Assembly (NCBI GenBank): GCA_016125075.1
Contig: WGMO01000008.1
Location: forward strand, 1 to 64,000
Direction of reading: 5' to 3'
DNA length: 64,000 bases
Source of the DNA: Terrimonas sp.
GTDB taxonomy: Bacteria; Bacteroidota; Bacteroidia; Chitinophagales; Chitinophagaceae
Part shown: positions 1-64,000 of the stretch, in pieces
How positions within the stretch are numbered: the stretch's first letter is position 1
Layout: every line of letters begins with the position of its first letter
Program-made: the position numbers and the translations under genes
Notes under the pieces: model-generated
What the model was told of the DNA's origin: nothing
What the model saw: the letters and a program-made list of their open reading frames with translations, nothing else
Database searches by the model: none

Positions 1-1827
1 GGGAATCCCGCAAAGATCGATGATACCAAAATAGGAACTCCTGCTGGGCCAAAGGGCATTATAGGGTGTGGGTTCTCCGAGATAGTCGAATCCGGTCCAT
101 ACAAACTCGCCCGCTACAAAATCATTTTCCTGGTTTTTCCACTCTTTATCGGGCAACTGCGACCAATTGCAATATTCAAGATCATAGGCTGATGACTGGT
201 TATCGGGCCAGGTTTTCATGATCCCGATTGCGGCAGGAAGTTTAAAGGCACCCCTTGAACTGACGGTGGAAGCGGTCTCGCTTCCATAAATGACCCAGTT
301 GGGATGTTGCTGGTGCAGGGATAGATATGCTTCAGGTTTATAATTCCATCCCGGTATATCTACAGCATCGGCCAGTCCGTTCCTGATGGCAGGATTCATA
401 TTGTTGAAGCCAGCCGTCACCGGCCTGGTGGAATCATATTGATGACAAATATCTGTAAGGAATTTTGCAACCCGTGCACCTTCTTTTTCTTCCTGTTCCT
501 TAGTTTCATTCCCGATGCTGTACATGATCAGGGCAGGATGATTCCTGTCTCTTAGGATCAAAGCTTCCAGGTCCTTACGGGCCCATTCATCGAAAAGCAA
601 ATGATAACCATTTTTTACTTTGGCGGTTTTCCACTCGTCGAATGCTTCATCTATAAAATAAAAACCCATTTCATCACAGAGCTCCAGTAATTCGGGGGTA
701 TGTGGGTTATGGGTGCCACGGATAGCGTTACAACCCATTTCTTTTAAAAGTTGCAGGCGGTATCGCAGCGCTGATGTATTAACGGCCATGCCTAAGGGGC
801 CCAGGTCGTCGTGGAGACAAACACCTTTCAGTTTGACATTATTTCCGTTGACGAGCATTCCCTGCTGCGGGTTAAAGCTGACCGACCGGATGCCAAAAAC
901 TGTTTTGTATTGATCGATGACCTTTCCATCCTTTTTAAGGGTACTGATGGCATAATAAAGTACGGGTTGGTCAGCCGACCAAAGCCGGGGATTTTTTATG
1001 GGGATTTGCTGGGTATTCACAGCCCCGGGTTTTTTATTAAGCGTTGCTTCGCCCACTTTTTCGTCTTTTTCTGTGTATAGGCTCGTTACCAGTTGAATAT
1101 TATCAGTTGCTTTAACACCTTCAACCCTGGTCTCTATACTGATCAACGCTTTTTCTGCTGAAATTTCTGGGGTGGTGATAAATGTTCCCCAATGTGCTAT
1201 ATGGACGGGATTTGTTTTTACCAAACGAACATGACGGTATATCCCGGCACCGGGATACCATCGCGAAGAACCTTCCTGGTTCTCTAACCGAACTGCAATT
1301 ACATTATCTTCCCCATACCGGATAAACGGTGTAATGTCAAAACAGAATGAGGCATAACCATAAGGCCATTCACCCACAAACCTGTTGTTGACATATACCT
1401 TTGCGTGGCTCATCGCCCCATCAAATTCCAGGGAAAAATGATTACCCTGGTCTGCCTTGTCAAAGACGATATGTTTCCGGTACCAGCCTACGCCGGAATA
1501 GGGCAAACCGCCTGTTCTGCCTGATCTCAACATTTCTTTTTGTTCGCCGTCTTCCTTAACCTGTACAACCTGTAAATCATTTTCCTTGCTAAAAGGTCCG
1601 GTAATGGCCCAGTCATGCGGAATGCTGACCTGCTTCCAGTCCTTTTCATCCATTTCATTCCTGGCCCCGTCGGGGATATCTTTTTTGATAAAATACCAAC
1701 CTGATTGTAAATCGGTTGTATTTCTTTCACCTGGCTGTGCAAGCGTCTTGCAACCTGTAGTCAGTATAAGCAGGGCCACGGTAAAGGAGGCCGGCATGAC
1801 TCGTATTAAAAATGATCTTCCTGACAT
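1..1827 (-). CDS. GH2 family glycoside hydrolase (beta-galactosidase-like), C-terminus outside window
   Basis: Secreted or surface lipoprotein glycosidase, read on the minus strand from ATG at 1827; 609 codons are visible and the frame runs off the left edge, so the C-terminus is missing. The N-terminus MSGRSFLIRVMPAS leads to a lipobox LTTGC, so it should be lipidated. The order is a sugar-binding jelly-roll domain (about 40-220, GWYFIKKDIP to PGAGIYRHVRL), an Ig-like domain (about 220-325) and a TIM barrel. Both GH2 catalytic glutamates are visible: acid/base in YSIGNE and nucleophile in YGSETAS. The GSETAS type with a lipoprotein signal is common in Bacteroidota PUL enzymes, often with a DUF4982 tail that may lie outside. 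It is divergent from the hybrid regulator and close to SusCD, so it probably trims galactose-like residues from the PUL glycan. Family is certain; exact sugar is inferred. Confidence 0.9.
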   Translation of the reverse strand, partial: MSGRSFLIRVMPASFTVALLILTTGCKTLAQPGERNTTDLQSGWYFIKKDIPDGARNEMDEKDWKQVSIPHDWAITGPFSKENDLQVVQVKEDGEQKEMLRSGRTGGLPYSGVGWYRKHIVFDKADQGNHFSLEFDGAMSHAKVYVNNRFVGEWPYGYASFCFDITPFIRYGEDNVIAVRLENQEGSSRWYPGAGIYRHVRLVKTNPVHIAHWGTFITTPEISAEKALISIETRVEGVKATDNIQLVTSLYTEKDEKVGEATLNKKPGAVNTQQIPIKNPRLWSADQPVLYYAISTLKKDGKVIDQYKTVFGIRSVSFNPQQGMLVNGNNVKLKGVCLHDDLGPLGMAVNTSALRYRLQLLKEMGCNAIRGTHNPHTPELLELCDEMGFYFIDEAFDEWKTAKVKNGYHLLFDEWARKDLEALILRDRNHPALIMYSIGNETKEQEEKEGARVAKFLTDICHQYDSTRPVTAGFNNMNPAIRNGLADAVDIPGWNYKPEAYLSLHQQHPNWVIYGSETASTVSSRGAFKLPAAIGIMKTWPDNQSSAYDLEYCNWSQLPDKEWKNQENDFVAGEFVWTGFDYLGEPTPYNALWPSRSSYFGIIDLCGIP

Positions 1828-1927
1828 TTGATAAATTAAATTAAAAAGACCAGGGCCATTAACAAAATTTTTATTCCTTCAAAGTTTAAGGATATTTAGT
1901 TATGTGAAGAGGGTTTAGCCCATCAAT

Positions 1928-1973
1928 CAGGGGGGGTAAATAGTTCAAACAGGGGGTTGGGTAAATTGAATCA
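1928..1973 (+). promoter_or_regulatory. Tandem G-tract repeats between GH2 and the hybrid regulator (candidate operator)
   Basis: The 281-base divergent gap holds two consecutive elements, CAGGGGGGG-TAAATAGTTCA (from 1928) and CAGGGGGTTGGGTAAATTGA (from 1950). They share a CAGGGGG start and a GTAAAT block, about 22 bases apart on the same strand. Hybrid two-component regulators of PULs usually bind direct repeats near the genes they control, so this is a reasonable operator candidate. A close relative of the first copy lies upstream of the GH128-like gene near 16557. No perfect TAnnTTTG promoter box was found in the gap; TAAATTTA at 1975 is a 7-of-8 match. Confidence 0.35.
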
Positions 1974-2108
1974 TTAAATTTAGGCGCAATATGCCTTAAA
2001 TTGGATTCAATAGGGTTTCGGGAATCTCATTCGATTGTCCTGTTGAGGTTTTTTAAACGGGAAATTGATGATCACGGAGCCGGAATTTTAATAATTTGCT
2101 TGCTTGAT

Positions 2109-5100
2109 ATGATAAAAAGGGGGGGAATTAATATTGCCATTGTAATGGTAGCGATGCTGGGCTATACACTAAATAGTTTGGCACAAACCAATATTGAAAA
2201 TAATATCACGATTGATGATGGGTTGATCAATAACGAGGTGACAGCCATTCACCAGGACCGGTATGGGTTTATCTGGTTTGGCACAAGGGGCGGCTTAAAT
2301 AAATATAACGGGTATGACTTTAATGTTATCCGTTCCGATCCCGGTTCATTGAATAATCTTTCCAACCAGGCGGTTGAAGTAATTGCAGAATATAAGAATA
2401 CACTTTGGATCGGTAATAAAACCGGGGGACTGAACAGCTATGATTTTCTTTCAGATTCCATCACCCATTACCGACCGGCGGATTCTGTCAGGATCCAGGA
2501 GATCAAGTCCCTGCTGGCCGATAAATCTGGAAACTTATTTATCGGTGCCCTGCACGGATTGTATTTATTGAAAGGGGGGGAATTTATTACCATTGACAAA
2601 AACCTAACCGTCAATGCCCTTGCAGAAGATGATAACGGGAGTATTTGGGTGGGATCGACTTTCGGACTCTATAAGTATAACCCACCGCTAAATAAACTGC
2701 AACCGGTGAACCTTGGTCCGAAAAAATTTGAAATCACTTCCATCGGCGTCAATAATCTTACCCATACATTATTTATCGGGAGCTGGAGAAACGGGTTGAT
2801 TCGTTATGATATCCGGCAAGATAGTTTCAGGAAATACATGGTGGGTGCAGGACAGGAGGGGCTGGCCAGCAATAATACATACAGGGTGCTGGTGGATCGC
2901 AATCAAAATGTTTGGGTGGGTACCTGGGGAGGGGGGTTAAGCCGGTTTGATATCCCGACCGAAACCTTTGAAGATATCAGGATCAAGCCCCTGGATGTAT
3001 ATAATAAGGACTATGATATCATTTTATCCATCATCCAGGACAATACCGGTATTTTATGGATCGGTACAGATGGCGGCGGTGTGTGTAAACTGGATCCCTA
3101 CAGGAAAAAATTTAAGACCATCACCAATTTCGGACGCGATAAGGCGATTCTTGACAATACCCATATCACGGCTGTTTATGAAGATCGTTTTGGAGGATTT
3201 TGGCTGGGTACCAAGGGGGGCGGATTGCGGTATTCTGCAGACAAAAAGAATTTTGTTCAAAAAGACCTGGGTTTTAAAACCATCCGGATCAATACTTTTT
3301 TTGAAAATGGGAATGACCTCTGGGTCGGTACCGGCGACGGATTAGTGATTTATAAAGATTTCAGGCATCATAATACACCCTTACTAATAAAAAGGGCGAA
3401 TAACGACAGCACAACCCTGAGTGGTCCCAAGGTCACTTCCATCGTCAGGGATAAAAATGGCATCTTATGGGTGGGTACACAGGAGCACGGCCTGAACAGG
3501 ATCATCTCCTATCAAAACGGGGTTCCTGTTTTTAAAAGGTATCCGGAATATGTGGGAGTGGCCGGCGCGATTCAAAATGACCGGGTAAGCTGTATGCTGG
3601 TGGACAAAAGCAATCATTTGTGGGTAGGCACCTACGATGGTCTCCATTTATACAACCGGCAAAAAGACAGTTTTGAATTAATAAGAACCGTTGATAAGAC
3701 GAAGAAAGGACTGTCTAATAACACGATCCTGTCGCTGGCCGAAGACAGCTATGGAAATATCTGGGTGGGCACGCAGCAGGGACTGAATAAGTTGTTTTTT
3801 CTGGATAATGGTAAAATTTCCATTGAACCCTTTTATCAGAGTCCGGGATTCCCCAATGATTATATCCATGCCATCCTGGTTGACAATGAGAACAATATAT
3901 GGATGAGTACGAATAAAGGGATCACCAAGTACAATGTCCGCACCCGCAATTTCAGGAATTTCGATACCCGGGATGGGGTTTCTTCCAACACTTTTTCTGA
4001 AAATGCGTCATTTCTGAAGCCAAATGGGGAAATGTATTTCGGAGGTATCAACGGGGTGACCTATTTTTTCCCGGACAGTATTTTTCTCAATCATTATAAA
4101 CCGCCGGTCTATATCACCAACCTTCAGATCAACAACCAGAGTCCAGGAACCGGCAAGGCGATAACAGCGGATAATATCCGTTCCGGGTCCTTATTTCTGA
4201 CCAGGAAGATCCGGTTGACCTACAAAGAGAATATTATTACCATCTCTTATGCGGCATTGGATTATCATGCATCGGATAAGAATCAGTATCAATATAAACT
4301 GGAGGGCTTTGATGATAAATGGGTCAATGCAGGGTATAAAAGGACTGTCACCTATACCAACCTGCCTTCCGGTTCCTATGCTTTCAAAGTAAGGGCTTCC
4401 AACAGTGACCAGATCTGGAATGACGCCACTGCAGTCATGCAGTTTTACATATCCCCGCCACCCTGGAAAACCTGGTGGGCCTATTTGATATATTTCCTGA
4501 TCATTGGCGGGCTGCTCTGGCTTTCCCGGCATCTCACCCTGAACAGGATTTACCTGAAAAACAAGTTGGAGATTGCTAACCTTAATTATGCGAAGGAACA
4601 TGAGATCGCTGAGATAAAAAGTAAGTTCTTTACCAATATCTCCCACGAATTCAGGACCCCCCTTACCCTGATGATGGGGCCTTTGGAGGACCTGTCCACA
4701 GACACTAAAATTGATCATTCGGTAAAGAGCACGATCGCCAGGATCCAAAACCAGTCAAAAAGACTCTTAAGCCTGATCAATCAACTACTCGATTTTAATA
4801 AGGCGGAGGCCAATGCCTTAAAGCTAAATGCCTCCTACCAGGATATTGTTGGTCTATCAAGATCCATTGCAAACTCATTTGAAGAAGAGGCAGAAAGAAA
4901 AGATATCCAGTTTTCATTTAGCTCCAACAAGCGGGAAATATTCCTGCTGCTTGATAAAGAAAAACTGGAGAGTATCTTATATAACCTGTTGTCCAATGCT
5001 TTTAAATTTACCTATGGAGGAGGGGAGGTCAGTATGCAAGTCAATTATGTACAGGACCCCAGGCCCGGTTGTGAGATCATAGTGGCCGATACGGGTAAAG

Positions 5101-6161
5101 GTGTGGCGAAAGAAGAAAAAGAAAAAATATTTGACAGGTTTTACCAGGTGGCACAGGCAGAGCCCGGTAAATATATGGGTACGGGTATCGGCTTGGCTTT
5201 TGTAAAAGACCTGGTGGAATTGCACAAGGGGACGATCCGGTTAATGGACAACCAGCCACAGGGCTCGGTTTTCACCATCAAACTGCCCGCGGAAATTGTC
5301 AATTATACCAATGAAGAATGGGTGGAAGATGAACCCCAGAACGGTCAGTCTGCTGATCATGATACTGAGGCCGAAAAGCCCGAGCTCCCTATATTTCTGG
5401 TGGTGGAAGATAATGAAGAGCTGAACCACTACCTGTGTAAAATATTAAGCAGGCGGGGGGAGGTGATTTCTGCACTGGATGGAAAAGAGGGCCTGGAAAA
5501 AGCATTCCAAACCATTCCTGATTTAATTGTGAGCGATGTGATGATGCCGGAGATGGATGGATATGAACTGTGTAAATTAGTAAAGGAAGATAAACGGACC
5601 TCTCATATTCCCGTTATATTATTGACTGCAAAATCAGACGACCTTTCCCAAATCGAAGGCATCAAAATCGGCGCGGACGTATATCTCGGCAAGCCATTTA
5701 AACCCGCCATATTAGTCTCTCATGTTACCAGTCTTATTAAATCCAGGAAAAAATTAAAAGAACTGTTCGCCCATCGGCTCAACCTCGAGCCGAGCGATGT
5801 GGAGGTCACGTCCTTTGATGAGGAATTCATAAAAAATGCGATCCATTTTATTGAGGAGAACATAGAAAAAGATGAATTTTCAATTGATGAACTGGCCCAG
5901 CAACTGAATATGAGCCGTTCTACTTTTTACCGGAAATTAAAAGCCCTGACCGGTATGTCCGGATCAGATTTTATCCGTCTCATCAAGCTGAAACGATGTG
6001 CCCAATTATTGAAATCGGGAGAATATACGGTAAGTATGGCCGCTTATCATGCCGGTTTTAATGATCTGAAACATTTCAGAAAAAGTTTCCAGAAACAATT
6101 TGGTATCACACCCTCCGCCTATATGAAACGGAAGGGTGTTGGTCGGGAGGACCTTACATAA
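2109..6161 (+). CDS. Hybrid two-component system regulator (sensor kinase / response regulator / AraC fusion)
   Basis: One-protein signalling system that senses a glycan fragment in the periplasm and switches on the PUL. I start it at ATG 2109 (MIKRGGINIAIVMVAMLG, then a cleavage site after SLAQ), giving 1350 residues; the ORF track start at 2001 adds 36 residues before this signal peptide. Domains in order: beta-propeller sensor repeats (about 25-700, many copies of the LWVGT.GGL type), a Y_Y_Y domain (about 700-778), one membrane helix (WWAYLIYFLIIGGLLWL, near 790), HisKA with NISHEFRTPLT (near 847), HATPase with DTGKGVAKEEKE and GTGIGLAFV (about 950-1060), a receiver with VVEDNEE and acceptor Asp in SDVMMPEMDG (about 1090-1205), and a C-terminal AraC helix-turn-helix (about 1240-1345). 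All key residues look intact. It lies between the GH2 gene and susCD, its likely targets. Confidence 0.95.
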   Translation: MIKRGGINIAIVMVAMLGYTLNSLAQTNIENNITIDDGLINNEVTAIHQDRYGFIWFGTRGGLNKYNGYDFNVIRSDPGSLNNLSNQAVEVIAEYKNTLWIGNKTGGLNSYDFLSDSITHYRPADSVRIQEIKSLLADKSGNLFIGALHGLYLLKGGEFITIDKNLTVNALAEDDNGSIWVGSTFGLYKYNPPLNKLQPVNLGPKKFEITSIGVNNLTHTLFIGSWRNGLIRYDIRQDSFRKYMVGAGQEGLASNNTYRVLVDRNQNVWVGTWGGGLSRFDIPTETFEDIRIKPLDVYNKDYDIILSIIQDNTGILWIGTDGGGVCKLDPYRKKFKTITNFGRDKAILDNTHITAVYEDRFGGFWLGTKGGGLRYSADKKNFVQKDLGFKTIRINTFFENGNDLWVGTGDGLVIYKDFRHHNTPLLIKRANNDSTTLSGPKVTSIVRDKNGILWVGTQEHGLNRIISYQNGVPVFKRYPEYVGVAGAIQNDRVSCMLVDKSNHLWVGTYDGLHLYNRQKDSFELIRTVDKTKKGLSNNTILSLAEDSYGNIWVGTQQGLNKLFFLDNGKISIEPFYQSPGFPNDYIHAILVDNENNIWMSTNKGITKYNVRTRNFRNFDTRDGVSSNTFSENASFLKPNGEMYFGGINGVTYFFPDSIFLNHYKPPVYITNLQINNQSPGTGKAITADNIRSGSLFLTRKIRLTYKENIITISYAALDYHASDKNQYQYKLEGFDDKWVNAGYKRTVTYTNLPSGSYAFKVRASNSDQIWNDATAVMQFYISPPPWKTWWAYLIYFLIIGGLLWLSRHLTLNRIYLKNKLEIANLNYAKEHEIAEIKSKFFTNISHEFRTPLTLMMGPLEDLSTDTKIDHSVKSTIARIQNQSKRLLSLINQLLDFNKAEANALKLNASYQDIVGLSRSIANSFEEEAERKDIQFSFSSNKREIFLLLDKEKLESILYNLLSNAFKFTYGGGEVSMQVNYVQDPRPGCEIIVADTGKGVAKEEKEKIFDRFYQVAQAEPGKYMGTGIGLAFVKDLVELHKGTIRLMDNQPQGSVFTIKLPAEIVNYTNEEWVEDEPQNGQSADHDTEAEKPELPIFLVVEDNEELNHYLCKILSRRGEVISALDGKEGLEKAFQTIPDLIVSDVMMPEMDGYELCKLVKEDKRTSHIPVILLTAKSDDLSQIEGIKIGADVYLGKPFKPAILVSHVTSLIKSRKKLKELFAHRLNLEPSDVEVTSFDEEFIKNAIHFIEENIEKDEFSIDELAQQLNMSRSTFYRKLKALTGMSGSDFIRLIKLKRCAQLLKSGEYTVSMAAYHAGFNDLKHFRKSFQKQFGITPSAYMKRKGVGREDLT

Positions 6162-6321
6162 CAAGCTGATTTTTATGAAAAAATTTTCATTTGAACCGTC
6201 ATTACCTCTTTTTTGATTCAAAAACCCCCGTACTGTTTCATCTTAATTTTTGAAAATTGAATCCAGGAAGCAAAGGCTTTCTCTAACGATTAGTATTTAG
6301 TTCAATCCAAAACTTAAGCGT

Positions 6322-9300
6322 ATGAGTTTTCTACAACTTCTTAAACGTAAAGCGGGTCCATATGGGGTCATGCTTTTTGGCATTTTGCTCTTCTTTAGTG
6401 CAGCGAAAGCACAGGTGACACCTTCGCAAAGCAACGTAATAAAAGGAAAGGTCACAGCCGCAAAGGATAATCAGCCTTTATCGGGTGTTTCGGTGGAAGA
6501 CAGTGATAAACCGGGTAGCGGTACGGTTACCGATGAAAACGGCATGTATGAAATTCGTGTTAGCGACAACACCAAAACATTGCGCTTTACTTACGTGGGA
6601 TTCATTTCCGCTGAAATCCCAGTGTCCGGAAGGAGCCTGATCAACGTCAGCCTCGAGGCCGGTGTTTCCACCCTCGACGAAGTCGTAGTGGTGGGTTATG
6701 GTACGCAGAAAAAAATTAATCAAACCGGGGCTGCCGAAACGGTGCGTTTTGATGATGCGGTCAACCAGCCGGTAACAAATTCAGGGCAGTTGATGTACGG
6801 AAGGTTTTCCGGGGTGCAGATCACTCAGTCCAGCGGTCTTCCCGGATCGGATGCATCCTCTGTTATTATCAGGGGTGTGGGTACTTTTGGATCCGCCAAC
6901 CCCCTGGTGGTAATTGATAATATACAATATGACGGATTGGAGGCATTTAATAACCTGGCGCCTTCCGATATAGAGAGCATTTCGGTACTCAAAGATGCTT
7001 CGGCCAGTGCCATTTATGGCGCAAGGGGTGCAAACGGGGTCATTGTTGTGACCACCAAAAAAGGGAAAAAAGGACCCATGAAGGTCATTTATAATGGCTA
7101 TACCGGTCTGCAGAAAGTGACGGTTGTCCCTGAATATTTAGATGCTGTAAATTATGCCCGATTAAAAAATGAACACGATATAAATCTCAATGGTGCCAAT
7201 GCCCCGTTAAGATTTACGGCCTCCGATATCCAGGCCATTATCGATGGTACAAAGCCGGACCAGTATGCCAATACCAACTGGGCTAAAGCGATCCTGCGCA
7301 ATGCGCTTATCCAGAATCATTATCTCTCATTTTCGGGCGGAAATGACAGGACCACTTTCCGGGTTTCATTGGGATATTTAAACCAGCAGGCTGTAGTAAA
7401 AGGAAAGTTCAAGTCGGAACGGTATAACCTCAGCCTGAATCTTAACTCTAAAGTAAAAGACTGGTTAACTATTTCCAATGTCACTAATACATACTGGAGC
7501 AAGTTCAGGGGACCTGCCGGTGGCGCCGGTGCTATTACCGGGGAAACAGGGATCATCAACCAATTCCAACGCTCTTCTCCCACCGTCCCCGTTTATTATT
7601 CCAATGGAGAGTATGGCATCGTGGATGGTTCTTACCAATATGTAAACTTCAGTTTCCCCGTAACCAATCCGATCCAGAAAGGTTATTTAGGTGATTATCT
7701 CAATGACGATATCAATATTGCGGAAAGGCTCGGTCTCAAAGTCGATTTTACAAAATATATATCTTTTGAATCCAGTGGTAGCCTGAACCTGGGTTTTGGC
7801 AATACTTCCAATTTTGTTCCGACCAATAATACTTACGACTGGGCAGGCAATCTCGTGGGTCAAAACCTGGTCAATACCCTGACCAATATCGAAACTTTCA
7901 GTTATCGTTTACTCAATGAAAATATTTTGCGCTATGCCAGGAAGTATAACGAGCATCATGATGTATCTTTTTTGCTGGGTCACTCCTTAATATATAACAG
8001 GAATGATGGTTTTACCGGGCAATTGTCGGGTTTCCCATCTAATTCCGTTCAGGAGTTTGACGGGGGTGGGGTGTTAAACCCCAATGTATCGGGTGGTGCT
8101 TCAGAGGTATCCCTGCAATCCTTCTTTTCCAGGGTCAATTATGTGCTGAATGGAAAATACCTTTTTGAATTTAATATCAGAAGGGATGGCTCATCCCGTT
8201 TCGGTCCGAGCCACCGGTATGCCAACTTCCCATCTGCTTCTGTGGGCTGGCGTTTAAGTGAGGAAAAGTTTCTGAGTAATGTGGACTGGATTTCAGAACT
8301 CAAACTGAGGGGCAGCTGGGGTATTACCGGAAACGATAATATCGGCAATTATATCTTCGAACAGACTTACAATACCAACCTGGATTATATTTTAGGAACC
8401 AGCAATATTGTAGGCGCTGTAGCATTGACCGGACTGGCCAATCCCAATATCACCTGGGAAACCATCAAACAGGTGGATCTGGGTTTGGATGCAGGGTTGT
8501 TCAGGAATCATTTGTCGGTTACGGCAGACTATTTTAAGAGAAACAGTTCGGATGTGCTGTATACAAATTTCCCCATACCGAGTTCAATCGGGGTAACCAA
8601 CCTGGCCGCACAGAATGCTGCCAGTATGGTGAACAGCGGTGTGGAACTGACGGTGAACTACAGGGGACGGATGCATGAATTTAATTATAATGTCGGCGCC
8701 AGTGTAAGCAAGTTTGCGGATAATAAGGTTACCGGTTTGGGTGAAAAAGGGATTGAAACCATCAATAATGAAACCATCATAAGGATCGGTCAACCGTTTA
8801 ATGCTTATTTCGGGTATAGAGTTCTCGGCGTTTTCCAGACGATGGACGAAGTAAATAATGCACCCAAACAGTTTGGCAGTAATAAAACAGCGCCAGGTGA
8901 TTTTCAATATGCGGATCTTTCAGGACCTGATGGCAAACCGGATGGTGTCATTGATGCCTATGACAGGACGATCATTGGTAACCCCTTCCCCAAGTGGACC
9001 TATAACTTTAATGTCAACCTGGATTATAAAGGGTTTGATTTGAACATCATTTTACAGGGAGTTGACCGGATCGACCGTTTATTGAATGACAACGGGCAGC
9101 TTCCTATGGAAGGCGACCGGAACAATGTGCTTGCCTACTGGGTAAACAGGTGGACTGTTGATCAGCCCTCGAAAACCCTGCCCCGTTTAGGTGGACAGAA
9201 TAATTCAATCGTTTCTGATTTTTATATCCAGGATTGTTCATACCTCAGGGTTAAAAGCATTGAACTGGGTTACGCTTTACCCAAGTCCATAACACGCAAA

Positions 9301-9459
9301 ATGGGTATTGATGTACTGCGGTTCTATCTCGGTGGCCAGAATATCCTGACGTTTACAAAACTGAAAAATTTTGATCCCGAGAGACAAAGGGGTAATGCAA
9401 CAGATCAGCTTACTCCCCTTTATAAGATATTCACATTTGGTTTAAATGTTAAATTTTAA
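6322..9459 (+). CDS. SusC/RagA family TonB-dependent outer membrane glycan transporter
   Basis: Outer membrane beta-barrel that imports oligosaccharides using TonB energy, with SusD as its surface lid. The 1045-residue length is normal. A signal peptide (FGILLFFSAAKAQ) is followed by a CarboxypepD-regulatory-like domain (about 38-115, VIKGKVTAAKDNQPLSGVSV), the VVVGYGTQKK motif, and a plug with SAIYGARGANGVIVVTTKKG (about 235). The barrel fills the rest and ends in the aromatic FGLNVKF. The susD ATG follows four bases after the stop, so the two are co-transcribed. A 160-base gap separates it from the regulator gene; it contains AAACCCCCG near 6221, which on the minus strand resembles the G-tract elements at 1950. 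The substrate cannot be read from the transporter itself. Confidence 0.96.
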   Translation: MSFLQLLKRKAGPYGVMLFGILLFFSAAKAQVTPSQSNVIKGKVTAAKDNQPLSGVSVEDSDKPGSGTVTDENGMYEIRVSDNTKTLRFTYVGFISAEIPVSGRSLINVSLEAGVSTLDEVVVVGYGTQKKINQTGAAETVRFDDAVNQPVTNSGQLMYGRFSGVQITQSSGLPGSDASSVIIRGVGTFGSANPLVVIDNIQYDGLEAFNNLAPSDIESISVLKDASASAIYGARGANGVIVVTTKKGKKGPMKVIYNGYTGLQKVTVVPEYLDAVNYARLKNEHDINLNGANAPLRFTASDIQAIIDGTKPDQYANTNWAKAILRNALIQNHYLSFSGGNDRTTFRVSLGYLNQQAVVKGKFKSERYNLSLNLNSKVKDWLTISNVTNTYWSKFRGPAGGAGAITGETGIINQFQRSSPTVPVYYSNGEYGIVDGSYQYVNFSFPVTNPIQKGYLGDYLNDDINIAERLGLKVDFTKYISFESSGSLNLGFGNTSNFVPTNNTYDWAGNLVGQNLVNTLTNIETFSYRLLNENILRYARKYNEHHDVSFLLGHSLIYNRNDGFTGQLSGFPSNSVQEFDGGGVLNPNVSGGASEVSLQSFFSRVNYVLNGKYLFEFNIRRDGSSRFGPSHRYANFPSASVGWRLSEEKFLSNVDWISELKLRGSWGITGNDNIGNYIFEQTYNTNLDYILGTSNIVGAVALTGLANPNITWETIKQVDLGLDAGLFRNHLSVTADYFKRNSSDVLYTNFPIPSSIGVTNLAAQNAASMVNSGVELTVNYRGRMHEFNYNVGASVSKFADNKVTGLGEKGIETINNETIIRIGQPFNAYFGYRVLGVFQTMDEVNNAPKQFGSNKTAPGDFQYADLSGPDGKPDGVIDAYDRTIIGNPFPKWTYNFNVNLDYKGFDLNIILQGVDRIDRLLNDNGQLPMEGDRNNVLAYWVNRWTVDQPSKTLPRLGGQNNSIVSDFYIQDCSYLRVKSIELGYALPKSITRKMGIDVLRFYLGGQNILTFTKLKNFDPERQRGNATDQLTPLYKIFTFGLNVKF

Positions 9460-9463
9460 AGTT

Positions 9464-11002
9464 ATGAGACAATTGATTGTTCTATTAGCCGGCGTAATAA
9501 CGCTTGCGGGTTGTTCCAAAAAGTTTCTGGATAAAAATTCCCTGACGCAGATCGGGGAAGCAAATTTCTGGAAAACGGAACAGGATGCATTATTAGGTAT
9601 CAATGGTATTTATGAGGCTTTACAGGATCGTGCCCTGTACAGCGGTAACCTGAACGCCAGCCAGGGTTTACCCGGGTTCGACACCTTTGGTGATAACTGT
9701 TATAACGCCTACAAATGGGAGGGTCCCGGAAACTATATGGTGGCCAATGTCGATCCGAGTACTGCCTTTTTTAGTTACCTGTGGACTTCCTGTTATAAGG
9801 GAATCGCCCGGGCCAATGCGGCTATTGAAAATATTGCCAGGATCCCCGTAGAAAATGTGTCTGATGCTAAAAAGCAGGAACTGCTGGGTCAGGCCTACTT
9901 CTTGAGGGCCTTGTTCTATATGAACTTAGCGGTGTATTACAAGGATGTTCCCCTGATTCTGAATGTACAGACTTTGGATGATGCATACGTGACTAAAAAC
10001 ACCTACCAGGAAGTATCTGACCAGATCATAGAAGACCTGAAATCGGCGGCCAATACGCTACCTGTTTCCTATCCTGCCGATCAGTATGGATATGCCACCA
10101 GGGGAGCTGCACTTGGCTTATTGGCGCGGTTTTATTTGTACAACCACGAATACCAGTTGGCCTTTGATGCCACAACTGGTATCATGTCATTGGGCTATAT
10201 TTTGAATCAAAGCTATTCCCAGTTGTTTACCGAGCAGGGAGAATTATCAAAAGAAATCATTTTTTCGGTTCGTTTTATTCAGGATGCATCTGATAATGGG
10301 GAAACATTTTCAGGAACCTATGCCGGTATCCCGAAAGTCGATCAGCAGCCCATGCCCAACCTGGTCAATGATTTTTATTGTACGGACGGTTTGCCAATCA
10401 GCCAGTCTCCCTTATATGCTCCTGCCAATCAAAAAGCCAACCGGGATCCAAGGCTGACGTCAACCGTATATTTTAAGAATGATGTTTTCCTGGTAGATAT
10501 CAACAAGGTGTTTACAGGAAATACCGCCACCAAATATGGATTAAAGAAATATATCAGGAATTCCGCATCTTCTACCGGTATCGCAACTTACGCACCCGGC
10601 GGGCAGGATTTTATAGTACTGCGCTATGCTGATGTTTTATTGATGCGGGCTGAAGCGCTGGTGGAACTTAACCAACTGACAGAAGTTTATACCTTGGTGG
10701 ACCAGGTAAGAAGCCGCGTAAATATGCCCAGTATTGAATCGGTGGAAGGAACAGGGTTAAGCCAGGCTCAATTAAGGGATATTGTGCGGCATGAAAGAAG
10801 GGTGGAACTGGCAACTGAAGGTTTGCGTTTCTTTGACCTGATACGCTGGGGACAGGTACAGCAGTCTTTCCAGACAGTTTCTGCAGATGTCGTTGCCGGA
10901 TATTCGCCGGTATACAGGGGGCCGAAATCTGAATCATTCCCGATTCCGCAATCAGAGTTAGATGCGAACGCAAGCCTGGTACAAAACCCGGACTGGCAGT
11001 AA
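9464..11002 (+). CDS. SusD/RagB family surface glycan-binding lipoprotein
   Basis: Lipoprotein partner of the SusC-like porin; it binds the target oligosaccharide at the cell surface and closes over the porin. I start it at ATG 9464 (MRQLIVLLAGVITLAGC), which places the lipobox LAGC properly; the ORF track start at 9446 only adds six residues that overlap susC. Length 512 residues. TPR-like helices such as GQAYFLRALFYMNLAVYY are visible near 140-155, and the family tail FPIPQSELDAN...QNPDW closes the protein. The downstream sulfatase begins about 20 bases after the stop, consistent with one operon through at least 16.4 kb. Confidence 0.96.
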   Translation: MRQLIVLLAGVITLAGCSKKFLDKNSLTQIGEANFWKTEQDALLGINGIYEALQDRALYSGNLNASQGLPGFDTFGDNCYNAYKWEGPGNYMVANVDPSTAFFSYLWTSCYKGIARANAAIENIARIPVENVSDAKKQELLGQAYFLRALFYMNLAVYYKDVPLILNVQTLDDAYVTKNTYQEVSDQIIEDLKSAANTLPVSYPADQYGYATRGAALGLLARFYLYNHEYQLAFDATTGIMSLGYILNQSYSQLFTEQGELSKEIIFSVRFIQDASDNGETFSGTYAGIPKVDQQPMPNLVNDFYCTDGLPISQSPLYAPANQKANRDPRLTSTVYFKNDVFLVDINKVFTGNTATKYGLKKYIRNSASSTGIATYAPGGQDFIVLRYADVLLMRAEALVELNQLTEVYTLVDQVRSRVNMPSIESVEGTGLSQAQLRDIVRHERRVELATEGLRFFDLIRWGQVQQSFQTVSADVVAGYSPVYRGPKSESFPIPQSELDANASLVQNPDWQ

Positions 11003-11023
11003 TTGAAGAAAAATATTCAGTAT

Positions 11024-12445
11024 ATGATAACAGGAAGAAATCACCTTGGTCTTATACTGTGCATAGCGTTTTCCTTTATGGCTAAGCTGTCTATTGCCCA
11101 GTCATCAGCTCCGAATATCATCATCATTCTGGCTGATGACCTGGGTTATGCCGATGTCGGTTTCAATGGATGTAAAGATATTCCCACACCCCATATTGAT
11201 CGAATCGCCAGCAATGGCGTGGTCTTTTCAAGGGGTTATGTAAGCTATGCTGTGTGTGGCCCCAGCAGGGCGGGTATCATGACTGGCCGGTACCAGGACA
11301 GGTTTGGGTTTTCCAAAAACCCTTTATTGGCACCCAATGATCCGGAAATGGGTTTGCCATTGGAACAGCAAACTATAGCCGAGTTTTTAAAAGAACAGCA
11401 ATATGTTACCGGTGCTATTGGTAAGTGGCACCTGGGTGCCTATCCAACTTTACGGCCCAATAAAAGGGGGTTTGATTTCTTTTTTGGTTTCTTAAGCGGC
11501 GGTCACCGGTATTTACCGGAAGAATTGACTTTGCAAGACCTCTCGGAGGCAAAATCACAGTTTGATGGATACCGTACTAAATTGCTGCGCAATGAAAAAC
11601 GGGTTGAAGAAAAGGAATACCTGACGGATGCCTTTTCCCGCGAAGCTGTTCATTTTGTAGAAGAGAATTATAAAACCCCTTTTTTCCTTTACCTGGCTTA
11701 TAATGCTCCGCATACTCCATTAGAGGCGACCGGGAAATATTTAGACCGATTTAAACAGATTAAAGACGAAAAACGGCGCACGTATGCTGCCATGATCAGT
11801 GCCATGGATTATGGTGTCGGTTTGCTCATGGATAAACTGCAAAGCCTGGGTATTGAAAACAATACCATTGTGTTTTTTCTGTCTGACAACGGGGGGCCCA
11901 TCCATGCCAATGCTTCCAGCAATGCTCCCTTAAGAGGTGAAAAGGGTGATTTCTATGAGGGCGGAATTCATGTGCCTTTTGCAGTACAGTGGAAAGGTCA
12001 TTTGCCCGCTGGAACGCGATATGATGGACCGGTGATCTCTCTCGACATCTTTGCCACAGCTGCAGCGCTGGTCAGCGCTGAACCGCGAAATACCCTGGAT
12101 GGTGTGAACCTGTTGCCCTACCTGTCGGGTGAAAAAAAAGGAGTTCCCCATGACGATCTTTTCTGGAGAAATTTTGCAGTTGAAAAATTTGCAGTGGTGG
12201 GACCTACCTATAAGCGGATCGACCAAAAAGATAAAGCAGCACAGCTATTTAATCTAAAAAAAGATATCAGTGAAAAGATCGATATATCTTCTGTGGTAAA
12301 TAATCAATCCATCATGTCCGACCTCGAAAATAAAATAAAAAGGTGGAGCGGGTTGCTGATACCGCCGAAATTCCTGGGACTCCTGGAAGACCAGGAATAT
12401 TCCCAACAGCACCCGGAGCGATGGATGGTAAAAGATAATAAGTAA
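11024..12445 (+). CDS. S1 family sulfatase (arylsulfatase-like), secreted
   Basis: Removes sulfate esters from the PUL glycan in the periplasm or outside. The ORF track begins at a TTG (11003) right after susD; the ATG at 11024 gives MITGRNHLGLILCIAFS and a signal peptide ending near SIAQ, so I prefer it (473 residues). The metal-binding ILADDLGYADVG is near residue 37 and the formylglycine motif C-x-P-S-R is seen as VCGPSRAGIMTGR near residue 77, so it is a Cys-type enzyme that needs an activating maturase (not in this window). GKWHLG and the C-terminal metal site FLSDNGGP are also present. Members of different S1 subfamilies remove sulfate from different positions, and the subfamily cannot be told here. 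Confidence 0.94.
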   Translation: MITGRNHLGLILCIAFSFMAKLSIAQSSAPNIIIILADDLGYADVGFNGCKDIPTPHIDRIASNGVVFSRGYVSYAVCGPSRAGIMTGRYQDRFGFSKNPLLAPNDPEMGLPLEQQTIAEFLKEQQYVTGAIGKWHLGAYPTLRPNKRGFDFFFGFLSGGHRYLPEELTLQDLSEAKSQFDGYRTKLLRNEKRVEEKEYLTDAFSREAVHFVEENYKTPFFLYLAYNAPHTPLEATGKYLDRFKQIKDEKRRTYAAMISAMDYGVGLLMDKLQSLGIENNTIVFFLSDNGGPIHANASSNAPLRGEKGDFYEGGIHVPFAVQWKGHLPAGTRYDGPVISLDIFATAAALVSAEPRNTLDGVNLLPYLSGEKKGVPHDDLFWRNFAVEKFAVVGPTYKRIDQKDKAAQLFNLKKDISEKIDISSVVNNQSIMSDLENKIKRWSGLLIPPKFLGLLEDQEYSQQHPERWMVKDNK

Positions 12446-12469
12446 ACGGATCATCATAAATTTTGACCC

Positions 12470-13138
12470 ATGCGCAGCATTTTTTTACAATTGAAAATTG
12501 TTTTGTTTATAATGGCAATTACCATTGTTGCCCCTGGGTTTACCTACCAGCATGCAAAATTGCTCATTATCGGGGATTCGATTTCTATCGGCTATACACC
12601 TTATGAGAAAAAGACCCTGGCGGATAAGGCCGATGTTATCCACTGTAAAGGGAATGCGAAATACACCGCTAATGGATTACAGCACCTCGATGAATGGCTG
12701 GGGGATGAAAAATGGGATATCATTCAATTCAATTGGGGGCTATGGGATCTTTGTTATAGAAACCCGGATCTGGATGAAGTCCCCGCCAATCGCGATAAGA
12801 TCAACGGTACTATAACAACTTCTTTGGAACAATATCAAGCTAACCTGGAGGCGATTGTAAAACGTTTAAAACAGACAAAGGCCAAACTGGTATTTGTTAC
12901 CACCACTTATGTACCGGAAAACGAACCGGGCAGGTATGATAGAGATGTTGAATCTTATAATGACATTGCCAAAAAAGTGATGCAGGCCAACGGGGTCGGG
13001 GTTATTGATATTTATCCATTGTCCAAAGAGATCCATCAGCAGGATGGGTTGGGAAATAATAATGTGCACTATACGGACGAGGGGTACCGGAAACTTTCTG
13101 ATGAAATATGTAAGGAGGTAAAAAACTTGTTGAACTAA
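12470..13138 (+). CDS. SGNH/GDSL-type hydrolase (probable carbohydrate esterase)
   Basis: Probably removes acyl (acetyl-like) groups from the PUL glycan. A signal peptide (LKIVLFIMAITIVAPGFTY) precedes block I, LLIIGDSISIGY, which contains the nucleophile serine. FNWGLWDL resembles the block with the oxyanion asparagine. The C-terminal block reads NNNVHYTDEGY: the catalytic His is present, but the position normally held by Asp in DxxH is Asn. The 222-residue length is normal. It starts 24 bases after the first sulfatase and ends 7 bases before the beta-helix gene, so it belongs to the operon. The fold family is clear; the acyl group and activity are inferred, and the Asn leaves some doubt about the catalytic dyad. 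Confidence 0.85.
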   Translation: MRSIFLQLKIVLFIMAITIVAPGFTYQHAKLLIIGDSISIGYTPYEKKTLADKADVIHCKGNAKYTANGLQHLDEWLGDEKWDIIQFNWGLWDLCYRNPDLDEVPANRDKINGTITTSLEQYQANLEAIVKRLKQTKAKLVFVTTTYVPENEPGRYDRDVESYNDIAKKVMQANGVGVIDIYPLSKEIHQQDGLGNNNVHYTDEGYRKLSDEICKEVKNLLN

Positions 13139-13145
13139 AAATAAT

Positions 13146-14852
13146 ATGATGATGGGAAGAGGGTTGTACGGATGGCTTTTTGGGTTTGTGGTTTTGGGAA
13201 ATAGTTTTATCGGGGCAGGCAGTAAGGACAACCCATGTATACAGCCAACCAAAATTGATCAACACCATGCAGCCGTTTCTTATTTTGTTCATCCTTTGCT
13301 GGGTAGTGATTTGAATGATGGCACCTCCAAAGAAAAGCCGTTTAAAACCTTTCTTCCCCTGGAGAAAATCAAATTCAATCCCGGCGACGAAATCATCCTG
13401 GCAGCCAACCAGCGGTATACCGGTAGCTTGCAATTGGTGAATCAGGAGGGCAGCCGGGAAAAACCGATCCTGGTGAGATCCGTTGGATGGAAGGAAGGAG
13501 AACCGCCGATGCCGGCGCTCATTGATTTTAAAGGGTTGGCAAACGGTATCCTGATCCAGGATGTCAGTTTTATTCATATCTCCAACATCCGGCTGACCGG
13601 GAATGGCTTTGATCAGGCGAATGAAAAATCGGATATGCGTTGTGGCATCCTTGTCAATAGCAATAACCGAAAAGAAATGACCGGTATCCGGCTGGATCAT
13701 ATTTTTATCCGGGATGTATATTTTGAGAATGCCGGTTTTATAAGGAATGTCAGTGAAGTACACAGTGCCAATGGCACGCAGCAATATGGGTGGGGAATCA
13801 GGGTCATCAGCAGGCAGGAGGACCGGACAATACGGGACATTCAAATTTCTGACTGCGAAATCACTGATGTCAGCCATACAGGCATCAAGTTCACCGGGAA
13901 TAAAAAGAATATCAGGGACGTAAAGATCCTCCGCAATGCTGTAAAGTATACCGGGGGCCCGGGTATGCAAATGTCGGAAGTGCAGGCAGTATATGTAGCG
14001 GATAATGTGGTCGACCATTCCGGGAGTAATAATGAAAGCCGGAAATGGGGCCGGGGTAGCGGAATATGGACCTGGGGTTCCGCAGGGGTACTGATCGAAA
14101 AAAACAAATTTTTATATGCAAACGGGCCGGGTGATTCGGACGGGGCACATATTGATTATAACTGTGAAAACATTATCATCCAGTATAATTTCAGTGCATA
14201 TAATGCAGGGGGCTTCTGCGAGATCCTGGGAAACAATTACAACTGTATCTACCGGTATAATATAAGTGTAAACGACGGACACCGGGTAAAAGGGGAAAAT
14301 GGCGCTTTCCAGGAAGGAAAGACGCTTTGGTTAAGCGGCTTCCAGGGCGAAAAACAAAAACGGAAAGGTCCTGTTAATACCTATATCTACAATAACACTA
14401 TTTATACTGATCATTCCCTTTACCCGAAATTAGCCTTTGATAATACCAGCAGGGATGTACTCATCGCCAATAATATTTTTTATTTGGTGCATCCTTTTCA
14501 ATGGGTTTTAGGCGACCAGTATAAACCCGATGTGAAAACAAACCGGGTCATTGAAAACATGCAGCTTAAACATAACTTATTCCTGGATAAAAGTGGATGG
14601 CCGTCGCAAATGGCGATATATGGAAGTCAATCTTTTTTTGGCGATCCGCATTTTAAGATTCCCGGAGGCCTGGACTGCCAGGATTATACGCCGCTGAATG
14701 TAGATATTATCTGTAAAAAAGGGATTAGGGTACCCGGTATGAAGATAGAAACAGGTGATTTTCCATTTGACATAGCAATGAGAAAAGATATTCTTGGTAA
14801 CCCGATACCGGATCAACCCAGCATTGGCGCTATTGAACCGGTCGTGGACTGA
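13146..14852 (+). CDS. Secreted right-handed parallel beta-helix protein (lyase or hydrolase candidate)
   Basis: A 568-residue exported protein; the N-terminus MMMGRGLYGWLFGFVVLG is a signal peptide. The opening YFVHPLLGSDLNDGTSKEKPFKT is the usual start of Bacteroidota beta-helix carbohydrate enzymes, and the body repeats short strands ending in N or G (for example VYVADNVVDHSG, VLIEKNKFLYANG, NIIIQYNFSAYN), as expected for pectate-lyase-like helices. The tail DILGNPIPDQPSIGAIEP is also typical. I could not match a specific PL or GH family, so the reaction is unknown; position between an esterase and a sulfatase suggests it acts on the same sulfated, acylated glycan. Any of the three clustered ATGs at 13146-13154 could be the start. 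Confidence 0.8.
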   Translation: MMMGRGLYGWLFGFVVLGNSFIGAGSKDNPCIQPTKIDQHHAAVSYFVHPLLGSDLNDGTSKEKPFKTFLPLEKIKFNPGDEIILAANQRYTGSLQLVNQEGSREKPILVRSVGWKEGEPPMPALIDFKGLANGILIQDVSFIHISNIRLTGNGFDQANEKSDMRCGILVNSNNRKEMTGIRLDHIFIRDVYFENAGFIRNVSEVHSANGTQQYGWGIRVISRQEDRTIRDIQISDCEITDVSHTGIKFTGNKKNIRDVKILRNAVKYTGGPGMQMSEVQAVYVADNVVDHSGSNNESRKWGRGSGIWTWGSAGVLIEKNKFLYANGPGDSDGAHIDYNCENIIIQYNFSAYNAGGFCEILGNNYNCIYRYNISVNDGHRVKGENGAFQEGKTLWLSGFQGEKQKRKGPVNTYIYNNTIYTDHSLYPKLAFDNTSRDVLIANNIFYLVHPFQWVLGDQYKPDVKTNRVIENMQLKHNLFLDKSGWPSQMAIYGSQSFFGDPHFKIPGGLDCQDYTPLNVDIICKKGIRVPGMKIETGDFPFDIAMRKDILGNPIPDQPSIGAIEPVVD

Positions 14853-14889
14853 AATGAAAGCAAATGACTTCTTACCGCTAAATGATAGT

Positions 14890-16404
14890 ATGAAACGAAT
14901 CTCCATATTAATAGGGTTGGCTGCTATGATAGCCGCTTCCTGTAACGATGCCAAAAAAGAACAAAAAACGAAACCCAATATTTTGGTTATTTATATTGAT
15001 GACCTGGGGTATGGTGACCTGAGTTGTTATGGTGCAACGGCAGTACAAACACCTCATGTGGACGCTTTGGCAAAAGGCGGCATGAAATTTACCGATGCAC
15101 ATTGTTCTGCATCAACCTGCACTCCTTCCCGTTATGCGCTATTGACCGGGAGCTATGCATTCAGGAGTAAGGCGGCCATTTTGCCGGGTGATGCACCCCT
15201 GATCATTCATCCGGGTCAGGCAACGCTTCCTTCGATGCTAAAAGATGCAGGCTATGTGACCGGGGTAATTGGTAAATGGCATTTGGGCCTTGGAGATGGG
15301 AAACCGGATTGGAATACAAGTATAAAACCTGGCCCCGGGGAAATCGGTTTTGATTACAGCTTTCTCATACCGGCCACACCCGACCGTGTACCCACCGTTT
15401 ATGTGGAAAACAGCAGGGTAGTCAATCTCGATCTGAAGGATCCCATCACCATCGATTATGCGCATCGGGTGGGTAACGATCCCATTGGCCTGGAGCATCC
15501 TGAGATGCTGAAGATGCAGGCCGACAGCCAGCACAGCGGGACGATCGTCAACGGCATCAGCCGGATCGGTTTTATGAAAGGCGGTCACCAGGCATACTGG
15601 CGCGATGAAGATTTCGCAACCGTACTGAATGATCAGGTCACATCGTTTATTACCCAAAACAAGGACAAGCCTTTTTTCCTGTATTATAGTTTACCAAGCA
15701 TACATGTGCCCCGTTCCCCCAATGCAAAATTTGTCGGTGCTACGGATATGGGTCCCCGAGGGGATGATATTGTTCAGATGGACTGGATGACCGGGGAAGT
15801 GATGAAGACCCTGAAAAACCTGGGATTGGAAGCGAACACCCTGGTGATATTTAGCAGTGATAACGGACCGGTGCTGAATGACGGGTATGCCGACCAGGCC
15901 GTACAACGATTAGGGGACCACCGTCCTGCGGGTATATACAAGGGTGGTAAATACAGCGCCTATGAAGGAGGGACCCGTGTACCCACGATCACCTTTTGGC
16001 CGGGCGAAATCAAACAGGGTGAAAGCAATGCCCTCATCAGCCAGGTAGATCTTTTTGCTTCACTTGCCCAGTTGGTAGGACAAGAAGTGGAGCCGGGTAA
16101 AACTGTTCCGGATAGTAAGAATGTGTTACCGGCATTATTAGGACAATCAATGACAGGAAGGGAAACGATGGTGGAAGAGTCTTTTACCATGTCCCTTCGT
16201 TCGGGAAACTGGAAATATATTGCACCTGCCGCCGGTAAAACACCAGAATGGCTAAAAAATAAGGATGTGCCAAAAGGATTGCAAGCCACCCCTCAACTGT
16301 ATAACCTGGAAGACGATCCCGGGGAAACACATAACCTGGCCGATCAATATCCGGATGAAGTGCAAAGGTTATCCGGGCAACTGAAGGAAATAATGGAAGA
16401 GTGA
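14890..16404 (+). CDS. S1 family sulfatase, lipoprotein
   Basis: Second sulfatase of the PUL. The ORF track begins at 14794 inside the beta-helix gene; ATG 14890 gives MKRISILIGLAAMIAASC with a clear lipobox, so I use it (504 residues). Metal site IYIDDLGYGDLSCYG is near residue 42 and the formylglycine motif appears as STCTPSRYALLTG near residue 77. GKWHLGLGDG and the second metal site FSSDNGPVLND are present. It has a longer middle region (about 130-230) than the first sulfatase, so the two probably act on different sulfate positions or sugars. It is the last gene of the apparent operon; the next 300 bases are non-coding. Confidence 0.93.
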   Translation: MKRISILIGLAAMIAASCNDAKKEQKTKPNILVIYIDDLGYGDLSCYGATAVQTPHVDALAKGGMKFTDAHCSASTCTPSRYALLTGSYAFRSKAAILPGDAPLIIHPGQATLPSMLKDAGYVTGVIGKWHLGLGDGKPDWNTSIKPGPGEIGFDYSFLIPATPDRVPTVYVENSRVVNLDLKDPITIDYAHRVGNDPIGLEHPEMLKMQADSQHSGTIVNGISRIGFMKGGHQAYWRDEDFATVLNDQVTSFITQNKDKPFFLYYSLPSIHVPRSPNAKFVGATDMGPRGDDIVQMDWMTGEVMKTLKNLGLEANTLVIFSSDNGPVLNDGYADQAVQRLGDHRPAGIYKGGKYSAYEGGTRVPTITFWPGEIKQGESNALISQVDLFASLAQLVGQEVEPGKTVPDSKNVLPALLGQSMTGRETMVEESFTMSLRSGNWKYIAPAAGKTPEWLKNKDVPKGLQATPQLYNLEDDPGETHNLADQYPDEVQRLSGQLKEIMEE

Positions 16405-16710
16405 AATTGGTTAGCAGGGGTCTTGATTCGTGCAGGGTGTAACGAACCTAAAAATCCGGTTAAACATGAATATTGCCTGGAGGCTATCCGAAGCCGTATA
16501 CAGTGTAATCAATTTTCAGCATCCTGAAAGATCAGGAAGGGGTTCCTATTCCAAATAGGGGGGGCTAATCATTCATATTTCGGTATGGGCTGTTATTCAG
16601 TGTTTTACTTTCTTAAATTGTAAAAAATTTATAAGAGCGGTGATAAGTCATTCTGAAAGAAAAGTGAAGTCAAAATGAAATTATTTTTTATACCTTTTAA
16701 AACAGGGACA
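16405..16710. other. Non-coding stretch between the second sulfatase and the GH128-like gene
   Basis: About 306 bases without a credible gene. I see a short hairpin CCTATT-CCA-AATAGG just before a seven-G run, the G-tract element described separately, and an AT-rich block just before the next gene (TTTTACTTTCTTAAATTG near 16605) that may hold its promoter but has no perfect TAnnTTTG box. No strong terminator with a T-tract was found after the sulfatase stop. Confidence 0.5.
16556..16580 (+). promoter_or_regulatory. G-tract element matching the one beside the hybrid regulator
   Basis: Reads A-GGGGGGG-NN-AAT-NN-TTCA starting at 16557. The first element at 1929 has exactly the same pattern with the same spacing and the same number of Gs, 14 kb away. 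This ties the GH128-like gene to the PUL as a possible co-regulated unit. It lies about 130-155 bases upstream of the chosen start. Binding by the AraC domain of the hybrid regulator is inferred only. Confidence 0.35.
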
Positions 16711-17928
16711 ATGAAAATGTATCATGTAAAGATATGTGTAATGGTTTTGCTCATCCCCATGCTGGCCTGCAAAAAGAATGTGAAACCACCGGATAATAAC
16801 CCGGGTAATGGCAACGGTGGCAATCCAACGGGTAATTTTTCAGCGTTCCGGCTCACCATTTCTAAAGCAGAAAAAGTGGGTGACCCGAAAATTCAGCTTT
16901 ACCCCGACACGGTTTATTCTTCTTACAATTTAGGTTCAGGTCTTTTCAAAGCCCTCCCGGCTGAATATGACGATAAGATTGTATCCTTTCGCCTGCCCAA
17001 AGGATTTATGGCTGTATTTGCAGCTAACTATGACGGTACAGGTGAGTCGGTTTGTTATGTAGCAATCGATAGTGCCATCAATGCTAACTTACCGGCCAGG
17101 TTGCGCAATAGTATTTCGTATATCCGGTACAGGGCAATCAATAATCCCGATAAAAAAGGAACTGCTTCAACGAATGATACTACAGTTAATGCTTTGGGCG
17201 GTCAGTGGTTTTATGGGTGGAGTTTGAACCGCTCATCTTTTACAGGGCAGCAGTTTGTTCCCATGACATGGGGAAAAGGATCCTGCACGGATGAGAATGT
17301 GAAGACACTGGTTGAAAGGAGTGATGTTGATCATTTATTATCTTTTAATGAGCCTGACAATTCCAGCCAGTCGAATATTTCAAATATGGATACGGCAACG
17401 TCGCGATACAAGGTGATGCAAAAAACAGGTTTGCGACTGGGCGCCCCTGCCACTACGCAAAACCAGGTTTTTGGCAGCGGAAAATGGCTGACTGATTTCA
17501 TGAATCTTGCCCAGATCAAAAATTGCAGGGTTGATTTTATCCCGATCCACTGGTACGACTGGGGTAACCAGACCAATAACCAGTCTACTGACTCATTAAC
17601 TGCTGTAGCCATCTTTAACAGGTTTGTGACCTATGTGCAGAATGTTCACCTGAATTATCCCAAACAAACGATATGGGTAACAGAATTTAATGCAAACCCC
17701 AACCGGACTTCGGTGCCCGTACACAAATATTTTATGAAACTGTCGACCGAATGGATGAATAATACAGCTTATGTGGAAAGGTATTCCTATTTTTTCCCCA
17801 ATAGTGTTCCGGCTGTGAATGCTGATTTTACCTTAACTGAGGCGGGAACATATTGGAAGAGCCTGGCCTCTGCAAAATCATTTTCGGGCAATATTGTTTC
17901 TGATGATACGGTGGTGGTTCCCGAATAG
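16711..17928 (+). CDS. GH128-like glycosyl hydrolase (Glyco_hydro_cc), lipoprotein
   Basis: Probable endo-beta-1,3-glucanase of the small TIM-barrel Glyco_hydro_cc/GH128 type. Start ATG 16711 gives MKMYHVKICVMVLLIPMLAC with a lipobox; the track start (16675) adds 12 residues. Residues about 25-45 are a PDNNPGNGNGGNPTG linker, and about 50-160 form an N-terminal beta domain of unknown role (possibly binding). The catalytic barrel starts at GGQWFYGWSLN; the two catalytic glutamates appear in LLSFNEPD and IWVTEFNA, and VDFIPIHWYDW is the family signature between them. It has its own upstream region rather than being in the sulfatase operon. Whether it works on the PUL glycan or on a separate beta-1,3-glucan is unclear. 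Confidence 0.85.
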   Translation: MKMYHVKICVMVLLIPMLACKKNVKPPDNNPGNGNGGNPTGNFSAFRLTISKAEKVGDPKIQLYPDTVYSSYNLGSGLFKALPAEYDDKIVSFRLPKGFMAVFAANYDGTGESVCYVAIDSAINANLPARLRNSISYIRYRAINNPDKKGTASTNDTTVNALGGQWFYGWSLNRSSFTGQQFVPMTWGKGSCTDENVKTLVERSDVDHLLSFNEPDNSSQSNISNMDTATSRYKVMQKTGLRLGAPATTQNQVFGSGKWLTDFMNLAQIKNCRVDFIPIHWYDWGNQTNNQSTDSLTAVAIFNRFVTYVQNVHLNYPKQTIWVTEFNANPNRTSVPVHKYFMKLSTEWMNNTAYVERYSYFFPNSVPAVNADFTLTEAGTYWKSLASAKSFSGNIVSDDTVVVPE

Positions 17929-18010
17929 GTTATGGAAATGCTTCAAACAGAGTAGGCGGGACAGAAAATATAATGACGCTTGGAGATGAATTGATCCTGA
18001 TGATCAAGGC

Positions 18011-18751
18011 CTATCCTTCCAGGTGGATGCTCAATACGATCATTCTGGACTGTATCTTATCCAGCACATTGGAATACTTCAGGTTCTCATCCCGGCTATG
18101 GATATTCCCCAGGCCATTACTGAATTTAATTTCGGGGGAGAAGATAAAACTGGGGAAGTAAAAATTGAAACCGATACCGGCTTCAATACCATAATCAAAT
18201 TTATTCAGCTTCACCAGGTCTTCGGCCCTTTTGGCACGGGCATTGGCAGCCAGATCCAGGTCCAGCTTTACCCCACCCAGCATATAAACCCTGAAATTCC
18301 CGATCCGGTCGCTGTTGAATTTGGCCTGTAGGGGAAAGGAAAAGATCACGGATTCGATTTTCTTCGTCACATCCGTACCATCCAACGGATCGTTGTATTT
18401 GAGTTTATAATAAATATTTCTTTGGTTGAACATGAGGGTTGGGTTGAACCTTGCTTCAAAACGATTCGTCAACCGGGCGGTGGCGTGAAGCCCTAATTGA
18501 AAGCCCACGGCATTCAGCGGCTCTGCCACCAAAACGGAATCATATTGTAAAAATCGGGGGTGTAATTCAGTATGGAAACTGGCCTGGTGAAATCCAAGTG
18601 TGATCCCAAAATAATAAGGCTTCTGGTCATGATCAGGTTGGTTCAGAACAAATTCCTGGGCGGAAACGGGGGTGTAACAACAAGTAAGACCTGTTATCCA
18701 AATACTCACTGCGATCAGCTGACGGACTTTCTTCCATTGTAAATGCAACAT
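18011..18751 (-). CDS. porT: PorT-family protein of the type IX secretion/gliding system
   Basis: Outer membrane eight-strand-type barrel needed for type IX secretion in Bacteroidota. 246 residues with a signal peptide (ITGLTCCYTPVSAQ). The family pattern is visible: YYFGITLGFHQASFH, DSVLVAEPLNAVGFQLG, FNPTLMFNQRNIYYK, KKIESVIFSFPLQAKF and YMLGGVKLDLDL. It overlaps the end of menG by 37 bases, and porT beside ubiE/menG is a gene order also known in other Bacteroidota, which supports the call. Only one ATG fits before the signal peptide, so the overlap looks real. The T9SS cargo at 21.2-22.8 kb is a plausible client. Confidence 0.85.
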   Translation of the reverse strand: MLHLQWKKVRQLIAVSIWITGLTCCYTPVSAQEFVLNQPDHDQKPYYFGITLGFHQASFHTELHPRFLQYDSVLVAEPLNAVGFQLGLHATARLTNRFEARFNPTLMFNQRNIYYKLKYNDPLDGTDVTKKIESVIFSFPLQAKFNSDRIGNFRVYMLGGVKLDLDLAANARAKRAEDLVKLNKFDYGIEAGIGFNFYFPSFIFSPEIKFSNGLGNIHSRDENLKYSNVLDKIQSRMIVLSIHLEG

Positions 18752-19470
18752 ATACCAAAACTTAACGGTTTGTACCCTGTGCTGGTAAAACCGGTATTAT
18801 TTAACAGGTTAATAAAATGTTCACGGTCTGGAAATGCTTCTGATGATTCTTTCAAATATTCGTATGCCTCTTTATTCTGTTGCAGCCAGCGTGCCATTTG
18901 CGGCGCCACGATACCCATATACAGGTTATATATTTTCCTGAATCCTGAATTTTTTGGCTTTGAAAATTCCAATACCACCAGTTTCCCGCCCGGTTTCAGT
19001 ACCCTCAGCAACTCTTTTAAGCCTTTTTCAAGGTTTTCAAAGTTGCGTACACCAAAGGCAACCATTATGCCATCAAACGTAGCATCTGGAAAATTTATTG
19101 CCTCCCCGTCGCCTTTTAGCAAAGCTATTTGATTTGTAAGGCCCTCTTTTTCAATCTTTTGCCTGCCGATGTCCAGCATTTGGGCAGAGATATCAATTCC
19201 AATGACTTTCTCAGGTTTTAACATTTTACAGGTGAGGATGGCCATATCAGCGGTGCCGGTAGCCACATCCAGGATCACCCGGGGCTGATCGGCCTGGAGG
19301 CTTTTGATGGCTTTTTTCCGCCACCCCGTATCGATCCCGGCAGAAAGGAAGCGGTTCATCAGGTCATAACGGCCGGCAATGCGGTCAAACATTTCTTCCA
19401 CCTGTTCCTTTTTCCCTTTTTCAGATTGGTCAAATGGTTTGATATGGTCGTGTGGTAAAGGCATATTCAT
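18715..19470 (-). CDS. menG: Demethylmenaquinone methyltransferase MenG/UbiE
   Basis: Final SAM-dependent C-methylation in menaquinone synthesis, cytoplasmic. 251 residues. The family start VEEMFDRIAGRYDLMNRFLS is followed by the SAM site VILDVATGTADMA (near 65), IGIDISAQMLDIGR, and the second signature RVLKPGGKLVVLEFSKP. Bacteroidota respire with menaquinone, so MenG is the proper role. Start could be ATG 19470 or the ATG two codons later. An approximate -7 box, TAACTTCG, lies eight bases before the start. Confidence 0.94.
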   Translation of the reverse strand: MNMPLPHDHIKPFDQSEKGKKEQVEEMFDRIAGRYDLMNRFLSAGIDTGWRKKAIKSLQADQPRVILDVATGTADMAILTCKMLKPEKVIGIDISAQMLDIGRQKIEKEGLTNQIALLKGDGEAINFPDATFDGIMVAFGVRNFENLEKGLKELLRVLKPGGKLVVLEFSKPKNSGFRKIYNLYMGIVAPQMARWLQQNKEAYEYLKESSEAFPDREHFINLLNNTGFTSTGYKPLSFGICCIYNGRKSVS

Positions 19471-19559
19471 AGCGGCAGCGAAGTTACAATGAAATCACCT
19501 GACGGCATTTAGCTTGTTTATCTGTTAATTTGCAGAAATAGAGACCTTCCCCGAATACC

Positions 19560-20183
19560 ATGCATATCAAATCTGCCAAATACAATATCAGTAGTCCCGG
19601 TTATGAACAATGCCCCAAGCCGGATAAAGCGGAATATGCTTTTATCGGGAGGAGCAATGTAGGGAAATCTTCCCTGATCAATATGCTTTGCAATAACCAG
19701 CGACTGGCCAAAACATCCTCTACCCCGGGCAAGACACAGCTGATCAATCATTTTGACATAGCCTCCGATGACAATAAACGATGGTACCTGGTAGACCTGC
19801 CGGGATATGGTTATGCAAAAGTGGCACAACGTAGCAGGAGAAGATGGGAGCAGATGATTGAGAATTACCTGCGGAAACGGGGAAATCTCATCAATGTATT
19901 TGTATTGATCGATAGCCGGCATGAACCGCAGCAGATCGATCTTGAATTTATCAACCAGTTGGGGGAATGGGGTATTCCTTTTTCGGTAGTATTTACAAAA
20001 GCGGATAAAAATAAACCCGGCGCCACTAACAGGAACGCCAATTTGTTTTTGGCCCGGATGAAAGAGACCTGGGAAGAATTGCCCCCCTGGTTCATCTCAT
20101 CCGCTATAAAAGGCACAGGAAGAGAGGAAATACTTGATTATATCGCCGATCTGAACAGGGATATTAATATCCACAATAGTTGA
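19560..20183 (+). CDS. engB: Ribosome biogenesis GTPase EngB/YsxC
   Basis: Small essential GTPase that helps assemble the large ribosomal subunit. 207 residues, usual length. All G motifs are visible: G1 GRSNVGKSSL (about 31), the G2 threonine in STPGKTQ, G3 DLPGYGYAKV, G4 TKADK, and G5 SSAIKGTG. It is divergent from menG; TTAATTTG near 19528 is a 7-of-8 match to the -7 consensus. It is probably transcribed alone. Confidence 0.96.
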   Translation: MHIKSAKYNISSPGYEQCPKPDKAEYAFIGRSNVGKSSLINMLCNNQRLAKTSSTPGKTQLINHFDIASDDNKRWYLVDLPGYGYAKVAQRSRRRWEQMIENYLRKRGNLINVFVLIDSRHEPQQIDLEFINQLGEWGIPFSVVFTKADKNKPGATNRNANLFLARMKETWEELPPWFISSAIKGTGREEILDYIADLNRDINIHNS

Positions 20184-20251
20184 AAACAAGGTTGTTTAAT
20201 CGAAATTTAGCGCATAAACTGTTATCTTGCAGCCGGATTTAGCAACATCGC

Positions 20252-20458
20252 ATGAAAAAAATATTTTCTGAAAAAACCCTGGTTCTTGCCCTTTTTGCAA
20301 CGGCCCTTTCTATTTTTTATGTAGCCAATGAGGATGCAAAAAAACTGGGTGTTTTGCAAAATACAACTTCTTCTCCTTCCAGGTTTATTTCCACTTTAGA
20401 AGACGGCACACCGGTTGAGCCCGCTGCGGCAACCCCGTCATCTTCCGTTTCGGAATAA
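20252..20458 (+). CDS. Small single-pass membrane protein, unknown function
   Basis: 68 residues: a lysine-rich start (MKKIFSEK), one membrane helix (TLVLALFATALSIFYVA), then a polar tail rich in Ser, Pro, Ala and acidic residues with no cysteine. The reading frame starts at a good ATG in its own intergenic space, 68 bases after engB and on the same strand, and is not a shadow of any other gene. TTATCTTGC at about 20223 may be a weak promoter. I recognise no family; it could be a membrane-anchored peptide or a small inner membrane accessory. Confidence 0.6.
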   Translation: MKKIFSEKTLVLALFATALSIFYVANEDAKKLGVLQNTTSSPSRFISTLEDGTPVEPAAATPSSSVSE

Positions 20459-20511
20459 GATCACGATTAAGATTGTAAAGATTTATACTGCCGGAAATTT
20501 TTCCATCACCT

Positions 20512-20534
20512 CCGCCTGTTCGTTTGGCGGTTTT
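20512..20534 (+). terminator. Weak terminator candidate after the small membrane protein gene
   Basis: CCGCC and GGCGG pair across a nine-base loop and are followed by TTTT. The stem is short, so this is only a candidate end for the 68-residue gene. Confidence 0.3.
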
Positions 20535-20621
20535 CAGGAAAAGCGGATAATATAGGGGAGAAAATGCCTGTACCTTACAAAATAGGGTATTGACCAGGTG
20601 AGTTTCCACCTGCCGTTGAAA

Positions 20622-21095
20622 TTAATTCACAACCTTATTGGCGCAGCTGCTGCTGGCAAATGCTTCTGGTTTTGCCTTGAAGGCAAAGCCCATACCGAGT
20701 ATATATCCCATGGCTTCTTTGAGGGCATCATTGCTCTTAAAACTGGGATTGGTATTGATATCGGCATGCACTTCCATATCCACATGGTAAATCGTGAACA
20801 GGTTACAGAGTTCATAAGCGATCTCAATACTTTTTGCTACTTCGGTCAGCATCCTTTCTTTGATCGTGAATTGGTGCCGTGTCTTTTCATTGTGAATAAA
20901 CATAAATCCACCATGCCCTTCCCGAAGAAAAACGATAACCGTTGCAAATTCGGTTTCCTGGCCTTTGACCTGAGAATCGGTGCCGATACAGACTTTTAAC
21001 CGGTAACCTTTGTCAGATTCCCTTTTGATCGCGTTTTCAACGGCTTCGTAGATAGGGAGATCAATGGTATCGCCATTAAATTTTCTCCATCGCAT
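20622..21095 (-). CDS. YkuK-like ribonuclease H-fold protein (DUF458)
   Basis: 157-residue cytoplasmic protein of the DUF458/YkuK type, predicted to have an RNase H-like fold. The family signature CIGTDSQVKG (near 37-46) and ATVIVFLREGHGGFMF carry the expected acidic positions, and VDMEVHADINTNPSFKSN holds further ones near 105-120. Enzyme activity is not established for the family as far as I know. It follows the metalloprotease gene but is separated from it by a hairpin with a T-rich end, so it probably has its own promoter. Confidence 0.75.
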   Translation of the reverse strand: MRWRKFNGDTIDLPIYEAVENAIKRESDKGYRLKVCIGTDSQVKGQETEFATVIVFLREGHGGFMFIHNEKTRHQFTIKERMLTEVAKSIEIAYELCNLFTIYHVDMEVHADINTNPSFKSNDALKEAMGYILGMGFAFKAKPEAFASSSCANKVVN

Positions 21096-21101
21096 AATAA
21101 A

Positions 21102-21132
21102 AGAGGTTTTCCTAAATTATAGAAAAACCTCT
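21102..21132 (-). terminator. Hairpin terminator after the T9SS metalloprotease gene
   Basis: On the minus strand AGAGGTTTT pairs with AAAACCTCT across a 13-base AT-rich loop, followed by TTTATTAT. It ends seven bases before the YkuK-like ATG, so it separates the two units and might also affect initiation of that gene. Confidence 0.55.
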
Positions 21133-21171
21133 GTTTGTCCAAACGGGTACGGATTATTGTTATGTTAACGG

Positions 21172-22773
21172 TTAATGTTTGATGAATTTTTCTGTCCATT
21201 GTTGCCGGTCAGCCGCAAAGCGGATTAGGTAGATGCCGGCTACCAGTTGCTGTGCAGGGATCGTGGAATACCCCTTCTCAATACGACCTTTGCTGACCAT
21301 CCTGCCATTATTATCCATGATAAAATACTGGTAAATGCCCGGGCTGTTGATGGAAAGATCCTGGTGGATGATATTGCCCAGCAGCTGTGGTTTGCTGATG
21401 ATACCGGGCCGGAAAGTAATGACATTGGAGTAATAATGTTTACCGTTTTCGAGGGTGACGGCTATCCGGTACTGGACTGGTTTCGCATAATTATAGAAAT
21501 AGGCATAGGCCCTGTCCGTTACCGGCGTTTCCGCAAGGGTTTCAAATCTTTTTCCGTCCTGGGAGAATTCGATAACCTGTTTTGCTACCGGTTCATCAGC
21601 ATTCAGCTCCCATTGCAGGGAATGGATATTGTTTTCTGAATGGCCATGTAATTCCAGTTTCCGTACCGGTAAGAGGCTGCCGTCGATAAAAGCTGCCTGT
21701 AAAGAATAGGAGCCAAGGCTCCCGTAGTCGGGGGCATACATGTTCCCTTCTCCATCCACACTGATAAAATAAGTGCCGGCCTGGAGGATGGTATCGATAA
21801 TCGAGCTCAGTTCATTGCCCGGATTATAAGCCCCCAGCAGGTTATGGTACTGGTCGTAGAGCTGCACATTCATATCGAGGTCGGATCCCGAATTACCCGT
21901 CCCCACATTGTAGGGTATGGCATCCAGGGTAAAATTCCCGAATACCGGCAGGGTAAACTGGAAATAATCGATATCACTGGTCTGTTCAATCACCCCATTG
22001 ATCGTAAAATTATTGCTGCCGTCAAAAACGGCCGCGGATGCACCTGCAAAACTGTTGGCATTATCATCCGTTCTGAACCCAAAGCCGTTATAGCTGCCAG
22101 ATATGATATCGAGATCACTCTGGTAATTGGTACAGCCGAATGAATTGGGCCCATTATGCCAGAGGGTAAGATTCTGGTAATAACCGGCTCCCATGATGGG
22201 GGCCCAGCCGATCTCCCCGCTGCCCTGGCCCCAGTTATAATCGGAGGTTTTATTGCAACTCCCGTCATAAGAGCTCTGGTGTCGCAATCCCAAAGTATGA
22301 CCTGCTTCATGCGAAGCTGCCTCCGCAATATTTTTGGCATTAAAACCAAAGAGGGAAGAGAATACAAAACAGGGGGTGCCATCGCCCCATTTAAATGAGT
22401 TGACATAGGCTACACCACCGGCACCACTGCCATACCATTCATAAGAGGTGGTGATGATCACACGCATCCGCTGGTCAATAGGTGCAGCAGTGAATTTGGC
22501 TTCTTCCGTTGTAATATTGATATTAAATGGACGGTAATCTTCGGCAACACGATTAAAGGTTTCAACGATCTGGTCATTGGTCAGCCCGGAGGGGTTACAG
22601 GTAAAAGGTCCGGCATAATTCCAGACAGTCCCGCTGAGGTCGATCCCGTCAAAATCCAACAGGATCACCGCATTGGCTGCGGGATAGCTGTTCATCACCG
22701 GCACCTGTGCCTGAACAGCAGACAGGTGCGCGGTGAGCAGGATAAGGGATAAGGTTTGTACAATTGTTTTCAT
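21172..22773 (-). CDS. Secreted zinc metalloprotease with type IX sorting domain
   Basis: Extracellular protease exported by the type IX system. I use ATG 22773 (MKTIVQTLSLILLTAHLSAVQAQ, a signal peptide); the track start is five residues earlier. 533 residues. The catalytic motif is AASHEAGHTLGLRH (HExxHxxGxxH, metzincin type) near 180-190. A bacterial pre-peptidase-like beta domain with DIDYFQFTLPVFGNFTLDAI spans about 250-370. The end, with QQLVAGIYLIRF and WTEKFIKH, is a type A T9SS C-terminal sorting domain. The upstream secreted 155-residue gene lies 65 bases away on the same strand and may be its partner. PorT is encoded 2.4 kb away. Substrate unknown. Confidence 0.88.
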   Translation of the reverse strand: MKTIVQTLSLILLTAHLSAVQAQVPVMNSYPAANAVILLDFDGIDLSGTVWNYAGPFTCNPSGLTNDQIVETFNRVAEDYRPFNINITTEEAKFTAAPIDQRMRVIITTSYEWYGSGAGGVAYVNSFKWGDGTPCFVFSSLFGFNAKNIAEAASHEAGHTLGLRHQSSYDGSCNKTSDYNWGQGSGEIGWAPIMGAGYYQNLTLWHNGPNSFGCTNYQSDLDIISGSYNGFGFRTDDNANSFAGASAAVFDGSNNFTINGVIEQTSDIDYFQFTLPVFGNFTLDAIPYNVGTGNSGSDLDMNVQLYDQYHNLLGAYNPGNELSSIIDTILQAGTYFISVDGEGNMYAPDYGSLGSYSLQAAFIDGSLLPVRKLELHGHSENNIHSLQWELNADEPVAKQVIEFSQDGKRFETLAETPVTDRAYAYFYNYAKPVQYRIAVTLENGKHYYSNVITFRPGIISKPQLLGNIIHQDLSINSPGIYQYFIMDNNGRMVSKGRIEKGYSTIPAQQLVAGIYLIRFAADRQQWTEKFIKH

Positions 22774-22838
22774 AGTAGGCGGTTTCACTTTTCATAGGGC
22801 GGGTAAAGGGTACGGATTAAAAACGGGTCCGCAGTCGG

Positions 22839-23306
22839 TCATTCATTGATCAGATCATAAAAGCCTTTTTTGATAAAATAATATTGGTTGTTCTCTTGTA
22901 CAAGGTCAAAGGCATCACCATGCTGCAGGCTGATGATCCTTCCGGTAAATTTTATACTGCCATCCGAAAGCCTCACCCTGGCGAGGTTCAGCACCGCTCC
23001 TGCATAGTTTGAAGAACGGATCGTGACACTGACCAGGTCGCCGGCATACTTGTCTGCGACCGAAACAACAGTACCCCTGAAATTAAAATGTAAGGCCAGG
23101 TCAGTGTTCACGGCCTGGCCTTGTTGTGCTTGTAAAAGGGACTGTAGTTCATCGGTACTGCAAAGTATCCGTTGAGGCAGTTGTTCAAATAAAAAAGGTT
23201 TGTTGTAATCCGGTTCCCGTACCGGGAGTGTATTTTCCTGGGCGGGTACAATAAGATAGAAAGATATAGAGGTTAGCAAGAGCAGGGCTCTTTTCAGGTC
23301 TTTCAT
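22839..23306 (-). CDS. Secreted protein of unknown function beside the T9SS protease
   Basis: 155 residues with signal peptide MKDLKRALLLLTSISFYLIVPAQ. The mature part (about 130 residues) is predicted beta-rich (LALHFNFRGTVVSVADK, GDLVSVTIRSSNYAGAVLNL, SIKFTGRIISLQHGDAFDL). There is one cysteine and no metal motif. It is placed directly upstream of the metalloprotease, so a joint role such as inhibitor, chaperone or substrate binding is possible, but this is inferred from position only. No family recognised. Confidence 0.65.
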   Translation of the reverse strand: MKDLKRALLLLTSISFYLIVPAQENTLPVREPDYNKPFLFEQLPQRILCSTDELQSLLQAQQGQAVNTDLALHFNFRGTVVSVADKYAGDLVSVTIRSSNYAGAVLNLARVRLSDGSIKFTGRIISLQHGDAFDLVQENNQYYFIKKGFYDLINE

Positions 23307-23507
23307 TACTGGATATTTTGGTAATAACGGAATTCTCAGCAGTAAATTTTGTTACTGCTATTTTCTGTAGGGGACGGGATACAATATTTGGAATTTATAT
23401 TCAAAATTGCAATGACTTGCAGTTATTCGTTGCAAAATTCAGTAATAGTCGGATAGGCGGGTGGGAATACTACTTAGTACAGTTTCTTTTTTTTGTGGAA
23501 AAGGGAA

Positions 23508-23873
23508 TCAAAACTGTCCTGTACTCAGCATCACCAGGGTACAGGCTTCGAGGGTTTGGATGTTATTTTTTTCGGCCAGTTCCTTCAGGGTATCATTTTC
23601 TGCTCCCGGGTTGAAAATAATCCGACGGGGATGCAATCCTATGATATAGTCATAGTAGGCCACCTGGTGGGATGGGTTGAGATAAAGCGTCACGGTATCC
23701 ACATCGGTCCAGTCTTTTTTTTCCGTATGGATGACGATGTCATCCACAACGGCTTTTCTTTTCCCGATGGCCAGTACGGTATGCCCGTTGGCCTTTAATC
23801 TTTTCATGGCGAGAAAGCTGTAGCGGGAAGTATTATCAGAGGCGCCAAGTACCAGGGTTTTCTTTGATGACAT
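23508..23873 (-). CDS. CoA-binding domain protein (YccU-like)
   Basis: 121-residue Rossmann-type CoA-binding protein. The opening KTLVLGASDNTSRYSFLAMKR and the region NPGAENDTLKELAEKNNI fit the family, which is usually about 120-140 residues. Function in cells is not well defined. A box TAGCTTTA stands exactly four bases before the ATG, one base off the -7 consensus, suggesting a leaderless or nearly leaderless transcript. It lies 33 bases downstream of the epimerase gene. Confidence 0.85.
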   Translation of the reverse strand: MSSKKTLVLGASDNTSRYSFLAMKRLKANGHTVLAIGKRKAVVDDIVIHTEKKDWTDVDTVTLYLNPSHQVAYYDYIIGLHPRRIIFNPGAENDTLKELAEKNNIQTLEACTLVMLSTGQF

Positions 23874-23906
23874 ACTGTAAAGCTAACACCCTTACCGGAA
23901 ATTTGT

Positions 23907-25010
23907 TTACAAAAGACGGTAAGCACTTCTGGGTAATTTCCCAATGATGGCCTGGCAAGCCTGCCCGATGGTTTCATATTTAAACCGGAATCCTTCTTTC
24001 CGGGCTTTTGCAGGGATGACCCACCTACTTTTTAACAATAGTTCGGTTTCCGTGCCGATTAGAAATGCGCCTGCTTCCAATAATAATTCCGGAGCTGGTA
24101 ATCCAATCTTGTTATGGGTTATGTTTCTTAGCGTATACATGAGATCGGTGTTTGAAACTGCATATGGGGCAACACAGTTATAAACCCCTTCCGCAGTTTT
24201 ATTTTCAAAAAGCCATTCTATCATTCTGGCAATATCTTCAGCATGAACCCAACTGAACATTTGCTTCCCACTTCCCTGTTTTCCCCCGAGGAAGTATTTG
24301 CATAACCGGAGATAGGGGGTAAGTACCCCTCCTTCATCCAGGGTAATTGCTGTTCTTAAAATTACCTTCCGGGTTGCAGCAGTTTGCTCTTTCTCAAAGG
24401 TTTTTTCCCAAAGTTTACAAACCTGTACTGAAAAGTCATAGTCAAGTTCTTTATACACGGAAGAATTTTTTCCATGTTGGACCCTCGTGAGGATCCTATT
24501 TTTTATTTCTCTGGCAGTATCAAGAAAATTGAATGGCATATTATCCTTTTTCTGGTCACTGATCATACCGGTGAATTCATCATTGGGGCCTTCATATTCA
24601 TTGCGATATATTGTGGTGGAACCTCCATTGATCCATAGCTGAGGTGGATGATTACATTTTCTGATGGCTTCGCCAATAGTCTTTGTGGCATTGACACGGC
24701 TTGATAGAATTTCGTTTTTCTGTTTTTTGTGATACCGGCAATTGACTGATTTCCCAGCGAGGTTAAGTAAGATGTCAGATCGGTCAATAGCTTTCAACCA
24801 ATTATTGTCAACATGGCATCCATCCCATTTCAGGTATTGAACCTTATACCCATCTTTACGGGTTAATAGTTTTGAATGATATGCATTATTATGTGGGTCT
24901 CCTTGCTGACGACTTAGAATGATGATTTCATTTTCATTTCCCAGGTATTTTACAAGTGCCTGTCCAATGAATCCAGTACCTCCGGTGATAATGATCTTTT
25001 TATTTTTCAT
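23907..25010 (-). CDS. TIGR01777/SDR39U1 family epimerase with an unusual insertion
   Basis: NAD(P)-binding short-chain dehydrogenase-like protein. 367 residues against about 300 usual. N-terminal dinucleotide site TGGTGFIGQALVKYLG, then LLNLAGKSVNCRY, and late signatures GSGKQMFSWVHAEDIARMI and the DUF1731-type tail (KSRWVIPAKARKEGF). Between NDEFTG and FSVQVCKLWEK there are roughly 40 extra residues (ISDQKKDNMPFNFLDTAREI and on) that I do not expect in this family. The DNA is visibly richer in A+T than that of its neighbours. It is the third gene of a tight unit behind the GbsR-type operator (five bases after the DCC gene). A second, normal-length relative sits at 56276. The true substrate of this family is unknown. 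Confidence 0.85.
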   Translation of the reverse strand: MKNKKIIITGGTGFIGQALVKYLGNENEIIILSRQQGDPHNNAYHSKLLTRKDGYKVQYLKWDGCHVDNNWLKAIDRSDILLNLAGKSVNCRYHKKQKNEILSSRVNATKTIGEAIRKCNHPPQLWINGGSTTIYRNEYEGPNDEFTGMISDQKKDNMPFNFLDTAREIKNRILTRVQHGKNSSVYKELDYDFSVQVCKLWEKTFEKEQTAATRKVILRTAITLDEGGVLTPYLRLCKYFLGGKQGSGKQMFSWVHAEDIARMIEWLFENKTAEGVYNCVAPYAVSNTDLMYTLRNITHNKIGLPAPELLLEAGAFLIGTETELLLKSRWVIPAKARKEGFRFKYETIGQACQAIIGKLPRSAYRLL

Positions 25011-25015
25011 GGTGC

Positions 25016-25831
25016 TTATCTAAATAGGTACAATATAAAAAAGCAAATGCCGGCAAGATTGATCCCGCTGATCCACCTGTGCTTACTGAGCAGCCCGATA
25101 TAATCCATCCTTCTGAGGTATTCCTGGAAGATGAATATGGACAGGAATACCAGGTAAAGGCTGAGCAATATAGCTGTCAGTTGTCCTGCCAGGAGTATGA
25201 CGGGCACAAAAAGAAGGGTACAGGTGAGGGCCAGCATATTGACCTGTCCCAGGTATTCAATCGCTTTTTTGGCAGGAAGGCAAAAGGCCAGCAGGCAATT
25301 GGCGCCGGCCAAAACGAAGTGGGCCACCTGCAGTTCCCGGATGGTCAAATGATAAAATGGCAGGGATTGTAAAACCTGGTCAACGGGGTAGAGCATTACA
25401 GTATTGAAACAAAAAAAGAACAGCAGGAACAATATCCTGTATCCCGGATGGAAAGCGGGAGAACAATCGATATCACCGGGTCCGCATTTTTTGGCCACGA
25501 TCACTTTCCGGTTGAAAGAAATAAATTTATAAAAGTGGGTCAGGAACCATTTTACAGGGTGGAGATTCCCGATCGTTTTGATCATAGGGATCTTTGTGTC
25601 GAGTATCTCCAGCAAGGCATCAATACCATACAGGACCTGACCGGATTGCAGGTTGATGAGGGGGATTTCGTTGGACCCTTTTTCGAAATTGATCCTGGCC
25701 AGTAGATCTTCACGCGCTGCAGAAAAAGCCATACGTTCTTCCCTTTTCAGCAGACCGGTCTTGACAAAGAGCCGGGTATACCCGACACAAAGCGGGCAAT
25801 GATCATCGTATAAGAGGATACTGTTTTCCAT
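25016..25831 (-). CDS. DCC-type thiol-disulfide oxidoreductase fused to a membrane domain
   Basis: Residues 1-110 form the DCC (DUF393) domain with the DxxCxxC motif in LYDDHCPLCVGYTRLF. Residues about 125-271 contain several hydrophobic helices (YRILFLLFFFCFNTVMLY, HFVLAGANCLLAFCLP, ALTCTLLFVPVILLAG, WISGINLAGICFFILYLF). So it is a redox domain tied to the inner membrane. It starts 3 bases after the four-helix membrane gene and ends 5 bases before the epimerase, so the three are surely co-transcribed. The redox partner and substrate are unknown. Confidence 0.8.
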   Translation of the reverse strand: MENSILLYDDHCPLCVGYTRLFVKTGLLKREERMAFSAAREDLLARINFEKGSNEIPLINLQSGQVLYGIDALLEILDTKIPMIKTIGNLHPVKWFLTHFYKFISFNRKVIVAKKCGPGDIDCSPAFHPGYRILFLLFFFCFNTVMLYPVDQVLQSLPFYHLTIRELQVAHFVLAGANCLLAFCLPAKKAIEYLGQVNMLALTCTLLFVPVILLAGQLTAILLSLYLVFLSIFIFQEYLRRMDYIGLLSKHRWISGINLAGICFFILYLFR

Positions 25832-25834
25832 GAC

Positions 25835-26227
25835 TCAGTTTTTGAGGTGAATCAGTTCTTTTTTTGCCAGCAGTTGATATTCTTTATAACAAATGAAATG
25901 ATAAAATATCGCCAGCAGGGGTGGTAAGAAAAGCATCAGGTAGAGGTAATACCAGAAAATGGGGATGTCCAGGTAAGCCAATCCAAAACAAAGCAGCCCG
26001 GTGGCCAGGAGGATGAGGAGGATAACTTCATAGGTCTTCCTGGAGGGTATTCGGATATATTTCTTTTTTAAGAACAGGTGGGCAATCATGCTGATCAACT
26101 GCCAGCCCCCCACGATAAAATAAGCAGTGAAGATGTATTGGCCATTTCTTTTTACCAGCCCCATGATGGTACAAATGAGGATCAGCAGGGTACCGATCAA
26201 CATATCGGCCAGTTTCAGTTTTTTCAT
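25835..26227 (-). CDS. Four-helix inner membrane protein, unknown function
   Basis: 130 residues with four hydrophobic segments (MLIGTLLILICTIMGLV, IFTAYFIVGGWQLISMIAHL, VILLILLATGLLCFGLAYL, YYLYLMLFLPPLLAIFYHF). First gene of the unit that continues into the DCC and epimerase genes. Its ATG lies 16 bases downstream of an operator nearly identical to that of gbsR, so GbsR control is likely. No family recognised. Confidence 0.75.
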   Translation of the reverse strand: MKKLKLADMLIGTLLILICTIMGLVKRNGQYIFTAYFIVGGWQLISMIAHLFLKKKYIRIPSRKTYEVILLILLATGLLCFGLAYLDIPIFWYYLYLMLFLPPLLAIFYHFICYKEYQLLAKKELIHLKN

Positions 26228-26242
26228 TATTTATGTTTTTAA

Positions 26243-26265
26243 ATTTTCAGAATAAATTGAAAAAT
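26243..26265 (-). promoter_or_regulatory. GbsR-type operator in front of the membrane/DCC/epimerase operon
   Basis: Contains ATTTTCA-GAATAAA-TTGAAAA, the same as the gbsR operator except for two bases in the spacer. It sits 16-38 bases upstream of the 130-residue gene. The pairing of identical sites at both promoters of neighbouring units is the usual layout of an autoregulated local repressor. Confidence 0.6.
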
Positions 26266-26315
26266 TTTGTGTAAAGAAAAGCCGGGGTATCCGGCGTTTC
26301 GGTTAGTGATTTCCA

Positions 26316-26822
26316 TTATTTAAAGAGCTTCATCATGCTGCCCACAAACCAGTTTTCTTCGGCCCTGATCATCACATCAAGGGTCTTATCGGCCTGGTTA
26401 CCGAGTTTTTTGATACTACTGATAGTATCCACAAAGGTCCTGACATTTTTATCCCTTTTATCGCCTTCCACCGCTTCTAATTTATTCAAAAGGTCCAGCA
26501 TGGGCTCCAGTTCCCTTTTCTTCCTTTCTTTGACGATTTGCCTGACTACTTTCCAGATATCTTTTTCAGCCGTAAAAAACTCTTTTCTTTCGCCCGGGAT
26601 GATCACCCTTTCCACCAGTCCCCAGTTGATCAGTTCCCGGATATTCATATTGGTGTTACCCCGACTGATATTCAGTTCTTCCATCATGTCATCCTGCGTC
26701 AGCGGATCGGGACTGACCAGTAGCAGGGCATGGATCTGGGCCATGGTCCGGTTGATACCCCAATGGGTACCAAAGGCGCCCCAGCTGCTGATGAATTGTT
26801 GTTTGGCTTCTGTGAGTTTCAT
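26316..26822 (-). CDS. GbsR/MarR family transcriptional regulator
   Basis: 168-residue winged-helix DNA-binding protein. Typical GbsR opening FISSWGAFGTHWGINRTMAQIHALLL, then the helix-turn-helix LTQDDMMEELNISRGNTNMN (about 42-61) and wing GLVERVIIPGERKEFF. The rest is a helical dimerisation region. It has its own well-formed promoter with the operator laid over the -33 element, which implies autorepression, and the same operator precedes the adjacent operon. B. subtilis GbsR senses choline; the ligand here is unknown and no glycine betaine genes are nearby. Confidence 0.88.
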   Translation of the reverse strand: MKLTEAKQQFISSWGAFGTHWGINRTMAQIHALLLVSPDPLTQDDMMEELNISRGNTNMNIRELINWGLVERVIIPGERKEFFTAEKDIWKVVRQIVKERKKRELEPMLDLLNKLEAVEGDKRDKNVRTFVDTISSIKKLGNQADKTLDVMIRAEENWFVGSMMKLFK

Positions 26823-26826
26823 ACCC

Positions 26827-26856
26827 CAAAAATAAATATTGATATTGAATTTTCAA
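26827..26856 (-). promoter_or_regulatory. Promoter of the gbsR-like gene, leaderless type
   Basis: On the minus strand TTG is followed by 19 bases and then TATTTTTG, a perfect TAnnTTTG -7 box. The box ends four bases before the ATG, so transcription should begin at or next to the start codon. The -33 TTG is inside the left part of the palindromic operator. Confidence 0.6.
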
Positions 26857-26870
26857 AATATATTGAAAAT
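26849..26870 (-). promoter_or_regulatory. Palindromic operator upstream of gbsR
   Basis: Perfect inverted repeat ATTTTCAA-N6-TTGAAAAT. It covers the -33 element of the gbsR promoter and lies between gbsR and the stop of the upstream DUF5723 gene. The second copy is at 26243. This is the best operator candidate for the GbsR protein. Confidence 0.65.
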
Positions 26871-26875
26871 AATAT

Positions 26876-28318
26876 TTACTCAGGACAACGGAGCCTTTTG
26901 TCTTCCCGCGAGCCGGTAAGGTCTTTGGCCCGGATGATGATGGCCAGGTAACCGCCACCGCGTTGAATTTTCTTTTTGGAAAGGATATTCGACCAGTTAT
27001 GAACGCCGAAAAGGACAGGGCCGAGCCTTACGGCACCGCCTACCCATAATTGATCAAGGGCATTGTAATAGATGGGTAAATAGAAGCCTTTCTTTTTTGT
27101 TTCCCATCGGGGGGTGACCGTTAGCCGGTTGATGTCTTTTACCTTAAGGTTATCCCTGATGGGCAGGGAGGAGAGGTCCAGGGAGAGGTCGGCATTGACA
27201 AAAAAAGCGCCGCTGATGAAATGGTCAGCATTGAGAACAAACCGGGCAGGGTGGTTGATCCTGTATTTTCCCTCATAGGTTCCATAGAACTGGAAAAGGG
27301 AAGAAAGGCTGTCTTTAAATATCCCGATCCTGTTGATCGTGGAATCAAAACTAAGGTCGAGGTGCTGGTCAGTGACATTGGGTTGCACCACGTTGACCGA
27401 AGTACTGTATTTGCCAAAATGATATTGTGCATATCCAAAGTCAAGCAGGGATACCCCGATCTTCCAGTCATAATCATAATAGCTTTCTTCCACTGCCGGG
27501 ATATTGATGACCCTTGGTTTGATCAGGTACTCGGCACCCAGGTCGACCGAAGCCCCGCTTTCTGTAAAGGACCTGAAATCCCTGAAGTTCTCCCGGAATG
27601 ACCTGTTCCGGTCCCAACTGTCAAAATTGGAAGAGTAACCGAAATCCATCCTTGCATCGGTCACCCGGTAGCTGACCGGGTCGGCGGTGCCATTCTTGAT
27701 GAAGTTGCCATTCCTGAGCCGCAGAAAGGCGCCGGATAATCCACGGTTGGCTTTTACCGTTATACCGGCATTGAGCCTCCCGAAATCATTGTCCAGCAGG
27801 GTGCGGCCATAGGAAGCATAGATCTCGGCCCAACTGCTGGTGGCCATCTGCAGATGCATATCCTCAGCCCCTTCATTCAGCAGGAAGAAATGACCAAAGC
27901 GGCCAAGGGTATCGATAAAGTTATAGTCGCTGGTGGTGATCACTGCATTGGACCTGATATTCACGCCAAAGGCCACCGCATTCCTTTTATCCACCGCGAT
28001 CCTGGTGTTCAGCAGGTTGAGGTTGGCATTCAGGTAGGCATATCGTTTGAACTGTCCCTCGGCCACCAGGTATTCGGAATTAGAAGGATTCGAGATCAAT
28101 GAATACTTAAAGATCCTGACGGCATTGGTGGCGTGTTTGTCCTGTATGCCAAACAGTGTCAGGTCCCATTTCACCGGGGTGTTCACAATAGCCGCCGGGT
28201 TCTGGTGTACATTGAGTGAACCGGTATAGGAGGAGCCATTCAGTGCCGTATAGTTTTGGGCCTTTACGGGTACCGACAGCGACAATATCCATAATATGGA
28301 GAGGTAATACTTCATCAA
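26876..28318 (-). CDS. DUF5723-type outer membrane beta-barrel protein
   Basis: 480 residues; signal peptide MKYYLSILWILSLSVPVKAQ (start may be the second Met). The opening YTALNGSSYTGSLNVHQNPAAIVNTP is the mark of this Bacteroidota family: these proteins start with a statement of asparagine-proline type like FadL/PorV relatives and then form a barrel of alternating strands (DARMDFGYSSNFD, ASVDLGAEYLIKPRV, WKIGVSLLDFGYAQYHFG). Function unknown. A terminator lies just before its start, so it has its own promoter, and the gbsR operator region directly follows its stop. Confidence 0.75.
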   Translation of the reverse strand: MMKYYLSILWILSLSVPVKAQNYTALNGSSYTGSLNVHQNPAAIVNTPVKWDLTLFGIQDKHATNAVRIFKYSLISNPSNSEYLVAEGQFKRYAYLNANLNLLNTRIAVDKRNAVAFGVNIRSNAVITTSDYNFIDTLGRFGHFFLLNEGAEDMHLQMATSSWAEIYASYGRTLLDNDFGRLNAGITVKANRGLSGAFLRLRNGNFIKNGTADPVSYRVTDARMDFGYSSNFDSWDRNRSFRENFRDFRSFTESGASVDLGAEYLIKPRVINIPAVEESYYDYDWKIGVSLLDFGYAQYHFGKYSTSVNVVQPNVTDQHLDLSFDSTINRIGIFKDSLSSLFQFYGTYEGKYRINHPARFVLNADHFISGAFFVNADLSLDLSSLPIRDNLKVKDINRLTVTPRWETKKKGFYLPIYYNALDQLWVGGAVRLGPVLFGVHNWSNILSKKKIQRGGGYLAIIIRAKDLTGSREDKRLRCPE

Positions 28319-28346
28319 AAAAAAGACCCTGCGGGGAAGGTCTTTT
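28319..28346 (-). terminator. Rho-independent terminator after pyruvate dehydrogenase E2
   Basis: On the minus strand AAAAGACC pairs with GGTCTTTT across a ten-base loop, followed by more Ts (eight Ts in a row in all). It stands between the E2 stop and the DUF5723 start. Confidence 0.8.
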
Positions 28347-28369
28347 CATCTTTATGATTGATAATTTTC

Positions 28370-29995
28370 TTAAACCAGCATCCTTAAGGGTTCTTCAAGC
28401 AGCCCTTTCAGGGTTTGCAGAAAAGCAGATCCGGTAGCGCCATCCACCACCCGGTGGTCGCAGCTCAGTGTCACTTTCATGATATTGCCCGGCACTACCG
28501 CACCGTTCTTCACGATAGGCACCTGGTTGATGGCGCCGACAGCAAGGATACAGGCGTCGGGGGGGTTAATGATGGCTGTAAATTCTTCGATGCCAAACAT
28601 CCCGAGGTTGGAGATCGTAAACGTATTTCCCTCCCAGTCTGAGGGCTGCAACTTTTTATCCTTCGCTTTCTGCGCAAAGGTCTTGACTTCGGCTCCGATC
28701 TGTGATAGGGTCTTGCTGTCTGCAAACCTAACCACAGGAACGAGTAATCCGTCTTCAACGGCAACAGCCACACCGATGTTCACATGATGATTCTTACGAA
28801 TGGTATCGCCCATCCAACTGCTGTTCACTGCCGGATGTTGTTTTAAGGCGAGGGCGCAGGCTTTCAGCACCATGTCATTGAAAGATATTTTAACAGGGGC
28901 CACTTCATTGATCCTGGCACGGCTTTCCACGGCCTTGTCCATATTGATCGCCATGGTAAGATAAAAATGGGGGGAGGTGAACTTGCTTTCCGCCAACCTT
29001 TTGGCGATCACTTTCCGCATCTGGGATACGGGTACGTCTTCAAAGCTTACCTGGCCCGGGATCACTGCCTGTACGGGCTGGCTTACCGGAGCAGCAGTTT
29101 TTGACATGACCGGTTCTGCCTGGCCTGGTTTGAAATTATCCACATCCGATTTTACGATCCTTCCACCATCGCCGGTACCCTGGATCCTTGATAAGTCAAT
29201 TCCTTTTTCTGCGGCCAGTTTTTTGGCCAGCGGGGAGGCCTTTACCCTTCCATTTTCAGAAGAAGCGACCTGTTCGGTGGTATCCGATGCAGTATCGGTA
29301 GCCGTATGGCCTGTTTCGGGTGCAGCCATCATCTGCCCGGTTCCTGCACCACCCGCTTGTACGGCGGCGACAATAGCATCCACATCCACTTTCCCCTTTT
29401 CGCCAATGATACAGAGCAGGTCATTGACCGCGATCTTCTGGCCTTTTTCAGCACCGGTATATAATAAGGTTCCGTTCTTATAACTCTCCAGTTCCATCGT
29501 GGCTTTATCGGTTTCGATTTCGGCCAGTAATTCGCCTTTTTTGACAGGGTCGCCCACTTTTTTTGCCCAGGATGCTATCACCCCTTCTGTCATGGTATCA
29601 CTCAAACGGGGCATGAGGACCACTTCCTCCATCTTGGATACATCCAGTGCTTGCGCTTTTTGTTCAGGGGCAGCAGGTGTGGCAGCAGCAGCCTTTTTCT
29701 CTTCTTTTTTGGCCGCTGGTTTTGCTGAACCGGATATTAAGGATGATATATCTTCACCGGCATTGCCCACAATTGCGAGAAGGTCGTCGACCTGTAATTT
29801 CCCGCCTTTATCGCTGCCCACATGCAATAACACGCCATCTTTATAGCTTTCCAGCTCCATGGTGGCCTTATCGGTTTCAATTTCAGCCAGGAGGTCGCCT
29901 TTTTTTACAGTATCACCCACTTTTTTATGCCAGGCGGCAATCACCCCTTCTGTCATCGTGTCACTTAAACGGGGCATTAAAATCACGTCAGCCAT
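28370..29995 (-). CDS. aceF: Pyruvate dehydrogenase complex E2, dihydrolipoamide acetyltransferase
   Basis: Core of the pyruvate dehydrogenase complex; moves acetyl from lipoyl arms to CoA. 541 residues with two lipoyl domains (about 1-76 and 122-198), each with the lipoylated lysine in IETDKATMELESY. Both are followed by Ala/Pro/Lys-rich linkers. The E1/E3-binding domain reads VKASPLAKKLAAEKGIDLS (about 248-283), and the catalytic domain (about 310-541) ends with the active-site SCDHRVVDGATG. The double lipoyl repeat is a near-exact DNA duplication in places. E1 and E3 genes are not in the window. A terminator follows it. Confidence 0.94.
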   Translation of the reverse strand: MADVILMPRLSDTMTEGVIAAWHKKVGDTVKKGDLLAEIETDKATMELESYKDGVLLHVGSDKGGKLQVDDLLAIVGNAGEDISSLISGSAKPAAKKEEKKAAAATPAAPEQKAQALDVSKMEEVVLMPRLSDTMTEGVIASWAKKVGDPVKKGELLAEIETDKATMELESYKNGTLLYTGAEKGQKIAVNDLLCIIGEKGKVDVDAIVAAVQAGGAGTGQMMAAPETGHTATDTASDTTEQVASSENGRVKASPLAKKLAAEKGIDLSRIQGTGDGGRIVKSDVDNFKPGQAEPVMSKTAAPVSQPVQAVIPGQVSFEDVPVSQMRKVIAKRLAESKFTSPHFYLTMAINMDKAVESRARINEVAPVKISFNDMVLKACALALKQHPAVNSSWMGDTIRKNHHVNIGVAVAVEDGLLVPVVRFADSKTLSQIGAEVKTFAQKAKDKKLQPSDWEGNTFTISNLGMFGIEEFTAIINPPDACILAVGAINQVPIVKNGAVVPGNIMKVTLSCDHRVVDGATGSAFLQTLKGLLEEPLRMLV

Positions 29996-30063
29996 TTACG
30001 CTAAATTTTGACCGAAATTAAGGCAAAATGAGGAAATAGAAGGAGTTTGATAAGGTTAGGTCC

Positions 30064-31869
30064 TTAATAATCCAGTTCCAGACCCAGCTTATCTTTTAAC
30101 TCTTTTACCAATGGATATTCTTTAGCCATTTCAATAAACTGGTCCCGGATGGAAGGAGGTGCTTCCACTTTGGGTCTTAGTTCAGGTTTATCTTCCAGCA
30201 GAATGGAAAACTGCAAAGACCGGTTTTTCAGTTTTTCCTGGAGGAATTCACTGGCCCTGATCCTTTCTTTTTCTAAAAATTTTTGCTCCAGGCTGTTGGC
30301 GGTTACGGCTTCAAAACTGTTCTTGTCAAGTATTCTCAATATAGCCAATTCAAAGCTTTGTGCAGCGGAGTTCTTTTCCTTCTTAAGTTGTTTCACAAAA
30401 TCATTCCAGCAGGCAATGAGTTGGGCTTCCACCAGGGGCTCTTCAGAGGATGCTGCCGGGTCCGTAACAGCTCCTTTTACCTGGTTACGGATCTTATTGA
30501 GCGCCGTCAGTTTTCCTTTTCCGTTCACCGGTATGGTCTCTTGCTTGGAGGGCATGACCGTCTTTGTTTCCGGTTTTTGGGTTTCAAGTATCAGTTTTGC
30601 CGATGGGGCCGCCGTTTCGGGGCTTGCGGCTTGCTGAGGGTTGGAAGGGTTCATACCGGCGGGTTGGCCGGGTTTTTTGATTTCGATGGGTTTGATCTTC
30701 CGGAAGGCAACCGGCTGCGCGGAGTCAATCAGTTTTTTTTTTGAAAGCTGGTGACCCTCAGCAACGATAGAAAGGGCCTGTTGCAGGTAGCAAAGTTTGA
30801 TAAGGGTGAGTTCAACATGGAGTTTCTTATTGCGTGCCGAACGGTAATTGATCTCTGCTTCACTGATAATGTTCAGGGCACTGATCAATACCGAAGGGGA
30901 TACTTTTTTTGCGGTTTCCCGGTACTTATCTTTAAAACTCTCCACTACCTCGAGTAATACAGCGGCTTTATCATCTTTGCAGACCAGGATATTACGGATG
31001 AACTCGGCCAGTCCGTTCAAAACGAGGTCGCCTTCAAAACCCTTGTTATTGATATCATCATATAAAAGCATGGCGCCCGAAAGGTCCTGTTGCAGCATGC
31101 AGTCCAGCAACTGGAAATAATAATCGGCGTCCAGGATATTCAGGTGCTCAAGGGTGTTTTTATAATTCACTTCACCATTGGTAAAACTGACGATCTTATC
31201 CAGGATGCTCAGGGCATCCCGCATGCAGCCTTCACTTTTTTGGGCGATGATCTGGAGGGCGGCTTTTTCCGCTTTAATGGTTTCTTTTTTACAGATCTCT
31301 TCCAGGTGCTCAACCGTATCGTTTAAAGTAATGCGTTTAAAGTCAAATATCTGGCATCGGCTAAGGATGGTCGGTAGTATCTTGTGTTTTTCCGTGGTGG
31401 CCAGGATAAAGATGGCATAGGGCGGTGGTTCTTCGAGTGTCTTCAGGAAGGCGTTGAATGCCGAGGAACTGAGCATATGCACCTCGTCGATGATATACAC
31501 TTTATACTTACCGGCCTGCGGGGCAAAACGGACCTGGTCCACCAGGGTCCGGATATCATCAACAGAATTATTGGAGGCGGCATCCAGTTCATGGATGTTC
31601 AGCGAACTGCCTTCATTAAACGAAACACAGGAATGACAGGTATTGCAGGCTTCGCCTTCCTTCGTCCTGTTTTCGCAGTTGATCGTTTTGGCCAGGATCC
31701 TGGCACAGGTGGTCTTACCCACTCCCCTTGGACCACAGAATAAAAAGGCATGTGCCAGTTGGTTATGCCTGATGGCATTCTTCAGGGTTGTAGTGATATG
31801 CGATTGACCGACAACTGTTTCAAAAAGCTGGGGTCTGTATTTTCGGGCCGATACAATGAATTTTTCCAT
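30064..31869 (-). CDS. dnaX: DNA polymerase III subunit gamma/tau
   Basis: Clamp loader ATPase and organiser of the replisome. 601 residues. Opening SARKYRPQLFETVVGQSH, Walker A FCGPRGVGKTTCAR (about 45), the zinc cysteines CENRTKEGEACNTCHSC, Walker B YIIDEVHML, and the SRC motif ILSRCQIFDF are all intact; the collar domain runs to about 370. A run of ten A residues encodes KKK at 377-379, just after the collar and before a Pro/Gln/Lys-rich linker and the tau-specific C-terminus. Slippage there would stop translation within three or four codons and give a gamma-like protein of about 380 residues, described as a finding. The gene appears to be transcribed alone. Confidence 0.95.
   Translation of the reverse strand: MEKFIVSARKYRPQLFETVVGQSHITTTLKNAIRHNQLAHAFLFCGPRGVGKTTCARILAKTINCENRTKEGEACNTCHSCVSFNEGSSLNIHELDAASNNSVDDIRTLVDQVRFAPQAGKYKVYIIDEVHMLSSSAFNAFLKTLEEPPPYAIFILATTEKHKILPTILSRCQIFDFKRITLNDTVEHLEEICKKETIKAEKAALQIIAQKSEGCMRDALSILDKIVSFTNGEVNYKNTLEHLNILDADYYFQLLDCMLQQDLSGAMLLYDDINNKGFEGDLVLNGLAEFIRNILVCKDDKAAVLLEVVESFKDKYRETAKKVSPSVLISALNIISEAEINYRSARNKKLHVELTLIKLCYLQQALSIVAEGHQLSKKKLIDSAQPVAFRKIKPIEIKKPGQPAGMNPSNPQQAASPETAAPSAKLILETQKPETKTVMPSKQETIPVNGKGKLTALNKIRNQVKGAVTDPAASSEEPLVEAQLIACWNDFVKQLKKEKNSAAQSFELAILRILDKNSFEAVTANSLEQKFLEKERIRASEFLQEKLKNRSLQFSILLEDKPELRPKVEAPPSIRDQFIEMAKEYPLVKELKDKLGLELDY
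30733..30742 (-). other. Ten-A slippery run inside dnaX
   Basis: The coding strand reads TCA-A9-CTG-ATT-GAC. With one A lost the frame reads AAC-TGA; with one A gained it reads ACT-GAT-TGA. Slippage by two bases either way gives the same stops. The position (codons 376-379) is at the end of clamp loader domains I-III. In Thermus thermophilus a nine-A run in dnaX makes the short gamma form by transcriptional slippage. Confidence 0.55.
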
Positions 31870-31944
31870 TTTTCACATTCCTTGCTGTATCAACGAATTT
31901 CGGATTTTAAAACCGGAATCCGCTATTTGATTTCGATTTTTCGT

Positions 31945-33108
31945 CTATAAGATGGGATGGGGTTTAAATTCTTTCGTCCGGTCGAAAAGATACCGGTAGG
32001 TGATCAGTTTGCGGCTCCGGAAGGTATCGCCGAAATTTTCTGCCACATTGATCATTTTCGGGTTAAACTCGCCGATCCACAGCAGTTCATATCTGGTATA
32101 CCGGTTCATGGGCTGGACCACCAATGCCGCTTCATTGATCATAAAGGCATCCACGCCGGTTCCCTGGAATTCGGGCACCACGCCAAATACAAGACCGGTG
32201 AAACTCCTGTTGGGGATCATTTTTTTGTACCAGAGGAATTTGAGTTTATGCCAGAGATCAAATTTTCCGTTCAGGTATTTGAACCACTGGTTCAGGTCAG
32301 GGATATTGGTGAAAATAGCAACAGGATCCTGGTGATAATAGACAAACCAGACAATTTTCTCATCCATCACCGGCTTCATTTTCCGGAACATCATCAGTAC
32401 CTGTTCTTTTCTGAGTTCCTTCAGCCCCCCATGACCTGCCCAGGCCTTGTTATACACGGTCGTGAAATCGGCCGCGTATTTTTCCAACTGGTTTTTTTTA
32501 ATGTATTCTGCCCGGTAGCCCGGGTCTTTTGAAAGCATGGCATGCCGGTCGATGATTTTCTGGCTGATCTTTCGGCGGGGGTCAAGACCAAAGCAGATCT
32601 GGTTGAAAAATTTTTTGAAACCATAATCTTCAAAGAGGTGGCGGTAATAAGGGGGGTTGTAATTTAACCCGTAAACGGGTGGGTCAAAACCTTCCACCAG
32701 TAATCCCCACCAACGGTCCCTTTCGCCAAAATTCACGGGTCCGTCCATGGCCTGCATCCCTCTTTGTAAAAGCCAGTGTTTGGCCACATCAAAAAGCATA
32801 TCAGCGGCTACCTGGTTATCGATGCAGTCAAAGAACCCGATACAGCCGACCGGAACATCATCACCCTTGTTCTTGTACTTCTTATTGGTAAAGGCCGCGA
32901 TCCTCCCGATAAGCTTTCCCTCATCATCTTTTAGGATCCATCGGCAGGCTTCTCCATGCCGGAAAGATTTGTTTTTTTTGGGGTCAAACACTTCATTGAT
33001 ATCCTTATCCAGCGGGCGGATATAGTTGGGGTTGTTCCTGTTCATTTCCACGTTGGTAAGCAAAAAATCAGCCGCCTGTTTTTTATCTTTTACTTCAATG
33101 AGTTGCAT
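31945..33108 (-). CDS. GNAT-like acetyltransferase-fold protein, unknown substrate
   Basis: 387-residue cytoplasmic protein of a family common in Bacteroidota. The N-terminal half has GNAT-like features (CRWILKDDEGKLIGRIAAF, VGCIGFFDCIDN, AMDGPVNFGERDRWWGLL) and the C-terminal half a second such region (GLVFGVVPEFQGTGVDAFM with the acyl-CoA loop type QGTG). No substrate known. A perfect -7 box TATATTTG sits four bases before the ATG, so its mRNA may lack a leader. It lies between dnaX and atpD with no sign of a shared operon with the latter (opposite strands). Confidence 0.65.
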   Translation of the reverse strand: MQLIEVKDKKQAADFLLTNVEMNRNNPNYIRPLDKDINEVFDPKKNKSFRHGEACRWILKDDEGKLIGRIAAFTNKKYKNKGDDVPVGCIGFFDCIDNQVAADMLFDVAKHWLLQRGMQAMDGPVNFGERDRWWGLLVEGFDPPVYGLNYNPPYYRHLFEDYGFKKFFNQICFGLDPRRKISQKIIDRHAMLSKDPGYRAEYIKKNQLEKYAADFTTVYNKAWAGHGGLKELRKEQVLMMFRKMKPVMDEKIVWFVYYHQDPVAIFTNIPDLNQWFKYLNGKFDLWHKLKFLWYKKMIPNRSFTGLVFGVVPEFQGTGVDAFMINEAALVVQPMNRYTRYELLWIGEFNPKMINVAENFGDTFRSRKLITYRYLFDRTKEFKPHPIL

Positions 33109-33112
33109 GGGA

Positions 33113-33120
33113 CAAATATA
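33113..33120 (-). promoter_or_regulatory. -7 promoter box of the GNAT-like gene, four bases before ATG
   Basis: On the minus strand TATATTTG-TCCC-ATG. The box is a perfect TAnnTTTG match; no clear TTG at the normal -33 distance. The spacing equals that of gbsR and fadN. Confidence 0.45.
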
Positions 33121-33296
33121 TGGTTAAGTTCAAAAGAGGGGATTGACAGGTTTATTTTTTCATAAAATGGTCAATTTCGGCTATCGGGCAGAACCCGCTC
33201 TGTCTTCAGGGCAGCCCCCTGAACCGCAGGCTGAAATTGAACAGGAAAAGGACTGTTTCCGGGCTTTATCAACATTTTATTTTTTTGAATTCATAA

Positions 33297-33329
33297 TTGC
33301 GGATTTTTCCTGCTCCACCCTTACCTTTG
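33297..33329 (+). promoter_or_regulatory. Promoter of atpD-atpC
   Basis: TTG at 33297 and TACCTTTG at 33322 are separated by 22 bases, a full match to the Bacteroidota promoter. Transcription should begin near 33334, leaving a leader of about 30 bases. Confidence 0.7.
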
Positions 33330-33354
33330 CGGCCTGAAAAATAACCTTCTTTAA

Positions 33355-34863
<1,509 letters not shown>

Positions 34864-34931
34864 TGATGTTTACCGTGAGGAAAAGGTCAATAGACCTGTT
34901 CACGAAAACAAAATAAAGACAACCAAGCATT

Positions 34932-35189
34932 ATGAATTTAGAGATACTGACACCCGAAAAAAAACTGTTCAGCGGCGAAGTGTTTGGGGTCCAGATGCCG
35001 GGTATCAGCGGTAGTTTTGAAGTGCTGGAAAAACACGCCCCCCTGGTCAGTGCCTTAAAGGCCGGCAGGATAAAAGTGCTGAAGGATAAGCAAAATCATC
35101 TGGCGCATTTCGACATACAGGGTGGTTTTGTGGAAGTGTTAAATAATAAAGTTACCGTACTGGTGGAAGGAGCTGTTGCGGTTGATTAA
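34932..35189 (+). CDS. atpC: ATP synthase F1 subunit epsilon, short form
   Basis: 85 residues: only the N-terminal beta-sandwich (MNLEILTPEKKLFSGEVFGV to VLVEGAVAVD). The C-terminal two-helix domain that inhibits ATP hydrolysis in many bacteria is absent; short forms of this kind are usual in Bacteroidota. 68 bases after atpD, with a strong terminator after it. The ORF track's overlapping 84-residue frame from 34760 is a shadow. Confidence 0.93.
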   Translation: MNLEILTPEKKLFSGEVFGVQMPGISGSFEVLEKHAPLVSALKAGRIKVLKDKQNHLAHFDIQGGFVEVLNNKVTVLVEGAVAVD

Positions 35190-35237
35190 GTTATTCCGAT
35201 GAAAACCGGAATAGTCCATCATTAATGAAAAGACTTC

Positions 35238-35267
35238 GTCCCCTCAGGATCTGAGGGGACTTTTTTT
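35238..35267 (+). terminator. Rho-independent terminator of atpD-atpC
   Basis: GTCCCCTCA pairs with TGAGGGGAC across a five-base loop, followed by seven Ts. Strong and unambiguous. Confidence 0.92.
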
Positions 35268-35283
35268 GGGGTTTATTTTTTCT

Positions 35284-35835
35284 TTAATTAAGCTGGGGGT
35301 CAATCGGGAAATTGACCAGCATACTATAATCGCCACCCAGGTGGATCAAAGCATCTTTCCAGATTTCTTTTTCATTCCGGTGAAAGAGAAGTTTACGCGT
35401 AGCTTTAACCGTCATCCATGATTTTTCTTTCATTTCTTCCTCCAGTTGTCTTTCGCCCCAGCCGGAATATCCGATAAAAAACCTGATCTTGTTATCATTC
35501 AGCTTATTGGCCTGTAACAATTCAATCAGTTTTTCAAACTGACCGCCCCAGAACACACCTTTCATCACTTCAAAGCCACCGGGAATATCATCGGGGTACT
35601 GGTGCAGGAAATGTATGGTATCGGTTTGCACCGGCCCTCCATAGTAAACCGGTAGGGTTTTCCCATCGATGCCCGGCACCAGTTTATCCAGCGTGGTATC
35701 GTATTTTTTATTGATCACAAAACCCAGGCTGCCTGCTGCCTGGTGTTCACACAACAACACGACGGTGCGCATAAAATGCGGGTCCTGCAAAAATGGATCG
35801 GAGATCAGTAATATGCCCGGAGCAGGCTCAATCAT
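35284..35835 (-). CDS. yqgE: YqgE/AlgH family protein
   Basis: 183-residue cytoplasmic protein of unknown function. Family signatures are APGILLISDPFLQDPHFMRTVVLLCEH, GSLGFVINKKYD, YYGGPVQTDTIHFLH and FFIGYSGWGERQLEEE. Usual length. It is divergent from the histidine kinase and converges on the atpC terminator. Confidence 0.94.
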   Translation of the reverse strand: MIEPAPGILLISDPFLQDPHFMRTVVLLCEHQAAGSLGFVINKKYDTTLDKLVPGIDGKTLPVYYGGPVQTDTIHFLHQYPDDIPGGFEVMKGVFWGGQFEKLIELLQANKLNDNKIRFFIGYSGWGERQLEEEMKEKSWMTVKATRKLLFHRNEKEIWKDALIHLGGDYSMLVNFPIDPQLN

Positions 35836-35982
35836 ACTTCAATTTAATATCAAATTTTTATTTATCCTGTCGTTGTTGAAAATTTCTGTATTTTTCTTGC
35901 CATATTCTTGATGGATTCTCTAAACCTCTGTTAAAAATCATGATAAAGGGCATTGTTCCTTTTCCGGCACCCGGCGCCTGTT

Positions 35983-35990
35983 TACTTTTG
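35983..35990 (+). promoter_or_regulatory. -7 promoter box of the histidine kinase gene
   Basis: TACTTTTG matches TAnnTTTG exactly; the nearest TTG upstream is 27 bases away (35953), longer than usual. A leader of about 45 bases would result. Confidence 0.45.
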
Positions 35991-36042
35991 CAGGGTTTCA
36001 GTTTCCTGCAATAATAATATATTGCTGTACTAAAGATTCATC

Positions 36043-37368
36043 GTGAAAAAAACTTTTCCCATAATTGTCATACTGATTTCTATTTCACTGATTGGGATCA
36101 TCCTGATCCAGCTTTCGTGGATAAAAAGTATGACGATCTCAAAGGAGGACCAGCTGGATAACCAGTTGAATGCCGCCACGAGGATGGTGGGAGAGGAACT
36201 GGCCATGTATAAAAGCAATAATTACAATAACCCCGTTTTCAAAGATAATTTCTCCCTCGATTTATTAAAACCTACCACCATTGGTCACCGCTTCAAAACT
36301 GCTGAGATCAATGAAAAAATCAGTAAGGCTTTTGAATTGAACGGGATGAAAGATACGAGGTTCGAGTTTGGGCTGGCCACTACCACTTCGCTGGGAGATG
36401 CCTATATAGAAAGGCAGACACCGGGATTTGAAAAACTCAGTTATGATTCTTCGCATTGTATAAAGGCCATTTTCCCCATTGTGGCGCCCGGGGGTAGTTT
36501 TTTGGAAAATCTTTCACCCGATGAAATCCTGATTGTTGCCATTCCCAATATCAAAACGGTTGTCTTTAAGCAGTTGCGGTGGAAGATCGGGACGGCCATT
36601 CTCTTCACCATCATTATATTCGCGGCTTTCTTCCTAACGGTGAATACCATGTTGCGGCAGAAAAAACTCAGTGAGATCAAGAATGACTTCATTAACAATA
36701 TGACCCATGAATTCAAAACGCCGTTGGCCACCATCTCCCTGGCGGTGGATGCGTTGAAGAATGAAAAAGTCATGACCGATAAGACCCGTATGTCTTATTT
36801 CAGCGGGATCATCAAGGAAGAAAACAAAAGGATGCACCGGCAGGTGGAAACCATTCTTAAAGCTGCCCTGATGGAGAAACAGGAAGTGGAACTGATGCTC
36901 AAACCGGTGAACGCCCACCAGGTAATTACAGAGATCGCCGATAATTTTAAACTGCAGCTTGAAGAAAAAGCCGGTTCATTTGAAATTTCGCTGCAGGCAG
37001 AAAATGACCTGATCAATGCCGACGAGGTCCATTTTCCCAATCTCATCAATAACCTGATTGATAATGCCGTGAAATATGCGAAAGACAATATTCCCCCGCT
37101 GATCAGGATCAGCACCAGTTCCGACAAAAAAAAACTGTTTATTGTGATTGAGGACAATGGCATCGGGATGAGTAAGGAAACCGTCAAAAGGATATTTGAA
37201 AAGTTTTACCGGGCGCATACCGGCAACCTGCATAATGTAAAGGGATTTGGTCTTGGCCTCAGTTATGTAAAAACAATGGTGGAGGCCCATGGCGGAACCA
37301 TCAAAGCAGACAGCATGATCGGGAAAGGTAGTGTCTTTTCTCTCTCTTTTCCCCTGGCTAAAACCTAG
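36043..37368 (+). CDS. Sensor histidine kinase, orphan
   Basis: 441-residue inner membrane kinase starting with GTG. First helix FPIIVILISISLIGIILIQLSW, a periplasmic sensor region (about 30-180), second helix FTIIIFAAFFLTVNTML, HisKA with the phosphorylated His in NNMTHEFKTPLATI (about 226), and HATPase with DNAVKYAKDN, EDNGIGMSKE and GFGLGLSYVK. It resembles RprX-type kinases, which usually have a response regulator gene next to them; here none is present. Its stop codon shares three bases with the stop of queA on the other strand. Confidence 0.92.
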   Translation: MKKTFPIIVILISISLIGIILIQLSWIKSMTISKEDQLDNQLNAATRMVGEELAMYKSNNYNNPVFKDNFSLDLLKPTTIGHRFKTAEINEKISKAFELNGMKDTRFEFGLATTTSLGDAYIERQTPGFEKLSYDSSHCIKAIFPIVAPGGSFLENLSPDEILIVAIPNIKTVVFKQLRWKIGTAILFTIIIFAAFFLTVNTMLRQKKLSEIKNDFINNMTHEFKTPLATISLAVDALKNEKVMTDKTRMSYFSGIIKEENKRMHRQVETILKAALMEKQEVELMLKPVNAHQVITEIADNFKLQLEEKAGSFEISLQAENDLINADEVHFPNLINNLIDNAVKYAKDNIPPLIRISTSSDKKKLFIVIEDNGIGMSKETVKRIFEKFYRAHTGNLHNVKGFGLGLSYVKTMVEAHGGTIKADSMIGKGSVFSLSFPLAKT

Positions 37369-38600
37369 TCGACCCATATCAGGTTACCATCCCCGTAACT
37401 TAAAAATCTGAAATCATTTTCAAGCGCATACTGGTAGACCGTTTTCCAGGTATCCCCGATGAGGGCGGCCACCAGCAACAATAATGTTGACTGTGGCTGG
37501 TGGAAATTCGTGATGAGTATGTTGACGATTTTTGTGCGGTAACCCGGTGCCGCTATCAACTGGGTTTTCGTGATCAGTTCCTGTAAATCATGATCACGCA
37601 TCCAGCGGAGCAGGGATCCCAGGGCATCGGGTACGGGTACCCGCTTTTCTTCGAGGGCATAGGCTTCCCATTGCGAAAGCCACAGATCCTGTGGTTGGAT
37701 GGCGGGTTGTAACCAGGTTTTTACACCCAGCCAATACAGGCTTTCAAGGGTCCTGTAGGAGGTGGTGCCAACAGCAGCAATCACCTTGCCGGGATGATCG
37801 AGGATATTACTGATCGAGTTTAGCCTGATATGAATAAACTCTGCATGCATTTCATGTTCAAGCATCGTAGCCGATTTAACCGGCTTGAAGGTTCCGGCAC
37901 CCACATGCAGGGTTACAAAATCATGCCTGATGTTTTTCCGTTCAAGCGTTTCAAACACATGCCGGGTAAAATGAAGTCCGGCTGTTGGGGCAGCGACCGA
38001 TCCGTTGAAGCGGGCATAAATGGTCTGGTACCGTTCGGCATCACTGGATTCGGCAGCTCTTTTGATATAGGGGGGTAAAGGAATGGCGCCGGCTGCATGA
38101 AGGATTTCCGCAAAACTGGTCGAAGGGACATCCCAACGCAGCTCAAGAGTAAAACTATCACCTGATTTTTCACAATATGCTGCCTGCAATATTGATTCCC
38201 TTTCCCGGACCCGGATTTTTTTTTCGAGTACCTGGCCGGGTTTCCATTTGGAGGCGCCACCGATCAGGCATTTCCAGGATACCTGGTTCTCCTGCTGCAG
38301 GGCGGTGCTGATATCACCATACCGGCTATCCGGTTCGAGACAGAATATCTCCACCTGCCCACCGGTGGGTTTTTGAAAAAGGATCCTGGCTTCCACCACT
38401 TTGGTGTCATTGAAAATAAGCAACGCGTTTTCCGGTAGATGATCGGCAATATCACGGTAGACAGATGTCGATAGATTGCCTTTTTTGCAGATCAGCAGTT
38501 TTGAACGGTCTCGTTCTTCCAGCGGGTATTCGGCAATTTTTTCCTTGGGGAGCGAATAGCTAAAATCGCTTATGCGTATATGTTGGGGATGCGGCTTCAT
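37365..38600 (-). CDS. queA: tRNA preQ1(34) S-adenosylmethionine ribosyltransferase-isomerase
   Basis: Makes epoxyqueuosine at tRNA position 34 by transferring ribose from SAM. ATG 38600 gives MKPHPQHIRISDFSYSLPKEKIAEYP, which fits the family; the track start (38657) adds 19 unlikely residues. 411 residues, longer than E. coli QueA but usual for this phylum. Signatures: ERDRSKLLI, ALLIFNDTKVVEAR, SVAAPTAGLHFT, and NILITNFHQPQSTLLLLV. It lies 31 bases after the DUF3052 gene and is probably co-transcribed with it. Confidence 0.95.
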   Translation of the reverse strand: MKPHPQHIRISDFSYSLPKEKIAEYPLEERDRSKLLICKKGNLSTSVYRDIADHLPENALLIFNDTKVVEARILFQKPTGGQVEIFCLEPDSRYGDISTALQQENQVSWKCLIGGASKWKPGQVLEKKIRVRERESILQAAYCEKSGDSFTLELRWDVPSTSFAEILHAAGAIPLPPYIKRAAESSDAERYQTIYARFNGSVAAPTAGLHFTRHVFETLERKNIRHDFVTLHVGAGTFKPVKSATMLEHEMHAEFIHIRLNSISNILDHPGKVIAAVGTTSYRTLESLYWLGVKTWLQPAIQPQDLWLSQWEAYALEEKRVPVPDALGSLLRWMRDHDLQELITKTQLIAAPGYRTKIVNILITNFHQPQSTLLLLVAALIGDTWKTVYQYALENDFRFLSYGDGNLIWVD

Positions 38601-38631
38601 ACAACTAACTGTTGTGGGGTATCCTGCAAAT

Positions 38632-39045
38632 TTAATGACGTTTCGCCATGGGAACAACCAGTTTTAAACCGCTCCAGGTTTCCGTTACCGCGCAAACTTT
38701 TACATCTACGAGGTCGTTTTGCAAAGCATAATGCCGGATATCGTCTTCGAGGATATCGGTAGGGATACCCGAACTTTTTTTATACCAGGATACCCATATG
38801 ACCAGGGCCCTGTTTTTTTTGATCATTGGTTTGATTTTTCTCATGGATGCCCTGAACGCCTTCTTGTCCGCTGCAAACAGATGGATCAGGTCGGGTGTTT
38901 CCTTATGCCTGGCCATTTGTGTGCTGATATCGGTTCCCAACCAGTCGGCATAGTGCTCAGGGGGGTTGATCAGCATCAGTTTCATGCTGGGGCTGATACC
39001 CAGTTTCTTCCCTAATGGGGTATTCGAATAGCCGGCTGAAGACAT
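38632..39045 (-). CDS. DUF3052 family protein
   Basis: 137 residues from ATG 39045 (MSSAGYSNTPLGKKLGI, the usual family start); the track start adds 18 residues. Family features are LMLINPPEHYADWLG and LVIWVSWYKKSSGIPTD. Function unknown. A box TTAATTTG, one base off the -7 consensus, ends four bases before the ATG. It is divergent from mraZ and shares its upstream region with the dcw cluster. Confidence 0.75.
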   Translation of the reverse strand: MSSAGYSNTPLGKKLGISPSMKLMLINPPEHYADWLGTDISTQMARHKETPDLIHLFAADKKAFRASMRKIKPMIKKNRALVIWVSWYKKSSGIPTDILEDDIRHYALQNDLVDVKVCAVTETWSGLKLVVPMAKRH

Positions 39046-39091
39046 CTTACAAATTAATGAAACCACCTGTGAAAATTGTCTGCGTCGAGGA

Positions 39092-39141
39092 TTATGCACA
39101 GTAGTTGATACTTATTCACCCTAATTCACAGCTAATTCACA
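39092..39141 (+). repeat. Four phased 9-base repeats resembling DnaA boxes
   Basis: TTATGCACA (39092), TTATTCACC (39112), TAATTCACA (39122) and TAATTCACA (39133), all on one strand, with starts 20, 10 and 11 bases apart, so on one face of the helix. Against the DnaA box TTATCCACA they have 1, 2, 2 and 2 mismatches. They lie between the DUF3052 promoter and mraZ. Confidence 0.45.
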
Positions 39142-39247
39142 TAATTTGCTCACTAATATTTCTTCGATCTTCCAAAGTGTGCGCTCCAACTGGCTTTCAG
39201 CCATTTTTTCTTTGTGGAAAAAATAAAGAGACAAAAATTTGATTATT

Positions 39248-39272
39248 AAGTGGGAAAAAGTGTTATTTTGTG
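39248..39272 (+). promoter_or_regulatory. Candidate MraZ operator upstream of mraZ
   Basis: Three blocks at exact 10-base period: AAGTG (39248), AAGTG (39258), TTGTG (39268). MraZ proteins are known to bind short G-rich direct repeats spaced at ten bases upstream of their own gene (TGGG type in E. coli, AAAGTG type in mycoplasmas). The site lies 35-60 bases before the mraZ ATG. Confidence 0.55.
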
Positions 39273-39307
39273 TCAATCTTTACAAAAATTGATACAATTA
39301 CCTGATA

Positions 39308-39763
39308 ATGATAGGTTTTCTCGGCGAATTCGAGGCTACTTTAGACGCAAAGGGTCGTTTTCTTCTACCGGCAGGCTTCAAGAAGCAGCTACCGGAAGAA
39401 GAAAATAGCCGGTTTGTAATTAACAGGGGATTTGAAAGATGTTTAAGTCTGTACCCTATAAAAAACTGGGAACCGCTCTTTGCCGATATCAGTAACATCG
39501 ACGAGTTTGACGAAGAAGCCCGGCAGTTCCGGCGGTATTTTTTAAATGGGGCCACTTACGTGGAGCCGGATACAGCCGGCCGTTTGCTGGTTCCGGGAAA
39601 TTTGAAAGCATATGCAGGTCTGGACAAGAATATTGTCCTGGTATCAGCGGTAAAAAAAATAGAAATCTGGGATAGTAGTAAGTACCACCAGCTCTTTGAT
39701 TCATTATCTGCGGAAGATTACAGTAAACTGGCTAAAAAAGTGATGGGTAAGCCGAATACCTGA
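39308..39763 (+). CDS. mraZ: MraZ, transcriptional regulator of the division/cell wall cluster
   Basis: DNA-binding protein of the AbrB type that controls the dcw operon. 151 residues with two half-repeats, each holding the family motif: DAKGRFLLPAGFKK (near 13) and DTAGRLLVPGNLKA (near 88). First gene of the cluster; its stop overlaps the rsmH start (TGATG), implying coupling. Phased repeats upstream are its likely operator. Confidence 0.96.
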   Translation: MIGFLGEFEATLDAKGRFLLPAGFKKQLPEEENSRFVINRGFERCLSLYPIKNWEPLFADISNIDEFDEEARQFRRYFLNGATYVEPDTAGRLLVPGNLKAYAGLDKNIVLVSAVKKIEIWDSSKYHQLFDSLSAEDYSKLAKKVMGKPNT

Positions 39764-40758
39764 TGTCGGGAAAAGTTATGAGTAAGAAAAAGAAAATAAC
39801 TGCTGATAACTTGGAAATCACAAAAGCAAACGACGCCGGCACCGCCTCCTCAGCATATCATATTCCGGTTTTACTCCACTCAACCATCGGGTTGCTGCAA
39901 ATAAAACCGGGGGGTATCTATGTTGACTGCACATTTGGTGGTGGGGGGCATGCGAGGGCGATCCTGGAAAAACTGGGACCTGAAGGAAGGCTGATAGCTT
40001 TTGACCAGGATGAGGATGCCAGAAAGAACCTGCCCGACGACCCGAGGCTTTTGTTTATCCCTCAGAATTTTCGGCACCTGCAACGGTTTCTCCGCCTGCA
40101 TCAGGTTACAGCAGTCGATGGCATATTGGCCGACCTGGGTGTGAGCAGTCATCAGTTTGACCAGGGCGAAAGAGGATTTTCCATTCGCTTTGAAGGAGAA
40201 CTGGACATGCGGATGGACCAGCGGCAAAACCAGAAAGCGCTTGATGTGGTGCGTACTTACAGTGAACAGCAACTGCACAAATTGTTTGAGCAGTATGGCG
40301 AAGTGACGAATGCCAAAACCCTGGCAAAAACAATTGTTGCAGCCAGGAGTATTACACCCATCCGGAAAACAGAGGATTTTAAGCAAGCACTCCGCGGAAT
40401 CGTAAAAGGAAATCCACAGAAATACTTTGCCCAGGTTTTCCAGGCTTTGCGAATTGAAGTTAATGATGAGCTCGGCTCATTAAAGGAACTGTTGCAGCAA
40501 ATCCCGGATCTGTTGAAACCCGGTGGCAGGGTAGCCATTATCACATTCCATTCATTAGAGGACAGGTTAGTGAAGAATTTTTTTCGTCAGGGAACATTCG
40601 AAGAGACGGAGGGTAACCCTTTTATCATGCAGGAAAGCAGGAATGAACTGACAGTCATTACAAAAAAACCCGTGGTGGCAGAGCCCGGGGAAATAAAAGC
40701 CAACAGCAGGTCGAGGAGCGCGAAATTAAGAGTGGCTGAAAAAATAAAGAAAGATTGA
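39763..40758 (+). CDS. rsmH: 16S rRNA (cytosine1402-N4)-methyltransferase
   Basis: Methylates C1402 of 16S rRNA (old name MraW). The SAM site VDCTFGGGGHARAIL, the LADLGVSSHQFD motif and the tail NSRSRSAKLRVAEK are intact. 331 residues including a 30-residue polar head; the ATG at 39778 is an alternative start. A 120-base gap with a hairpin follows before ftsL, unusual for this cluster. Confidence 0.97.
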   Translation: MSGKVMSKKKKITADNLEITKANDAGTASSAYHIPVLLHSTIGLLQIKPGGIYVDCTFGGGGHARAILEKLGPEGRLIAFDQDEDARKNLPDDPRLLFIPQNFRHLQRFLRLHQVTAVDGILADLGVSSHQFDQGERGFSIRFEGELDMRMDQRQNQKALDVVRTYSEQQLHKLFEQYGEVTNAKTLAKTIVAARSITPIRKTEDFKQALRGIVKGNPQKYFAQVFQALRIEVNDELGSLKELLQQIPDLLKPGGRVAIITFHSLEDRLVKNFFRQGTFEETEGNPFIMQESRNELTVITKKPVVAEPGEIKANSRSRSAKLRVAEKIKKD

Positions 40759-40830
40759 TACCCTGGATAGTTGCGTGACAAACAAAGATTGAAAATTTTA
40801 TAATCTATATCCCTTGAAGCAAAATGGTTG

Positions 40831-40858
40831 CTGTGCCATACTTTCCAGTGTGGCATAG
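40831..40858 (+). other. Stem-loop between rsmH and ftsL
   Basis: CTGTGCCATAC pairs with GTGTGGCATAG across the loop TTTCCA (11 pairs, two of them G-T). No T-tract follows, and the stem ends 20 bases before the ftsL ATG. Confidence 0.45.
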
Positions 40859-40878
40859 TAAACCTTAATCAGGATCAG

Positions 40879-41214
40879 ATGAACCAGCAACAACCTATAA
40901 AAGAGAAAGAGCCAAAACTGGATTGGAAACGTTGGTTAAACTACAGTTCCATCGTTCGCCAGCTTCCTTTTTTTCTTTTTCTTACCCTGCTGGCAGTCAT
41001 CTATATCTATAACGGGCACTATGCGGATAAAACCATCAGGAAAATCAACAGTACGGCCCGGGAAGTGAAGGAACTGCAATATGAATACAAGACACTGAAA
41101 GGGGAAATCATGGGGCAGAGCAAATTGAGCGAATTGGTGAAAGCGGTTGAACCCCTGGGATTGAAAGAAATGCAGGAACCCCCGGTCGTTGTCAGGACGG
41201 GTGATGGCAATTGA
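40879..41214 (+). CDS. ftsL: FtsL-like cell division protein
   Basis: 111-residue bitopic membrane protein; I start at ATG 40879 (MNQQQPIKEKEPKLDWKRW) because the track start adds 17 residues spanning the hairpin. One membrane helix (LPFFLFLTLLAVIYIYN), then a periplasmic coiled coil (TIRKINSTAREVKELQYEYK) and an end with VKAVEPLGLKEM. Sequence conservation of FtsL is low, so position between rsmH and ftsI is part of the evidence. Part of the FtsQLB scaffold. Confidence 0.85.
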   Translation: MNQQQPIKEKEPKLDWKRWLNYSSIVRQLPFFLFLTLLAVIYIYNGHYADKTIRKINSTAREVKELQYEYKTLKGEIMGQSKLSELVKAVEPLGLKEMQEPPVVVRTGDGN

Positions 41215-41291
41215 ACAGAACATGACAGCCCTATTCGGTTTTGGCCGAAGCGGGCTGCTACCATAAACAACTAAGCACAAACACAGGGTCA

Positions 41292-43400
41292 TTGGAAATC
41301 AAACGTGACATATTGTGGAGAGTCTATCTCAGTTTCATAGGCATTGCCTTGCTGAGTATGCTGGTCCTGGGAAGGGCATTTTACATCCAGCGTTTCCAGG
41401 GTGAATTCTGGAGAAGTATGAGCGACAGCCTACACCAGCGCATCCAGGAAATTGATCCCGAACGCGGCACCATCTACAGTGAAGACGGACAAATGCTGAG
41501 CACGTCATTACCCACCTTTGATATCTACATGGACTTTGGGGCAGATGGACTGAGGGAAAAGGGCGGAAAAAGATTCAGGGAAAACGTCGATTCATTCGCC
41601 TACCATATGGCGGTCCTGTTTAAGGATAAAACCAAATCAGCCTATACCCGCGAATTACAGGCAGCATATAAGGAAAAGAAAAGGTACTACCTGCTGAAAA
41701 AGAAAATGTCTTTTGAAGATTACAAGGCATTCCGGGATTTCCCGCTGGTGCGGTATGGAAGAAACAAGAGCGGTGTGATCGCCGAGGTGAACAGCATGCG
41801 ACTGATGCCTTATGGCTTAATGGCAAACCGTACCATTGGCCTCGCAAGGGATAATGCCGATAATGTGGGACTGGAGAGAACCTACGATTCACTCCTGAAG
41901 GGGCAAACCGGAAAAAGGCTTATCCGTTTTATTTCCGGGGGAGCAGCCATACCTGTGGACGGGTACGAGATCGAACCGGAAGACGGGCGTGATATCATTA
42001 CGACCATCGATGTCAATATACAGGATGTGGCCGAGACCGCACTCATGAAAAAAATGGAAGAGAGTGCCGCACAATATGGTACCTGTATCGTGATGGAAAC
42101 CCGGACCGGGAAAATAAAAGCGATCGCCAATCTCGGACGCCAGGATGACGGAGCCTATTGGGAAGATTATAATTATGCCCTGCGGACCACCGAGCCGGGT
42201 TCAACCATCAAACTGGCCACTTTCTTATCCACCTTAAGCGAAGGAACGGTTAAAGAGAATGATCTCGTAGAAGTTGGCACTACCGGTAGTGCTTTTGTTG
42301 GCGTTAGGAATGTGAATGATGCTGAACGGGCGCCCAAGCCTGTGCTGACCGTTAAAGAATGCTTTGCGCATAGTTCCAATGTGGGTATGAGCAAGGTTGC
42401 CTATAAAACCTTTGCCGGCAATCCCTCAAAATTCAAGGATTATTTACACCGCTATCACCTGGACCAGCGTACAGGTATTGACCTGGTGGGGGAAGAGCAA
42501 CCCCGGATGCTGAAGCTTACCAGGAACAGCCAGGGATTGAACGCCATGATCACCATGAGTTTTGGCTATGCGATTGAAGTGAGCCCGCTCCAAACACTCA
42601 CCTTATATAATGCTATCGCCAACAATGGTACCATGATGAAGCCCTATCTCGTGAACAGCATCCAGAACAGCGGGGTAACCTTGAAACAGTTTTCACCCAC
42701 CGTGCTGGAAGAAAAAATCGGTGATAAACAGGTTATCAATGCAGCAAAGAACGCTATGGAAATGGTGATATCTGAAGGAACAGGTAAACCTGCTTTTAAA
42801 GATATGCCCTTCCCCGTGGCCGGTAAAACCGGGACCGCCCATGTTGCAGACGGAAGGATCAAATATCATGATGGTGTATACCAGGCCTCCTTTGTGGGGT
42901 ATTTCCCTGCCAACGATCCCCAGTATACCTGCATTGTCGTGATCAGGACACGCCCCCATGCTGCACAACATTATGGCGGGCAGCTGGCTGCACCGGTCTT
43001 CAGGGAAATAGCGACAAAGCTATACCTGATGAATATTGAAAAGAAAACACCCAACTATTTTTTGGCATCACCCGACAGCAGCAATTATTTCTATGCAGGT
43101 AATGCAAAAGATATAAAGGAAGTGTATCAGACCCTTCATTTGGATATCCGCGATTCTGCAGTCGGCCATCCCTGGGGTTTTGTTCAACGTGAAAATGCTT
43201 TGCCGGTTGTAAAAGACCTGGCGTTCAATCAACAGACTGTTCCCAATATCATCGGTATGGGGTTGAAAGATGCCTTGTTCCTCCTGGAGGAGAGAGGGGT
43301 AAATGTACGGGTGAATGGAAAAGGAAAGGTGCAGTCACAGTCGGTAGGTGCCGGAACTGCGGTTTCGAAAGGGATGATCATGAATATTGACCTGGAATAA
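41292..43400 (+). CDS. ftsI: Septal penicillin-binding protein FtsI (PBP3-type transpeptidase) with PASTA domain
   Basis: Crosslinks septal peptidoglycan. I place the start at TTG 41292, giving MEIKRDILWRVYLSFIGIAL, which matches the usual N-terminus; the track start is an earlier TTG in the intergenic space. 702 residues: one membrane helix (about 12-32), dimerisation domain, transpeptidase with STIK (in EPGSTIKLATFL), SSN (AHSSNVGMS) and KTG (GKTGTAHV), and a C-terminal PASTA domain (VPNIIGMGLKDALFLLEERG). Partner of FtsW. Its end touches murE. Confidence 0.95.
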   Translation: MEIKRDILWRVYLSFIGIALLSMLVLGRAFYIQRFQGEFWRSMSDSLHQRIQEIDPERGTIYSEDGQMLSTSLPTFDIYMDFGADGLREKGGKRFRENVDSFAYHMAVLFKDKTKSAYTRELQAAYKEKKRYYLLKKKMSFEDYKAFRDFPLVRYGRNKSGVIAEVNSMRLMPYGLMANRTIGLARDNADNVGLERTYDSLLKGQTGKRLIRFISGGAAIPVDGYEIEPEDGRDIITTIDVNIQDVAETALMKKMEESAAQYGTCIVMETRTGKIKAIANLGRQDDGAYWEDYNYALRTTEPGSTIKLATFLSTLSEGTVKENDLVEVGTTGSAFVGVRNVNDAERAPKPVLTVKECFAHSSNVGMSKVAYKTFAGNPSKFKDYLHRYHLDQRTGIDLVGEEQPRMLKLTRNSQGLNAMITMSFGYAIEVSPLQTLTLYNAIANNGTMMKPYLVNSIQNSGVTLKQFSPTVLEEKIGDKQVINAAKNAMEMVISEGTGKPAFKDMPFPVAGKTGTAHVADGRIKYHDGVYQASFVGYFPANDPQYTCIVVIRTRPHAAQHYGGQLAAPVFREIATKLYLMNIEKKTPNYFLASPDSSNYFYAGNAKDIKEVYQTLHLDIRDSAVGHPWGFVQRENALPVVKDLAFNQQTVPNIIGMGLKDALFLLEERGVNVRVNGKGKVQSQSVGAGTAVSKGMIMNIDLE

Positions 43401-43422
43401 AAACTGGATAGGATTGGCCGTA

Positions 43423-44880
43423 TTGCAAGACATATTATACAAGGTGAAAATCAGGTCGGTGGCAGGAAGTACGGCTATAGCTGTCAGTGATATACAGATC
43501 GATTCGAGAAAACTGACAAAAGGTTCTTTGTTTATCGCGGTAAGCGGCGTAAAGGCGGATGGCCATGACTTTATCAGCCAAGCAATCGAGGCCGGAGCAG
43601 TTGCCATCGTCGTGGAAAAAATGCCAGCATCCCTCAGCAGCGAAGTGGTATTTGTGCAGGTGGAAAACAGTGCGGCGGCAGCAGGGATCATCGCCCATAA
43701 TTTTTATGGCCGCCCTTCGGAAGCCGTGAAACTGGTGGGGGTTACCGGTACAAATGGTAAAACAACAATTGTTACGCTGTTGTATAAGCTCTTTACAGTA
43801 TTGGGTTATCAATGCGGGTTAGTGAGTACGGTGGAAAACAGGATCGGGGATGCCGTGATTCCGGCTACCCATACCACACCGGATGCTGTTAGCCTGAATG
43901 CATTGCTCAAAAAAATGGTGGAGGCCGGCTGTACCCATGTATTCATGGAAAACAGCTCCCATGCCATTCACCAGCACCGGACAACCGGTCTGCATTTCAG
44001 CGGTGCGGTATTCAGCAATATCACGCATGACCACCTGGATTATCACCAAACGTTTGATGAATATATCCGGGTAAAGAAATCCTTTTTCGACGGGTTGCCT
44101 TCCAGTGCATTTGCCATTAGCAATCTGGATGAAAAAAGGGGAACGGTGATGTTGCAAAATACCGCTGCCAGGAAGTTTTTCTACAGCCTCCGCACCCTGG
44201 CCGATTTTAAAGGGAAGATCCTGGAGAACGGCCTCACCGGTTTATTGATGACCGTGAATGAACAGGAAGTGCATTTCCGGCTGATTGGTGAATTCAATGC
44301 CTATAACCTGCTGGCAGTTTATGGAACGGCCATTTGCCTCGGGCAGGATAAGCAGGAAGTGCTGAGATGTTTGAGTGTGCTGACGGGTGCAGAAGGAAGG
44401 TTTGACTATATGGTTTCACCGAAGGAAAAGATCATCGCGATCGTGGATTATGCACATACCCCGGATGCGCTCCTGAATGTGCTGTCGACGATTAAAAAAC
44501 TGAAGAAAGGGAATGAGCAGCTGATAACGGTAGTGGGTTGCGGGGGTGACCGGGATAAGACCAAGCGACCGGTGATGGCAACGGTGGCCTGTGAACATAG
44601 CGACAAGGTCATTTTTACGAGTGATAACCCGAGGACAGAAGACCCTGTGCAGATCATTAAAGATATGGAAGCGGGTTTGGGAGCGGCGGCAAAAAGAAAA
44701 TACCTGTCGATTGTTGACCGAAAAGAGGCGATCAAAACGGCTGTCAGCCTGGCCCAGCGCGAAGACATAATACTGGTGGCAGGAAAGGGTCACGAAAAGT
44801 ACCAGGAGATCATGGGGGTGAGAAACCATTTTGATGATAAGGAAATGGTGAATTTGATCTTTCGGGAACAGGACAAATAA
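43423..44880 (+). CDS. murE: UDP-MurNAc-tripeptide ligase MurE
   Basis: Adds the third residue to the peptidoglycan stem peptide. P-loop VTGTNGKTTIVTLLY, THTTPDAVSLN, and the substrate-specificity motif DNPRTEDP, which indicates meso-diaminopimelate. No ATG fits the start; TTG 43423 (MQDILYKVKIRSVAG) is preferred over TTG 43387, which overlaps ftsI. 485 residues. The following 138-base gap is where murF lies in many bacteria; no murF is present here. Confidence 0.95.
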   Translation: MQDILYKVKIRSVAGSTAIAVSDIQIDSRKLTKGSLFIAVSGVKADGHDFISQAIEAGAVAIVVEKMPASLSSEVVFVQVENSAAAAGIIAHNFYGRPSEAVKLVGVTGTNGKTTIVTLLYKLFTVLGYQCGLVSTVENRIGDAVIPATHTTPDAVSLNALLKKMVEAGCTHVFMENSSHAIHQHRTTGLHFSGAVFSNITHDHLDYHQTFDEYIRVKKSFFDGLPSSAFAISNLDEKRGTVMLQNTAARKFFYSLRTLADFKGKILENGLTGLLMTVNEQEVHFRLIGEFNAYNLLAVYGTAICLGQDKQEVLRCLSVLTGAEGRFDYMVSPKEKIIAIVDYAHTPDALLNVLSTIKKLKKGNEQLITVVGCGGDRDKTKRPVMATVACEHSDKVIFTSDNPRTEDPVQIIKDMEAGLGAAAKRKYLSIVDRKEAIKTAVSLAQREDIILVAGKGHEKYQEIMGVRNHFDDKEMVNLIFREQDK

Positions 44881-44909
44881 AGAGAATTGGACGGACACTA
44901 ATCATAAAA

Positions 44910-44946
44910 AGGTCGGGTGTGAAGAACAATAATTCATCACCGACCT
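44910..44946 (+). other. Stem-loop 1 in the murE-mraY gap
   Basis: AGGTCGG(G)TG-TGAA pairs with TTCA(T)CA-CCGACCT: 13 pairs with two single-base bulges and a nine-base loop. No T-tract follows. Confidence 0.5.
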
Positions 44947-44969
44947 CAGGAAAAACCCAGGCACGGTTT

Positions 44970-44989
44970 CCCTCCCGCTGACGGGAGGG
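44970..44989 (+). other. Stem-loop 2 in the murE-mraY gap
   Basis: CCCTCCCG pairs perfectly with CGGGAGGG across CTGA. Very G+C-rich and without a T-tract; resembles a small dispersed palindromic repeat, which a genome search would settle. Confidence 0.5.
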
Positions 44990-45018
44990 GGACAGGCCTA
45001 AGGAAAAACAAAACCGGC

Positions 45019-46296
45019 ATGCTATATCATTTATTTCACTGGTTGGATCAACAGGGAATCAGGTTTCCCGGAAGCAGGCTCCTCGAGTTCACTACTTTCC
45101 GGGTGCTGTTTGCCCTCCTGTTGTCACTGGTGATTTCAATGGTATATGGAAAAAGACTGATCAACCTGTTAAAGAGGAAGCAGGTAGGCGAAACCGTGCG
45201 GGATCTGGGTCTTGCCGGTGAGCAGAATAAGAAAGGAACCCCCACGATGGGAGGTTTTATCATCATCCTCGGCATTTTATTGCCCACATTATTACTGGCA
45301 AAACTCAGTACCGTTTACATTATCCTTATGCTGGTGGCAACTGTGTGGCTGGGGATCATTGGCTTTATTGATGATTACCTGAAACTGAAAGCCAAAAGGA
45401 TGGCCCAACAGCAGGGTGTATCCTATAAGAAAGGGGATAAGGACGGGCTGGCCGGCTGGTTCAAGATCCTGGGACAGGTCGGGTTAGGGATCACCGTGGG
45501 TGCTACCCTCATCTTTAACAGCGAAGTAAAGATCTGGCGGGAATATAAAGGTGCGTATAACCCGGCAGACGCCACCCAGGTACAAAAAGAAGTGAATGGA
45601 CAGCAGAAGGTCTTTGTAGTGACCAAGGACCCCATCACCACCATACCCTTCGTGAAGTCGCATGAGTTTAATTATACCAAATTATTACCGGCGGGGATCC
45701 GGCAATATGCATGGATCCTCTATATCCTGGCGGTAATATTCATTATCACGGCCGTTTCCAATGGGGCCAATATTACCGACGGGCTGGATGGACTGGCATC
45801 GGGGGCTTCGGCGCTGATCGGTGTTTGCCTGGGCATTTTTGCCTATGCCAGCGGTAATTTCTATTTCGCCGATTACCTGAACATTATGTATATCCCCGGG
45901 CTGGAAGAGCTTTCGATTTTTATCGCCGCTATGGTGGGTGCCTGTATCGGGTTCATGTGGTATAATGCCTATCCCGCACAGGTGTTCATGGGAGATACCG
46001 GAAGCCTCACGCTGGGCGGTATTATCGCCTCCATCGCCATCATCGTGCACAAGGAATTATTGATCCCGATCTTTTGCGGTGTATTCCTGGTAGAGGTGCT
46101 GAGTGTGACCCTGCAGGTGAGTTATTTTAAGTATACCAAACGGAAATATGGAGAAGGCAGGAGGATATTCTTAATGAGCCCGCTTCATCACCATTACCAG
46201 AAGAAAGGGTATCATGAAGCGAAGATCGTGACGAGGTTCTGGATTGTAACACTGTTGTGTGTGGCACTGGCCATCGCAACACTTAAGATACGATAA
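45019..46296 (+). CDS. mraY: Phospho-MurNAc-pentapeptide transferase MraY
   Basis: Makes lipid I in the inner membrane. 425 residues, about 60 more than E. coli MraY because of an insertion (about 170-225, SEVKIWREYKGAYNPADATQ and on) between membrane helices; this is usual for the phylum. Motifs KKGTPTMGG, FIDDYLKLK, TDGLDGLASG and the HHH-type PLHHHYQKKGY are intact. Ten hydrophobic helices can be traced. Confidence 0.97.
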   Translation: MLYHLFHWLDQQGIRFPGSRLLEFTTFRVLFALLLSLVISMVYGKRLINLLKRKQVGETVRDLGLAGEQNKKGTPTMGGFIIILGILLPTLLLAKLSTVYIILMLVATVWLGIIGFIDDYLKLKAKRMAQQQGVSYKKGDKDGLAGWFKILGQVGLGITVGATLIFNSEVKIWREYKGAYNPADATQVQKEVNGQQKVFVVTKDPITTIPFVKSHEFNYTKLLPAGIRQYAWILYILAVIFIITAVSNGANITDGLDGLASGASALIGVCLGIFAYASGNFYFADYLNIMYIPGLEELSIFIAAMVGACIGFMWYNAYPAQVFMGDTGSLTLGGIIASIAIIVHKELLIPIFCGVFLVEVLSVTLQVSYFKYTKRKYGEGRRIFLMSPLHHHYQKKGYHEAKIVTRFWIVTLLCVALAIATLKIR

Positions 46297-46430
46297 CAGT
46301 ATTACTGGAGCCACCGTGGTTTCATCTATGAAAAACCTATCGGATTCATGATGATTGTGTGGTACAGTTTAAAACTGATACTTCTGAAAAACCGCATTCC
46401 GTACAGGCATTGAAAACAACCCATTATTGC

Positions 46431-46475
46431 TGTTGGCCGGGCAATCATGGCGTTTCGGAAATCAGCCGGCCAACA
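46431..46475 (+). other. Perfect 10-base inverted repeat upstream of murD
   Basis: TGTTGGCCGG and CCGGCCAACA are separated by 25 bases, inside the 215-base mraY-murD gap. It could form a stem-loop in the operon mRNA or be a protein site. Confidence 0.45.
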
Positions 46476-46511
46476 CTCTTCCGGGAGGAGGAGGGAAAGC
46501 AATCTGTGATT

Positions 46512-47852
46512 ATGCGAAAAAGATTTGTCATTCTGGGTGGTGGAGAGAGCGGGGTGGGGGCGGCACTGCTGGCCAGCCAGCAAGGGTATGATGTTTTTCT
46601 GTCCGATCAAAGTTCTTTGAAAGAGACCTGGCGCAAAGAGTTGCAACAGGCACAAATCAAATTTGAAGAAGGGGGTCATACACCCAAACTGGTGCTTGCG
46701 GCTGATGAGATCATGAAGAGCCCGGGCATACCGGAAAAAAACGAAATGGTGAAAGCGGTCAGGGCCAAAGGGATCAATATCATCAGCGAAATAGAATTGG
46801 CTTACCGGTTCAAGGGCGACAGCCGGATCATTGCCGTGACCGGCAGTAACGGGAAAACCACAACAACGGCTCTCACATTTCATATCTGCCGTACGGCGGG
46901 CATCGATTGTGCGCTGGTGGGAAATATCGGTTACTCCTTTGCCCGGCAGGTAGCCACCGGACCCAAGCCCTTATATGTAGCCGAGATCAGCAGTTTTCAA
47001 CTGGATGATATCAAAAGCTTCCGGCCCGACATCGCGATATTGACCAATATCACAGAAGACCACCTGGACCGCTACGAATACAAATTTGAAAATTATATAT
47101 ACAGTAAGTTCAGGATTACCATGAACCAGCGACAGGAGGATTATTTTATTTACTGTGCCGACGATGAAGTGACCATGCAATATATCGATCAATTTAAAAT
47201 ACAATCTAACCCACTACCAATCAGTATGAGAAAAGAACTGCTAAACGGAGCATTTATCAAAGACGGGGACATGTACGTAAGGACAGGACATGAGCATATT
47301 TCCATGAGTGTTTTTGACTTTGCGCTCAAAGGGAAGCATAACCAATATAATACGATGGCTGCTTCTCTTGCCGCTGCTACCATGGATATCAGGAAAGAAA
47401 AGATCAGGGAAGCTGTGCAGACCTTTCATAGCCTGGAACACAGGATGGAACCGGTTTCAACGGTCAGGGGCGTAGAGTTTATCAACGACAGTAAGGCTAC
47501 GAATGTAAACAGTACCTGGTATGCACTCGAAAGCATGACAAAACCAACGGTGCTGATCATGGGGGGTATTGATAAGGGAAATGATTACACACTGATTGCC
47601 GACCTGGTCAGGGAAAAAGTGAAAGGGATCGTTTGCCTGGGCACCGACAACACTAAGATCCACGAAGCTTTTGGAAATATGGTCAGCCCGATTGTCAACA
47701 CCGGTAGTGCCTCCGAAGCCGTACTTGCTGCCTTTCATTTGGCCACCAAGGGCGACGTGGTGCTGCTAAGCCCGGCCTGTGCAAGTTTTGATCTTTTTAA
47801 GAATTATGAAGACCGGGGGAACCAGTTTAAGCAGGCTGTCAAAAACCTGTAA
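46512..47852 (+). CDS. murD: UDP-MurNAc-L-alanine:D-glutamate ligase MurD
   Basis: Adds D-Glu to UDP-MurNAc-L-Ala. ATG 46512 gives MRKRFVILGGGESGVGAAL, a normal MurD start; the track frame is open for 51 codons further upstream but across the inverted repeat and with no MurD-like sequence. 446 residues. P-loop VTGSNGKTTTTAL, NITEDHLDRY, and FINDSKATNVNSTW are intact. Confidence 0.96.
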   Translation: MRKRFVILGGGESGVGAALLASQQGYDVFLSDQSSLKETWRKELQQAQIKFEEGGHTPKLVLAADEIMKSPGIPEKNEMVKAVRAKGINIISEIELAYRFKGDSRIIAVTGSNGKTTTTALTFHICRTAGIDCALVGNIGYSFARQVATGPKPLYVAEISSFQLDDIKSFRPDIAILTNITEDHLDRYEYKFENYIYSKFRITMNQRQEDYFIYCADDEVTMQYIDQFKIQSNPLPISMRKELLNGAFIKDGDMYVRTGHEHISMSVFDFALKGKHNQYNTMAASLAAATMDIRKEKIREAVQTFHSLEHRMEPVSTVRGVEFINDSKATNVNSTWYALESMTKPTVLIMGGIDKGNDYTLIADLVREKVKGIVCLGTDNTKIHEAFGNMVSPIVNTGSASEAVLAAFHLATKGDVVLLSPACASFDLFKNYEDRGNQFKQAVKNL

Positions 47853-47882
47853 TGCACCCGGTATAACAATGTGAATATTGAC

Positions 47883-49133
47883 ATGAACGATGTGATAAAC
47901 ATAGAAAGCCGCTTTAAAGGACTGGGGTCTAAGACCCGGGGTGATAAAGTGATATGGGCACTGGTAGTATTACTGGTGCTGGTATCCCTGCTGGTGGTCT
48001 ACAGCGCCACCGGATCGCTCGCCTATAAAATGTATAAAGGCAACACGGAGATCTACCTGTTTAAGCAGGTCATGTTCATCATTCTCGGTATTGCTGTGAT
48101 CTATTTTGCCCACAAGGTCAATTATACCATTTATTCGAAGGTCGCACAGTTTCTTTTTCTTGTCTCTATTCCCCTGCTGGCCTATACTTTATTTTTTGGC
48201 GTGCGCATGAATGAAGGAAGCCGGTGGATCAGGCTGCCGATCATCAATATGACCATGCAGACTTCCGACCTGGCAAAGCTGGGTTTGTTCATGTACCTCG
48301 CAAGATTATTAAGCAAGAAGCAGGCGATGATCAAGGATTTCAAAAAAGGATACCTGCCCCTGATCATACCCGTGGCCATCATCTGCCTGCTGATCGCTCC
48401 GGCCAACCTCTCCACTGCCTTATTATTAGGCGCCAGTTGTATGTTATTATTGTTTATCGGACGGGCCCGGACAAAGCATCTGTTATTGACCATTGCTGTG
48501 GCAATGATCCCTTTAATGTTCCTGATCGCCGGTGCCGTGATAAAACATAAAACATCTTCAGACCGTGATACGGAAGTTAAAAAGACATCCTCCGGTTTGT
48601 TTTCAAGGGTGGATACCTGGATCAGCCGGGTGGAAGGATTTATGTACGGAGGTAAGGAATCGGCCAGTGACGACGCCTACCAGGTGAATCAGGCAAAGAT
48701 TGCCATCGCCAAGGGTGGTGTATTTGGGGTAGGCCCAGGTAACAGTACACAAAGAAATTTTCTGCCGCAGGCCTATAACGATTTTATCTACCCGATCATT
48801 ATCGAGGAGTATGGAATGGTCGGTGGGGCATTTATCATTTTTATCTACCTCGTTTTTTTATTCAGAAGCATAAAAATATTCAAACGCTGCCCCTTTGCCT
48901 TTGGTGCATTCCTGGCACTGGGGCTCAGCTTTACATTGGTTATCCAGGCCGTGATCAATATGGCAGTCAGTGTGAACCTGTTTCCCGTTACCGGGGTCAC
49001 CCTGCCGTTGGTGAGTATGGGAGGGAGCAGTTTCCTCTTTACCTGTCTCTCGATCGGAATCATATTGAGTGTAGCCAGAAACGTTGAAAAACTGGAAGGA
49101 CAGACCATGGCCGTAAACGAGACGACGACATGA
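47883..49133 (+). CDS. ftsW: Septal peptidoglycan polymerase FtsW
   Basis: SEDS-family glycosyltransferase that works with FtsI. 416 residues from ATG 47883 (a GTG four codons upstream is the track start). About ten membrane helices. Family motifs: VVYSATGS, MNEGSRWIRLP, the segment NFLPQAYNDFIYPIIIEEYG and NLFPVTGVTLPLVSMGGSS. The stop overlaps murG by four bases (ATGA). Confidence 0.95.
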   Translation: MNDVINIESRFKGLGSKTRGDKVIWALVVLLVLVSLLVVYSATGSLAYKMYKGNTEIYLFKQVMFIILGIAVIYFAHKVNYTIYSKVAQFLFLVSIPLLAYTLFFGVRMNEGSRWIRLPIINMTMQTSDLAKLGLFMYLARLLSKKQAMIKDFKKGYLPLIIPVAIICLLIAPANLSTALLLGASCMLLLFIGRARTKHLLLTIAVAMIPLMFLIAGAVIKHKTSSDRDTEVKKTSSGLFSRVDTWISRVEGFMYGGKESASDDAYQVNQAKIAIAKGGVFGVGPGNSTQRNFLPQAYNDFIYPIIIEEYGMVGGAFIIFIYLVFLFRSIKIFKRCPFAFGAFLALGLSFTLVIQAVINMAVSVNLFPVTGVTLPLVSMGGSSFLFTCLSIGIILSVARNVEKLEGQTMAVNETTT

Positions 49134-50221
49134 GCAGAAAAGTTATTATTGCCGGAGGAGGAACCGGAGGACATATATTTCCCGCCATTGCCATCGCAAA
49201 TGCATTGCGGAAAAAGGATGAATCAGTTGCGATTTTGTTTGTGGGGGCAAAAGGGAAAATGGAAATGGAAAAAGTGCCGCAGGCCGGTTACGAGATTCAG
49301 GGTTTGGATATAGCAGGATTTAACAGAAGTTCTTTGATAAAAAATATTGGTTTGCCTTTCAAGATCATCAAAAGTCTCTGGCAGGCCCGAAAGATCATGC
49401 GGACCTTTCAGCCCCAGATTGTTGTGGGCGTGGGTGGCTATGCCAGTTTCCCGATGCTGAAGACGGCACAGCAGCAAAAGATCCCGGTTTTGATTCAGGA
49501 ACAAAATTCCTATGCCGGAAAGACCAATATGATCATCGGGAAAAAAGCAGCCAGGGTTTGTGTGGCCTATGACGGGATGGAAAAATTTTTTCCATCCAAC
49601 AAACTGGTCCTTACGGGGAACCCTGTTCGATCAGTGATCAGCCGGTCCGGGATTACAAGACAGGAAGGGATGGTATTTTTTTCCCTTGACCCTTCCAAAA
49701 AAACAGTATTGGTGATCGGTGGAAGCCTGGGAGCCCGATCGATCAATGAGGCCATTGACCTGCATCTGGAAAAATTACTGGATGCCGGTCTCCAGGTGAT
49801 CTGGCAAACAGGTAAGCCCTTTGCCAACCGGGCAAAAGAAAGAGCTGAGGGGCTGGCAGGCGTTTGGGTGAATGATTTTATTAGCCAGATGGAATATGCT
49901 TATGCGGCTGCCGACCTGGTGATATCAAGAGCCGGAGCGATTGCAATTGCCGAATTATGTGTTATGAAAAAGCCCGTTTTGTTCGTACCCTTTCCCTTTG
50001 CGGCTGAAGACCACCAGACTGTAAATGCTATGAGCCTGGTCCGAAAAAATGCTGCATTAATGGTGAAGGACCAGGAAGCCAGGGAAAAAGCGGTTCCGAT
50101 GATCATAGATCTGGCCGCACAGGAAGCAATACAAAAAACCCTGGCTGCGAATATCGGGAATCTGGCCATTACAGATGCCGATGAAAGGATTGCTGATGAA
50201 ATATTGAAACTGATTCAATGA
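49130..50221 (+). CDS. murG: UDP-GlcNAc:lipid I N-acetylglucosaminyltransferase MurG
   Basis: Makes lipid II on the inner face of the membrane. 363 residues. N-terminal GGGTGGHIFPA, then VGVGGYASFP, the acceptor LIQEQNSYAGKTN, and the donor site ISRAGAIAIAEL with PFPFAAEDHQTVNA. Overlaps ftsW and murC by four bases each, indicating translational coupling. Confidence 0.97.
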   Translation: MSRKVIIAGGGTGGHIFPAIAIANALRKKDESVAILFVGAKGKMEMEKVPQAGYEIQGLDIAGFNRSSLIKNIGLPFKIIKSLWQARKIMRTFQPQIVVGVGGYASFPMLKTAQQQKIPVLIQEQNSYAGKTNMIIGKKAARVCVAYDGMEKFFPSNKLVLTGNPVRSVISRSGITRQEGMVFFSLDPSKKTVLVIGGSLGARSINEAIDLHLEKLLDAGLQVIWQTGKPFANRAKERAEGLAGVWVNDFISQMEYAYAAADLVISRAGAIAIAELCVMKKPVLFVPFPFAAEDHQTVNAMSLVRKNAALMVKDQEAREKAVPMIIDLAAQEAIQKTLAANIGNLAITDADERIADEILKLIQ

Positions 50222-51639
50222 TAGGTCCAGACAATACTGTCCTTATGAAATCCCCCCTATGGGGGAATGAGATCCGTACGGTTTATTTTATAGGCATTGG
50301 GGGGATCGGGATGAGTGCGATCGCCCGCTACTTTCTGGCACAGGGTGTAGCGGTGAGCGGATATGATAAAACCCCTACAACGCTGACCAGGGAACTGGAA
50401 GCTGCCGGGATAGCTGTTCACTACGCAGAGGATATCGAACAGATCCCAAAAGAAGTGCAACTGGTCGTGTTTACTCCGGCTGTACCCGGCAACCACAAAG
50501 AGTTGCTGTATTACCGGGAAAACGGATACCCGGTATTGAAGCGGAGTGAAGTGCTGGGGATGATCACGGGAAGTTCTTTTAATATCTGTATTGCGGGTAC
50601 GCATGGCAAGACAACCATCACTACCATGGTCGCACACCTGTTAAGGCATACCGGGTATGGGTGTAATGCTTTCCTGGGGGGCATATCGGTAAACTATGGC
50701 ACCAATTTCTGGAGCAGTGAAAAAAATGTATGCGTGATTGAAGCTGATGAATATGACAGGAGTTTTTTGAAATTGAATCCCGATATCGCTGTGATTTCAT
50801 CCATGGATGCCGATCACCTTGATATCTATGGTACGGCAGAAGACATGGAAATGGCTTTTATCGATTTCAGTGCGAAGGTGAAAGCGGGAGGGGTGCTGGT
50901 GAGTAAGTTCGGTTTAAAACGTGGTAAGGATTTGAAGACAGGCCGGCAGCTTCGGTATAGCCTGCGGGATCAAAGCGCAGATGTTTATGCCGAAAATATC
51001 AGGATAAAGGGAGGGGCTTACCTTTTCGATATTATAATAAAAGGAAAGATGATCAAAGACCTGGAACTGAAGATGGGAGGCATGCACAATATTGAAAATA
51101 TGGCGGCTGCGATTGCCGTGGCGGATTCCCTGGACATAGATCCTGCAGGGATCCGGGAAGCTGTAGCCAGTTTCAGGGGCGTGAAAAGGAGGTTTGAATA
51201 TATCATCAATGAAGAAAAGATCGTATTCATCGACGATTATGCGCACCATCCCGAGGAACTGAGGGCATTGATCAACGGGGCCAGGTCCCTGTTCGGGGCA
51301 AAAAAATGTACGGTGATTTTTCAGCCGCACCTGTACAGCCGGACCAGGGATCATGCTACGGGATTTGCAGAAGTGCTGGATCAGGCAGATACCGTCATCC
51401 TGTTACCGGTGTATCCGGCAAGGGAATTACCGATCGAGGGAGTGAGCAGTGCCATGATCATGGAACGGATGAAAAATGAAAAAAAGCAGGTCCTGTCGAA
51501 AGAGGAATTGTTAAAATGGATCGGGACGAATTATATAAAAAATATCCGGCAGGAACCGGGGTCGGTGTTGATTACGGCCGGTGCGGGGGATATTGACGGG
51601 CTGGTGGAACCGATCAAAAATATATTATCAGGTATTTAA
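50218..51639 (+). CDS. murC: UDP-MurNAc:L-alanine ligase MurC
   Basis: First amino acid addition in the stem peptide. 473 residues. FIGIGGIGMSAIARY at the N-terminus, P-loop AGTHGKTTITTM, EADEYDRSF and FIDDYAHHPEE are intact. A short polar head (MIGPDNTVLMKSPLWGNE) precedes the core; ATG 50245 is another possible start, but the four-base overlap with murG supports 50218. Confidence 0.97.
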   Translation: MIGPDNTVLMKSPLWGNEIRTVYFIGIGGIGMSAIARYFLAQGVAVSGYDKTPTTLTRELEAAGIAVHYAEDIEQIPKEVQLVVFTPAVPGNHKELLYYRENGYPVLKRSEVLGMITGSSFNICIAGTHGKTTITTMVAHLLRHTGYGCNAFLGGISVNYGTNFWSSEKNVCVIEADEYDRSFLKLNPDIAVISSMDADHLDIYGTAEDMEMAFIDFSAKVKAGGVLVSKFGLKRGKDLKTGRQLRYSLRDQSADVYAENIRIKGGAYLFDIIIKGKMIKDLELKMGGMHNIENMAAAIAVADSLDIDPAGIREAVASFRGVKRRFEYIINEEKIVFIDDYAHHPEELRALINGARSLFGAKKCTVIFQPHLYSRTRDHATGFAEVLDQADTVILLPVYPARELPIEGVSSAMIMERMKNEKKQVLSKEELLKWIGTNYIKNIRQEPGSVLITAGAGDIDGLVEPIKNILSGI

Positions 51640-51640
51640 C

Positions 51641-52696
51641 ATGAACACAGGAACAGTCATAAGGAAAATATTTATTGTAGCCCTTTGGGTGGCAGTGGGG
51701 GGCGGTTTGCTTTCTTTATTGCTGGCCGCCAACAGTAAGAAGAAAAGAGAATTGTGTGCCGGGTATAAAATTGAAATAAAAGGGATTCAAAATAATTATT
51801 TTATCACGCAACAGGATGTAGTGGGCCTGATCAGGTCGGCGACAAAGGGGAATATCCGGGAGGAGCCACTGGCTGACTTCGATTTACAGCGACTGGAAAA
51901 CCTGCTGGAGCAAAAGATTTGGGTACAGGATGCGGAGCTCTGGTTCGACAGCAGGAATGTCTTACATGTGAGCATCACCGAGAGGGAGCCTGTGGCCAGG
52001 ATATTTACAACGGGTAACGGATCATTTTATATCGATAAGACCTTGCAGCAATTGCCTGTATCCGGGAATGTGAATATCAGAGTGCCCGTCTTTACCGGGT
52101 TCCCCGGGGAAAAGAAATGGGATAAAGCCGATAGTGTATTGGCCGGATCGGTTAAAACGATCGCCGGGTTTATTGCAGCAGATGCTTTCTGGAATGCACA
52201 GGTATCGCAGGTGGATATTGTCGATAAGCAGCATTTCGAAATCATCCCGCTGGTGGGCAACACCGTGATAAGGATCGGTGATGACAGTCAGCTCGAACAA
52301 AAATTCAACCGGCTGATGATCTTTTTTAAAGAGGTGCTCCGGAAAACCGGGTTTGACCGGTATAGCGTGATCGATGCCCGTTATCATGGACAGGTGGTGG
52401 CAACGAAAAAAGGAACACAGCAGGTGGTGGTCGACTCCCTCCGCCTGAAAAAGAATGTGAAGCAGCTATTGGAAGCGGCCGGACCCGGCAATAACAATAA
52501 TGAACAATATATTAAACCGTCGCCCCGGCAAAATGACAAACAACCGGAAGCCTTAAAGCTGCCACCGGCCAATATACCTGAGGATCCCGACCCTGTGAAA
52601 ACTACCATCCGACCCGATTCGCTCATGAAAACTGTTCCAAAAGCAATCATGCCCGAAAGAACAACCAATGTTAAAAATGGAAACGCTAACAACTAA
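51641..52696 (+). CDS. ftsQ: FtsQ/DivIB-like cell division protein
   Basis: Bitopic periplasmic division protein that recruits FtsL and partners. I use ATG 51641, one base after the murC stop (MNTGTVIRKIFIVALWVAVG); the track start lies inside murC. 351 residues: membrane helix about 8-29, POTRA-like region (IEIKGIQNNYFITQQDVVGL), then the beta domain, and a Pro/Asn/Lys-rich disordered tail (about 280-351). Identity is supported by position between murC and ftsA. Confidence 0.88.
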   Translation: MNTGTVIRKIFIVALWVAVGGGLLSLLLAANSKKKRELCAGYKIEIKGIQNNYFITQQDVVGLIRSATKGNIREEPLADFDLQRLENLLEQKIWVQDAELWFDSRNVLHVSITEREPVARIFTTGNGSFYIDKTLQQLPVSGNVNIRVPVFTGFPGEKKWDKADSVLAGSVKTIAGFIAADAFWNAQVSQVDIVDKQHFEIIPLVGNTVIRIGDDSQLEQKFNRLMIFFKEVLRKTGFDRYSVIDARYHGQVVATKKGTQQVVVDSLRLKKNVKQLLEAAGPGNNNNEQYIKPSPRQNDKQPEALKLPPANIPEDPDPVKTTIRPDSLMKTVPKAIMPERTTNVKNGNANN

Positions 52697-52708
52697 ACAC
52701 AGCATACT

Positions 52709-54082
52709 ATGAACAATGAACAACCCATTATTGTAGGCCTTGACATAGGAACCACTAAGATTGCCGTCATCGCCGGAAGGAAAAACGAATTCGGCAAACT
52801 GGAGATACTGGGCTTTGGCCGTGCCAACAGCAACGGGGTCAAACATGGCCAGGTATTGAATATCGATGAAACGATTAAAGCCATCAAGACCGCTTTGGAA
52901 AACTGTTTTGCTTCCAATCCCGACCTTGATATCAATGAAGTGTATGTGGGTATCGCCGGGCATCATATCAAGAGCCTGCAAACCCGTGGTGATATCGTGC
53001 GGCAAACCACGGAAGAAGAAATCACCCAACGGGAGATCGACCAGCTGGTGGCCGATCAGTACAAAACATATATTCCTGCCGGTGACCAGATCATCGATGT
53101 GATACCACAGGAATTCACAGTAGACAATTTTCAAAACATACCCAACCCCATCGGATACGGGGGTGTGAAAGTCGGTGCTAATTTCCATATCATCACCGGA
53201 GATAAGAACGCTATCCGGAATATCAACCGCAGTGTGGAAAAATCAGGTTTGTATACAAAAGACCTTGTTTTGCAGCCCCTGGCTTCTGCCTCTGCTGTCA
53301 TGGGACAGGAAGATATGGAAGCAGGAGTTGCCATCGTTGACATTGGCGGTGGTACAACCGATCTTGCTGTATTTTATGAAGGTATCCTCAAACATACGGC
53401 TGTGATTCCTTTTGCCGGTGAAAATATCACCAATGATATTAAAACAGGACTCGGTGTACTGAAAACGCAGGCAGAACAGATGAAAGTCCAGTTTGGTTCT
53501 GCATTATCGAATGAGGCCAAGGCCAATGCCTATATCACCATTCCCGGTTTAAGGGGAATGCCCGCAAAGGAAATCAGTGTGAAGAACCTGGCAAATATCA
53601 TACAGGCAAGGATGAGCGAAATCATGGATTTTGTTACGTATCATCTTAAGCAGGTAGGACTTGACAATAAGGCCCTGAATGGCGGGGTGATCCTCACAGG
53701 CGGGGGCTCTCAACTGAAGCACCTGATCCAGCTGACCGAATATGTTACAGGTCTGAATGCCAGGATCGGGTTGCCCAATGAGCACCTGGCGGTCGGGCAT
53801 ATCGAGGACCTGACAAAACCCACCTATTCCACCTGTATCGGACTTATCCTGAAAGGATATGATGATTATGAACATAACCGTAAGCAGTTTGAAAAGGAGT
53901 TCAGGAAAGTGGACGTACCCGATGGACTGAAGCGGAGCCATCCGGAACAGGAAGAAGCGGTATCGGAAGAAGAAGTGGGCGTGGAGCAGGTTAAACAGCG
54001 GAAGGGACTCAATAATTTCTGGGGAAAGTTCAAAGACGGGATCATCGATCTGTTTAAAGAGGAAGAAGACCATCATTTATAA
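52709..54082 (+). CDS. ftsA: Cell division protein FtsA
   Basis: Actin-like protein that ties FtsZ to the membrane. 457 residues. ATP sites GLDIGTTKIAVIAG and VDIGGGTTDLAVF, and LTGGGSQLKHL, are intact; the 1C domain has VYVGIAGHHIKS. The end LNNFWGKFKDGIIDLFKEE is an amphipathic membrane helix as expected. Twelve bases after ftsQ. Confidence 0.97.
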   Translation: MNNEQPIIVGLDIGTTKIAVIAGRKNEFGKLEILGFGRANSNGVKHGQVLNIDETIKAIKTALENCFASNPDLDINEVYVGIAGHHIKSLQTRGDIVRQTTEEEITQREIDQLVADQYKTYIPAGDQIIDVIPQEFTVDNFQNIPNPIGYGGVKVGANFHIITGDKNAIRNINRSVEKSGLYTKDLVLQPLASASAVMGQEDMEAGVAIVDIGGGTTDLAVFYEGILKHTAVIPFAGENITNDIKTGLGVLKTQAEQMKVQFGSALSNEAKANAYITIPGLRGMPAKEISVKNLANIIQARMSEIMDFVTYHLKQVGLDNKALNGGVILTGGGSQLKHLIQLTEYVTGLNARIGLPNEHLAVGHIEDLTKPTYSTCIGLILKGYDDYEHNRKQFEKEFRKVDVPDGLKRSHPEQEEAVSEEEVGVEQVKQRKGLNNFWGKFKDGIIDLFKEEEDHHL

Positions 54083-54181
54083 ACATACAGGCATATCAAA
54101 CAACTTAAGCATACAAACCCATAACACAGCCTCCCGGCTTGCTGACTATGACAGATAAGCAGGGAAATAAATTCAGCAACT

Positions 54182-56098
54182 ATGATACATTTTGATTTAC
54201 CGAAGGAAAAATCATCCATTATTAAGGTAATAGGCGTTGGTGGTGGCGGCAGCAATGCTGTCAATCACATGTTTAACCAGCAGATCGACGGCGTAAATTT
54301 TATCATCTGTAATACGGATGCACAGGCCATTGCCTGCAGCAATGTTCCCAACAAGGTCCAGCTGGGGCCACACCTGACGCAGGGGCTTGGTGCCGGAGCA
54401 AACCCGGAAATCGGCCGACAGGCAACAGAAGAATCACTGGAAGAGATCAAACGCATCCTCGAGGTGAATACCAAGATGGCATTCATCACCGCAGGTATGG
54501 GCGGAGGAACCGGAACCGGTGGTGCCCCGATCATTTCAAAGATCTGTAAGGACCTGGGCATATTGACCGTGGGTATCGTGACCACACCCTTTGCCTATGA
54601 AGGAAAGAAAAGGCAATTGCAGGCCGAAGAAGGCATTAAGATATTAAAACAGTATGTAGATACTTTATTGGTGATCAGCAATGACAAACTGCGCCACCAG
54701 TTCGGCAACCTGAAAATGCGGGAAGCCTTTGAAAAAGCGGATAATGTGCTGGCGACTGCGGCAAAATGTATCACGGATGTGATCAATAGCACCGGGCAGA
54801 TCAATGTTGACTTTGCAGATGTCTGTACCGTGATGAGTAATGGCGGAGTTGCTATCCTGGGCAGCGCTGCTGCGGAAGGAGATAACCGGGCACAGCGCGC
54901 GATCGAAGAAGCCCTGAATTCACCGCTGCTCAATGACAACGATATCCGCGGTGCAAAATGGATATTGATCAACATTAACAGTGCGGAGGGAGAACATGAA
55001 TTTACGATGGACGAAGTGGAGATCATCCAAAATTACCTCCTGAGCCAGGCAGGAGACAGTACCGATGTTATACTGGGTCTCGGGTATGACAACGCGCTCG
55101 GAAATGCCATTGGGATCACCCTGATCGCAACCGGGTTTGAGCATAAAGATCCTTTTACGAAAACTGAAAAAAAGAAAGAGGATAAGAAAGATGAAAAGAT
55201 CGTGATGGTATTGGGCGAACCGAAAGAAGAAAAGCAACCCGAAGAAGCACCCGTTGTGAAGATGGAAAAGAAAAAGGAAGACCCGCTGGCGCCCCGGCTG
55301 GTGGAAGAAGATGAACCGGAAGTGATTCCTGCCATTGATATTTCAGATGATGTACAGCCGATCAGGGAAAACCATATTGAAACAAGGGAGGATCCGTCGC
55401 CGATGGTGTACTGGGAACTGGGCGATGATGAAAAAAAGGTAAGTGAAAATACGAGGGAAACTACTGTTGAAAAGTATATGTTATCCTCCGGCAATGAAAA
55501 CATACATTCGCCCCGACAATCCGTTTCCTCCGAAAGCTCACAAGCGCAACAAGCCCATTTTTCAAAAGATAAAGATAGTACTACCATCCCGTCGTCTGCA
55601 GCTTCGGGTGGTTATTTGGCCAGACCGTCCAATATTTATGCAGAGTCCAGGCCCGAGGTTTCAACTTCAATGCCTTCTGCCGAAGAACCGGTTCCGCCCT
55701 TACCAGTGGATAACAAAGACGAGGATGAATCCATCGACTTGACATTGGTAGAGCGGGATGACATTCCGGCGGCGGATATGCCGTTGGCCCATCAGGCTCA
55801 ACCACCTTTGAGTCATCAAGTTGAGGATCCCGCTTTGCAGGACGAAACCGATGAACAAAAACGTAGGGCAGCTGAGCGGTTGCAAAAGCTACGCAACCTG
55901 TCGTTCAACGTGAACGCAGCCGACCCCAATAACGAGTTTGAAACTGTGCCGGCATATATCCGCCGCAATATGGAATTGTACCAACCCTCCAATTCTGTAG
56001 AAAACTTTTACAGTAATTACGAAGTCAAAACCGACGACAACAACAATACCCGCATCAGTACGATCAATACATTCCTGGACGGTAAAAAACCGGACTAA
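54182..56098 (+). CDS. ftsZ: Cell division GTPase FtsZ with long linker and tail
   Basis: Tubulin-like ring protein. 638 residues, well above the E. coli length of 383. GTPase core about 1-320 with GVGGGGSNAVNHM, GMGGGTGTGGAPI and the T7 loop NVDFADV. Residues about 320-585 are a charged linker rich in E, K, P and S. The conserved FtsA-binding peptide appears as VPAYIRRNMEL near 590, but about 40 more residues follow (ending TFLDGKKPD). A 99-base gap separates it from ftsA, and a terminator follows, ending the dcw cluster. Confidence 0.97.
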   Translation: MIHFDLPKEKSSIIKVIGVGGGGSNAVNHMFNQQIDGVNFIICNTDAQAIACSNVPNKVQLGPHLTQGLGAGANPEIGRQATEESLEEIKRILEVNTKMAFITAGMGGGTGTGGAPIISKICKDLGILTVGIVTTPFAYEGKKRQLQAEEGIKILKQYVDTLLVISNDKLRHQFGNLKMREAFEKADNVLATAAKCITDVINSTGQINVDFADVCTVMSNGGVAILGSAAAEGDNRAQRAIEEALNSPLLNDNDIRGAKWILININSAEGEHEFTMDEVEIIQNYLLSQAGDSTDVILGLGYDNALGNAIGITLIATGFEHKDPFTKTEKKKEDKKDEKIVMVLGEPKEEKQPEEAPVVKMEKKKEDPLAPRLVEEDEPEVIPAIDISDDVQPIRENHIETREDPSPMVYWELGDDEKKVSENTRETTVEKYMLSSGNENIHSPRQSVSSESSQAQQAHFSKDKDSTTIPSSAASGGYLARPSNIYAESRPEVSTSMPSAEEPVPPLPVDNKDEDESIDLTLVERDDIPAADMPLAHQAQPPLSHQVEDPALQDETDEQKRRAAERLQKLRNLSFNVNAADPNNEFETVPAYIRRNMELYQPSNSVENFYSNYEVKTDDNNNTRISTINTFLDGKKPD

Positions 56099-56149
56099 AT
56101 CATTATTCGTTCCAATGAAGCCTGTAATAAAGGCCGTGTTTTTAGTTGT

Positions 56150-56182
56150 AACCCCCTGGTTTTCCTGCCGGGGGTTTTTTTT
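56150..56182 (+). terminator. Rho-independent terminator of the dcw cluster
   Basis: AACCCCC pairs with GGGGGTT across a 13-base loop and is followed by six further Ts. It lies about 50 bases after ftsZ. Confidence 0.85.
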
Positions 56183-56275
56183 GCCAGGGTCAGGGCTCTT
56201 TTGGAAATATTATTATTAATACTTTCAAACCCTGTATTCCCGATTTTGTTATAGGTTTAACGCATCAAACAGAAC

Positions 56276-57244
56276 ATGACAGCAGCAACTATTCTCATCA
56301 CCGGCGGTACCGGCCTGGTCGGCACCGCTTTGACAAAGGCCTTATTGGAAAAAGGATATCATGTTATTATCCTGACCCGTAACCCATCCCGATACCCGAA
56401 CCCGACTGCAAATCCCCATCTCTGTTATGCAGGATGGGATGTGAAAAAGCAGCACATCGATAAGGATGCCCTTGCCAAGGCTGATCACATCATCCATCTC
56501 GCCGGGGCAGGGGTAGCGGATAAACGCTGGTCGAAAAAAAGGAAGCAGGAGATTGTAGACAGCCGCGTGAAAAGCAGTGAACTTATCGTTCAGGTATTGA
56601 AGGAATACCCCAACAAAGTGCAAACTGTGGTCAGTGCATCCGCAATAGGGTGGTATGGCCCGGATCCTTCCATCCCTCTTTCCAACCATCGTGAAGGGTT
56701 TATTGAATCTGATCCTCCGTCACAAGATTTCCTCGGCACGACTTGTAAGCAGTGGGAAATATCCATTGAACCGGTCACCGATTTGGGAAAACGGTTAGTG
56801 ATACTCAGGACAGGAATCGTATTAAGTAATAACGGTGGAGCCTATGTGGAATTTATCAAACCCCTGCATTGGGGCATCGCTGCCATACTGGGAAATGGGA
56901 AACAGGTGATTAGCTGGATACATATTGATGACCTCGTTAGGATGTTTATCCATGCCCTTGAACAAAAAGATCTTTCGGGCCCCTATAATGCCGTAGCGCC
57001 CGCACCCATCTCCAATAAAGCGCTGGTAATAGAAATCGGCAAACAGCGCAGGGGACAATTTTATATTCCCATTTTTGTTCCCTCTTTTTTGCTAAAAATA
57101 ATACTGGGTGAAATGAGTATTGAAGTGTTGAAAAGTACAACGGTCAGTGCAGCCAGGATACAGGCCACCTCCTTTACCTTTCTCTTTCCAACTGCTGTAG
57201 CGGCGGTCAGGCACTTGCTGGGCCAAAGAAATCAAAAGGGCTGA
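56276..57244 (+). CDS. TIGR01777/SDR39U1 family epimerase
   Basis: 322-residue NAD(P)-binding protein of normal length for the family. ILITGGTGLVGTALTKALLE, IIHLAGAGVADKRWSKKRKQEI, WYGPDPSIPLSN and ISWIHIDDLVRMFIHALE are the expected signatures, with a DUF1731-type C-terminus. Substrate unknown. It is a distant relative of the longer protein at 23907. Its last 38 bases overlap the end of the metzincin gene on the other strand. Confidence 0.9.
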   Translation: MTAATILITGGTGLVGTALTKALLEKGYHVIILTRNPSRYPNPTANPHLCYAGWDVKKQHIDKDALAKADHIIHLAGAGVADKRWSKKRKQEIVDSRVKSSELIVQVLKEYPNKVQTVVSASAIGWYGPDPSIPLSNHREGFIESDPPSQDFLGTTCKQWEISIEPVTDLGKRLVILRTGIVLSNNGGAYVEFIKPLHWGIAAILGNGKQVISWIHIDDLVRMFIHALEQKDLSGPYNAVAPAPISNKALVIEIGKQRRGQFYIPIFVPSFLLKIILGEMSIEVLKSTTVSAARIQATSFTFLFPTAVAAVRHLLGQRNQKG

Positions 57245-57899
57245 CACCTGCATGGTCCTGGTGAAAGATATTTGTGAAGGCCCCAATGATATTTTTATCC
57301 TTACTTAAAATTATCTTTTCCAGTTTCAGCTGGTCAATATCTTCCTGTAATACTTTCCTGAACCTGGGATGAAGGGTTCCCCCTTTTGTGCCAGCGGGCG
57401 CCTGGGGTTCATACTGAAATTCAGGGTCCGTTAGTGTGCCACGGGGATACATGATTCCCGGCTGGCCTTTACCGCGAAGATCAAGTACAGTGGGGTGTTC
57501 CAGCCCCAGGGTATGACCATATTCATGGGCAGCCGTGGTGGAACCAGGGTAGAGGTTATCAAGTTTGAAATAACCGCTGTTGCAACCCAGCCCGTCCACA
57601 AAGGAGATTTGGTTATGGGAGAATGCTTCGATCCGGAAATAATTATTGCTGGGGTCCAGGTTCGTATATACTTCCATATCCGTGAGGGTGGGTTGAAAAC
57701 GGGCCGTTATGGAAAAGATAACGTTATAGGCAATCCCTTTTAAGTATACAGTTGCTTTGGGTTCATTCCATAAGGTTTCGATTTCTTCCCTGATCAGGGC
57801 GGTAATTTTTTCATCTGCAGCATTACCATACGTGATGATGTGGGAGTAAATGAAAACCAGCCGGTGATATTTGTCCATTTCAACGGAACCCATTTTCAA
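57207..57899 (-). CDS. Metzincin-type metalloprotease without signal peptide
   Basis: 230 residues. The zinc motif is complete in AAHEYGHTLGLEHP (HExxHxxGxxH), and GIMYPRG downstream supplies the expected Met-turn. The N-terminal 25 residues (MKMGSVEMDKYHRLVFIYSH) are not a signal peptide, and no sorting domain is present, so it is apparently cytosolic, which is odd for this protease clan. The start may be one of three nearby Mets. No gene in the neighbourhood gives a clear role; the ECF sigma unit lies just upstream on the same strand, 41 bases away from its start. Confidence 0.75.
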   Translation of the reverse strand: MKMGSVEMDKYHRLVFIYSHIITYGNAADEKITALIREEIETLWNEPKATVYLKGIAYNVIFSITARFQPTLTDMEVYTNLDPSNNYFRIEAFSHNQISFVDGLGCNSGYFKLDNLYPGSTTAAHEYGHTLGLEHPTVLDLRGKGQPGIMYPRGTLTDPEFQYEPQAPAGTKGGTLHPRFRKVLQEDIDQLKLEKIILSKDKNIIGAFTNIFHQDHAGVSPFDFFGPASA

Positions 57900-57939
57900 T
57901 ACAATTGATTGCTACAGTGAAATTATCGAATCCCTTCTA

Positions 57940-59463
57940 TTATAATGAAAAAATGAGCCCCATTCCCGCCCCGATACTATAGGGATAGGATTTGATCCCT
58001 GTATTCTTTGTGATCGGGGTCAGTGCATAACGGAAGGAAGGAATGAAGGATAAAGATATTTTCGGCCTTATCCTGTAACGGATAGCGGTATTCATATAGA
58101 GCCCTAAAGTGAATTTTTTCAGCCCGTTGAGCTTTGTCTTGTATTCCTGCTCTCCATACTGGGTGCTCCGGATCTCTGTTTCAAGGGTGCCCCTGGTCAG
58201 CAGGTTGGCGGTAATACCGAGGCTTGGTGAAAAATTCAAGCGGTTGGATCCGGGTGAAAAATTGATCAGGACCGGAATACCGATGTATTCAAGCGTACTG
58301 TGCGATTCCTCGATTTTAAGGCTATCACCGGGTAAAGGCTGACCTGCACCAGGTTTGATATATGCAAAACCGGAGGTGAGATTGATTTTGAAATCAGTTT
58401 CCCCTCCGGGTCCGGCAACGGCATAAACCTGCTGGGGTCTGACACTGACAAAATTGGTTGTATATAAAAGACCTGTTTGGAATGAAAACTTCCTGTTAAA
58501 GGGATAACTGGCCAGTACACCTCCGCTGAAGGAGGGTTCTTCATTTTCCTTTTCTTCCAGTTCGCGTACATTAACGGGCATTGGAATGGATCCGTCTTCA
58601 TCCTTTGCATAGATCTTCGGTACTTCGGCTGAACCCAATACAGTGAAAGTCCAGCCCCTGTTCAATGGTCTTTTTTGCCGGAAAGGGTCCTGTAACCGAT
58701 CCCTGCTGACCAGGAAACTGGCAGCGGAATCTATTCCGGTTACAGGCAGGTTCCCCGTAAACAGGCCAACCCGTTGCGCGGGGATATGGGTATGTTCATT
58801 TATTGGAGGCTGTTTAAGCGCCACGGCCTCAGTTTCTGCAGAGGTCAAATTATTGACCAAGATATCCCGCTCATTTCGGGAAATCCTACGCTTTGAATTA
58901 TTTTTTTGGGGGGCGATGTTTTTTACCCGGCCGGCCACAACCTGTGCGGGTATTGGAGCAGTACTGGATTTTTCCGAAGCTGGGTTGCTGTTTGCAGGAA
59001 GGGAATGTTTTTTGGAGATCGGGCTTGCTGCTGCTTCTGCATCCGGTAAGGTGGCCTCTTCGGGGGGAGATACATTATACCGGGTAGTGCCGGTGATATC
59101 GGCGGTTTTGTCATCAGTTGTTGGGTACTGGCGGTCCCGGATACCCGAAATATTTTTATGAGTTTCTTCATCTGCCCCGGGAAGGGTTGGGGTCTTACCC
59201 GTGCCGGAAACCTTATCCCTGTCTGCCAGAGATCCGGATCCGGAATGGCGCAGGAAATTGTCTGCAACCAGGTAAGAGAGGAATAAGAGCAACAGCAAAA
59301 CCGCTATTCTCTTCGCAAACACATATTTCTTCTTATAAGCCGCTATTTCCTCTTTATCCAGATCGGAAGAAAGCTGCTCCCAGACTTCCGGCGAAGGCGT
59401 TTCCCGGTGTGCATCCAGCCCGGCATGAAATAGATTATCAATATCGTTTACATCATCACCCAT
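57940..59463 (-). CDS. Membrane-spanning partner of the ECF sigma factor with barrel-like C-terminus
   Basis: 507 residues. Residues 1-45 are cytoplasmic-type and acidic (PSPEVWEQLSSDLDKEEIAA), like short anti-sigma regions; then comes a membrane helix (IAVLLLLLFLSYLVADNFL, about 52-70), a long disordered Pro/Ser/Thr/Ala-rich stretch (about 75-265), and a C-terminal region of alternating strands (SFSGGVLASYPFNRKFSFQT to GAGMGLIFSL) like an outer membrane barrel. It starts 5 bases after the sigma gene, so it is its partner. Role as anti-sigma factor is inferred. No signal peptide for barrel export is visible. Confidence 0.75.
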   Translation of the reverse strand: MGDDVNDIDNLFHAGLDAHRETPSPEVWEQLSSDLDKEEIAAYKKKYVFAKRIAVLLLLLFLSYLVADNFLRHSGSGSLADRDKVSGTGKTPTLPGADEETHKNISGIRDRQYPTTDDKTADITGTTRYNVSPPEEATLPDAEAAASPISKKHSLPANSNPASEKSSTAPIPAQVVAGRVKNIAPQKNNSKRRISRNERDILVNNLTSAETEAVALKQPPINEHTHIPAQRVGLFTGNLPVTGIDSAASFLVSRDRLQDPFRQKRPLNRGWTFTVLGSAEVPKIYAKDEDGSIPMPVNVRELEEKENEEPSFSGGVLASYPFNRKFSFQTGLLYTTNFVSVRPQQVYAVAGPGGETDFKINLTSGFAYIKPGAGQPLPGDSLKIEESHSTLEYIGIPVLINFSPGSNRLNFSPSLGITANLLTRGTLETEIRSTQYGEQEYKTKLNGLKKFTLGLYMNTAIRYRIRPKISLSFIPSFRYALTPITKNTGIKSYPYSIGAGMGLIFSL

Positions 59464-59468
59464 GCGTA

Positions 59469-60020
59469 CTACCTATAATAGTTTATTTTTTTTTTGCTGA
59501 TAATTTCCTTTTGCAAAATGGCCCTGGCATCAAAGAGATTGGATTTGGATGTTCCTTCGGAAATGCCCAGCAGTTCGGCGATTTCCCGGTGTTTATAACC
59601 TTCAAAGACGTAGAGGTTAAAAACGACCCTGTAACCTGCGGGCAAATTTTGGATCAGTTGTAATAATTCTTTTACATCTATCTTTTCCTGGATCCCCGCA
59701 TCTGTTCCTGTTTCGGGAACAAATTCATTCAATTCAATGACGGGTACCAGCCTGGCTTTTTCACGATACTTGAGCAACGCGCAATTCACCATGATTTTCC
59801 TGATCCATCCTTCGAGAGAACCTGTGCCTTTGTACTGTTGAATATATTTGAAGACCCTTAAAAACCCTTCATGTAATATTTCCTCAGCATCCTCTTTCGA
59901 CCTGGCATAACGCATACAGACCCCTAGCATGACAGGGGAAAACTGGCTGTACAATTGTGATTGTGCAGCTCTTTCGCCTTTTATACATCCTTTTAGCAGG
60001 AGCTGCTCTGAAGCTGCCAA
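59469..60020 (-). CDS. ECF-type RNA polymerase sigma factor
   Basis: 183 residues with region 2 (YSQFSPVMLGVCMRYARSKE, EEILHEGFLRVFKYI) and region 4 (LPAGYRVVFNLYVFEGYKHR, EIAELLGISEGTSKSNLFDA). No ATG fits the start; the track start is TTG 60020, and the frame is open further up. A ten-A run lies in its last codons. Coupled with the downstream membrane/barrel gene. In Bacteroidota such sigma factors often control envelope functions; the target here is unknown. Confidence 0.92.
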   Translation of the reverse strand: MAASEQLLLKGCIKGERAAQSQLYSQFSPVMLGVCMRYARSKEDAEEILHEGFLRVFKYIQQYKGTGSLEGWIRKIMVNCALLKYREKARLVPVIELNEFVPETGTDAGIQEKIDVKELLQLIQNLPAGYRVVFNLYVFEGYKHREIAELLGISEGTSKSNLFDARAILQKEIISKKKINYYR

Positions 60021-60146
60021 ATGTCTGTTCTTTTCAGTAATAAGATATACCTCTTTAAATAAATGGTTGGGTGAATATAGGAATAACCCATTTTTCAGAA
60101 TAGGACAATGGTCACCGGCATTTTTTCAAAACAGGCTGGCAGGTAA

Positions 60147-62528
60147 TCAGTTACGGATAGGCTTGCCGGAAGTGAGGACACTTTGGATCCTTTCCAGTGA
60201 CTTTTTTTCACCACAAAGCGACAAGAAGGCTTCTCTTTCCAGGTCGAGCAGGTATTGTTCCGATACCAGGCTTTGCTCGCTCAGGTCGCCACCGCACATG
60301 ACAAAGGCCAGTTTTTTCGCCACCAGTGCATCATGGTCGGTGGCGTAATGCGCCCGCCACATACCGTTGATTCCGGCATAGAGGGCCCCGAGGGCAGACC
60401 GGCCCAATACTTTTATATCCTTTCTTTGTACCGGTGTTATATAACCGCTTTCATAGATCTCGATCACCGACTTTTTGGCTGCTGCAATCCGCCTGCTTTG
60501 ATTCAATACCACTTCATCATGACCTTTCCTGTAGATGCCCAGGTCAAATGCTTCCTGGGCGGAAGTGCCGACTTTTGCCGTAGCGATGGTCAGGAAACGG
60601 TTTTTCAAAGTGATGGTTTCCGGTTCGTCCTCATGCATTTCATCTGCGGCCCTGAGTGCAAATTCTTTTGTGCCCCCGCCACCGGGTATCAATCCAACGC
60701 CCAGTTCCACAAGACCCGTATAGGTTTCAGCTGCCGGGCAGCATTTATCGGCATGCAGGTTGAGTTCGCAGCCTCCCCCCAGGGTAAGACCATGCGGAGC
60801 CGTCACCACCGGCACTGAAGAATAGCGGACCCGCATCATGGTATTCTGAAACATCCTGATCGCCAAATCCAATTCATCATATTCCTGGTCAATGGCCAGC
60901 ATGAAGATCATACCAACATTGGCGCCGGCACTGAAATTAGGTCCCTCATTCGCAATCACCAGGCCCTTAAAACCTTTTTCTGCTTTTTCAATCGCGGTCT
61001 GGATCCCACTGAGCACATCACCGCCAATGCTTCCCATCTTGGTATTCCATTGTAACCCTAAAACATCATCGCCGATATCATACAGGTTGCAACTGCCGTT
61101 TTTCCACACCAGCTTATCCTTGTAATTGCTCATCACAATAAAATCATCTGCTCCCGGAAGTGGTTTATAGGTTTTGGAAGAAGGGTCATAACAGAATTTT
61201 TTTCCTTGTTCCACCTTATAGAAAGCGGTGTGGCCATTGGCCAGCATCTCATCCACCCATCCGGCTACCTGATAACCGGATAATTTCATTTTTTCCGTTG
61301 TTTTGGCAACCCCCAGCACGTCCCAGCTTTCAAAGGCCCCGATCTCCCAGCCAAAACCGGCCATCAGGGCATCATCTACCCGGTAAAGTTCATCACTGAT
61401 CTCAGGGATGCGATGGGATATATAGGAAAAAAGTCCATAATGAAACTGGCGGAAAAATTCGCCGGCCTTATCCTTTCCTGCACAAAGGGCTAGCAGCCGC
61501 TGCGGTAAATTATCGATTGGTTTGGCTGTTTCAACGGTGGCAAATTTTGTTTTTACCCGGGGTTGATATTCAAATGTTGCCAGGTTAAGACTCAGTATCT
61601 CTGATTTCTTCTCCGGTGTTTTTACTTTCTTAAAAAATCCCTGTCCTGTTTTATCACCCAGCCATTTGTTCTCAACCATCTTATCCAGCCATGCGGGGAT
61701 CGTAAAAATATCCCTTGCTTCATCATCCGGGCAATTTTCGGCTACACCCCTGGCCACTTTTACAAGGGTATCGATCCCTACAACATCAGCCGTCCTGAAC
61801 GTTGCAGATTTTGGTCTTCCGATAAGGGGACCGGTCAAAGCGTCGATCTCGTCGATGGTCAGGCCCAGCTTTTCCATACTGTTCATGATCGCCATCATCC
61901 CAAACACACCCACCCGGTTGGCAATAAAAGCGGGTGTGTCTTTGCACAGTACGGTGGTCTTTCCCAGGTACAGGTCACCGTAATGCATCAGGAAACTGAT
62001 CACTTCAGGATCCGTATAGGCAGTAGGTATGATCTCCAGCAAGCGTAAATACCGGGGAGGGTTAAAAAAATGGGTGCCGCAAAAATGTTTTTTAAAATCA
62101 TCCGACCGTCCTTCGGCCATCATGTGGATGGGGATACCTGAAGTATTGGAAGTGATCAAGGTGCCGGGTCTCCGGAATTTTTCAACGGCTTCAAAAACCT
62201 GTTGTTTGATATCAAGCCTTTCCACCACTACTTCAATCACCCAATCATAACCGGCGATATCTTTCATGTTATCATCAAAATTCCCGGTGCTGATCTTTTT
62301 CACCACGTTCTTGTGATAAACAGGAGAGGGGTTGGACTTGATGGCAGCACTCAGTGAATCATTAACGATCCTGTTCCTCTGTTTCGGATCGCTGCTTTCT
62401 TTTGCATCACCCGGCACAATGTCCAGTAGTAAAACCTGTAACCCGATGCCTGCAAAATGACAGGCGATCCTGCTTCCCATAACGCCACTACCCAGTACGG
62501 CGACTTTTTTGATGATCCGATTTGACAT
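60147..62528 (-). CDS. fadN: FadN-like 3-hydroxyacyl-CoA dehydrogenase/enoyl-CoA hydratase
   Basis: Bifunctional beta-oxidation enzyme, 793 residues. The dehydrogenase comes first: NAD site LGSGVMGSRIACHFAGIG and the catalytic His in GTHFFNPPRYL. The hydratase is C-terminal (about 470-700) with NFSAGANVGMIF and ELGVGLIPGGGGTKE. This order is that of B. subtilis FadN, opposite to E. coli FadB. A thiolase or acyl-CoA dehydrogenase gene is not seen next to it. A perfect -7 box TAATTTTG ends four bases before the ATG. Confidence 0.93.
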   Translation of the reverse strand: MSNRIIKKVAVLGSGVMGSRIACHFAGIGLQVLLLDIVPGDAKESSDPKQRNRIVNDSLSAAIKSNPSPVYHKNVVKKISTGNFDDNMKDIAGYDWVIEVVVERLDIKQQVFEAVEKFRRPGTLITSNTSGIPIHMMAEGRSDDFKKHFCGTHFFNPPRYLRLLEIIPTAYTDPEVISFLMHYGDLYLGKTTVLCKDTPAFIANRVGVFGMMAIMNSMEKLGLTIDEIDALTGPLIGRPKSATFRTADVVGIDTLVKVARGVAENCPDDEARDIFTIPAWLDKMVENKWLGDKTGQGFFKKVKTPEKKSEILSLNLATFEYQPRVKTKFATVETAKPIDNLPQRLLALCAGKDKAGEFFRQFHYGLFSYISHRIPEISDELYRVDDALMAGFGWEIGAFESWDVLGVAKTTEKMKLSGYQVAGWVDEMLANGHTAFYKVEQGKKFCYDPSSKTYKPLPGADDFIVMSNYKDKLVWKNGSCNLYDIGDDVLGLQWNTKMGSIGGDVLSGIQTAIEKAEKGFKGLVIANEGPNFSAGANVGMIFMLAIDQEYDELDLAIRMFQNTMMRVRYSSVPVVTAPHGLTLGGGCELNLHADKCCPAAETYTGLVELGVGLIPGGGGTKEFALRAADEMHEDEPETITLKNRFLTIATAKVGTSAQEAFDLGIYRKGHDEVVLNQSRRIAAAKKSVIEIYESGYITPVQRKDIKVLGRSALGALYAGINGMWRAHYATDHDALVAKKLAFVMCGGDLSEQSLVSEQYLLDLEREAFLSLCGEKKSLERIQSVLTSGKPIRN

Positions 62529-62532
62529 AAGA

Positions 62533-62540
62533 CAAAATTA
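62533..62540 (-). promoter_or_regulatory. -7 promoter box of fadN, four bases before ATG
   Basis: TAATTTTG-TCTT-ATG on the minus strand; a perfect TAnnTTTG match with no clear TTG at the usual distance. It implies a leaderless transcript. Confidence 0.45.
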
Positions 62541-62620
62541 GTTAGTTATGCAACTATTTTCATCGAAGTTAGCTGAAAAATAATTTTCTGCAAGGGATCT
62601 TTCATAAATTCTCTGTAAAT

Positions 62621-62648
62621 AAAAAGCCCCGCAGCTGCGGGGCTTTTT
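62621..62648 (-). terminator. Rho-independent terminator after the DUF5777 gene
   Basis: Fully symmetric: AAAAAGCCCCGCAG followed by its own complement. The stem is G+C-rich with T-tracts on both strands, so it can work in either direction; here it ends the yceI-DUF5777 unit. Confidence 0.9.
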
Positions 62649-62670
62649 TCCATCAGAACCTCAATATTTG

Positions 62671-63564
62671 TTATTTTTTTTGCTTTTTTATCTGGAAGGC
62701 CCTTAACAGGTTAAACCCGAACTGGATATCCCCTTTCGCCCAGTCATTTGTTGTTTCCGTTAAAAAGACTCTTTCATTCATACCGATGGCATTGGTAAAA
62801 TGGATCTGGAATACGTGTCCGCCGGTTTCAATATCGATCCCAACAGAAAGCGGATTTTTGGTGCCGTCATTTTCGTTGGGGTTGACCCTGTAATAATAAT
62901 CGGCAGTAAAGGAAACCCGGTTACTCAACCTGATCCTGCCTCCCGCACCAACAGCAAACATATCACTGGGGTCATTGAAGGTGGGAACGAGATTGCGGTG
63001 CAATACTGTGGGCATCAACTGAAGGGTGATACCTTCTGTAATCTTGCTGCCGATGATTAACTGTCCATAGTATGCCAGCCTGGAGGTGAAATAATTTTTA
63101 CGCGAGGTGTCGGCCCATTTCAGGGAATTTAAAGTGCCCCCGGCAACAGCCAGTACGGAAAAGGGCAGCCCACCGTTTTTGGACTGGTGGATAAGGCGGT
63201 ATTTCAGGAAACCGTCGAATTCCTTTTTATTGGTACTTCTTCCCACCCCCAGCATAAAATTTTTGGTGATGCCAAAATCAAAACCCATCCGCATGGTCGC
63301 ATTGTCAAGGCCAAAAAATTCATATGCCCCTTTGTTCACATTGCCGAAGCGATGCAGGATGCGGAAATCCATTACACCCGGCCTGGTCATTTCAAGGCTC
63401 TGGCTCATGATAACCCGCGAAGACTTAAATGCATAATCGACGAATTCCTTTTTTGGCTTTTCATTACCGCCGACCAGGCTCAGCAGGTCCTCGTCCTGTG
63501 CCTGCAACCCGGTGCAGCATGATGATAACAGAAGGATGGCAAAGGCGATTTTGGTGATGCGCAT
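62671..63564 (-). CDS. DUF5777-type outer membrane beta-barrel protein
   Basis: 297 residues from ATG 63564 (MRITKIAFAILLLSSCCTGLQAQ, a signal peptide); the track start adds 23 residues. Family signs: VDYAFKSSRVIMSQSLEMTRPGVMDFRILHRFG and strands with alternating residues to the end. Function unknown; genes of this family often lie beside YceI proteins, as here, and sometimes with heme or respiratory proteins. Lies 44 bases after the YceI gene. Confidence 0.8.
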   Translation of the reverse strand: MRITKIAFAILLLSSCCTGLQAQDEDLLSLVGGNEKPKKEFVDYAFKSSRVIMSQSLEMTRPGVMDFRILHRFGNVNKGAYEFFGLDNATMRMGFDFGITKNFMLGVGRSTNKKEFDGFLKYRLIHQSKNGGLPFSVLAVAGGTLNSLKWADTSRKNYFTSRLAYYGQLIIGSKITEGITLQLMPTVLHRNLVPTFNDPSDMFAVGAGGRIRLSNRVSFTADYYYRVNPNENDGTKNPLSVGIDIETGGHVFQIHFTNAIGMNERVFLTETTNDWAKGDIQFGFNLLRAFQIKKQKK

Positions 63565-63608
63565 GAGCTGTATTGGTTTTGATGGGTGGGTGAATGTTGC
63601 CGGGTTAA

Positions 63609-64000
63609 TTATTTTAATGGTTCGAGAGAACAATCCACTTTTATGTTGACGGTATTGGAGATCTTATCGTTCACCACCGTTGGGATGCTGATATCATAGT
63701 CTGAAAGCAGAATCTGGAATACGGCATTGGCGGCAATCTTTCCTCCCCTGACGCTGAGTTTACCGGTCGATTCTACGTCTTTGGTAACGCCATGTATGGT
63801 CAGTTTTCCTTTCACTTTGGCAGTATATTCACCGTCTTTACCGTAATTGATATCGGCATTATTGGTAACCTGGCCTTTGAATTCTCCTTTGGGGAACTTA
63901 TGGCTTTCCACATAATTCTCATTAAAGTGTTCCTGCATCAATGCCCGCTTGAACTCGAAGCCCTTCATCAGAACGGCAAACTGCATATTGCCCGTCTTGC
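63609..64000 (-). CDS. YceI family lipid-binding protein, N-terminus outside window
   Basis: 130 codons visible; the 5' end is cut by the right edge (the ATG at 63986 in the track is internal). Family signatures FEFKRALMQEHFNENYVESHKF, GKLTIHGVTKDVE and the end VNIKVDCSLEPLK. YceI proteins are periplasmic beta-barrel lipocalin-like carriers of isoprenoid-type lipids. Co-transcribed with the DUF5777 gene. Confidence 0.9.
   Translation of the reverse strand, partial: KTGNMQFAVLMKGFEFKRALMQEHFNENYVESHKFPKGEFKGQVTNNADINYGKDGEYTAKVKGKLTIHGVTKDVESTGKLSVRGGKIAANAVFQILLSDYDISIPTVVNDKISNTVNIKVDCSLEPLK

Follow-up and report, generated by a model that had tools for sequence, protein, structure and literature searches.

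The window, as we call the whole stretch of 64,000 nucleotides of Terrimonas sp. DNA that was analysed, carries two adjacent genes that are very probably best explained as an ECF sigma factor and an anti-sigma factor of the Dma family, for which we propose a release mechanism and envelope and redox targets. Envelope-spanning anti-sigma factors, known experimentally in gut Bacteroides and Phocaeicola, appear to be common in another branch of the Bacteroidota. The new elements of the analysis are a predicted promoter for such a pair and the redox genes predicted to be controlled from it. The promoter sequence allows targets of a Dma pair to be predicted, and a flavin redox operon is the concrete candidate.

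Both genes are located on the minus strand. The sigma gene (59469-60020; 183 aa, TTG start) is followed, after a gap of 5 nt, by the gene of a 507-aa partner (57940-59463), and the earlier note had drawn the boundaries of this pair, 57940-60020, exactly. The sigma protein matched the Pfam domains Sigma70_r2 (region 2, 2.4e-11) and Sigma70_r4_2 (region 4, 2e-16). The partner matched PF13568 (OMP_b-brl_2) over residues 305-483 with 2.1e-9, above the gathering score. An NCBIfam search with the two proteins returned no name for the pair, and a direct sequence search of the PDB returned no match. The PF13568 match, the homologs, the AlphaFold2 model, and the gene pairing identify the 507-aa protein as a putative Dma-type anti-sigma factor, which is probably the inhibitor of the adjacent sigma factor. 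Among the neighbouring genes on the same strand, a DUF5777 outer-membrane barrel protein (62671-63633) and a YceI-like protein (63609-63986) are encoded upstream of the pair, and a metzincin-like protein (57207-57899; HEYGHTLGLEH, GIMYP), without a signal peptide and conserved in the family, is also encoded on the minus strand. We considered the last as a third part of the system and rejected it: its family homologs are common, yet they lie far from the Dma pair in two genomes (G006 and G011).

The architecture read from the letters beforehand, namely an acidic head, one membrane helix, a disordered linker of about 190 residues, and a barrel-like C-terminus, was recovered in full. The head (residues 1-51; 59311-59463) is predicted to be cytoplasmic and to bind the sigma factor on account of its charge and a conserved LFxxxLxxxExxPxxxVW motif; its residues 1-40 comprise 12 D/E against 2 K/R, a net charge of -10. 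Residues 41-52, flanking the helix, carry a net charge of +5, which indicates that the N-terminus is oriented inwards. The transmembrane helix (residues 53-70; 59254-59307) has a hydropathy of 2.2 over 18 residues and is part of a helix spanning residues 25-73 in the model. The linker (residues 74-266; 58666-59244) consists of 193 residues rich in P, S, T, A, N, and K, lies slightly under the Uversky boundary in composition, and has pLDDT values below 50 over residues 74-264. An AlphaFold2 model of the C-terminus had been proposed beforehand as a check. The model, computed with an input alignment of 18 homologs, gave for residues 272-506 a beta-barrel with eight membrane strands and pLDDT mostly above 90; we assign the barrel to residues 272-507 (57943-58650). 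Foldseek comparison with the PDB retrieved, among the matches listed, outer-membrane barrels throughout, the best being OmpA, Ail, NspA, OmpX, and OprG.

Members of the Dma family, found in Bacteroidota, combine an N-terminal anti-sigma domain, a transmembrane helix, a long disordered tether, and a C-terminal barrel, and adjoin an ECF21-type sigma gene (PMC13088901). We located Dma2 orthologs via their published operon partners by examining genomes with DUF4943, and recovered two loci in which the sigma gene is followed in turn by the gene of a Dma-like protein and those of DUF4943, DUF4858, and a nitronate monooxygenase. This matches the published gene order of BT_1559-BT_1555 in Bacteroides thetaiotaomicron (PMC13088901). 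The barrel profile of the 507-aa family matched a Dma2-ortholog barrel with an E value of 3.7e-5. The head profile matched two Dma2 heads weakly (E values of 0.004 and 0.008) and missed several others; the same profile search matched the barrels of the two matched proteins with E values of 8e-5 and 2e-6. A tree of 53 sigma factors placed the sigma factor of the window with the Das2 orthologs and the other sigma partners of Dma proteins on the same side of one branch (support 100/98, 100% of bootstraps), and the 14 other sigma-type regulators of the Terrimonas genome that the tree included fell outside this clade. Das2 has been called a putative ECF21 factor (PMC13088901), and the sigma factor of the window groups with its orthologs by tree position rather than by comparison with an ECF21 model. 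The following Dma features are present in Terrimonas: the ECF sigma gene in the same operon at 5 nt, the head with one transmembrane helix, the 193-residue tether with pLDDT below 50, the barrel recognised by PF13568, AlphaFold2, Foldseek, and the Dma2 profile match, and the occurrence in Bacteroidota, as seen for homologs with a named taxon. As judged by these comparisons, we conclude that the pair is a further member of the known Dma family, the head, with its weak match to Dma2 and its predicted sigma binding, being the weakest link.

A candidate promoter precedes the sigma gene. It reads ACCCAACCATTT-N11-TATATCT on the minus strand (60072-60043), about 22 nt ahead of the TTG start, and scores 28.3 of at most 30.4. 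The -35-like element ACCCAACCATTT (60061-60072) also stands ahead of related sigma genes; the -10-like element is TATATCT (60043-60049). The pair CCAAC-17-CATC occurred in 15 upstream regions of related sigma genes, and shuffled regions gave 5 or fewer for any pair; Das2 orthologs have an upstream element unlike that of the Terrimonas sigma relatives. The element shared by the sigma gene and its relatives suggests a promoter and autoregulation, comparable to the autoregulation of das2 observed in a dma2 deletion of B. thetaiotaomicron (PMC13088901).

A search of the Terrimonas genome with the promoter pattern returned seven sites, five inside genes and two intergenic. The latter are the sigma promoter itself and a strong copy of its motif 97 nt ahead of a thioredoxin gene. 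This gene, for thioredoxin_7, belongs to an operon on contig C19 (140055-143054; L198) that also encodes ApbE, a lipoprotein of the DUF4266 type whose tail is CGC, and DUF3570. The same genes, with a CXC tail in the DUF4266-type protein, constitute a flavin-based, DsbD-type redox (flavinylation) cluster (PMC8238504); that work covers the redox system, and the link to the Dma pair is a prediction of the present analysis. We predict that the operon is the external target of the Terrimonas sigma factor. We looked for orthologs of the thioredoxin gene in 27 genomes with and 30 genomes without Dma and scored the upstream regions of the retrieved loci with the weight matrix of the sigma promoter. 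Of the 13 Dma-positive regions, 5 reached a score of at least 18, against none of the 13 Dma-negative regions (one-sided p 0.02), the Dma-negative set including several distant paralogs, and the motif was missing ahead of the redox operon in 7-8 of the 13 Dma-positive genomes. A similarly stringent pattern gave about 0.2 matches per genome in a reversed control. Over 249 genomes of the family, the excess of the motif pattern over the reversed control was modest, and most of the inspected matches were within genes or ahead of the sigma gene. In two other genera, represented by Segetibacter koreensis (L063) and by Chitinophagaceae 26-R-25 (L061, same contig as L227), the redox operon adjoins the sigma-Dma pair on the opposite strand and has its own copies of the motif; in other relatives, copies precede genes for lipoproteins and TonB-dependent receptors near the pair. 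Tentatively, and with somewhat more doubt than belief, we suggest that this branch of Dma pairs might, in Chitinophagaceae, be a dedicated outer-membrane sensor of the extracytosolic redox state, controlling the flavinylated DUF3570 operon, nearby lipoproteins, and TonB-dependent receptors via ACCCAACCATTT-N11-(C/T)ATCT. If so, a single protein would connect the outer membrane with a redox system based on flavins.

In the mechanism that we propose, the acidic head would keep the sigma factor bound at the inner membrane, with the linker crossing the periplasm and the C-terminal barrel seated in the outer membrane. The head would release the sigma factor once the outer membrane becomes disturbed or the barrel fails to assemble, probably by degradation of the 507-aa protein or by a changed state of the tether. 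The freed sigma factor might then transcribe its own operon from ACCCAACCATTT-N11-TATATCT and a small set of envelope genes, the predicted external target in Terrimonas being the flavin-based, extracytosolic redox system of the thioredoxin-ApbE-DUF4266-DUF3570 operon. The signal for the same sigma-Dma system could instead be an external ligand or glycan that binds to the barrel, as put forward by the Dma2 authors (PMC13088901), and the barrel family does vary fast in the alignment of homologs. We regard such a signal as rather unlikely, although deserving of attention, because EcfO/Reo responds to envelope-damaging toxins, one of which targets BamA (PMC9308784, PMC13114119), and the predicted Terrimonas targets are redox and envelope genes, not a glycan locus.

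As an alternative, raised in the earlier note as well, the chain may be cut after its export, in the periplasm. The head and helix would then act as a conventional anti-sigma factor of the inner membrane, and the barrel would be freed as a separate small outer-membrane protein, so that the fusion would couple amounts rather than signals. The helix looks like an uncleaved signal anchor, and the linker is poorly conserved. Moreover, a 288-aa protein on contig C9 (L147:1766-2632), encoded behind an ECF sigma gene, has two heads in tandem and a helix without a barrel, which implies that the head-helix part can work alone. However, the linker is long throughout, most homologs having about 125 to 220 residues and four about 600, a tether-like length that would be needless in a cut protein, and the published relatives are described as envelope-spanning (PMC13088901, PMC13114119). 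As the linker has at least about 125 residues in all homologs, a tether fits better than a cut protein, and we consider cleavage improbable. The four relatives with the longest linkers (L068, L069, L070, and L073; from 4001 onward) keep this head and helix, followed by about 600 residues rich in K, T, A, and P and by a barrel-like end, and are encoded directly after a sigma gene. Their AlphaFold model was uninformative (pLDDT 27), which leaves a weak PF13568 match as the indication of their barrel.

The reading as a tethered anti-sigma factor also agrees with the gene pairing. In 17/17 homologous loci, these being the full-length homologs of the aligned set, which were gathered by sequence, the end of an ECF sigma gene falls between 8 nt within the partner gene and 10 nt ahead of its start (-8 to +10 nt); the order is kept in most further homologs across Bacteroidia, and the two observations together argue that the pairing is not due to chance. 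That an outer-membrane protein gene merely shares an operon with the sigma gene, its acidic head having another role, is most improbable: Pfam and NCBIfam searches found no domain covering the head, but this constant pairing, the homology to Dma2, the recurrence of the head with other C-termini likewise behind sigma genes, and the fact that most other PF13568 barrel proteins of the Terrimonas genome have an N-terminal signal peptide and no adjacent sigma gene all stand against it. The homologs with a named taxon are all from Bacteroidota, mostly Chitinophagaceae, and one is labelled 'bacterium' alone. One other genome of the same genus was examined and had no match to the Dma alignment, suggesting that the pair is patchily distributed. 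The Terrimonas genome itself has three further sigma and head-helix pairs: the one on contig C9 mentioned above, one on C15 with a 491-aa partner and a weak PF13568 match, and one on C10 with a 466-aa partner, barrel-like by eye only. Further variants of the architecture were observed. In one protein (L075:3617-4885), encoded 39 nt after a sigma gene, the same head and helix are joined not to a barrel but to PKD domains and a CHU_C end resembling a type IX secretion signal, and two barrel-bearing Dma-type proteins (L112 and L114) have two tandem heads ahead of the helix.

Transfer of an outer-membrane event to an ECF sigma factor is also known from FecR-type anti-sigma factors with TonB-dependent transducers. 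Such systems use three separate proteins, whereas the Terrimonas pair would use one chain. The class of single-chain proteins was reportedly named Dma (dual membrane-spanning anti-sigma) by Pardue et al. in PNAS in 2024, with Dma1 in B. thetaiotaomicron, and EcfO/Reo of Bacteroides fragilis is said to go back to Ndamukong in 2013. Evans et al. (2022) described a pair in Phocaeicola whose anti-sigma factor is predicted to span the periplasm and to end in an outer-membrane barrel, and which is induced by an envelope-stressing toxin (PMC9308784). This pair is now named EcfO-Reo; it spans all compartments, probably senses outer-membrane stress, and is induced by Bd-A (bacteroidetocin A) (PMC13114119), which binds and inhibits BamA (PMC9308784). 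Dma2/Das2 (BT_1558/BT_1559) of B. thetaiotaomicron followed (Pardue et al. 2026; PMC13088901). The envelope-spanning design is therefore already described for gut Bacteroidota, between 2022 and 2026. The model, the homology, and these published relatives (PMC9308784, PMC13088901, PMC13114119) agree with the idea in the earlier note that one chain can inform the sigma factor about the state of the outer membrane; the accompanying claim that no characterised system is built in this way fails, since EcfO-Reo (2022), Dma1 (2024), and Dma2 (2026) precede it.

Compared through published descriptions, EcfO/Reo of B. fragilis and Phocaeicola vulgatus has the same gene order and architecture as the Terrimonas pair. 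Its link to oxidative stress in B. fragilis agrees with the predicted redox target, but its regulon comprises nigD lipoprotein genes and O-antigen functions. None of the retrieved loci was recognised as encoding Reo. With Dma1/Das1 and Dma2/Das2, the Terrimonas pair shares the sigma gene followed by the anti-sigma gene, the head, the single helix, the long disordered tether, and the C-terminal barrel; in the case of Dma2/Das2, the barrels are homologous and the sigma factors belong to one clade. The Terrimonas pair differs from Dma2/Das2 in lacking the DUF4943 and DUF4858 operon partners, in its promoter motif, in a longer barrel with larger loops, and in its targets, which are predicted to be redox genes rather than the vesiculation and glycan genes of Dma2.
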